A DNA stretch of 23,462 nt from a virus: positions 1-23,462 of the IMG/VR virus record IMGVR_UViG_3300047276_000734. The stretch is one strand, 5' to 3'. A program made the translations under genes and the position numbers. Below the pieces are notes generated by a model. It worked only from the letters and a program-made list of their open reading frames with translations, was not told the DNA's origin and did no database searches. Below are positions 1-23,462 of the stretch, in pieces (position 1 is the stretch's first letter; every line of letters starts with the position of its first letter).

Positions 1-289
1 CGGCGATCTTCAACTTGAACCACGGCCGGGCGGGCGAAACCATCCCGCTCATCATACCGGCCGCCAGCGTCCGCGCCGCAACCGTCCCGGTGTTGTCGAG
101 AATGGCCGAGTTGATCGGGCTGCCGCGTGCCGCTTCGTTCGGCGTGATCAGCCACTTGTACCGGCGCGGGAGCAGAAATGTGGCGAGTTCGCGCCAGTGC
201 TGCCAGTACGAGTAACGGTCGTCGCGCAGCGCGTCGATCCGCGAGTCCGCGTGGCGGCGCAGTTCATCTTCGGGCTGCGTGTCGGCCAT
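1..289 (-). CDS. Portal (head-tail connecting) protein, N-terminal part
   Basis: The first 96 codons of a leftward gene run off the left edge with no stop. The start is ATG at 289, with GAGAG directly upstream. The N-terminus has the usual podovirus head-tail connecting protein layout: an Arg/Asp-rich helix, YWQHWRELATFLLPRR at residues 28-43, a segment around SAILDNTGTVAARTLAAGM, then SGMVSPARPWFKL at 81-93. Known members form the dodecameric portal ring at the capsid vertex, through which TerL packages DNA and to which the short tail attaches. It is the last visible gene of the late operon, a few bases after the proline-rich gene. The motif match is strong; the rest of the protein lies outside the window. 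Confidence 0.88.
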   Translation of the reverse strand, partial: MADTQPEDELRRHADSRIDALRDDRYSYWQHWRELATFLLPRRYKWLITPNEAARGSPINSAILDNTGTVAARTLAAGMMSGMVSPARPWFKLKIA

Positions 290-292
290 CTC

Positions 293-538
293 TCACATTC
301 CGATCAAGGACTTGCCGGCGGTCGTGCGGGTTTTCGTCCCGAGCGGGGACGTGAGGATCGTGCCGCCGATGCCGCCACCGGTGCCGTACGGGTTCTGCGC
401 GTCCGGGCGGCCGGGCGAAAACGCTGTGGGCGTGCCCGCCGGAAGGGCGGCAGCCGGCGGCGGAGTCGGGGCCGGCGGCGGCTCGGGCGGCGGCGGCGGT
501 TTCACCGCGCGCGGCGGGTCGGGGGACAGAAAAGACAT
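293..538 (-). CDS. Proline-rich small phage protein with GTILTSPLG tail
   Basis: This 81-aa protein starts at ATG 538, sharing one base with the TerL stop (TGATG), so it is probably translationally coupled. Residues 7-40 are dominated by Pro and Ala, including PPPPPEPPPAPTPPP. The C-terminal third is Gly/Thr-rich with GGTILTSPLG near residue 58 and ends KSLIGM. From memory, short proteins with a poly-Pro N-terminus and a GTxLTxPxG...KxLLG C-terminus often sit between terminase and portal genes in podoviruses. Their function is not established; a virion-assembly or internal role is inferred from position only. A longer reading from TTG at 541 is possible but less likely. Confidence 0.75.
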   Translation of the reverse strand: MSFLSPDPPRAVKPPPPPEPPPAPTPPPAAALPAGTPTAFSPGRPDAQNPYGTGGGIGGTILTSPLGTKTRTTAGKSLIGM

Positions 539-2043
539 CAAGCGTGCTCCAGTTGCAAGAACTTCGCATCGAACGGGTCGTACTCGCTAACGACCAGCGA
601 ATCCGCGGGCGGGATGTCGCGCGACGCTCGCGAGAAGATCGGATACGCGAAGGTCAGCGCAAGCGCATCGGCCCGGTCGGGCGACGGCAAGCCCCGCTTC
701 TTCATATCCTCCTTCCGCTCCAACTGTATCGCGCCCGTGCCGTTGAAGGAATAGGTCGGGCCGACCAATTCGTCGGACAGGTCCTTGTCATCTTCGATGC
801 AGCCGGTCTTCAGCCAGTCGCGCATCGCGCCCCAAATCTCGGCCCGCTTGTTCGCGTACACGACGTACGGGTCGACCGTGTTGAGCTTGTCGGGCTTCGC
901 GCCGAACTGCACGTCCCAAACGTGGAGGTTCATCCGCCGAAGCTGGTCGACGACGCCGCCGCCGACACCCGTACCGTCAACGAAGATCGCCTCGGCATGA
1001 TGTTCGCGCGCGAGCGTCGCGACGCGCGTAGCGAGTTGGACGGTGTCGGCCCCCCGAAGCATGATCTTCGCAATGCTGCGCGCGTCCCGGCCGCGACGGA
1101 AGGTGATGCACGAGGCGTCGTCGCCGAACCGGGCAACGTCTACGCCCATTACAAGAGGCTCCGCGGCGGTCAGTCGCCAATCGGGCAGCTCGCGCACCCG
1201 CGCCTCGTCCACGTCCCACTGCGAGATGAAGGAGGTAACGGCATGCCGCGGGAACTCGCCCAACACGCGCACGCGGACGAAGTCGCTGTCCAAGCCTTCG
1301 GCCTGGATCATGCCCTCGATCCACTTCTTGTCGCTGAAGCTGACCGTCCGGCTGTCGACCGACCGCGGCGTCCACATCCCCGCGTACCGGCCGCCGGGGA
1401 AACACTCCTTAAAGCGACCCTCGGGGAAGTTCGGGTTCCCGAACACAAGGAACAACCGCTCGGTGTTCGCGTCCGTCATACAGCCCTCGGCTGCTTCCCA
1501 AATGACTTCCGGGATGCCGGACGCCTCGTCCATAATGATGAACTGGCGCTTGCCTTGGTTGTGCAGGCCCTGGAACGCGGCCGGGTTGTTCTCGCTCCAC
1601 GGGATCGCGTCTGTCCGCCACGTCAACTTCCGGGCCGGGTCCCGCGAGAACATTGATGTGGCGGTCAGCTCGAACAGGTCCTTGGCGATGAAGTGCTGGA
1701 ACCACTTCGACAGCTCGGGCCACGTTTTCGTTTTGAGCTGCGTGTCGGTGTTGGCCGTGACGATCCCGCGGGTGTCCGGGAACGTCGAGTGCGCCCACAG
1801 GACGATCCACGACACGAACGTGGATTTGCCGACACCGTTGCCCGACTTCGTTGCCTGCCGCACGGCCGCCTCGGGCGACAAACCCCGACCGATCGACAGC
1901 AGTGCTTCCCGCTGCCACACCTCCGGCCCGCTACGCGCCGCCAACGGCCCCGGTTCGCCCCACGGGAACGCCCACATCACGAACCCGAGCGGGTCGTTGG
2001 AGAACCGCCCGAGGTCGTCGATGATCTGGTCGTACTCGGTCAC
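538..2043 (-). CDS. terL: Terminase large subunit (TerL)
   Basis: This 501-aa DNA-packaging motor has both expected domains. In the ATPase half, Walker A is SGNGVGKST (67-75), Walker B is FIIMDEA (168-174), and an FGNPNFPEGRF coupling region lies near 201-211. In the RNase-H-like nuclease half, acidic residues sit at GVDVARFGDD (D302), FVDGTGVGGG (D356) and SPDRADAL (D456/D459). Full length and all metal-binding positions look intact. It cuts concatemeric DNA and pumps it through the portal. The start is GTG at 2043, one base after the stop of the 32-aa membrane peptide. No SD is obvious there, so coupling to upstream translation is likely. Gene order TerS, peptide, TerL, Pro-rich, portal supports the call. 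Confidence 0.96.
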   Translation of the reverse strand: MTEYDQIIDDLGRFSNDPLGFVMWAFPWGEPGPLAARSGPEVWQREALLSIGRGLSPEAAVRQATKSGNGVGKSTFVSWIVLWAHSTFPDTRGIVTANTDTQLKTKTWPELSKWFQHFIAKDLFELTATSMFSRDPARKLTWRTDAIPWSENNPAAFQGLHNQGKRQFIIMDEASGIPEVIWEAAEGCMTDANTERLFLVFGNPNFPEGRFKECFPGGRYAGMWTPRSVDSRTVSFSDKKWIEGMIQAEGLDSDFVRVRVLGEFPRHAVTSFISQWDVDEARVRELPDWRLTAAEPLVMGVDVARFGDDASCITFRRGRDARSIAKIMLRGADTVQLATRVATLAREHHAEAIFVDGTGVGGGVVDQLRRMNLHVWDVQFGAKPDKLNTVDPYVVYANKRAEIWGAMRDWLKTGCIEDDKDLSDELVGPTYSFNGTGAIQLERKEDMKKRGLPSPDRADALALTFAYPIFSRASRDIPPADSLVVSEYDPFDAKFLQLEHA

Positions 2044-2044
2044 G

Positions 2045-2143
2045 CTACGTGATCCAGATAACGAGGCAGCCGAGCAGCACGACGAGGACTACCCACGCGA
2101 ACAGCGTCCGGTTCGAGATTTCGTCGTCCGGGTGCCACGTCAT
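2045..2143 (-). CDS. 32-aa single-pass membrane peptide between TerS and TerL
   Basis: This short frame reads MTWHPDDEISNRTLFAW followed by a hydrophobic run VVLVVLLGCLVIW and a stop. Its ATG overlaps the TerS stop (ATGA), and it ends one base before the TerL GTG, so it fills the gap exactly. That packing is the main argument that it is real. The charged start and one roughly 15-residue hydrophobic segment suggest an N-out/C-in or pinholin-like peptide, but no family is recognised. It could be a lysis accessory, or simply a spacer ORF that keeps ribosomes moving into TerL. Confidence 0.62.
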   Translation of the reverse strand: MTWHPDDEISNRTLFAWVVLVVLLGCLVIWIT

Positions 2144-2709
2144 TCGACAATCTCCGCCTCGACGGCCTCGATCTGCTTGGCACGCGCAGCTCGCTCGCGG
2201 GCGGCTTCCAGCCGCGAACCTAGATCGACGTTGACGTTGACGTTCGTTGACTTCGTCTGCGGGCCGTGGCCGGTCCGGTCGGCGGTCAACTTCATGATCT
2301 CGGTCAGCTCGGTGTTGTCGAACTTGTCCGGGTCCTCAACCAGCCGCTCATGCAGGATGGTGGTGGCGTCGAGATGCAAGTCGGCCATCGCTTGCGCGCC
2401 ATCACGCCACGCCGCGTCGACGTGTGTCCGGTAGTGCTCGATCAGCTCGCGGAACGCCGGGTCGGCGCGAAGCACACTGATCCGCGACTGGTCGTAGCCG
2501 GTGACGGCCGCCGCCTCGACGTTCTTCATCCCGCTCGCGAGGCATCGGGCGAGGGCGTGATGGCGCTCGCGCAACCGCGTGACGGTCGGGGCCGGTGTGC
2601 TCTCCCGAGCTTCGCCGAGCGACGCGAGATCGTCGGCCGTCAGCTCCCGCTCAATCTCATAGTCGACCGGCACCGCCGCCCGTCCGACCGTACGCAACCC
2701 CAGGCCCAT
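2140..2709 (-). CDS. terS: Terminase small subunit (TerS-like)
   Basis: This 189-aa protein lies directly before TerL. After a variable first 40 residues comes RLRERHHALARCLASGMKN (45-63), then an HTH-like stretch in which an Ala-rich helix precedes GYDQSRISVLRADPAF (71-86). This is the usual DNA-recognition pattern of phage small terminases that bind pac or cos and hand DNA to TerL. The middle (about 88-140) is predicted helical, as expected for oligomerisation. The C-terminus holds a VNVNVD strand and a charged helix EAARERAARAKQIEAVEAE. The start is ATG 2709, with GGAG about nine bases upstream. Sequence identity to named TerS families cannot be checked here; position and HTH make the call likely. 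Confidence 0.82.
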   Translation of the reverse strand: MGLGLRTVGRAAVPVDYEIERELTADDLASLGEARESTPAPTVTRLRERHHALARCLASGMKNVEAAAVTGYDQSRISVLRADPAFRELIEHYRTHVDAAWRDGAQAMADLHLDATTILHERLVEDPDKFDNTELTEIMKLTADRTGHGPQTKSTNVNVNVDLGSRLEAARERAARAKQIEAVEAEIVE

Positions 2710-2714
2710 GCCAC

Positions 2715-3023
2715 CTACTCCGGCACATACAACGTCATTGTGAGAGCAAAGTACGACGTGCCGTTGAAGAAGTACAGGCCGGGATTGTCCGCGTCGTTCT
2801 CATCCTCGACGACGTAGATGAAACGGGGACTGCCGCCGGCAACGATCTCGGCGAAGGTCGCCGCCGTCTCCAGCGCCGGGAACGTGTAAGCGGTGTCGGC
2901 CCCGGCCACGCCCGCGTCGGTCACGATCACCCGACCCGGACCGTCAAGGATATACCCGGTCCCGGCCCCGCTGATCCGGCCCTTGACCGGGACCAGTTCG
3001 TCCTCGTTGATGTTAAGTGGCAT
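2715..3023 (-). CDS. Small virion-associated protein, unknown function
   Basis: This 102-aa protein has a strong start: ATG 3023 with GGAGG six bases upstream. It looks all-beta: short alternating hydrophobic stretches with Gly and Asp (ISGAGTGYILDGPGRVIVTDAG at 17-38), then PRFIYVVEDENDADNPG and LYFFNGTSYFALTM. The segment YVVEDE...PGLYFFNGTSYF resembles the short beta modules in tail-fibre tips and collar proteins. No family is recognised. It lies between the tail-protein block and TerS, so a small structural or fibre-accessory role is inferred from context. No signal peptide or membrane segment is visible. Confidence 0.72.
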   Translation of the reverse strand: MPLNINEDELVPVKGRISGAGTGYILDGPGRVIVTDAGVAGADTAYTFPALETAATFAEIVAGGSPRFIYVVEDENDADNPGLYFFNGTSYFALTMTLYVPE

Positions 3024-3032
3024 CCCGGCCTC

Positions 3033-3662
3033 CTACGCCGCCAACAACTCAATGGAGTACCCAAGTCCGCGCGCGGTCGAAGTCTGCGTTACCGCGATCG
3101 ACGAAAACGACGAGACCGGCCCGTTAGTGTCGCACAGCCGCATGCTGCGCGATCCGACACTGAAGTTACTCTCGCGCGTAGTCAAGCCGGCCGGCTCGGG
3201 CTGCGTCGCGGTCAGGTCGATGACGTACCCGCCAACAACCCACGACGTTGCTGCCGCGAGCGACTTGGCGGGGATAGTGCAAGTGCCCGAGTTGCCGTTG
3301 TTGTTCGTGTCGAAGTCGCCGATCGGCGTGCCGCTTGCGACGCATCCGCGGTAGCTGGCGTACCGGAAGAAAACGCCCGAGCCCCAACCACCGACCGAGC
3401 CGCTGTCGTTCGACGTAAGCGCCCGGCGCCACGCCAACCGCAGAGCAATTGCCGATCCGGACGACGCCCCGGTGATGTTGGTGAAACCGGTCGAGGTTGT
3501 CGGAGGTGCTGGTCCGCTGTCGTCCCACGCGATCGCGACGATGATGTCGTCCTCGACGTATGTTAGCGTCGCGAGGGAATTGGAACTACTGACGAAGCTG
3601 ATTGCGCCGGCCGGGGCCTCGGCAATTCGGGCGGGGCGCGGGAAGATCAGGCCGGGAATCAT
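3033..3662 (-). CDS. Putative tail-associated virion protein
   Basis: This 209-aa protein starts at ATG 3662, overlapping the fibre stop (ATGA). A longer open frame to 3929 reads antisense-like Arg-rich sequence and is not used. The sequence is rich in Ser, Thr, Ala and Gly. It has SNSLATLTYVEDDIIVAIAWDD near residues 22-43, followed by PTTSTGFTNITGASSGSA. This is the pattern of phage virion proteins with a jelly-roll-like fold ('DDIIV...W...P..P.GWT.I'), which I recognise only loosely. Two Cys pairs occur in the second half. It is probably a tail or fibre accessory protein, because it follows two receptor-binding genes with overlapping translation. The exact role is unknown. Confidence 0.72.
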   Translation of the reverse strand: MIPGLIFPRPARIAEAPAGAISFVSSSNSLATLTYVEDDIIVAIAWDDSGPAPPTTSTGFTNITGASSGSAIALRLAWRRALTSNDSGSVGGWGSGVFFRYASYRGCVASGTPIGDFDTNNNGNSGTCTIPAKSLAAATSWVVGGYVIDLTATQPEPAGLTTRESNFSVGSRSMRLCDTNGPVSSFSSIAVTQTSTARGLGYSIELLAA

Positions 3663-5587
3663 ATGTCGTACGCGATCGGGAAAATGACGATGACAGTCGA
3701 GCTGTGCGCGTACCAGCCGACAAGGTCGGTCTTCCCGGCGCCGGTCGACAGCGTCACGGCCGCAGTGTTCTTGAAGTTCGAGGCCCAGGTCGGCACCCGG
3801 CTGCCCGTGGCGTCTTGGGTGATCGCCATGACCCCGCCCGTGCCCGCTTTGACGCTGGTCGGATTCGAGAACTGGCGGTTGCCACCCAACGTCACCGACA
3901 CATTCGGCCACGCCGTCGACATATCCCACGCGATATTCGCGCCGTCCGTCAGCGCAACGTACGCGGCAGCCGCGACCATGTCATCGAAATATGGGACGCG
4001 GTCGGCCGTGTTGGCGCGGATCGCGGTAACGTCGGCCAGCGCCAGTTCGAGAGTGGTCCGCATGGCGGACACGGTCGTGTCGTCGAGCAGGCCGCGGGCA
4101 GCCGAAGTCAGCGTAGTGGTTGAGAAAGTGTCGCTGCCGGTCGCGTAGATCAGGGCGTCGGCGCTGGTTATGACGGCGGCCAGGGCCGTCAGCGTGGCGT
4201 CGAGCGGCTGGTAGACGGCGGACAGGCCGCCTACCTTCGTGGTGACGTAGGCGGTGGTGGCGATCTGCGTGGTGTTGGTCGCGTCCGCGGCGGTCGGGGC
4301 TGTGGGCGTGCCGGTCAGCGCGGGCGACGCGAGCGGCGCCTTCAGCGCGAGGTCGCTCGTCAGGTCAGTAATGTCCGACTGCGCATGCGTGTGCGAGGCC
4401 GCCGCGGCCGAGATCGTACTGCGGACGGCCGAAGCGTCCGTATCGTCGAGGATCGACCGGGCGAACGAAGTGATGGGCGCGAGCGCGAGAACGGTCGACC
4501 CGTTCCAATAGATCATGCGGTCGGCCGTTGGCGTCAGCCCGGCGATACCGGCGAGCGTGGCGTCGTACGCCTGTACGTTCGAACCGATGGCGAGGCCGAG
4601 GGTTGTGCGCTGCGCGCTCGCGTCCGCGTCGTCAAGCAAAGCACGGCCGGCGGCCGTCAGGTCGGCCAGCGCCCACGTCCCCGCGCCGGTCGCGTACAGC
4701 ATCTTGTTCGCGGCGGAAGTCAGGGCCGCGATCGCGGTCAGGTCGGTGTCGAGTGGTTGCTTCGCAGCGAGATCGCTCGTCAGGTCCGTGATGTCGCTTT
4801 GCGCATGCGTGTGCGACGCGGCGGCAGCGCCGAGCGCAGTACGCGCGGCGGCGGCATCTCCTCCGGCGATCTCCCGAATGCCCGTACCGTCAGTCGTGTC
4901 GAAAACGACCAGCGCGCCTTCGGTCGTTGTCCCGCCCGGCCCGACTACGTCGCCGCTACCACTACCACTCGCGCCCGTCGCCCCGGTGGCGCCACGGATG
5001 TCGACGGCATCGCCAATCGTCGCGGTCATCCCGGCGGCGCCGACATACTCGTCGATGTTGTCGGTCGGCGTGCTGCCCTCGCCGCCGACGTAGTCGACTA
5101 GCTGGAGAACTCGCCGGTTGCCGTCCGTCGCGACCGCGAAGACCGGGGACCACCCGCGGTCGCCATCGGAACCGTCGGAACCATTGGTTCCGTTTGTGCC
5201 ATCGGCACCATCAGCGCCATCCGCGCCGGCAACGCCCTGAAGCCCGGTCGCGCCCGTCGCCCCGCGAATGTCGACCGCGTCCTCGATCGCGTCTACAAGC
5301 CCGCCCGCCCCGACATATTTGGGCGAGGCCGGTTCGCTGCCTGACCCGCCGAAGTAGTCAACGACCTGGAGGACCCGGCGCTCGTTGTCGCTGACAACCG
5401 CCACCTCGGGCGTCCAGCCGTTCGTGCCATCAGCCCCGTCACCGCCCGCCTGCGCCAGCACAGACTCGCCGCCGTTGCTGTCCCTCAAGTACCACTCGCC
5501 GTCCGTGTTCTTGAAGACGACGACCCGGCCCTTGCCAACGATCTCGGCCAGAACGTTGACGACGTTGACTTTCGTGTCGTCGGTCAC
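3659..5587 (-). CDS. Tail fibre protein with collagen-like and repeated modules
   Basis: The start chosen is GTG 5587, which overlaps the tailspike stop (GTGA) and gives 642 aa; TTG 5602 is an alternative. The N-terminal part carries a duplicated unit: GW(T/S)PxxAV...RRVLQ(V/L)VDY...DAVDIRGATGATG at about 57-115 and 145-205. The copies are separated by a collagen-like Gly-X-Y stretch (about 116-145). From 245 on come fibre repeats: SHTHAQSDITDLTSDLA occurs twice, LTxxxRxLLDDxxxSAxRxTL at least three times, and one LASPALTGTPTAPTA unit is present. The C-terminus is a beta-rich cap. Such proteins trimerise into the host-binding fibre. With the tailspike upstream, the phage carries two adhesion proteins. 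Confidence 0.9.
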   Translation of the reverse strand: MTDDTKVNVVNVLAEIVGKGRVVVFKNTDGEWYLRDSNGGESVLAQAGGDGADGTNGWTPEVAVVSDNERRVLQVVDYFGGSGSEPASPKYVGAGGLVDAIEDAVDIRGATGATGLQGVAGADGADGADGTNGTNGSDGSDGDRGWSPVFAVATDGNRRVLQLVDYVGGEGSTPTDNIDEYVGAAGMTATIGDAVDIRGATGATGASGSGSGDVVGPGGTTTEGALVVFDTTDGTGIREIAGGDAAAARTALGAAAASHTHAQSDITDLTSDLAAKQPLDTDLTAIAALTSAANKMLYATGAGTWALADLTAAGRALLDDADASAQRTTLGLAIGSNVQAYDATLAGIAGLTPTADRMIYWNGSTVLALAPITSFARSILDDTDASAVRSTISAAAASHTHAQSDITDLTSDLALKAPLASPALTGTPTAPTAADATNTTQIATTAYVTTKVGGLSAVYQPLDATLTALAAVITSADALIYATGSDTFSTTTLTSAARGLLDDTTVSAMRTTLELALADVTAIRANTADRVPYFDDMVAAAAYVALTDGANIAWDMSTAWPNVSVTLGGNRQFSNPTSVKAGTGGVMAITQDATGSRVPTWASNFKNTAAVTLSTGAGKTDLVGWYAHSSTVIVIFPIAYDI

Positions 5588-8094
5588 TTCACGAATACCC
5601 AAGTGTTGGTGGCGACTTTGGTCAGTTCGCCGCCCTGACCGGAGGTGACGGTCAGGTTGTTGGCGACGACGGTGACACCAGAGCCGGCCGCGATCGTCCA
5701 GGTGTTGGCGGAGGCGTTGACGTTGACGACCTTGATGGTGGCGCCGAGCGGAAATGCGACCGAGGAGTTGGGCGGGACGGTCAGCGTGCCGCCGCCGGAG
5801 CGGTCGAGCGAGATGACGTTGCCGTTGTCGGTCATCGCCAGCGTTCGCGTTGCCGCGGTCACGGTGCTGACGGTCGCCTGCGGGTAGGTTGAGAAGTTGA
5901 AGCCCCCGGCCCGCCCGCCGAGGTTGCGGACCTGCGCCTCGGTCGCGGCCGTCGCGTCGAGGTCAACGCCTCCGTCCATGATGTAGGTGCCGTCCACGAA
6001 GAACTTGTCCGCCCCGGTGTTGAGGTGGAGGCCGGGGCCGATCAGGGACTGGTTCGTGTTCGAGTTGAGGGACTTGTTGGCCGAGATGATGCCGCCGTGT
6101 AGAAAGAACCCTTTGGTCGAGGTGCCCTTCAACAGGATGCCGGCGGACAGCAGGGTCGCGTTCTTGCCCGCCGAGCCCGCGGCCGTGCTGCTCGCGGTGA
6201 TGACAGCGATGTGCGTCTGCGTCGTCCGCGAGAAGATCGTGTAGCCGCCGGGCGCGACGGGGGTGCTGCTGGTCGTGGCCGTGACCGACGAGTTGCCGAT
6301 CGCGAAGTACATGGTCACCGAACCCTTGTTCTGGATGACCATGTTGTTGGTTCCGGACGAGCCGGTGTTGAAGGCGTACCGCGAGGACGTGGTGGTGGCC
6401 GTGAAGGAGACGCCCGAACCAGGGTCGATGTCGCCTTCGCGCGCGGTCGAGTAGCCGGCGACCATCGGCTCGACGATCCGGTTGCGGCCGGACCAGATTA
6501 CGAAGCCCTCGCGCTTGCACGTCAGCGCGTTGCACAGGAGGAAGAGGCCGGCGCCGCCGTACAGGTCGGTCGGGCTGTTCCCCGCCGGCACACCGGGGTA
6601 GGTCCCGTCCGGGTTGTCGCCGATGTCCCAGCCGTTCGTGCTCACGCCGTTGGCTTGGCACAAGATCATGTACAGCTTCTCGTACCCGCTGATGTCGTAC
6701 GTGCGCTTGTTGGCTTCGGCCGAGATGTTGAAGAAGAAGTTGCCGGCGCACATCTGCTTGCCGGTTTCGTCGCCGTCGCGGTTCGCCCCTTGTCTATTCG
6801 GGGCGTGCTGGAGGCGGAGGGCGTTCTCGCCCTGCCGGAGCTGCATGCTTTCGCACCGGATGGTGCTGGCGCCGTAGGACCAGAAGCAGACGAAGTTGGG
6901 CGAGTACTCTTCGGTCAGGGACTCGGCTTCGCCGTCGCTATCCTCGCCAACCTGCTTGCCGTTGATGAAGATGCCGCGGAACTTCACCGACGTGCCCTTG
7001 GACTTGGGTTGGACGGTCACACCGCTGCCGTCGCGGTCGTAGAACTGGGTCTCCTTGCCGACATTGCCGTCGAGAAGCGTTTGGGTGCTGCGGACGAGGA
7101 TGCCGAAGCCCCAGTCGCCCGGCGACGGCGCGTCCGTCCCCATCCCGCTCGACGTACCGGTGAAGCCACGCAGGTAGCAGTCCTGCAAGATGCCGCTGCG
7201 CGCGACGCCGAAGTCAATTCCGTTGTAAAGGTTGAAGCCGGAGATGTTCTGCCAGAAGAAGTTGTCGATCCACCGCGCATCGATCATCACGCCCGCGGTC
7301 GGGGTGACGGACGACGAGTGGGCGAAGTTGAGGTTCGAGATATGGACGTTCTTGACGCCGTACGCGAACTTCAGCAGGTCGTGGTTGCCGACGATCCCGC
7401 GGATGGTTGAGGGGCCGGTGGCGCCTTCGGCCCGGCTGACGCCGATCAGCGAGACGTTCGAGGGGACGTAGATGGGCTCGTTGATCGGGTAGTTGCCGCG
7501 GAGCCAGCAGATCGCGCCGCCCCGGTTCTCGGCCTCGAGGAACATGGCCTGAAGGGCGTCGACGACGAGGGAGGCGTTCGCGTCCGGCTCGGCCTGCGTG
7601 ATGCCGTACTGCTCAGGGGTCAGGACCGGGAGGGTGCCGCCCCCACCGCCCTCGCCCGCGTTCGCCAGCACGAAGGCCGTCGTGGCGAGCTGGGTGTTGT
7701 TCGTGCCGGGCTCGGCGGTCGGCCCTACGGGCACGCCCGTAAAGGAGGGGCTGTCCAGCGGGGCCAGGGCCTGCTCGGCAGCCACCGCGCGGGCGATCTC
7801 GGCGGCCAGGGCGCTGGCGGTTGCGAAATTGGCCGGGTCGATCCCGCGGACAAGGTCCGCGTCGAGCCCCGAGCCCGCGCCGTCGACCGTTTTCAGCGCC
7901 GCGAGAATTTCGGCGGCGGTCATCGTCCCGCCGCCGTCCCCGCCCTCAATTGTCAGATCGCCCGTGACGAAGTGGCGGTTCGGCGTCGCGGTACGCTGCA
8001 CCCAGTTGTCGGGCTCGGGCCGTTGAACAACCCGCCGGAAATCGGACGGGCGGAACCGATCGTACCAGTTACTGCCGCTGTCGTCGTTGGACAC
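5584..8094 (-). CDS. Tailspike with pectate-lyase-like beta-helix
   Basis: This 836-aa protein starts at GTG 8094, with GGAGG seven bases upstream. Residues 1-50 look like a virion-anchoring N-terminus. A fibre repeat LDSPSFTGVPVGPTA with NTQLATTAFVLAN follows near 113-145. From about 155 the pattern is that of Pectate_lyase_3-type right-handed beta-helices: VLTPEQYGITQAEPDANA, VVDALQAMF, GGAICWLRGNYPI, IYVPSNVSLIGVSRAEG, then many short strands such as NVHISNLNF and SGILQDCYLRGF. The last 100 residues (TLTVPPNSSVAFPLGATIKV...VATNTWVFVK) match a C-terminal trimer cap shared by many fibres. It probably binds or depolymerises surface polysaccharide. Catalytic residues cannot be assigned from sequence alone. 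Confidence 0.9.
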   Translation of the reverse strand: MSNDDSGSNWYDRFRPSDFRRVVQRPEPDNWVQRTATPNRHFVTGDLTIEGGDGGGTMTAAEILAALKTVDGAGSGLDADLVRGIDPANFATASALAAEIARAVAAEQALAPLDSPSFTGVPVGPTAEPGTNNTQLATTAFVLANAGEGGGGGTLPVLTPEQYGITQAEPDANASLVVDALQAMFLEAENRGGAICWLRGNYPINEPIYVPSNVSLIGVSRAEGATGPSTIRGIVGNHDLLKFAYGVKNVHISNLNFAHSSSVTPTAGVMIDARWIDNFFWQNISGFNLYNGIDFGVARSGILQDCYLRGFTGTSSGMGTDAPSPGDWGFGILVRSTQTLLDGNVGKETQFYDRDGSGVTVQPKSKGTSVKFRGIFINGKQVGEDSDGEAESLTEEYSPNFVCFWSYGASTIRCESMQLRQGENALRLQHAPNRQGANRDGDETGKQMCAGNFFFNISAEANKRTYDISGYEKLYMILCQANGVSTNGWDIGDNPDGTYPGVPAGNSPTDLYGGAGLFLLCNALTCKREGFVIWSGRNRIVEPMVAGYSTAREGDIDPGSGVSFTATTTSSRYAFNTGSSGTNNMVIQNKGSVTMYFAIGNSSVTATTSSTPVAPGGYTIFSRTTQTHIAVITASSTAAGSAGKNATLLSAGILLKGTSTKGFFLHGGIISANKSLNSNTNQSLIGPGLHLNTGADKFFVDGTYIMDGGVDLDATAATEAQVRNLGGRAGGFNFSTYPQATVSTVTAATRTLAMTDNGNVISLDRSGGGTLTVPPNSSVAFPLGATIKVVNVNASANTWTIAAGSGVTVVANNLTVTSGQGGELTKVATNTWVFVK

Positions 8095-8119
8095 CCGCGC
8101 GCCTCCGCTTGCGCGCGAA

Positions 8120-8148
8120 GTATTAGCACGCGCGCGCGCGTGAGGGAA
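8120..8148 (-). promoter_or_regulatory. Candidate late promoter for tail/packaging operon
   Basis: On the minus strand an extended -10, TGCTAATAC (-10 hexamer at 8125-8120), lies 25 bases before the tailspike GTG. The same CGTGCTAAT block occurs in the rightward promoter at 18179. The -35 at 17-bp spacing is poor (TTCCCT, 8148-8143), so an activator or modified polymerase may be needed. The spacer is almost entirely an alternating CG palindrome. The leader contains GGAGG ahead of the GTG start. Confidence 0.45.
8127..8142. repeat. 16-bp alternating CG palindrome inside promoter spacer
   Basis: CACGCGCGCGCGCGTG is perfectly self-complementary and strictly alternates purine and pyrimidine. It occupies 16 of the 17 spacer positions between the candidate -35 and -10 of the leftward promoter. 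Such tracts can form Z-DNA or extrude, and can also be operators. Only the sequence is observed; the role is inferred. Confidence 0.8.
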
Positions 8149-8153
8149 TGCGG

Positions 8154-8205
8154 GCGGGAGGCGGGTTAAGTATGCATCTGAGTTTCAACCCGCCCGCAAT
8201 TTTTC
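8154..8205 (+). terminator. Rightward-facing intrinsic terminator-like hairpin
   Basis: GCGGG (8154-8158), a 3-base bulge and CGGGTT (8162-8167) pair with AACCCGCCCGC (8187-8197). AATTTTT follows on the plus strand. The U-tract lies only on the plus-strand side, so it would stop transcription running rightward, antisense to the late genes. In the leftward direction it lacks a U-tract and separates the 93-aa gene from the tailspike promoter. Confidence 0.5.
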
Positions 8206-8485
8206 AGTCCAACGTTGCTTCAACCCGCCCGAGTTGCTGGAGCATACAAGCGGAACTGTAAGATGTTCCGCTCGACGCGACCGTTCCGTCATTCATCCCC
8301 CAGGTTACGTACGGCCGGTTCGGATAGATCGGCCAGTAACGGTCGATGAAGATGCGTTCGGTGACGGGCTCGCCGTCAATTTCCTTCACACGAGCACAAA
8401 CGCGCGCCCACTGTTTTGCGGTCGGCGGTCCCGAGAAGCCCTCGGTGAAGCCGTCGAACCACGCTTTGAACTCAGCCAGGGTCAT
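8204..8485 (-). CDS. Conserved 93-aa phage protein, possibly Gp-like fibre-adjacent factor
   Basis: The start is ATG 8485 with GGAGA eight bases upstream; an in-frame extension to 8611 lacks this support and is rejected. The N-terminus MTLAEFKAWFDGFTEG, followed by PTAKQWARVCARVKEIDG (25-42), is a pattern I recognise in short uncharacterised phage and prophage proteins (MTLxEFxxWFxGFxE...P.xxQWxxI...I). Then come a Tyr/Pro-rich middle (RYWPIYPNRPYV) and a Ser-rich end. It is soluble, with no membrane segment. It is the first gene of the leftward unit, separated from the tailspike by a hairpin and a second promoter, so it may be expressed apart from the late genes. Function unknown. Confidence 0.75.
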   Translation of the reverse strand: MTLAEFKAWFDGFTEGFSGPPTAKQWARVCARVKEIDGEPVTERIFIDRYWPIYPNRPYVTWGMNDGTVASSGTSYSSACMLQQLGRVEATLD

Positions 8486-8513
8486 TTCCGGTCTCCAGTA
8501 GGGGAAGAGGTGC

Positions 8514-8542
8514 CCCTTAGACACGTACCTCCCGGCCGTCAA
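8514..8542 (-). promoter_or_regulatory. Candidate leftward promoter for the 93-aa gene
   Basis: On the minus strand TTGACG (8542-8537) is followed, 17 bases on, by TAAGGG (8519-8514), preceded by CGTGTC. The -35 is near consensus and the arrangement resembles the CTTGACA...CGTGCTAA promoters elsewhere in the window. Predicted transcription would begin about 22 bases before ATG 8485, leaving room for its GGAGA site. Confidence 0.4.
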
Positions 8543-8602
8543 GCCCCACAATTTTCGCGGCCGGCCGGGGTGTTGCCCGCGCGCCACGGACTTTGGTCCT
8601 AA

Positions 8603-8631
8603 CATCCGCATAAGAGGCGGATGAAGTCCGC
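8603..8631. repeat. Overlapping alternative hairpins
   Basis: CATCCGC (8603-8609) pairs perfectly with GCGGATG (8617-8623) over a 7-base loop. The right arm can instead pair as GCGGA (8617-8621) with TCCGC (8627-8631). The two folds exclude each other. A smaller GGAC-TTTG-GTCC hairpin precedes them at 8588-8599. Lying upstream of the leftward promoter, they may be operator half-sites. Confidence 0.5.
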
Positions 8632-8726
8632 ACGTTCATGCCAAGATACCCTGCATGTGATCAAGACATTGTTACCCGGACCACGCCGGGGGCGGTGCCG
8701 GCGAAGGCCGGGGGGCCGCGAGGCGG

Positions 8727-8744
8727 GAGAAAGCATGCTTTCTC
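8727..8744. promoter_or_regulatory. 18-bp perfect palindrome, candidate operator
   Basis: GAGAAAGCATGCTTTCTC is a perfect dyad with no central gap. Uninterrupted dyads of this length are typical binding sites for dimeric HTH repressors. It lies in the divergent control region, about 190 bases from the leftward promoter. No second full copy was seen in the window. Confidence 0.5.
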
Positions 8745-8980
8745 GGTTGCACGATCTGGCCTGTCGGACAATCTTTTCGCCCAGAGGTTGCAATTCGGGC
8801 CGGAAATGGGAATGCCGTCCTAGGCCCGTTCCCGCTTTGTTCCGAGATCGTTGCGCAACCGATCCGACACTTGACCCGGCTAACGTCCTGAAATCGTTAT
8901 GGAATACCAGTTTCCCCGGCGAGCCCCATGTGCCAGTGCCGACCTCGGTCCCGACTCTTAATTCCCACTTTTCTTCTGTA

Positions 8981-8995
8981 TTTTTTTTTTTTTTT
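8981..8995 (+). repeat. Homopolymeric T15 tract
   Basis: Fifteen consecutive T residues occur in an AT-rich patch (about 8957-9001) of an otherwise strongly GC-rich region. No stable stem lies directly upstream, so it is a poor intrinsic terminator. It may be a DNA-unwinding element, a bent or stiff tract in the control region, or a slippage-prone site. Confidence 0.85.
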
Positions 8996-9065
8996 ACAAG
9001 AGTAGAGCGGAGAAGGGGAGGGGCCTCGACACGAGATAGGGTCGCTGCATTGGGACCGTGGGGCT

Positions 9066-9243
9066 CACTGGGGAATCTACGATTCCCTAAGAGAATCAAG
9101 GGCTTACGGGCGCAGCCCGTCGTCTCGCCCCCGGAACGACTGCGGGCACCGTCCCGCATTCTGGGACGGCATTGGGGAATCTCGTCTCGCAGCCCGCCGC
9201 GCCGAGGCGGCACTGGCCCATTGAGGATCACAAACGCGTGATC
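9066..9243. repeat. Cluster of short perfect inverted repeats and a 13-bp direct repeat
   Basis: Four perfect stems are packed here: GGGAATC/GATTCCC (9071-9087, loop 3), ACGGGC/GCCCGT (9106-9120, loop 3), CCGTCCC/GGGACGG (9149-9169, loop 7) and GATCAC/GTGATC (9226-9243, loop 6). CA(C/T)TGGGGAATCT occurs twice (9066-9078 and 9170-9182) with one mismatch. The last dyad lies 15 bases upstream of the rightward promoter -35, a position suited to an operator. Confidence 0.6.
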
Positions 9244-9258
9244 GGCCTCGACCGGCGC

Positions 9259-9287
9259 TTGACACGGCTCGCCGAGGCTGCTCCCAT
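9259..9287 (+). promoter_or_regulatory. Rightward early promoter
   Basis: CTTGACACG contains a perfect -35 TTGACA (9259-9264). At the same 17-bp spacing as in the two other rightward promoters, TGCT leads into a weak -10 (TCCCAT, 9282-9287). Predicted transcription begins near 9294 and runs into the first early gene at 9338. The shared CTTGACACG and TGCT blocks support it; the poor -10 lowers confidence. Confidence 0.5.
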
Positions 9288-9337
9288 ACGCATCACGGCC
9301 GCACCGATTTGCCGCCGCAACACAGGGGACCGAACCA

Positions 9338-9538
9338 ATGCTCGATAAGAACGGCAAGCCCATCGAGATCGGCGCGCGAGTGCTCGTGAAGGGCCGACTC
9401 GTTGGCCGCGTCCACAAGACCGAGAACGTGGTCGACCGCATCATGCACTGGCCCCGGCCGGGTTGGATCATCGTGCGCGGCGCCGGTTATGGTGAGTGGC
9501 GCGGCAAGGCCAGTCTCGTCGAGACGTTGGGGGGTTGA
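9338..9538 (+). CDS. Small early protein, unknown
   Basis: This 66-aa protein is the first gene after the rightward promoter. ATG 9338 is preceded by ACAGGGGACCGAACC, the shared leader type of this region. It begins MLDKNGKPIEIGARVLVKGR, followed by a VGRV...NVV repeat of short strands and PGWIIVRG. This small SH3/KOW-like beta-barrel pattern is common in short phage proteins of unknown role. It is basic, with no membrane segment. As the first transcribed early gene it may be a host-takeover factor, but that is only inference. Confidence 0.72.
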   Translation: MLDKNGKPIEIGARVLVKGRLVGRVHKTENVVDRIMHWPRPGWIIVRGAGYGEWRGKASLVETLGG

Positions 9539-9541
9539 CCA

Positions 9542-9769
9542 ATGGCCTACATCTCCCGCGATCCGTTCGCCCGCACGACGCTCAACCGCATCGTCGTCCA
9601 CGCTAACGGCGCGACCTGCGCATGGTGTGGGGGCAACCGCCAGCACCGAGGCCGCGCCCTAACCACGTTGTTCCGATACGTCTCGACGACGGACAGCATC
9701 TATGGGCGCGCCGTCACGCATAAGGGCCTCTTCTGCTCGAAGTCGTGTCACGACAGCTACCACGGATGA
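9542..9769 (+). CDS. Zn-ribbon small phage protein
   Basis: This 75-aa protein begins MAYISRDPFARTTLNRIVV. It carries CAWCGG (residues 23-28) and FCSKSCHDSYH (64-74), a Cys2...Cys2/His arrangement expected to bind one zinc. Between them, LTTLFRYVSTTD and GLFC suggest a small beta ribbon. I recognise the SRDPFAR...CAWCG...FCS..C pattern from uncharacterised small proteins of alphaproteobacterial phages. It starts three bases after the previous stop, with a GGGG tract upstream, so the two are co-expressed. A nucleic-acid or protein-binding role is likely but unproven. Confidence 0.8.
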   Translation: MAYISRDPFARTTLNRIVVHANGATCAWCGGNRQHRGRALTTLFRYVSTTDSIYGRAVTHKGLFCSKSCHDSYHG

Positions 9770-9773
9770 CGCT

Positions 9774-9866
9774 ATGATTTTCCATTGCAGCCTAACGAAC
9801 ACCACCAAGAAATGGTCGTGCGGCGTATGGTTCACACGAATTGAAGGTCGGTGGGTTAAAGACTAA
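9774..9866 (+). CDS. 30-aa putative peptide
   Basis: A short frame starts five bases after the preceding gene and reads MIFHCSLTNTTKKW, then a CGVWFTRIEGRWVKD end. The aromatic, amphipathic composition is typical of phage micro-ORFs, and it fills the gap up to the first repeat element. Its ribosome-binding site is weak (only GGA), so reality is uncertain. Confidence 0.4.
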   Translation: MIFHCSLTNTTKKWSCGVWFTRIEGRWVKD

Positions 9867-9870
9867 CGCC

Positions 9871-9952
9871 GAAACGCGCGCAAGCGCGCGTCCGATCGCT
9901 ACGCCGCTATGCGACCGCCGATGATGGCTCGCGGCACACAAGGGAACCCGCA
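9871..9952 (+). repeat. Intergenic structured element, copy A
   Basis: GAA is followed by a 7-bp hairpin ACGCGCG-CAAG-CGCGCGT (9874-9891). TCC and a second hairpin follow, whose loop contains ACGCCGCTA (9901-9909) and whose stem pairs 9894-9900 with 9911-9917 (one A-C mismatch). Then come GATG, GGC..GCGGCAC and the AAGGGA ribosome-binding site. Copy B lies at 10441-10516. The two differ in stem bases by compensatory changes while linker and loop bases are kept, which indicates selection for structure. Confidence 0.75.
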
Positions 9953-10165
9953 ATGTCTCGTCACGATCTTCTCGCCCTCGCCGATGCCTGTGCGGCCGAC
10001 ACGGCCCGTTCGCAAGCTCGGCTCGCCCGCGACATGGCTGCTGTCGCGGCGACCTTCACCGCCCGCATGCGCTGGCATCGCGCTGCCGCCCGGGCCGACC
10101 GCGCCGCGCGCCGAGCTCTCGTCTGCCGCGACCTTCGCCTGTCCATTCTCGGCGCGGGGGTCTGA
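9953..10165 (+). CDS. Small Ala/Arg-rich helical protein
   Basis: ATG 9953 follows AAGGGA at eight bases, so this 70-aa frame is preferred over the longer overlapping frame from 9909. The sequence (MSRHDLLALADACAADTARS...) is nearly all helix-forming Ala, Arg, Leu and Asp, with repeated A-R-A-D patterns. It is probably a short amphipathic, basic, possibly nucleic-acid-binding protein. No family is recognised. Confidence 0.6.
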   Translation: MSRHDLLALADACAADTARSQARLARDMAAVAATFTARMRWHRAAARADRAARRALVCRDLRLSILGAGV

Positions 10166-10207
10166 GCCCATGGAAAAGGCGACGCACGCTGCTCACGGGG
10201 AATGATC

Positions 10208-10438
10208 ATGAACGCCGCACAACGCAAGCAAATCGAACGTGTCGAGGCCCTGCTGTCTGAGGCCCGCTGCATTCTCGAGGAACTACGCGACGACCTACAA
10301 GCCGCGTTCGATGAAAAGTCCGAACGCTGGCAAGAAAGCGAGCGAGGCGAAGCGGCGCAAGAAGAAATTGACAATCTCGAGAACGCTTGCGCTAGCGTCG
10401 AGGAAATCGAAGGTTCGCTCGCGGACTTTCACGCCTAG
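10208..10438 (+). CDS. Small acidic coiled-coil protein
   Basis: The start is ATG 10208 rather than 10202, because GGGGAATGATC gives the same SD-to-ATG distance as neighbouring leaders. The 76-aa product MNAAQRKQIERVEALLSEAR... is highly charged and helical, with heptad-like spacing through RVEALL, ILEELRDDL, EEIDNLENA and VEEIEGSL. A dimeric coiled coil is expected. It ends just before element B. Function unknown; small acidic coiled coils in early phage regions often act as adaptors or inhibitors. Confidence 0.72.
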   Translation: MNAAQRKQIERVEALLSEARCILEELRDDLQAAFDEKSERWQESERGEAAQEEIDNLENACASVEEIEGSLADFHA

Positions 10439-10440
10439 CC

Positions 10441-10516
10441 GAAACGGCGCGCTTGCGCCGTCCAAGCCCGACGCCGCTACGGCTTGCTGACGATGGCGAG
10501 CGGCACCGAGGGACAA
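10441..10516 (+). repeat. Intergenic structured element, copy B
   Basis: This is the second copy of the element at 9871. GAA precedes hairpin ACGGCGC-GCTT-GCGCCGT (10444-10461). TCC and a second perfect stem follow, CAAGCC (10463-10468) with GGCTTG (10481-10486), whose loop holds ACGCCGCTA (10471-10479). GACGATGGC..GCGGCAC and AGGGA precede ATG 10517. Four base pairs of the first stem are flipped relative to copy A. Confidence 0.75.
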
Positions 10517-10741
10517 ATGCCTGACATCAATGCGACCGAGTACTCCGGTTATCATCCGTTCTGCGACGATGCCGGAAGCGAACACGGCTCGTTCGAAGTG
10601 TTCTACTTCGCGGACAACGGGGAAGATGAAAGCGCCGGTTGGTACTGGCATGCATGCTTCCCCGGTTGCATCCCCGATGGCGATCCATCCGGCCCGTTCG
10701 TCACGTCTCGTGAAGCTTACGACGACGCACAGGGGTTCTGA
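10517..10741 (+). CDS. Small acidic phage protein (GWYW...CFPGC...SGPF type)
   Basis: This 74-aa protein starts at ATG 10517 behind GAGGGA. It is acidic and aromatic: EVFYFADNGEDESAGWYWHACFPGC (about 29-53), then DGDPSGPFVTSREAYDDAQ (56-74). The WYW.ACFPGC.PDG.PSGPF...EA..DA pattern recurs in short proteins of many phages. It is uncharacterised and thought to be a compact alpha/beta fold. It has two Cys close together, but no full metal site is visible. It is co-transcribed with its neighbours in the early region. Confidence 0.78.
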   Translation: MPDINATEYSGYHPFCDDAGSEHGSFEVFYFADNGEDESAGWYWHACFPGCIPDGDPSGPFVTSREAYDDAQGF

Positions 10742-10744
10742 GCC

Positions 10745-10900
10745 ATGCCGATCACCATTCGCTCGCTTCCCCGCCCAACCGTCTCGCTCGCCAAGCCCGC
10801 GCCGCGCCGAGACCGCAAGCGCCCCTTCGACCCGGCCGAACTTCTCGACCCGGACTTTGACAATCTCGGCGGGGAGCTTGCTCCCACGCAGCTGCGTTGA
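10745..10900 (+). CDS. 51-aa basic/proline-rich peptide
   Basis: The frame from ATG 10745, three bases after the previous stop, reads MPITIRSLPRPTVSLAKPAP and continues with a basic RRDRKRPF segment and an acidic ELLDPDFDNL segment. The mixed charge and Pro content suggest a disordered adaptor peptide. No strong SD is seen, so coupling to the preceding stop is assumed. Function unknown. Confidence 0.55.
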   Translation: MPITIRSLPRPTVSLAKPAPRRDRKRPFDPAELLDPDFDNLGGELAPTQLR

Positions 10901-10910
10901 GGACGCCGCC

Positions 10911-11087
10911 ATGCTACCCAAATTCTACGCATGCGGTTGCTGCGGCGGATACCACAACATAAACCTGCCCGACTGGGTTGATTGCCGCGACGACAGCAAC
11001 CGCTTCACGGCAGAGCAACTAGACGACCTTTACGGTGTCGGGCTATGGGAAGAAGTGCAAGACCCGCACATTGATGAGACGGAATAG
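10911..11087 (+). CDS. 58-aa Cys-rich small phage protein
   Basis: ATG 10911 follows GAGG at eight bases. The product begins MLPKFYACGCCGGYHNINLPDWVDC and continues DDSNRFTAEQLDDLYGVGLWEE. The CxCCGxxH...WVDC..D.NRFT...LD..YG pattern is familiar from uncharacterised short phage proteins. C8, C10, C11 and His15 could bind a metal. It lies in an early gene string and is probably a host-interaction protein; no function is known. Confidence 0.72.
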   Translation: MLPKFYACGCCGGYHNINLPDWVDCRDDSNRFTAEQLDDLYGVGLWEEVQDPHIDETE

Positions 11088-11126
11088 CCCGCGGCGTAGC
11101 CGCACAACAGCACAAGGGAACCGACC
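11088..11126 (+). promoter_or_regulatory. Leader with GCGGC-GTA-GCCGC hairpin and shared RBS block
   Basis: A 5-bp hairpin directly follows the preceding stop. Then comes CACAAGGGAACCGACC before ATG 11127. The RBS block nearly matches those before 9953 and 11851. Confidence 0.6.
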
Positions 11127-11453
11127 ATGCCCGCAACTGTAAAAATTCCCGACCCCATCGACCCGCGCAACATGCCTCCGGGCGAATATGTTGCGTTGCG
11201 CCCCGCCGATTATGAAAAGTTGTGCATAGCTGCCGGGAAGCGCGAGCGCGCCGCACTCACCAAGGATCGCGGGACCCGCTGCGAGATGCAGCACCGGCAT
11301 TTCGCCACCATTGCGGCGATCATTCGTGAAATGGCGAACGGACAAGACGAGAACTTGCGCGGCATCGTGGCATTCGCCTTCGCCCGCGAGCTCGCCGCGA
11401 CCAACCCCCGCTTTGACCGCGACCGCTTCCTCCGCGCGTGCGGCGTCATCTGA
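11127..11453 (+). CDS. Small phage protein, unknown
   Basis: This 108-aa protein starts at ATG 11127 behind AAGGGAACC. The N-terminus MPATVKIPDPIDPRNMPPGE is extended and Pro-rich. The rest is helical: YVALRPADYEKLCIAAGKRE (21-40), HRHFATIAAIIREMAN (56-71) and ELAATNPRFDRDRFLRACGV (88-107). The C-terminal NP.FDRDRFL.ACG motif is common in short proteins of alphaproteobacterial phages and resembles small dimeric HTH-like folds. It is soluble; function unknown. Confidence 0.78.
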   Translation: MPATVKIPDPIDPRNMPPGEYVALRPADYEKLCIAAGKRERAALTKDRGTRCEMQHRHFATIAAIIREMANGQDENLRGIVAFAFARELAATNPRFDRDRFLRACGVI

Positions 11454-11463
11454 GGATCAGACC

Positions 11464-12249
11464 ATGGCATACCTGGCAATCACGACGCGCTTTCTCGGCC
11501 CGACCAACTATCGCGGCGCCCGCATCAAAGCGACCATTCCCGATTATGCGCGCGGCGACACACGCAAGCGACCGTCCGTCACGCTCGGATGGGACCATGC
11601 GCTCACAGCCGAGGGGAACCACGCGGCAGCCGCCCGCGCCCTCGCGCTCAAACTCGGGTGGACAGGCGATTATCATCTCGGCGACAACGGGGAGAGCTAC
11701 ATTTTCGTCCGCGTTAGCGAATACGACGACGCGCCGTTCTTCTCGATCATCAAAGAGACGTTCAGCCGCCGATCTGACGCATCGCAGAGGGGCGCTTGCC
11801 GCCCCTCGACAATGCGCCAAGCCCGGTCGCAGATCACAGGGGAACCGATCATGTGTGAAGTCAACGTCTCTTGCCTACTAGACGAAGTCGATCCTTTCGA
11901 CCTGTCGCATAGCGCGGCCGAAGCCGGTTCACCAAACAAATGGTCTGATGCACTAGAAATCGCCGAAGGCCGCACGCTTCCCGGTCTCGACGTGGACAAC
12001 GCCAAGGAGTATTTCGCGGGCTTTGGCGCATGGTCGCGTGACGAAATCGCCGCGTGGTCGGAGCAGGAAGTCGTCGCACTCGTTCTTCAGTTCGCGGCCG
12101 GCGACTTGCGTGAGGCGCAATCGTGCTGTCCGGGCGACGGTATCGGCGATATCGATTGGGATGATTTCCGTGACCAAGCGGAAGCCGGCCGGATCGGAGG
12201 GCGCATCTATGCCGCCAATGGCGAGCTTTTCATCTCGATTTGCGATTGA
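11464..12249 (+). CDS. Apparent fusion of two small phage proteins in one frame
   Basis: ATG 11464 follows GAGGA. Residues 1-90 (MAYLAITTRFLGPTNYRGAR..., then LGWDHALTAEGNHAAAA) are a recognisable short phage protein type that normally ends after about 90-105 residues. Here the frame stays open through what looks like an intergenic leader (residues about 103-129): a perfect 8-bp hairpin at 11787-11807 and a standard RBS block. It then continues into a second protein with its own ATG at 11851. A TGA at 11775 lies in another frame, so one upstream indel would restore a stop. Either the genes fused through stop loss, or the assembly carries an indel. Length is 261 aa as it stands. Confidence 0.6.
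   Translation: MAYLAITTRFLGPTNYRGARIKATIPDYARGDTRKRPSVTLGWDHALTAEGNHAAAARALALKLGWTGDYHLGDNGESYIFVRVSEYDDAPFFSIIKETFSRRSDASQRGACRPSTMRQARSQITGEPIMCEVNVSCLLDEVDPFDLSHSAAEAGSPNKWSDALEIAEGRTLPGLDVDNAKEYFAGFGAWSRDEIAAWSEQEVVALVLQFAAGDLREAQSCCPGDGIGDIDWDDFRDQAEAGRIGGRIYAANGELFISICD
11787..11850 (+). promoter_or_regulatory. Hairpin plus RBS block inside an open frame
   Basis: GAGGGGCG (11787-11794) pairs perfectly with CGCCCCTC (11800-11807) around loop CTTGC. CACAGGGGAACCGATC follows just before ATG 11851. This is the spacer architecture found between other genes here, yet it is translated in the frame from 11464. Confidence 0.65.
11851..12249 (+). CDS. Conserved phage protein from internal start
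   Basis: This 132-aa product comes from ATG 11851, in frame with 11464 and preceded by a strong GGGGA site. It starts MCEVNVSCLLDEVDPFDLSH. Its core, WSDALEIAEGRTLPGLDVDN then YFAGFGAWSRDEIAAWSEQE, with an end GRIGGRIYAANGELFISI, matches a conserved small-protein pattern I associate with phages and prophages. The strong RBS suggests it is made independently even if the upstream frame reads into it. Function unknown. Confidence 0.65.
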   Translation: MCEVNVSCLLDEVDPFDLSHSAAEAGSPNKWSDALEIAEGRTLPGLDVDNAKEYFAGFGAWSRDEIAAWSEQEVVALVLQFAAGDLREAQSCCPGDGIGDIDWDDFRDQAEAGRIGGRIYAANGELFISICD

Positions 12250-12257
12250 GGCCACCC

Positions 12258-12335
12258 ATGTTCCTAATCGCCAGCATCGCCGCCGCTTGGCTTCTCGTCA
12301 CGGTCGCCAGCGCAATCGCACTTGGGAGGGACTAA
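12258..12335 (+). CDS. 25-aa transmembrane micropeptide
   Basis: MFLIASIAAAWLLVTVASAI is an almost wholly hydrophobic run, followed by ALGRD and a stop whose last base begins the next ATG (TAATG). It starts eight bases after the preceding gene. A single membrane span with a charged C-terminus is predicted. The upstream RBS is weak (GAGG). Coupling to the next micro-ORF supports it. Confidence 0.5.
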   Translation: MFLIASIAAAWLLVTVASAIALGRD

Positions 12336-12391
12336 TGCCATTCGCACTCGGAACGGAACTTCCCGAGCTACGCGCGGAGCAATTCACGTGA
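12335..12391 (+). CDS. 18-aa linker micro-ORF
   Basis: MPFALGTELPELRAEQFT starts in TAATG overlap with the previous stop, behind GGGAGGG, and ends in GTGA overlap with the next start. It is too short to judge by composition. Its double overlap suggests it serves translational coupling between two membrane peptides. Confidence 0.35.
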   Translation: MPFALGTELPELRAEQFT

Positions 12392-12462
12392 CCGGCGCCG
12401 AATTGTTCGGCCTTCTCGCCTTGCTCGCCTTTGGCGCTTTCGCTTTCGTGACACGCCCCTAG
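12388..12462 (+). CDS. 24-aa transmembrane micropeptide
   Basis: From GTG 12388 the frame reads MTGAELFGLLALLAFGAFAF then VTRP and a stop. GGAG lies about eight bases upstream. One strongly hydrophobic span with a basic C-terminus is predicted. With the 25-aa peptide 53 bases earlier, it makes a pair of membrane micropeptides; lysis or membrane-modulating roles are possible but unproven. Confidence 0.5.
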   Translation: MTGAELFGLLALLAFGAFAFVTRP

Positions 12463-12480
12463 CTTTGCCAACGATCACTG

Positions 12481-12511
12481 GCCCCGCCGACTTCGCGTCG
12501 CGCGGGGCTTT
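12481..12511 (+). terminator. Terminator-like or attenuating hairpin
   Basis: GCCCCGC + CGAC (12481-12491) pairs with GTCG + GCGGGGC (12497-12508, one bulged C) around TTCGC. Only three T residues follow, so termination is probably partial; it may instead protect the 3' end of the upstream message. Confidence 0.5.
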
Positions 12512-12532
12512 CGCGCGACCGCAGGAGACATC

Positions 12533-12793
12533 ATGCCGACCGTAATCATCCGTTTCGACGAAACAGGGGAACTCCACTACCTCGCGACCGAAGGCGTTTC
12601 GCTCTATATCGTGGACGAACGCGCGCCGCACGACCGCGTTTACGAATGGACAACCCGGGCCAGTCGCGAGGAAATCGCTGCCGTGCTCGGCGATAGCGAA
12701 ATCGGGAGCGCCAACGATGCACGGCACGCGGCGATCGAAGCGAAAATCGTCGCTTTTGTGGAAGGCCGCCCGTACCTACGGCCCGTCGACTAA
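12533..12793 (+). CDS. Small acidic phage protein, unknown
   Basis: This 86-aa protein starts at ATG 12533 behind CAGGAGA. It begins with strand-rich MPTVIIRFDETGELHYLATEG, then VSLYIVDERAPHDRVYEW (23-40). A helical end follows (SREEIAAVLGD, HAAIEAKIVAFVEG). The overall shape is a compact alpha/beta fold. No family is recognised. It is the last gene before the inverted repeat and promoter at 12819-12917, so it closes the first early transcription block. Confidence 0.72.
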   Translation: MPTVIIRFDETGELHYLATEGVSLYIVDERAPHDRVYEWTTRASREEIAAVLGDSEIGSANDARHAAIEAKIVAFVEGRPYLRPVD

Positions 12794-12818
12794 CGGCCAA
12801 ACAAGGCGCAAGCCCGGC

Positions 12819-12859
12819 CGGGCGCGTAGTGTCTTCGAGAGGGGCTGATTACGCGCCCG
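12819..12859. repeat. Perfect 10-bp inverted repeat with 21-base loop
   Basis: CGGGCGCGTA (12819-12828) and TACGCGCCCG (12850-12859) are exact complements, with further GGCC/GGCC outside. There is no T-tract, so it is not a classical terminator. It lies 30 bases upstream of the promoter at 12889 and could be an operator or an mRNA 3'-end stabiliser. Confidence 0.6.
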
Positions 12860-12888
12860 CGGCCAAGCGAGGCGGACGCAATCCGCAC

Positions 12889-12917
12889 TTGACACGCACC
12901 CCATTCCGTGCTACCCC
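12889..12917 (+). promoter_or_regulatory. Rightward promoter
   Basis: A perfect TTGACA (12889-12894) is followed at 17 bp by CGTGC-TACCCC. The CTTGACACG...CGTGCTA block is shared with the promoter at 18179. Transcription would start near 12924, leaving a short leader with GGAGG before ATG 12950. Confidence 0.65.
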
Positions 12918-12949
12918 AGTGCCACCATTCCCCGGAGGGCTTAACGGCC

Positions 12950-13273
12950 ATGCGAGGCGCACACACCTACCCCCATCCGATCGGCCCGCCCACTCTCGGC
13001 CAGCACCTCTCGACCGAGGCCGTCCGGCTCGCCAGCTTCCGCGGCCACAACGCGCTCTACACGCTCGACCCCGACACCTGCGCGCTCGCTTTCGCTTTGC
13101 GGATCGCTCTCGACCAGCAGATGTACATCCTGCGCGATCTCGTCGCCCGCCGCAGCGACGACGACGCCTGGGACCACAACTGGGGCATCGGCTACCGCGC
13201 GTGGCTCGCCCAGATGCAGGAAGTTCTCGACGCGCTCGACAACCTCTCGCCGGAGCCTGACTTTGATGCGTGA
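12950..13273 (+). CDS. Small helical protein, unknown
   Basis: This 107-aa protein is the first gene after the promoter. ATG 12950 has GGAGGG upstream, and the in-frame earlier ATG at 12908 lies in the -10 region. The N-terminus MRGAHTYPHPIGPPTLGQHL is extended. It is followed by amphipathic helices (LDPDTCALAFALRIALDQQM, ILRDLVARRS) and DAWDHNWGIGYRAWLAQMQE (72-91). It is soluble and acidic at the C-terminus. No family recognised. It overlaps the membrane peptide that follows by eight bases. Confidence 0.72.
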   Translation: MRGAHTYPHPIGPPTLGQHLSTEAVRLASFRGHNALYTLDPDTCALAFALRIALDQQMYILRDLVARRSDDDAWDHNWGIGYRAWLAQMQEVLDALDNLSPEPDFDA

Positions 13274-13376
13274 AGCTCTCCGCTTCACCTTGTTCGGCGC
13301 GGCCATCCTACTCGGCCTCGCCGCCCTCTTTCTCGCGACGACATGGGGCATCATTACGATGGGGGAGCTACGGTGA
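13266..13376 (+). CDS. 36-aa single-pass membrane peptide
   Basis: ATG 13266 overlaps the end of the previous gene. The product MREALRFTLFGAAILLGLAA continues LFLATTWGIITMGELR, with a single hydrophobic span of about 22 residues and a basic N-terminus. It ends in GTGA overlap with the next gene. The tight overlap on both sides supports it. Possible roles are membrane modulation or lysis; none is shown. Confidence 0.6.
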   Translation: MREALRFTLFGAAILLGLAALFLATTWGIITMGELR

Positions 13377-13543
13377 CGACTTGGGCTTTCTCGCTAACCG
13401 TTCAAACACCTACCGGTACATATAACGTAACACTGTCCGGTTTCAGCTCGCGGGAGTTGGCATATTCCGCCGTAGAAGTTGTTCTCGACTGCCGGCCGCC
13501 CAACGTTGAATGGTGGAGATTTCATGTTTTCGAGATCAAATAA
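13373..13543 (+). CDS. Small beta-rich protein, unknown
   Basis: GTG 13373 overlaps the previous stop (GTGA), with GGGAG six bases upstream; this gives 56 aa starting MTTWAFSLTVQTPTGTYNVT. Alternating hydrophobic residues suggest a beta-hairpin, followed by a helix SRELAYSAVEVVL and a WWRFHVFEI strand. It overlaps the next gene by 20 bases. It is less GC-rich than flanking genes. Function unknown. Confidence 0.62.
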   Translation: MTTWAFSLTVQTPTGTYNVTLSGFSSRELAYSAVEVVLDCRPPNVEWWRFHVFEIK

Positions 13544-13748
13544 CGACCGCCGCATCATCACCTGCGAGGACTGCGGCGGCGATGGCGGACATCAACGCTA
13601 CGACGACCACCACTTCGACATCGGTTGGTGGATTTGCCCGTTGTGTGAAGGCCGCGGCTCGATCGAAGTCCCCGTCGAGCCCATTACCCAGGCCGATTTG
13701 ACGGTCAACTGTCCGCCGCCCTACATCGTCGAGGACGACAGCGAATGA
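13524..13748 (+). CDS. DnaJ-type Zn-ribbon small protein
   Basis: This 74-aa protein starts at ATG 13524 behind GGAG; an upstream in-frame ATG at 13479 is ignored. It contains CEDCGGDGG (residues 14-22) and CPLCEGRGS (38-46). This is a pair of CxxCxGxG-like knuckles, as in the DnaJ cysteine-rich domain, expected to bind one zinc. A YDDHHFDIGWWIC linker separates them, and an acidic tail ends the protein. Such mini zinc ribbons are frequent in phages of Alphaproteobacteria; partner and function are unknown. Confidence 0.75.
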   Translation: MFSRSNNDRRIITCEDCGGDGGHQRYDDHHFDIGWWICPLCEGRGSIEVPVEPITQADLTVNCPPPYIVEDDSE

Positions 13749-13966
13749 CACCCATGTCTGAGGCCGAACTGCTCGCGGCGATTGGCGCTGCCGAAGGCGA
13801 CGGCATTCGTATCCTCTCCCTCCTCCGCCAGTACCGTGACGCGCACAGGCAGGAGGAGCGGGAGAGGTGCGAAGCACTACTCACCAAAGCGAAAAAGCGC
13901 ATCGACGCTCTGGAAATGCAGATCGAGGATGAGGAAGCCAAATGGTCAGACGATTTTGGCTTTTAA
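13745..13966 (+). CDS. Small coiled-coil protein
   Basis: ATG 13745 overlaps the previous stop (ATGA); a second ATG three codons on (13754) is also possible. The 73-aa product has SEAELLAAIGAAEGDGIRIL, then a highly charged helix through RQEERERCEALLTKAKKRID and ALEMQIEDEEAKW. A parallel coiled coil is likely. The end WSDDFGF is acidic/aromatic. Function unknown. Confidence 0.68.
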   Translation: MTPMSEAELLAAIGAAEGDGIRILSLLRQYRDAHRQEERERCEALLTKAKKRIDALEMQIEDEEAKWSDDFGF

Positions 13967-13999
13967 GGCGCCGCAACCTCCCCACCACGGAGCCCGAGC

Positions 14000-14206
14000 A
14001 TGGGTGAGAAGTTGCCCCCGTTAACCGCCGATGAGCGCGCGACTGCGGTAGCATTCTCGCGGTTCGTTGGTGAGCGCCTAGACGAGCTTAACGACAAAAT
14101 CGCCAATCTTGAGCACGAGCGAAAGCAATTGCTGGCTGCGGAGAAGCTTATCGGGGATTTCTACTACAATCGCCGCGCCGCCCTACGGGAGCGGCCCAAT
14201 GACTGA
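14000..14206 (+). CDS. Small helical protein, unknown
   Basis: This 68-aa protein starts at ATG 14000 behind CGGAGCC. After MGEKLPPLTADERATAVAFS comes a helix VGERLDELNDKIANLEHERK (24-43) with heptad spacing, then LLAAEKLIGDFYYNRR. It is probably a short coiled-coil dimer. It overlaps the next gene by eight bases. Function unknown. Confidence 0.68.
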   Translation: MGEKLPPLTADERATAVAFSRFVGERLDELNDKIANLEHERKQLLAAEKLIGDFYYNRRAALRERPND

Positions 14207-14402
14207 GCGGAAGCCGCAGCTTGCATACGCGCCGATTAGCCCAAAAGGGCTGATGGCACCTTCTAATATCCGCGAAACACGCCTTGCTGCCAGCGAAACA
14301 ATAGGAAGGCGCTTTCGCGACGGTTGGTCGACCGCTCACGAACTCGGCTGGCGCATCGCCCGCGTGCGGATCGAACTCGACGAGGAGAAGAGCAGTGAGT
14401 GA
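14199..14402 (+). CDS. Small basic protein, unknown
   Basis: This 67-aa frame from ATG 14199 overlaps its neighbours on both sides. It begins MTERKPQLAYAPISPKGLMA. Its helical second half, RRFRDGWSTAHELGWRIARV, ends in an acidic ELDEEKSSE. The GWRIARVRIEL segment suggests an amphipathic helix. GGAG sits about 12 bases upstream, so translation may rely on coupling. No family recognised. Confidence 0.62.
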   Translation: MTERKPQLAYAPISPKGLMAPSNIRETRLAASETIGRRFRDGWSTAHELGWRIARVRIELDEEKSSE

Positions 14403-15645
14403 GACGTACAGACATCGCAGACGCGGAACGCTTTACACAGTCGTCGGGACTGCTTCACTACAAACGGCCATGCCGGCGCGCGAGGGCGAAGATTTGATTG
14501 TATATCGTGGTACGGATGAAGTTTTGTGGGCGCGCCCCATCACAGAATTCTTTGACGGACGTTTCGAGAAAGTCGCGACCCCGCCCCGCCCCGAGACTGT
14601 CGAAGTGCCGGCGGAGCCGACCGAAGCAATGCTGTCGGCTGGACACGCCCAACTACACATGCACGGCGTCGCGATAAATACTTATCTCGGGGTGGTCCTT
14701 CGTCGGGCATATGCTGCAATGCTCTCCGCCCGCCCCACCGTGGCCGAGACGATGGAAATTTGCGGAGCCTGCGCTGGGAGCGGGATAGGAGTGAATGGCC
14801 CCGAGAGCACTTGCAGTTTCTGCGCGGGGAGCGGTGGCGTCCCTCCCGTGGCCGAGACGGGGGTGGAGGCGCTCCTTGCCGCAGAATGGACGGAGGGCTG
14901 CTCTCCGGGCGCGGCGGCGCGGAAGCTCTGCCGATGCTTGTCGGGCCCCGACCATCCGCTTTTGCGCAAGCTGCTTGAAGCCATGCTCGCTCATCAGAAC
15001 GAGACGTATGCGGAGGCCGCCTCCCTCCGCGCCAAGCTCGCCGAGGCGGAGCGGGATGCTGCTCGTGAGGAGCTTTCAGGCGATCGGTGGCGCATCCGCG
15101 AGGCTGAGACGCAAGAGGCACTGCAAGCGATCGGTGAGGAGTTCGGCGTTCGCGGCGGCGAGCCGCGCACGAGCGGCATCCGGCGCGTTCTGACGGAGCA
15201 GCGCGCTGCCCTTGCGGCATGGCAAGAAGTCGCGAGACGATCTGGCGTATGCATGACGTGCGCAATCAGCGCTCCCGAGCCATATGGCTGCACCGATTGC
15301 CTCAACACCGGATGGGATGGAGGCGCTCCTGCCGGCTTCACCCCAGAAGCCACCATCGCCGCCCGAGACAAGCGCATCGCCGAGCTGACGGCGGGGCTGG
15401 GCGATCTAGTGATGTTCTACCGCCTCAGTGGCGAGGACGCACTGGATCACTTCGAGCGCGTGGCTGAGCAGTTCTATCGCGACACCAGCTATCTCCGGCC
15501 CGGCAAGGACTGCCGGCTGCATGGCGACGAGGTGCGCCGCGCGAAGTGGGACGAGTGGGTGGACGCAAAGGTAGCGCGCGCCCGCGCTCTCCTTGCCGGC
15601 GAGGCACCGCCCGCGCCTCGGGATGGAGAGGGAGATGCACGATGA
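14395..15645 (+). CDS. Composite DUF1653-like / Zn-knuckle phage protein
   Basis: GTG 14395 follows GGAGAAGAGCA, giving 416 aa. Residues 4-60 (YRHRRRGTLYTVVGTA..., LIVYRGTDEVLWARPITEFFDGRF) match the DUF1653-like phage module. Residues 72-112 (VPAEPTEAMLSAGHAQLHMH...YAAML) are another recurrent phage module. CGACAGSG (123-130) and CSFCAGSG (140-147) form a DnaJ-like zinc knuckle; C286/C289 with C299/C302 form a second. A charged coiled coil spans about 203-245. The C-terminus is helical. This looks like a mosaic built from modules that elsewhere are separate small proteins. The biochemical role is unknown; scaffolding or DNA/RNA-binding is possible. Confidence 0.78.
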   Translation: MSETYRHRRRGTLYTVVGTASLQTAMPAREGEDLIVYRGTDEVLWARPITEFFDGRFEKVATPPRPETVEVPAEPTEAMLSAGHAQLHMHGVAINTYLGVVLRRAYAAMLSARPTVAETMEICGACAGSGIGVNGPESTCSFCAGSGGVPPVAETGVEALLAAEWTEGCSPGAAARKLCRCLSGPDHPLLRKLLEAMLAHQNETYAEAASLRAKLAEAERDAAREELSGDRWRIREAETQEALQAIGEEFGVRGGEPRTSGIRRVLTEQRAALAAWQEVARRSGVCMTCAISAPEPYGCTDCLNTGWDGGAPAGFTPEATIAARDKRIAELTAGLGDLVMFYRLSGEDALDHFERVAEQFYRDTSYLRPGKDCRLHGDEVRRAKWDEWVDAKVARARALLAGEAPPAPRDGEGDAR

Positions 15646-16015
15646 CGAGCGTCGCGTGACCGCCCGCCGCCGCCCCGGCCAGCACATCGGCCCCCAGCGC
15701 TTGTGGTCGGACGACGAGTTCGCCCGCCTGCTCCGCATGGTCGAATTTGGCTACACCCGACCGAAAATTGCTCAACTTCTCGGCCGTCACGAATCCAGCG
15801 TCATGGCGAAGCTGGCTCGCCACAACATTCGCCTCGTCGGCCGCCGCGAACCAAAGCGCCACCGCCTACAACTCCTGCTCACGGACACCCAGCATGCCGC
15901 TCTCAGAAAGCAAGCCGGAACTATCCCGATCCGAACTTATGTCCTCTCACTACTATTCGGGAAACAGGTTCGTGAGCGAGAGCGAGCGAGCCCGAAGGCA
16001 AGCGATCCGGGATGA
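15635..16015 (+). CDS. HTH + RHH-like DNA-binding protein (paralogue 1)
   Basis: The start chosen is ATG 15635, after GGAGAGGGAG; ATG 15623 is an alternative. The 126-aa product has a GcrA/homeodomain-like HTH at about 24-66: WSDDEFARLLRMVEFG, then TRPKIAQLLGRHESSVMAKL. Its C-terminal half (about 80-110) reads LLLTDTQHAALRKQAGTIPI followed by RTYVLSLLF, a MobC/ribbon-helix-helix-like pattern. The next gene has the same order of domains. It is probably a transcriptional regulator or DNA-organising protein for this early block. It lies upstream of the helicase operon. Confidence 0.75.
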   Translation: MHDDERRVTARRRPGQHIGPQRLWSDDEFARLLRMVEFGYTRPKIAQLLGRHESSVMAKLARHNIRLVGRREPKRHRLQLLLTDTQHAALRKQAGTIPIRTYVLSLLFGKQVRERERASPKASDPG

Positions 16016-16241
16016 CTATGCCGAAGGCATCCCGATCAAGATCATCTGCGCCCGCTACAAGGTCCACAAGGGCTCGATCTACAACTTCTGCCGCGACCTG
16101 CCCCGCCGTATGGACCAGTTCGCCGACCGCAAGCACGTCTGCGCCATCCGCCTGACATCCGCCGAACTCGCCGAGGCCAATCGGCTGCGCGGCAAGGTCC
16201 CGCTCTCCACCTTCCTCCGTAAAAGGATTTTCCGCCCGTGA
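15972..16241 (+). CDS. HTH + RHH-like DNA-binding protein (paralogue 2)
   Basis: GTG 15972 after AAACAGG gives 89 aa and a 44-base overlap with paralogue 1; ATG 15939 or 15894 would add 11 or 26 residues. Residues 9-42 form an HTH (RQAIRDDYAEGIPIKIICAR, then YKVHKGSIYNFCRDL). Residues 60-87 (RLTSAELAEANRLRGKVPLS, TFLRKRIF) align without gaps to residues 81-108 of paralogue 1 (7 of 28 identical, including L-T, G-x-x-P and T). The two probably arose by duplication and may heterodimerise on DNA. Confidence 0.72.
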   Translation: MSESERARRQAIRDDYAEGIPIKIICARYKVHKGSIYNFCRDLPRRMDQFADRKHVCAIRLTSAELAEANRLRGKVPLSTFLRKRIFRP

Positions 16242-16489
16242 GCACCGAACAAGTCCAGGCCATCCTCGATTTCGCCGTCGCGAACAACGGCGCCACGATC
16301 ACCGTCCCCGACGCGACCGCCGCCATGACGCTCCGCCGCCAGCTCTACAACAAGCGGGTCCGGCATCGCGCGAAGGGCAACGACAGCTACGACTCCCTCT
16401 ACATCTCGATCAAGGACGACCCGCCGCGCCTCGTCATCACGGTCGGCTTCCCGTTCGATCTCCAGATTGTCGCGGGAGGGCAGGCGTGA
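16238..16489 (+). CDS. Small conserved phage protein, unknown
   Basis: This 83-aa protein starts at GTG 16238 in GTGA overlap with the stop of paralogue 2 and ends in GTGA overlap with the helicase. It begins MSTEQVQAILDFAVANNGAT, then ITVPDATAAMTLRRQLYNKR, YDSLYISIKDDPPRLVITVG and a short tail. The helix followed by strands resembles small dsDNA- or ssDNA-binding folds, but no named family is recognised. Coupling to the helicase suggests a role in the same process. Confidence 0.75.
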   Translation: MSTEQVQAILDFAVANNGATITVPDATAAMTLRRQLYNKRVRHRAKGNDSYDSLYISIKDDPPRLVITVGFPFDLQIVAGGQA

Positions 16490-17928
16490 CGCCAACGTAC
16501 GAGCAGCAAGCAATCATCGAAGCCGCCAAGCACTCGGCCGATAACCTCCTAATCCAGGCGTACGCCGGGACTGGAAAGACTTCGACGATGGTCATGGTCG
16601 CTAAGGCATTGTCGTCTACACCCACACTAGCTTTGGCGTTTAACAAACGTATCAGCGACGAAATGTCCCAGCGTTTCAGCGGCAACGTCGAGTCGCGGAC
16701 GCTCAACGCGCTCGGCCATCGCGTCTGGATGAAAGCGACCGGCAAGCGCCTCGTGGTCGACGGCGCCAAGGCCCGCAACATCCTGAAGGAGCGGATCGGC
16801 GAGCTACCGTTGCGTCGGCGGGACGCCGCGTGGGACGCTTACGGTGAACTGTCTCGCTTGTGCGAGACCGCCCGTCTCGCCGGCTATATCCCGCCCGGCC
16901 TCGCGCAGAGCGAAAAGTCCCTGTGCCAAATTGAGGACCTGTTCGATGACCGAGACCCGCCCGGCTTCGCTGTCGATCTCATTAACGAATGCCTTAAGCG
17001 CGGAATTAAAGCTAGCTTCGACGGGCGTATTGATTTTACAGATCAAGTTTACATGCCCGGTCTGTTCGGAGGAACGTTCCCGAGCTATCCCCTTGTCATC
17101 GTCGACGAGGCGCAAGATTTGTCGGCACTCAACCATTACATGCTCAGTAGGCTTGCCCGGAAACGTCTCGTTGCGGTGGGAGACAGTCGTCAGTCCATCT
17201 ACGGCTTCCGCGGAGCCGTCACCTCCGGCATGCGAATCCTTGCCGAACGATTCGACATGCGAGAACTCCCCCTCAGCATAACCTTCCGCTGTCCCCGCGC
17301 CGTCGTCGCGCTCGCGCAAGCGCACGCCCTGGCCCTGACCGCAGCGGAAGGCAACCCCGAAGGCGTTGTCGAATATCTCGACAACTGGGACGCCAGCAGC
17401 GTGCCTGATGGCACCGCGATCCTCTGCCGCAACAACGCCCCGCTCATGCGCGCCGCCCTCCATCTTCTCGCGAACGGCCACCCAGTCCGCGTCCACGGCA
17501 AGGACATCGGCCCCGGCCTCGTCAAACAACTAAAGGGCCTCGGCCCCGAGGGGACCAAGCAACACGAGGTGTTCGCATTGATCGACCGCTGGGAGGCGAA
17601 ACGGCTCGCCGAGGTGAAGGAAGGTGCGAAGCCCGGTATCGCCGACCGGGCCGCTTGCTTGCGCGTCTTCGCCAACCACGGCAAATCACTCGCCGCCGCG
17701 GTCGCGTACGCCGAAGCCCTCTTCCGCCAGGAAGGCACCATCCACTTCCTGACCGGCCACAAATCCAAGGGCCTCGAATGGGACACGGTCTACCACCTCG
17801 ACCCGCATCTCTGCGGCCAGTTCGCCCGGTCGGACGAAGAACGGGAGCAGGACCGCAACCTGCACTACGTCATCACAACGCGCGCGAAGCGCCGGCTCGT
17901 TCACGTCACGACGGAGGGGATGCTGTGA
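16486..17928 (+). CDS. UvrD/Rep-like superfamily 1 DNA helicase
   Basis: This 480-aa ATP-dependent helicase starts at GTG 16486. Motif Q/I: YEQQAII and AYAGTGKTST (25-34). Ia: LALAFNKRI (48-56). II: LVIVDEAQD (203-211). III: VAVGDSRQSIYGFRGA (229-244). IV-V region: LPLSITFRCPRAVV and FLTGHKSKGLEWDTVY. VI: YVITTRAKRRLVHV near the end. All catalytic motifs are present; it is shorter than cellular UvrD (about 720 aa), with reduced 1B/2B domains as in phage forms. It probably unwinds DNA in replication or recombination. The DNA is less GC-rich around Walker A and between Walker B and motif III than elsewhere in the gene. It is coupled to genes on both sides by GTGA overlaps. Confidence 0.93.
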   Translation: MTPTYEQQAIIEAAKHSADNLLIQAYAGTGKTSTMVMVAKALSSTPTLALAFNKRISDEMSQRFSGNVESRTLNALGHRVWMKATGKRLVVDGAKARNILKERIGELPLRRRDAAWDAYGELSRLCETARLAGYIPPGLAQSEKSLCQIEDLFDDRDPPGFAVDLINECLKRGIKASFDGRIDFTDQVYMPGLFGGTFPSYPLVIVDEAQDLSALNHYMLSRLARKRLVAVGDSRQSIYGFRGAVTSGMRILAERFDMRELPLSITFRCPRAVVALAQAHALALTAAEGNPEGVVEYLDNWDASSVPDGTAILCRNNAPLMRAALHLLANGHPVRVHGKDIGPGLVKQLKGLGPEGTKQHEVFALIDRWEAKRLAEVKEGAKPGIADRAACLRVFANHGKSLAAAVAYAEALFRQEGTIHFLTGHKSKGLEWDTVYHLDPHLCGQFARSDEEREQDRNLHYVITTRAKRRLVHVTTEGML

Positions 17929-18182
17929 TTGTCTACACACTCCAGAATATTCACACGGAATGCTACGCATATTATAACGCAGTCACCTTCACGCATACAC
18001 AGGAGATGCCGCTCAGGTTCTACAGGAACTTCGAGGAGGCGGAGGAATGCTATCTTCGCCTTCCGCTTTCTGAAGCCCGTCATTGGAAGATTGTAACCTT
18101 TGAAATCTCCGATCCCAAAGGATCATTCAATCTCACCTATTTTCTGCCGGAAAAGCGGGTTGCGGTGCGGCCGGGGGCTTGA
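17925..18182 (+). CDS. Small protein downstream of helicase, unknown
   Basis: GTG 17925 overlaps the helicase stop (GTGA), with GGAGGGG upstream. The 85-aa product MIVYTLQNIHTECYAYYNAV then LRFYRNFEEAEECYLRLPLS looks alpha/beta, with a C-terminal YFLPEKRVAVRPGA. Base composition is clearly more AT-rich than the helicase, hinting at separate acquisition. Its TGA is embedded in the -35 box of the next promoter. Function unknown. Confidence 0.68.
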   Translation: MIVYTLQNIHTECYAYYNAVTFTHTQEMPLRFYRNFEEAEECYLRLPLSEARHWKIVTFEISDPKGSFNLTYFLPEKRVAVRPGA

Positions 18183-18207
18183 CACGATCCGGCTCCCGTG
18201 CTAATCA
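18179..18207 (+). promoter_or_regulatory. Strong rightward promoter
   Basis: A perfect TTGACA (18179-18184), a 17-bp spacer ending CGTGC, and -10 TAATCA (18202-18207) form an extended-type promoter. It is the best match among three related promoters in the window. Transcription should begin near 18214, exactly where the leader hairpin begins. It drives the 202-aa gene. Confidence 0.75.
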
Positions 18208-18212
18208 GTTGC

Positions 18213-18300
18213 CCGAAGTCGCGAAGCGACGGCAACCAATCTCGTCGCTGCGACTTCACCTCTTAGGGCCGTCTGGCCCGCGGTCCAACAGGGAGTACCC
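18213..18300 (+). promoter_or_regulatory. Structured 5' leader with alternative folds
   Basis: Fold 1: GAAGTCGC (18215-18222) with GCGACTTC (18250-18257), continued by AGCGAC (18225-18230) with GTCGCT (18244-18249), both perfect. Fold 2: GTTGCC (18208-18213) with GGCAAC (18231-18236) enclosing GTCGC-GAA-GCGAC. The folds share bases and exclude each other. A GGGCC-GTCT-GGCCC hairpin (18266-18279) and GGGAG precede ATG 18301. It may be a stabilising or regulatory leader. Confidence 0.6.
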
Positions 18301-18909
18301 ATGACCACCTTCACCGTGAACGACCAGACCTTCGATGTCCAGGACATCTACGAAGCCGGCCATACCCTCAACGAGTTCGAGGCCGCCGCGCTCAACGAAG
18401 TGCGGGCGAGCAAGATCGCGAGCGCGTGGGGCCAGCGCATTCGACAGGCCGCGAAGAAGGGCCGAGAGTTCGACGGATCGCAGGCCGCGCTCGAACAGTA
18501 CGCCGCCGCCTATCAGCTCGGCAACATGCCGAGGGGTCCGGTCGGCAAGGGCGCCAAGGACCCGGTCGCGGCCGAGGCCAAGCGCGTCGCTACCGAAATG
18601 CTCCGCGCGCACATCAAGGCGCAGGGCGCGAAGCCGTCCGCGGTCGCCAACTTCGATCAGCTCGTCGAGGAGCTGGCCGCGCGCGAGGACATCGTTGCCC
18701 GTGCCCGCGAGCGGGTCGAGGCCGCGAAGAGCATTGCGATCGGCGAGCTGTCGCTGGAGATGAAGCCGGCCCCGGCCGAGCCTGAGCCGCCGGCCGCCGA
18801 GGAGCCCCAGCCTACTCCCAGCGTCTACGGCCCGGTCGAACAGGCGGCCGAGCAGCCGCGCAAGAATCGTCGTCGCGTCGCGACGCCTAGTCCCGTGTCG
18901 TTGCGATGA
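18301..18909 (+). CDS. 202-aa phage protein with disordered tail, unknown function
   Basis: ATG 18301 has GGGAG five bases upstream. The N-terminal half is ordered and helical: MTTFTVNDQTFDVQDIYEAG, then LNEFEAAALNEVRASKIASA and WGQRIRQAAKKG. The LN..RA..I......I..A pattern resembles an uncharacterised protein type found near phage replication genes. Residues 95-150 are mixed helical. From about 155 to the end it is Pro/Glu/Ala-rich (KPAPAEPEPPAAEEPQPTPS) with a final basic patch KNRRR, so disordered. It has its own promoter, structured leader and terminator, suggesting high, separately controlled expression, as for an abundant DNA-binding or structural factor. Function not established. Confidence 0.75.
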   Translation: MTTFTVNDQTFDVQDIYEAGHTLNEFEAAALNEVRASKIASAWGQRIRQAAKKGREFDGSQAALEQYAAAYQLGNMPRGPVGKGAKDPVAAEAKRVATEMLRAHIKAQGAKPSAVANFDQLVEELAAREDIVARARERVEAAKSIAIGELSLEMKPAPAEPEPPAAEEPQPTPSVYGPVEQAAEQPRKNRRRVATPSPVSLR

Positions 18910-18911
18910 CG

Positions 18912-18958
18912 GGCCGCGCACAGTTCCTTCGGGGAGCCAACCTGTGCGCGGCCACTTT
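18912..18958 (+). terminator. Strong intrinsic terminator
   Basis: A perfect 12-bp stem, GGCCGCGCACAG (18912-18923) with CTGTGCGCGGCC (18942-18953), is followed by ACTTTTA. It starts two bases after the stop of the 202-aa gene and closes that unit. Confidence 0.85.
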
Positions 18959-18960
18959 TA

Positions 18961-19067
18961 CCCGGTACACTATTCCATGACGGCGACTGTACCCGCCGAA
19001 CAACGGGAAGAGAACTTGCCCGTGTACCGGGATGCGATCATTGGGTTCAAAGTTCTCACAGGTACAG
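18961..19067 (+). repeat. Array of four GGTACA/TGTACC motifs with long-range pairing
   Basis: GGTACA occurs at 18964-18969 and 19061-19066, and TGTACC at 18988-18993 and 19023-19028. The first and third extend to an exact 10-bp inverted repeat (18961-18970 with 19022-19031). The second and fourth extend to an exact 7-bp repeat (18987-18993 with 19061-19067). The two pairings interlock like a pseudoknot. Alternatively these are operator half-sites. No convincing gene lies here; an ATG frame at 18978 lacks an RBS and runs into the tRNA. Confidence 0.6.
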
Positions 19068-19109
19068 ACAATTTGCCAGCCCTCGCTTCCTCCCCGATGC
19101 AGGCTGGCC

Positions 19110-19145
19110 GGCGGCGATCTGTTAGTCCCTTGGCAGATCGCCGCC
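19110..19145 (+). repeat. Perfect 12-bp hairpin upstream of tRNA genes
   Basis: GGCGGCGATCTG (19110-19121) pairs exactly with CAGATCGCCGCC (19134-19145) across a 12-base loop. No T-tract follows, so it is not a standard terminator. It ends 12 bases before the tRNA-Glu and could guide 5' processing or insulate the tRNA fold. Confidence 0.7.
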
Positions 19146-19157
19146 ACCCCGCTTCGC

Positions 19158-19233
19158 GGACCCGTCGTCTAAAGGTTAGGATTGCCGACTTTCACTCGGC
19201 AGGTGCCGGGTTCGAGTCCCGCCGGGTCCACCA
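19158..19233 (+). tRNA. tRNA-Glu (anticodon TTC)
   Basis: The acceptor stem is GGACCCG (19158-19164) with CGGGTCC (19223-19229), followed by discriminator A and an encoded CCA. The anticodon arm is GCCGA-CTTTCAC-TCGGC, with anticodon TTC. The T arm has GGGTTCGAGTCCC, with a C-C mismatch at its first pair. The D arm, GTCTAAAGGTTAGGAT, matches the usual tRNA-Glu pattern. Length is 76 with CCA. It probably supplements the host for GAA codons. Confidence 0.93.
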
Positions 19234-19236
19234 ACT

Positions 19237-19311
19237 TCTCCGATCGTCCAACTGGTAGGACATCGGATTTTGATTCCGAAGATGCTCGTTCGAACCGGGC
19301 TCGGAGAACCA
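19237..19311 (+). tRNA. tRNA-Gln (anticodon TTG)
   Basis: The acceptor stem is TCTCCGA (19237-19243) with TCGGAGA (19301-19307), followed by A and an encoded CCA ending at 19311. The anticodon arm is TCGGA-TTTTGAT-TCCGA, anticodon TTG. The T loop GTTCGAA is standard; its stem has weak pairs. It begins three bases after tRNA-Glu, so they are cotranscribed. The ATG of the next gene starts at the very next base, and GGAG in its 3' acceptor strand is positioned as that gene's ribosome-binding site. Confidence 0.92.
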
Positions 19312-19512
19312 ATGCTAGAATTGTGGTACGCCGCCGCCAACACCCCGCTCGGGCTCGTCGTCCGCACCGACAACCGCGACAAACTGAAGATGCGCCTGTA
19401 CGCCGCCCGCGCGAAGGCGCACGACCCGACGCTCGACGCCATCTCAATCGTTTGCCCGGCCAGTGAGCCGGATCGTCTTTGGCTCATCAGAAAGGAACCG
19501 GCGGATGAATGA
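19312..19512 (+). CDS. Small conserved phage protein following tRNA-Gln
   Basis: This 66-aa protein starts at ATG 19312, directly after the tRNA CCA. Its SD is GGAG at 19303-19306, inside the tRNA. MLELWYAAANTPLGLVVRTD, then KLKMRLYAARAKAHDPTLDA and PASEPDRLWLIRKEPADE match a short uncharacterised type I recognise from rhizobial phages (PLG..V.T.....LR.RLYAAR....D..L....F...P..P..LWI..R). Upstream in-frame ATGs lie inside the tRNA and are rejected. Function unknown; perhaps a small regulator. Confidence 0.8.
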   Translation: MLELWYAAANTPLGLVVRTDNRDKLKMRLYAARAKAHDPTLDAISIVCPASEPDRLWLIRKEPADE

Positions 19513-19711
19513 ATTTGTCTTTGATTTCACCGATGAGAACGGTGTCCGAATATTGTTCTTCGGACACGATAGCGGCGTCGTCACCGTTTCAAGCGGACAT
19601 TCGTCTGAGGATGAAATTCCGACTAGCCGCGTTGTTAGTTTAAACGTAGCGCAAGCTAACGAGCTGGCGGCGGAACTACTGAAGTGGAGCAAGTCCCGTG
19701 CCGAAACGTAA
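19505..19711 (+). CDS. Small beta-rich protein, unknown
   Basis: ATG 19505 overlaps the previous gene by eight bases, with AAGGAACC upstream. The 68-aa product begins MNEFVFDFTDENGVRILFFG, then HDSGVVTVSSGHSSEDE and a helix VAQANELAAELLKWSK. The strands-then-helix arrangement and its AT-richer DNA set it apart from its neighbours. Function unknown. Confidence 0.68.
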   Translation: MNEFVFDFTDENGVRILFFGHDSGVVTVSSGHSSEDEIPTSRVVSLNVAQANELAAELLKWSKSRAET

Positions 19712-19889
19712 ACGCCAAGATTTCGACCGGCACACCCTCTACCTGTATGCCGGCGATCTCGAAAAACTCCAGGCGCTCTACACGCCGCCCGGCGCCGGCC
19801 CGTTCATCCGTGAGATGGTCAGGACGCACCTACGCAGTATCGAGCTGCAAGTCGAGGACGCTATGAAGATGCGGGAGGCTGGGCGATGA
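19698..19889 (+). CDS. Ribbon-helix-helix-like small protein
   Basis: GTG 19698 behind GGAG gives 63 aa. MPKRKRQDFDRHTLYLYAGD, then LEKLQALYTPPGAGPFIREM and VRTHLRSIELQVEDAMKM fit an Arc/MetJ-like RHH pattern: a basic strand (RHTLYLY), helix 1 (DLEKLQALY), a turn with GPFIREM, and helix 2. It is probably a dimeric DNA-binding regulator of this operon. It overlaps the genes on both sides. Confidence 0.66.
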   Translation: MPKRKRQDFDRHTLYLYAGDLEKLQALYTPPGAGPFIREMVRTHLRSIELQVEDAMKMREAGR

Positions 19890-20080
19890 ACGACTCAATG
19901 ATATGTGTAACCATTTGGCAAGACGAAGGTTTCGGAATGTCGCCGTCCGAGGACATGGACTTTGACATCGACTTCCGCGCCGCCGACCTGACCGACGAAC
20001 AAATCCAGGAGATGGCCGAGACCGTGCGCCTGAAGGCCGTCAAGTTCTTGACTGAGGCGCGCCAGGAGGCCCGGTCGTGA
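19886..20080 (+). CDS. Small acidic protein, unknown
   Basis: ATG 19886 overlaps the previous stop (ATGA). The 64-aa product MNDSMICVTIWQDEGFGMSP begins with a strand and an acidic segment (EDMDFDIDF), then has a helix DEQIQEMAETVRLKAVKFLT. Acidity and size fit a protein-interaction or DNA-mimic-like role, but nothing specific is recognised. It ends in GTGA overlap with the next gene. Confidence 0.68.
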   Translation: MNDSMICVTIWQDEGFGMSPSEDMDFDIDFRAADLTDEQIQEMAETVRLKAVKFLTEARQEARS

Positions 20081-20280
20081 CCAACACCCTCGACGACCTG
20101 TTCGCCCGCGACCCCGACCAACTGACGCGGCCGGACATCCAGCAGATCATCGCCGAGTTCCGCGACCGCCGCGCCCAGTTTAAGGCCGACGAAGCGGCCG
20201 GCAAGAAACCGGGCAAGCGTAAGAAGGCCGAGGCGCCCGTCGTCAATCTGGCGGACATCGTCCTGAAGGACCCCGAATGA
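20077..20280 (+). CDS. Small helical protein with basic tail, unknown
   Basis: GTG 20077 (GTGA overlap) gives 67 aa. MTNTLDDLFARDPDQLTRPD, then a helix IQQIIAEFRDRRAQFKADEA and a Lys/Arg-rich stretch KKPGKRKKAE (43-52) are followed by VVNLADIVLKDPE. The DDLF...DP..LT..D...II...R pattern is recurrent in phage operons next to RecB-like nucleases. A loader or accessory role is possible. Ends in ATGA overlap. Confidence 0.7.
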   Translation: MTNTLDDLFARDPDQLTRPDIQQIIAEFRDRRAQFKADEAAGKKPGKRKKAEAPVVNLADIVLKDPE

Positions 20281-20591
20281 CCGAGAACCACGACCGCATC
20301 GAAGCCGCGCTCGCCGGCCTCCGCCAGAACCTCGGCGCCCAAATCTCGCCCTACATCCTGTCGACCCATCTCGTGAACGAAGAGGACCGCAAGCAGATCA
20401 TCTCGGGCGTCATGAACGTGCTTGCCGAAAGCCTCGGCCGCTTCCTCGCGACCTTGGAGTTCCAGGGCATCATTGTCGAGGGCTCGTCACTCGAAGAGGC
20501 CGTGTTCGCATTCAAGAACGACCACCTGACCGCGCTCGCGGAGCGCGAGAAGGCCATCCGCGACGCGCACGGCGTTGGGTGCGATGCGTAG
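20277..20591 (+). CDS. Helical protein upstream of nuclease, unknown
   Basis: ATG 20277 overlaps the previous stop (ATGA). The 104-aa product MTENHDRIEAALAGLRQNLG is almost entirely helical, with LVNEEDRKQIISGVMNVLAE (32-51) and SLGRFLATLEFQG (52-64), and a charged C-terminal helix. It overlaps the nuclease start by eight bases, so the two are co-translated and may interact. No family recognised. Confidence 0.72.
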   Translation: MTENHDRIEAALAGLRQNLGAQISPYILSTHLVNEEDRKQIISGVMNVLAESLGRFLATLEFQGIIVEGSSLEEAVFAFKNDHLTALAEREKAIRDAHGVGCDA

Positions 20592-21528
20592 CTTTGCGGA
20601 GCTTATCACCGCCCGCCATCAGGCCCTCGCCGCCCATCCCGAGACCAACCCTCTCGACACGGACGGCAACTACTGGGCTTGGTCTGCGACCCTGCTCGAA
20701 ACCTTCAAGGCGTGCCCGCGGCTCTTCTATTACTCGTTCGTCGTCGGCATCCGCCCGGCGGGCCTCTCGGTCCACCTGACGTTCGGCGACATCTATCACG
20801 CGGCCCTCGAACTGTACGACCGCGAGCGTAGCGCCGGCCGCGATCACGAAGACGCAACCGTTCACGCCGTTGCGTTCGCCATGCGCGAGAGTTGGGACTG
20901 GCAAAGCGAGAACCCCGCGAAGAACCGCGAGACCTGCATCCGCTCCATCATCTGGTATCTGGACGAGTTCGCCGATGACCCCCTCGAAACAGTCCAGTTG
21001 GCAGACGGAAGCCCTGCTGTGGAATTATCATTCCGGCTCGAACTATCTGAGCGATTTGTGTTGGCGGGACACCTCGATCGCGTTGTCCAATATCAGGGCG
21101 ATAGCTACGTGTCTGATAGAAAGACAACGTCATCAGCATTGTCCGCTTTCTACTTTTCGCGCTATGAGCCTGACACGCAGATGTCTCTCTATACAGCGGC
21201 GTCGCGTATTATCTACAAAGCCCCGGTCAAAGGCGTCATCATCGACGCCGCGCAAGTCGGGGTCACATATACTCGGTTCGCCCGCAGCTTTACCTTTCGC
21301 GGCGACGAGCAACTGGACGAATTCCTTGTCTCTGCCAAGTGGTGGATTAATCAAGTCCCCGCAGCGAAAGCGGCGGGCTGGCCGATGAACGAAGCCTCGT
21401 GCTCCCGGTACGGCGGCTGCGCGTTCCGCTCGATCTGCTCGCGCGTGCCCCGTGTTCGCGAGAGCATGCTGCTCGGCCCCGAGTGGGAGGCCGGGACCTA
21501 CAACCCGCTCGAAGTGAGAGGTGAATGA
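20584..21528 (+). CDS. PD-(D/E)XK nuclease, Cas4/AddB-like with probable 4Fe-4S site
   Basis: The start is ATG 20584 (314 aa); TTG 20575 is an alternative. The nuclease core has H72 (FGDIYHAALELY), E148, D165 (LAGHLDRVV), D178-x-K180 (VSDRKTT) and the QxxxY motif at Q199/Y203 (TQMSLYTAA). C44 (FKACPRLFYYS) plus C273, C279 and C285 (CSRYGGCAFRSIC) reproduce the one-plus-three cysteine arrangement that binds an iron-sulphur cluster in Cas4 and AddB nucleases. It probably resects DNA ends in recombination or replication together with the ATPase downstream and the SF1 helicase. There is no CRISPR context. The catalytic-core DNA (about 21000-21260) is less GC-rich than its flanks. Confidence 0.9.
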   Translation: MRSFAELITARHQALAAHPETNPLDTDGNYWAWSATLLETFKACPRLFYYSFVVGIRPAGLSVHLTFGDIYHAALELYDRERSAGRDHEDATVHAVAFAMRESWDWQSENPAKNRETCIRSIIWYLDEFADDPLETVQLADGSPAVELSFRLELSERFVLAGHLDRVVQYQGDSYVSDRKTTSSALSAFYFSRYEPDTQMSLYTAASRIIYKAPVKGVIIDAAQVGVTYTRFARSFTFRGDEQLDEFLVSAKWWINQVPAAKAAGWPMNEASCSRYGGCAFRSICSRVPRVRESMLLGPEWEAGTYNPLEVRGE

Positions 21529-21529
21529 C

Positions 21530-21679
21530 ATGCTGACCATCCTCCTAATCGTCCTGCTCGTCCTCGCGCTCGCAGGCGCGCCCGGCTGGGGCTACCACTC
21601 GTTCGGCTGGGGACCGTCCGGCATCCTCGGCTTCATCCTGATCATCCTGTTGATCTTGCTGCTCGTTGGACGCCTGTGA
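21530..21679 (+). CDS. DUF3309-like small membrane protein
   Basis: This 49-aa protein starts at ATG 21530 with GAGAGG upstream. It has two hydrophobic stretches, LTILLIVLLVLALAGA (2-17) and GILGFILIILLILLLVG (31-47), flanking WGYHSFGWGPSG. This is the signature layout of DUF3309 proteins, common in proteobacteria and present in some of their phages. Function is unknown. It would insert in the inner membrane as a hairpin. Confidence 0.8.
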   Translation: MLTILLIVLLVLALAGAPGWGYHSFGWGPSGILGFILIILLILLLVGRL

Positions 21680-21882
21680 TGCTCGGCCGCCTCTCCCGCG
21701 CCCAGGTCGAGCCGACGACCGACAACGTTCGCATCACCTTGCTTAACGACTACGGCCACGCGATCGGCACCATCATGCTCACGCTCGCCAGCGACTCCGG
21801 CCGCTCGGACGCCTTCGTTACCAAGCTCAACCTCGCCCGCGAAATCGCTCGGAGGATCAACGGTGACAACTTCAGTCAATGA
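21679..21882 (+). CDS. Small protein, unknown
   Basis: ATG 21679 overlaps the previous stop (TGATG); GTG 21676 is an alternative. The 67-aa product MLGRLSRAQVEPTTDNVRIT, then LLNDYGHAIGTIMLTLASDS and a helix FVTKLNLAREIARRINGD, looks alpha/beta with a basic end. It overlaps the next gene by 20 bases. Function unknown. Confidence 0.68.
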   Translation: MLGRLSRAQVEPTTDNVRITLLNDYGHAIGTIMLTLASDSGRSDAFVTKLNLAREIARRINGDNFSQ

Positions 21883-22294
21883 CATCCTCGCCGAACGCGA
21901 GAAGACTCACGGCTCGTACGCCGAGCACGCCGAAATCTCAAACGTCGTCTTCGAGTTCTGGGCCAGCCGCCCCGGCTACAAGAAGCTGACGCACGACCAG
22001 CGCGAGACGCTGAAGATGATCGCGCACAAGGTCGGCCGGGTGCTCGCCGGCAACGCCGAGTTCGCGGATCACTGGGACGACGTAGCCGGGTATGCAACGT
22101 TGTCGGGTAATCTCATTCGAGGCCGCACAAATAAAGACGGCAAGATCAATCCAGTAACCTACGAGTTCTTCCGGAACCATTGCTTACCGTTCAACATACG
22201 GTCTATGGAAGACTTCATACGAAAGCATCCAAACGCAGGACTACAAGAACTGAAAGACTACCACGACAATCTTCGCTACGCGGAACCAACCTGA
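21863..22294 (+). CDS. DUF6378-like protein with divergent C-terminus
   Basis: GTG 21863 after GGAGG gives 143 aa. Residues 1-85 (MTTSVNDILAEREKTHGSYA, then QRETLKMIAHKVGRVLAGNA, FADHWDDVAGYATL) match the phage family with ERxxTHG...QR..L.MIAHK..R.L.G....DHW.DIAGYA, related by motif style to MazG-like nucleotide pyrophosphatases. Acidic residues in DHWDDVAGY may bind metal. From about 22085 the DNA becomes much poorer in GC. The last 55 residues (GRTNKDGKINPVTYEFFRNH..., then a helix) are not part of the core. The composition change continues into the HNH gene. Confidence 0.85.
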   Translation: MTTSVNDILAEREKTHGSYAEHAEISNVVFEFWASRPGYKKLTHDQRETLKMIAHKVGRVLAGNAEFADHWDDVAGYATLSGNLIRGRTNKDGKINPVTYEFFRNHCLPFNIRSMEDFIRKHPNAGLQELKDYHDNLRYAEPT

Positions 22295-22878
22295 TGCCCA
22301 CACTAGATACAGTAGACACTGGCTCCGCCGAGGATGAGGAATGGCGGCCGGTTCCGGGCTATCCGTGGTACGAAGTTAGTGATCTAGGACGAGTGCGATC
22401 CCTAGACAGCTTTAGGCTTGTCAAAGCGCCGCACAGAAAAAATGTTTACACACTTCCAATTAAAGGGAAAATTCTACAACCAAAGCCCGGAACTAATGGA
22501 TACCTACACGTAAGTATCCACCATGTTAATGGTAAATTTACTGCTTGCGTGCATAGATTGGTGCTTTTAACCTTTGTAGGACCGCGACCAGAAGGAATGG
22601 AATCTCGGCATTTAGACGGCAACCAACAAAACAACAGGCTGACTAACCTTCGTTACGGAACACGGCAAGAAAACATAGAAGATAAGCTGAAACACGGACG
22701 AATCCCACGGGGCGCTGCTAGTAACCACGCAAAGTTGACGGCTTCTGCTGTGCTTGATATAAGAGAGGCTTGTCGAAAAGGCACCATGCAGAAAACACTA
22801 GCCCTTGCGTACGGCGTAACTGAATCTACTATATGTAGAATAGTACAACGCAAAACCTGGAAACACGTAGGGACATAA
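22294..22878 (+). CDS. HNH homing endonuclease (NUMOD4-HNH-HTH)
   Basis: This 194-aa protein starts at ATG 22294, sharing a base with the preceding stop. Order: residues 1-12 MPTLDTVDTGSA; NUMOD4 at 17-38 (WRPVPGYPWYEVSDLGRVRS); HNH at about 70-127, with H87 (CVHRLVLLTF), H106-D108-N110 (RHLDGN) and NNRLTNLRYGT; and a C-terminal DNA-recognition HTH at 145-192 (KLTASAVLDI, YGVTESTICRIV, TWKHV). It is a complete, probably active, mobile DNA endonuclease. Hand-counted GC is 37-38% over 22441-22560, far below the phage average. Its first 12 residues repeat those of the ATPase downstream, marking its insertion site. Confidence 0.93.
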   Translation: MPTLDTVDTGSAEDEEWRPVPGYPWYEVSDLGRVRSLDSFRLVKAPHRKNVYTLPIKGKILQPKPGTNGYLHVSIHHVNGKFTACVHRLVLLTFVGPRPEGMESRHLDGNQQNNRLTNLRYGTRQENIEDKLKHGRIPRGAASNHAKLTASAVLDIREACRKGTMQKTLALAYGVTESTICRIVQRKTWKHVGT

Positions 22879-22881
22879 AAC

Positions 22882-23462
22882 ATGCCTTCACTCGACACCG
22901 TAGATACTGGCAGCGCCTTCACGAAAATTCTCTTGATTGGTGACTCTGGTTCCGGAAAAACCGGAGCTTTGGCGTCACTTATTCGCGCCGGCTACCATGT
23001 CGGTTTCCTCGACATGGACAACAAGCTGGCGTCCGGCATCCTCCCGAAGCTCTTGACGCCGGAAGAACAGAAACGTGTGCGAGTAATGGCCCCGCGCGAC
23101 AAGATGAAGTTCGATCCCGGACTGATGTCGCCGAAGCTGGACGGCAAGGCAACCGCTTTCCGCGACGCGATGCAGGCCCTCGACAAGTGGGACGACGACA
23201 CGCGCCCGGCCGAGTGGGGGCCGCAGCACATCTTCGTGCTCGACTCCCTCACTTTCCTCGGCGATGCGGCCTACAACTGGGCGCAGGGCAAGAACCCCGG
23301 CCACAAAGACCCGCGTCTGTGGTACGGCGAGGCCCAGGACGCGCTCGAAACGGTGATCGCGCAGCTCACGTCCGACAGCTTCAAGACGCACGTCATCGTC
23401 ATCTCGCACATCAACTGGACCACACGCGAGGACGGCTCGACCAAGGGCTACCCGACCGCGAT
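22882..23462 (+). CDS. P-loop ATPase (Sak4/AAA_24-like), N-terminal part
   Basis: This gene runs off the right edge; 193 codons are visible from ATG 22882 (AGGGA upstream). After MPSLDTVDTGSA comes FTKILLIGDSGSGKTGALAS, with Walker A GDSGSGKT (20-27). Then follow VGFLDMDNK, a charged region, and Walker B HIFVLDSLT with a downstream HVIVISHINW strand. This fits the RecA-like phage ATPases annotated as AAA_24 or Sak4-type single-strand annealing/recombination proteins, often beside RecB-like nucleases as here. The C-terminus is missing, so the subgroup is uncertain. Confidence 0.88.
   Translation, partial: MPSLDTVDTGSAFTKILLIGDSGSGKTGALASLIRAGYHVGFLDMDNKLASGILPKLLTPEEQKRVRVMAPRDKMKFDPGLMSPKLDGKATAFRDAMQALDKWDDDTRPAEWGPQHIFVLDSLTFLGDAAYNWAQGKNPGHKDPRLWYGEAQDALETVIAQLTSDSFKTHVIVISHINWTTREDGSTKGYPTA

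Follow-up and report, generated by a model that had tools for sequence, protein, structure and literature searches.

Two intergenic elements of a virus contig, at 9868..9935 and 10438..10504 of the window (the entire 23,462-nt stretch that was analysed), are on sequence grounds type II (GSC-order) hammerhead ribozymes that are pseudoknotted and carry an inserted U (U-form). Type II hammerhead ribozymes are a known family of small self-cutting RNAs that are common in phages. We consider it very likely that the two copies are predicted self-cutters of this kind and would divide a polycistronic phage transcript into gene-length units. Their identity, anatomy, covariation and intercistronic placement are established in this analysis, and an anonymous repeated spacer can now be read as a named RNA that is putatively catalytic and whose cut site can be predicted.

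Both copies contain the same modules in the same order: a GCC strand of stem II, GAAA, the stem III hairpin, GUC, the stem I hairpin, CYGANGA, the inserted U, GGC and a GCGGC tail. It is the succession of GAAA, a closed hairpin, GUC, a second closed hairpin and CUGANGA that identifies them as type II hammerheads. Stems I and III are closed by loops and stem II is open in each copy, as the circular order of the type demands. The conserved core (GAAA, A15.1-U16.1, the NUH cleavage position and CUGANGA) is complete in copy 2 and complete except for C4 in copy 1. The pseudoknot between loop I and the sequence after stem II is present in both, as GCCGC/GCGGC. Coordinates of the ribozymes, their parts and the neighbouring open reading frames are collected in Table 1.

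Table 1. Ribozyme copies, their structural parts and adjacent open reading frames (window positions)
Feature	Position	Strand	Remarks
Small ORF, 30 aa	9774..9866	+	ends just upstream of copy 1; no family match
Copy 1, hammerhead (type II, pseudoknotted, U-form)	9868..9935	+	phage-copy model 39.8 bits, E 8.4e-10; RF02276 20.0 bits
Copy 1 stem II 5′ strand GCC	9868..9870	+	pairs with GGC 9926-9928; 1 nt past TAA 9864-9866
Copy 1 core G12 A13 A14	9871..9873	+	
Copy 1 stem III hairpin	9874..9891	+	ACGCGCG/CGCGCGT, 7 bp, loop CAAG; A15.1-U16.1 closing
Copy 1 predicted cleavage site	9892..9893	+	3′ of C17 (9892), by homology
Copy 1 stem I hairpin	9893..9917	+	CGATCGC/GCGACCG, one A-C mismatch; loop 9900-9910, GCCGC at 9903-9907
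Copy 1 core CCGAUGA + inserted U	9918..9925	+	core 9918-9924, C4 replaces U4; U at 9925
Copy 1 pseudoknot 3′ strand GCGGC	9931..9935	+	pairs with loop I GCCGC
ORF, 70 aa, first gene past copy 1	9953..10165	+	AAGGGAA before it; no family match above cut-off
ORF, 78 aa, between ribozymes	10202..10438	+	stop codon overlaps copy 2; phrog_4068, unknown function, E 1.7e-11
Copy 2, hammerhead (type II, pseudoknotted, U-form)	10438..10504	+	phage-copy model 47.4 bits, E 5.6e-12; RF02276 28.1 bits
Copy 2 stem II 5′ strand GCC	10438..10440	+	pairs with GGC 10495-10497; its G is the final base of TAG 10436-10438
Copy 2 stem III hairpin	10444..10461	+	ACGGCGC/GCGCCGT, 7 bp, loop GCTT
Copy 2 predicted cleavage site	10462..10463	+	3′ of C17 (10462), by homology
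Copy 2 stem I hairpin	10463..10486	+	CAAGCC/GGCTTG; loop 10469-10480, GCCGC at 10473-10477
Copy 2 core CUGACGA + inserted U	10487..10494	+	core 10487-10493, canonical CUGANGA; U at 10494
Copy 2 pseudoknot 3′ strand GCGGC	10500..10504	+	
ORF, 74 aa, downstream of copy 2	10517..10741	+	GAGGGA before it; homologues L144-L149 without ribozyme

A strict hammerhead descriptor matched the + strand of the window twice, whereas it found nothing on the − strand or in any of 60 first-order Markov simulations. The plain folding energy of the elements was no better than that of shuffled sequences, so folding by itself would have overlooked them. When Rfam was run permissively on 9800-10600, RF02276 (Hammerhead_II) was the best family for both copies and every core block was aligned. 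Copy 2 reached 28.1 bits (E 0.0019 over 4227 families) and copy 1 reached 20.0, both short of the gathering threshold of 37 bits, which is a curation cut-off and not a structural feature. At the default threshold Rfam reported two tRNAs only in the whole window and passed over both of these GC-rich phage copies; with such scores, standard annotation would miss them. In its alignment to these copies the RF02276 consensus skips the inserted U and counts “ug” among the insertions in the U-form, and its structure line shows C11.1 unpaired. This treatment of C11.1 and “ug” probably lowers their score. A covariance model trained on 47 further phage copies, with the window's two excluded, gave exactly two matches in the window (47.4 and 39.8 bits), the training sequences having been gathered with a pattern that the window copies match too, so that stem II was fixed by construction, as was part of the core.

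The further copies came from a gapped pattern search of IMG/VR that returned at least 120 stretches; requiring both stems gave 118 distinct sequences among the matches listed, including the two from the window. Across the 47-copy alignment, stems I and III and the pseudoknot covary, and controls with slid partners collapse. Pairing is possible in 89.5% of cells compared with 66.3% after shuffling, and 223 cells carry double changes compared with 74, a number that none of 500 shuffles reached. The paired fraction is highest in stem III (95%), followed by stem I (89%) and the pseudoknot (77%). Stem II is invariant here because the search pattern fixed it; a neighbouring copy that Rfam found (L049:1905-1971) has GUC/GAC in place of GCC/GGC. 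Rfam itself gave 35 Hammerhead_II matches above gathering in 15 collected loci, many of them U-form with the same anatomy. On one phage contig fragment (L084, 171-5341) seven or more type II hammerheads exceed the gathering score, some with the inserted U and some without it. A looser pattern applied to bacterial genome contigs gave at least 119 stretches, and among the 80 of these searched with the model the top score was 18 bits (E 0.03), with no clear ribozyme.

A preliminary description of this DNA had reported two elements, at 9871-9952 and 10441-10516, that align end to end, and the sequence is as it claimed. Its first hairpin, which is stem III, has 7 bp and a 4-nt loop in both copies with exactly four pairs reversed, and its second, stem I, differs in the stem and keeps the loop ACGCCGCTA. 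The location was right, with the limits shifted: the functional unit starts 3 nt earlier, at the GCC of stem II, and stops at GCGGC (9935 and 10504), and the AGGGA and ATG that had been counted as parts of the element belong to the following gene instead. The expectation of a covarying structured RNA family with more copies in other phages was borne out by the kind of test it had suggested, a covariance model; the pattern search yielded over 100 additional copies from viral contigs, and these covary strongly in stems I and III and in the pseudoknot. Its structural inference was good and its functional label was not: the “movable leader or spacer” is indeed separable from the genes (homologues of the gene after copy 2 lack the ribozyme) and we noted no sign of active transposition, but the element is predicted to be a hammerhead of the self-cleaving type.

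The pseudoknot accounts for the conserved loop. Loop I is the same in both copies because its GCCGC pairs with the GCGGC just 3′ of stem II, and type II hammerheads are described as making their tertiary contact in this way (PMC3088659). A third exact ACGCCGCTA on the − strand (19570-19578) lacks any hammerhead context and is a chance 9-mer.

Two variable features were noted. The family is described with stem II (G10.1-C11.1) immediately beside A9, and a single U is inserted between A9 and the GGC of stem II in both window copies and, by construction, in all pattern matches. Ribozymes without it adjoin U-form copies on one contig (L084), and the U-form sisters L116, L039 and L034 score above the Rfam gathering cut-off; the U-form therefore appears to be a sub-form of the known family. 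Insertions beside CUGANGA in known alignments are stated to be no longer than one or two nucleotides (PMC10085705), so a single extra nucleotide does not go beyond what is known. The other feature is core position 4, which was left free in the pattern: U occurs in 105 and C in 13 of the 118 distinct listed copies, copy 1 being among the 13, and a purine in none. The U4C change reportedly lowers activity considerably in vitro, and a natural U4C hammerhead is still active enough in vivo for viroid infectivity (PMC3088659). The pyrimidine-only rule at this position and the tight link between the first strand of the ribozyme and the upstream stop codon are the two testable general points of the survey.

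The record, a virus contig of 23.5 kb, has its terminase and tail-fibre genes on the − strand (538-8094), and its helicase, exonuclease and HNH genes read from the + strand. Both ribozymes are located within the run of small + strand genes that opens the second gene block. The DNA is that of a tailed phage, with the ribozymes between co-directional small early genes. No terminator-like sites were found at 8600-11500. The 74-aa gene at 10517-10741 is conserved (47-55%) in six other viral contigs and has no Pfam or PHROG match.

The same placement recurs in the survey. The stop codon of an open frame lies within 15 nt upstream in 93 of 112 copies compared with 12% of control positions, and an upstream stop within 15 nt is combined with an RBS-motif start within 60 nt downstream in 80 of 112 compared with 2.2% of random positions; these controls are random positions and not random intergenic gaps, so intergenic location and tight phage gene packing give part of the effect. 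At most of the 112 loci the upstream stop runs into, or directly adjoins, the first strand of stem II (mode −1 to +2 nt). Because most copies sit between a stop codon and the next ribosome-binding site, ribozyme cleavage probably separates neighbouring cistrons.

In the proposed mechanism, the transcript would fold into stems I, II and III around the CYGANGA/GAAA core, the GCCGC of loop I would dock on the GCGGC tail, and the RNA would cut itself 3′ of C17 (9892/9893 and 10462/10463) during transcription. Hammerhead chemistry leaves a 2′,3′-cyclic phosphate on the upstream piece and a 5′-OH on the downstream piece. The upstream message would accordingly end in the stem III hairpin right past its stop codon, with the cyclic phosphate, and the downstream message would begin with a 5′-hydroxyl and a stem I/pseudoknot leader of ~ 54-60 nt that includes the ribosome-binding site. 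One cut would fall ahead of the gene pair 9953-10438 and another behind it, generating gene-length units. We infer that cleavage would take place in this phage, that both new ends would be shielded from ribonucleases and that the phage would benefit.

Stem II starts in or right beside the stop codon of the preceding gene (at 10438 it shares the G of a TAG; most of the 93 stop-flanked copies are within 3 nt), and this raises the idea that translation times the cut. While terminating there, a ribosome would occupy stem II, GAAA and the base of stem III and so keep the RNA from folding; cleavage would have to wait until upstream translation thins, and the position-4 pyrimidine and the inserted U would tune a slower core. 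We regard this elaboration as improbable. Copy 1, with its C4 and its stem I mismatch, may be a slow cleaver. One could go further and, in view of its lower score too, take it for a drifting relic that cleaves poorly and serves as a hairpin spacer only, leaving copy 2 as the working ribozyme, and the in vitro effect of U4C (PMC3088659) points the same way. In copy 1, however, neither stem III nor the pseudoknot is broken, and the C at position 4 is shared with the other C4 copies at a site where A and G never occur and where the viroid hammerhead tolerates it in vivo (PMC3088659), so that a relic is unlikely.

It is far harder to sustain the functional view of the preliminary description, in which the elements are non-catalytic translation leaders or mRNA-stability hairpins. 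They do lie ahead of ribosome-binding sites and start codons, and their hairpins are GC-rich, but the unpaired nucleotides that are invariant in all copies are the catalytic residues of the hammerhead at the correct junctions, and the conservation of the loop is accounted for by the pseudoknot. A very low probability is what we give this explanation, and a slightly lower one still to a REP- or MITE-like DNA repeat that moves by transposition. The latter would fit copies that precede two unrelated genes and homologues of the downstream gene that lack the element. The copies, however, differ at most stem positions and yet pair, which fits selection on RNA and not recent copying, and related phages have single copies in differing gene contexts.

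As hammerheads, the window copies share with RF02276 the order GAAA, stem III, GUC, stem I, CUGANGA, stem II, the pseudoknot between loop I and the tail, and an intercistronic setting in phages or prophages. They differ from it in the extra U between A9 and stem II, a 3-bp GCC/GGC stem II, a 2-nt link before the tail and sub-gathering scores, and copy 1 also in its C4. In prophages, published type II hammerheads are found on either side of single genes or short blocks, and tandem arrays of Agrobacterium tumefaciens, Azorhizobium caulinodans and Clostridium scindens are among those described; three tandem arrays cleaved themselves in vitro, and the Agrobacterium array did so in E. coli too (Perreault et al, 2011; PMC3088659). 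The window likewise has several ribozymes around single genes or short blocks, with a pseudoknot replacing loop-loop contacts; the genes are different, and the phage has no close named relative. A crystallised pseudoknot hammerhead (PDB 8YDC), with a C3-G8 pair and a sheared A9-G12 pair, has the same core and also makes its tertiary contact through a pseudoknot (PMC11300833). That RNA is designed and bimolecular, its pseudoknot stands in for helix II and it has a helix IV; it lacks the 3-bp GCC/GGC stem II with inserted U that is read in the window copies.

The ribozyme is thus of a known kind, newly recognised in a phage without a close named relative in the collection searched: the entire window, compared as DNA with phage records, gave no match, and the phage's terminase is at most 45% identical to those of named phages. 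One related contig (L302; terminase 53% and helicase 52% identical to those of the window) has one ribozyme, which has the loop I ACGCCGC of the window and a GCGGC tail and starts 1 nt past a stop codon. It is on the same strand as the helicase gene and, like the window copies, has its place between that gene and the terminase gene; the genes flanking it do not match the neighbours of the window ribozymes. Another (L118, helicase 45%) has one ribozyme between helicase and exonuclease. Homologues of the neighbouring genes (L122-L149) had no ribozyme in the DNA examined, the best model score being 11.4 bits (E 0.85), and Rfam, run on 11 loci, gave no match. The differing contexts in L302 and L118, together with the ribozyme-free homologues of the gene after copy 2 (L144-L149), indicate that the ribozyme is not bound to one gene.

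Elsewhere in the window, the early gene block includes adjacent tRNA genes for Glu (ttc) and Gln (ttg) at 19158-19311. The long stretch that separates the divergent gene blocks contains repeats of CACTGGGGAATCT / CATTGGGGAATCT at 9066-9182, and this repeat stretch is possibly a control region.
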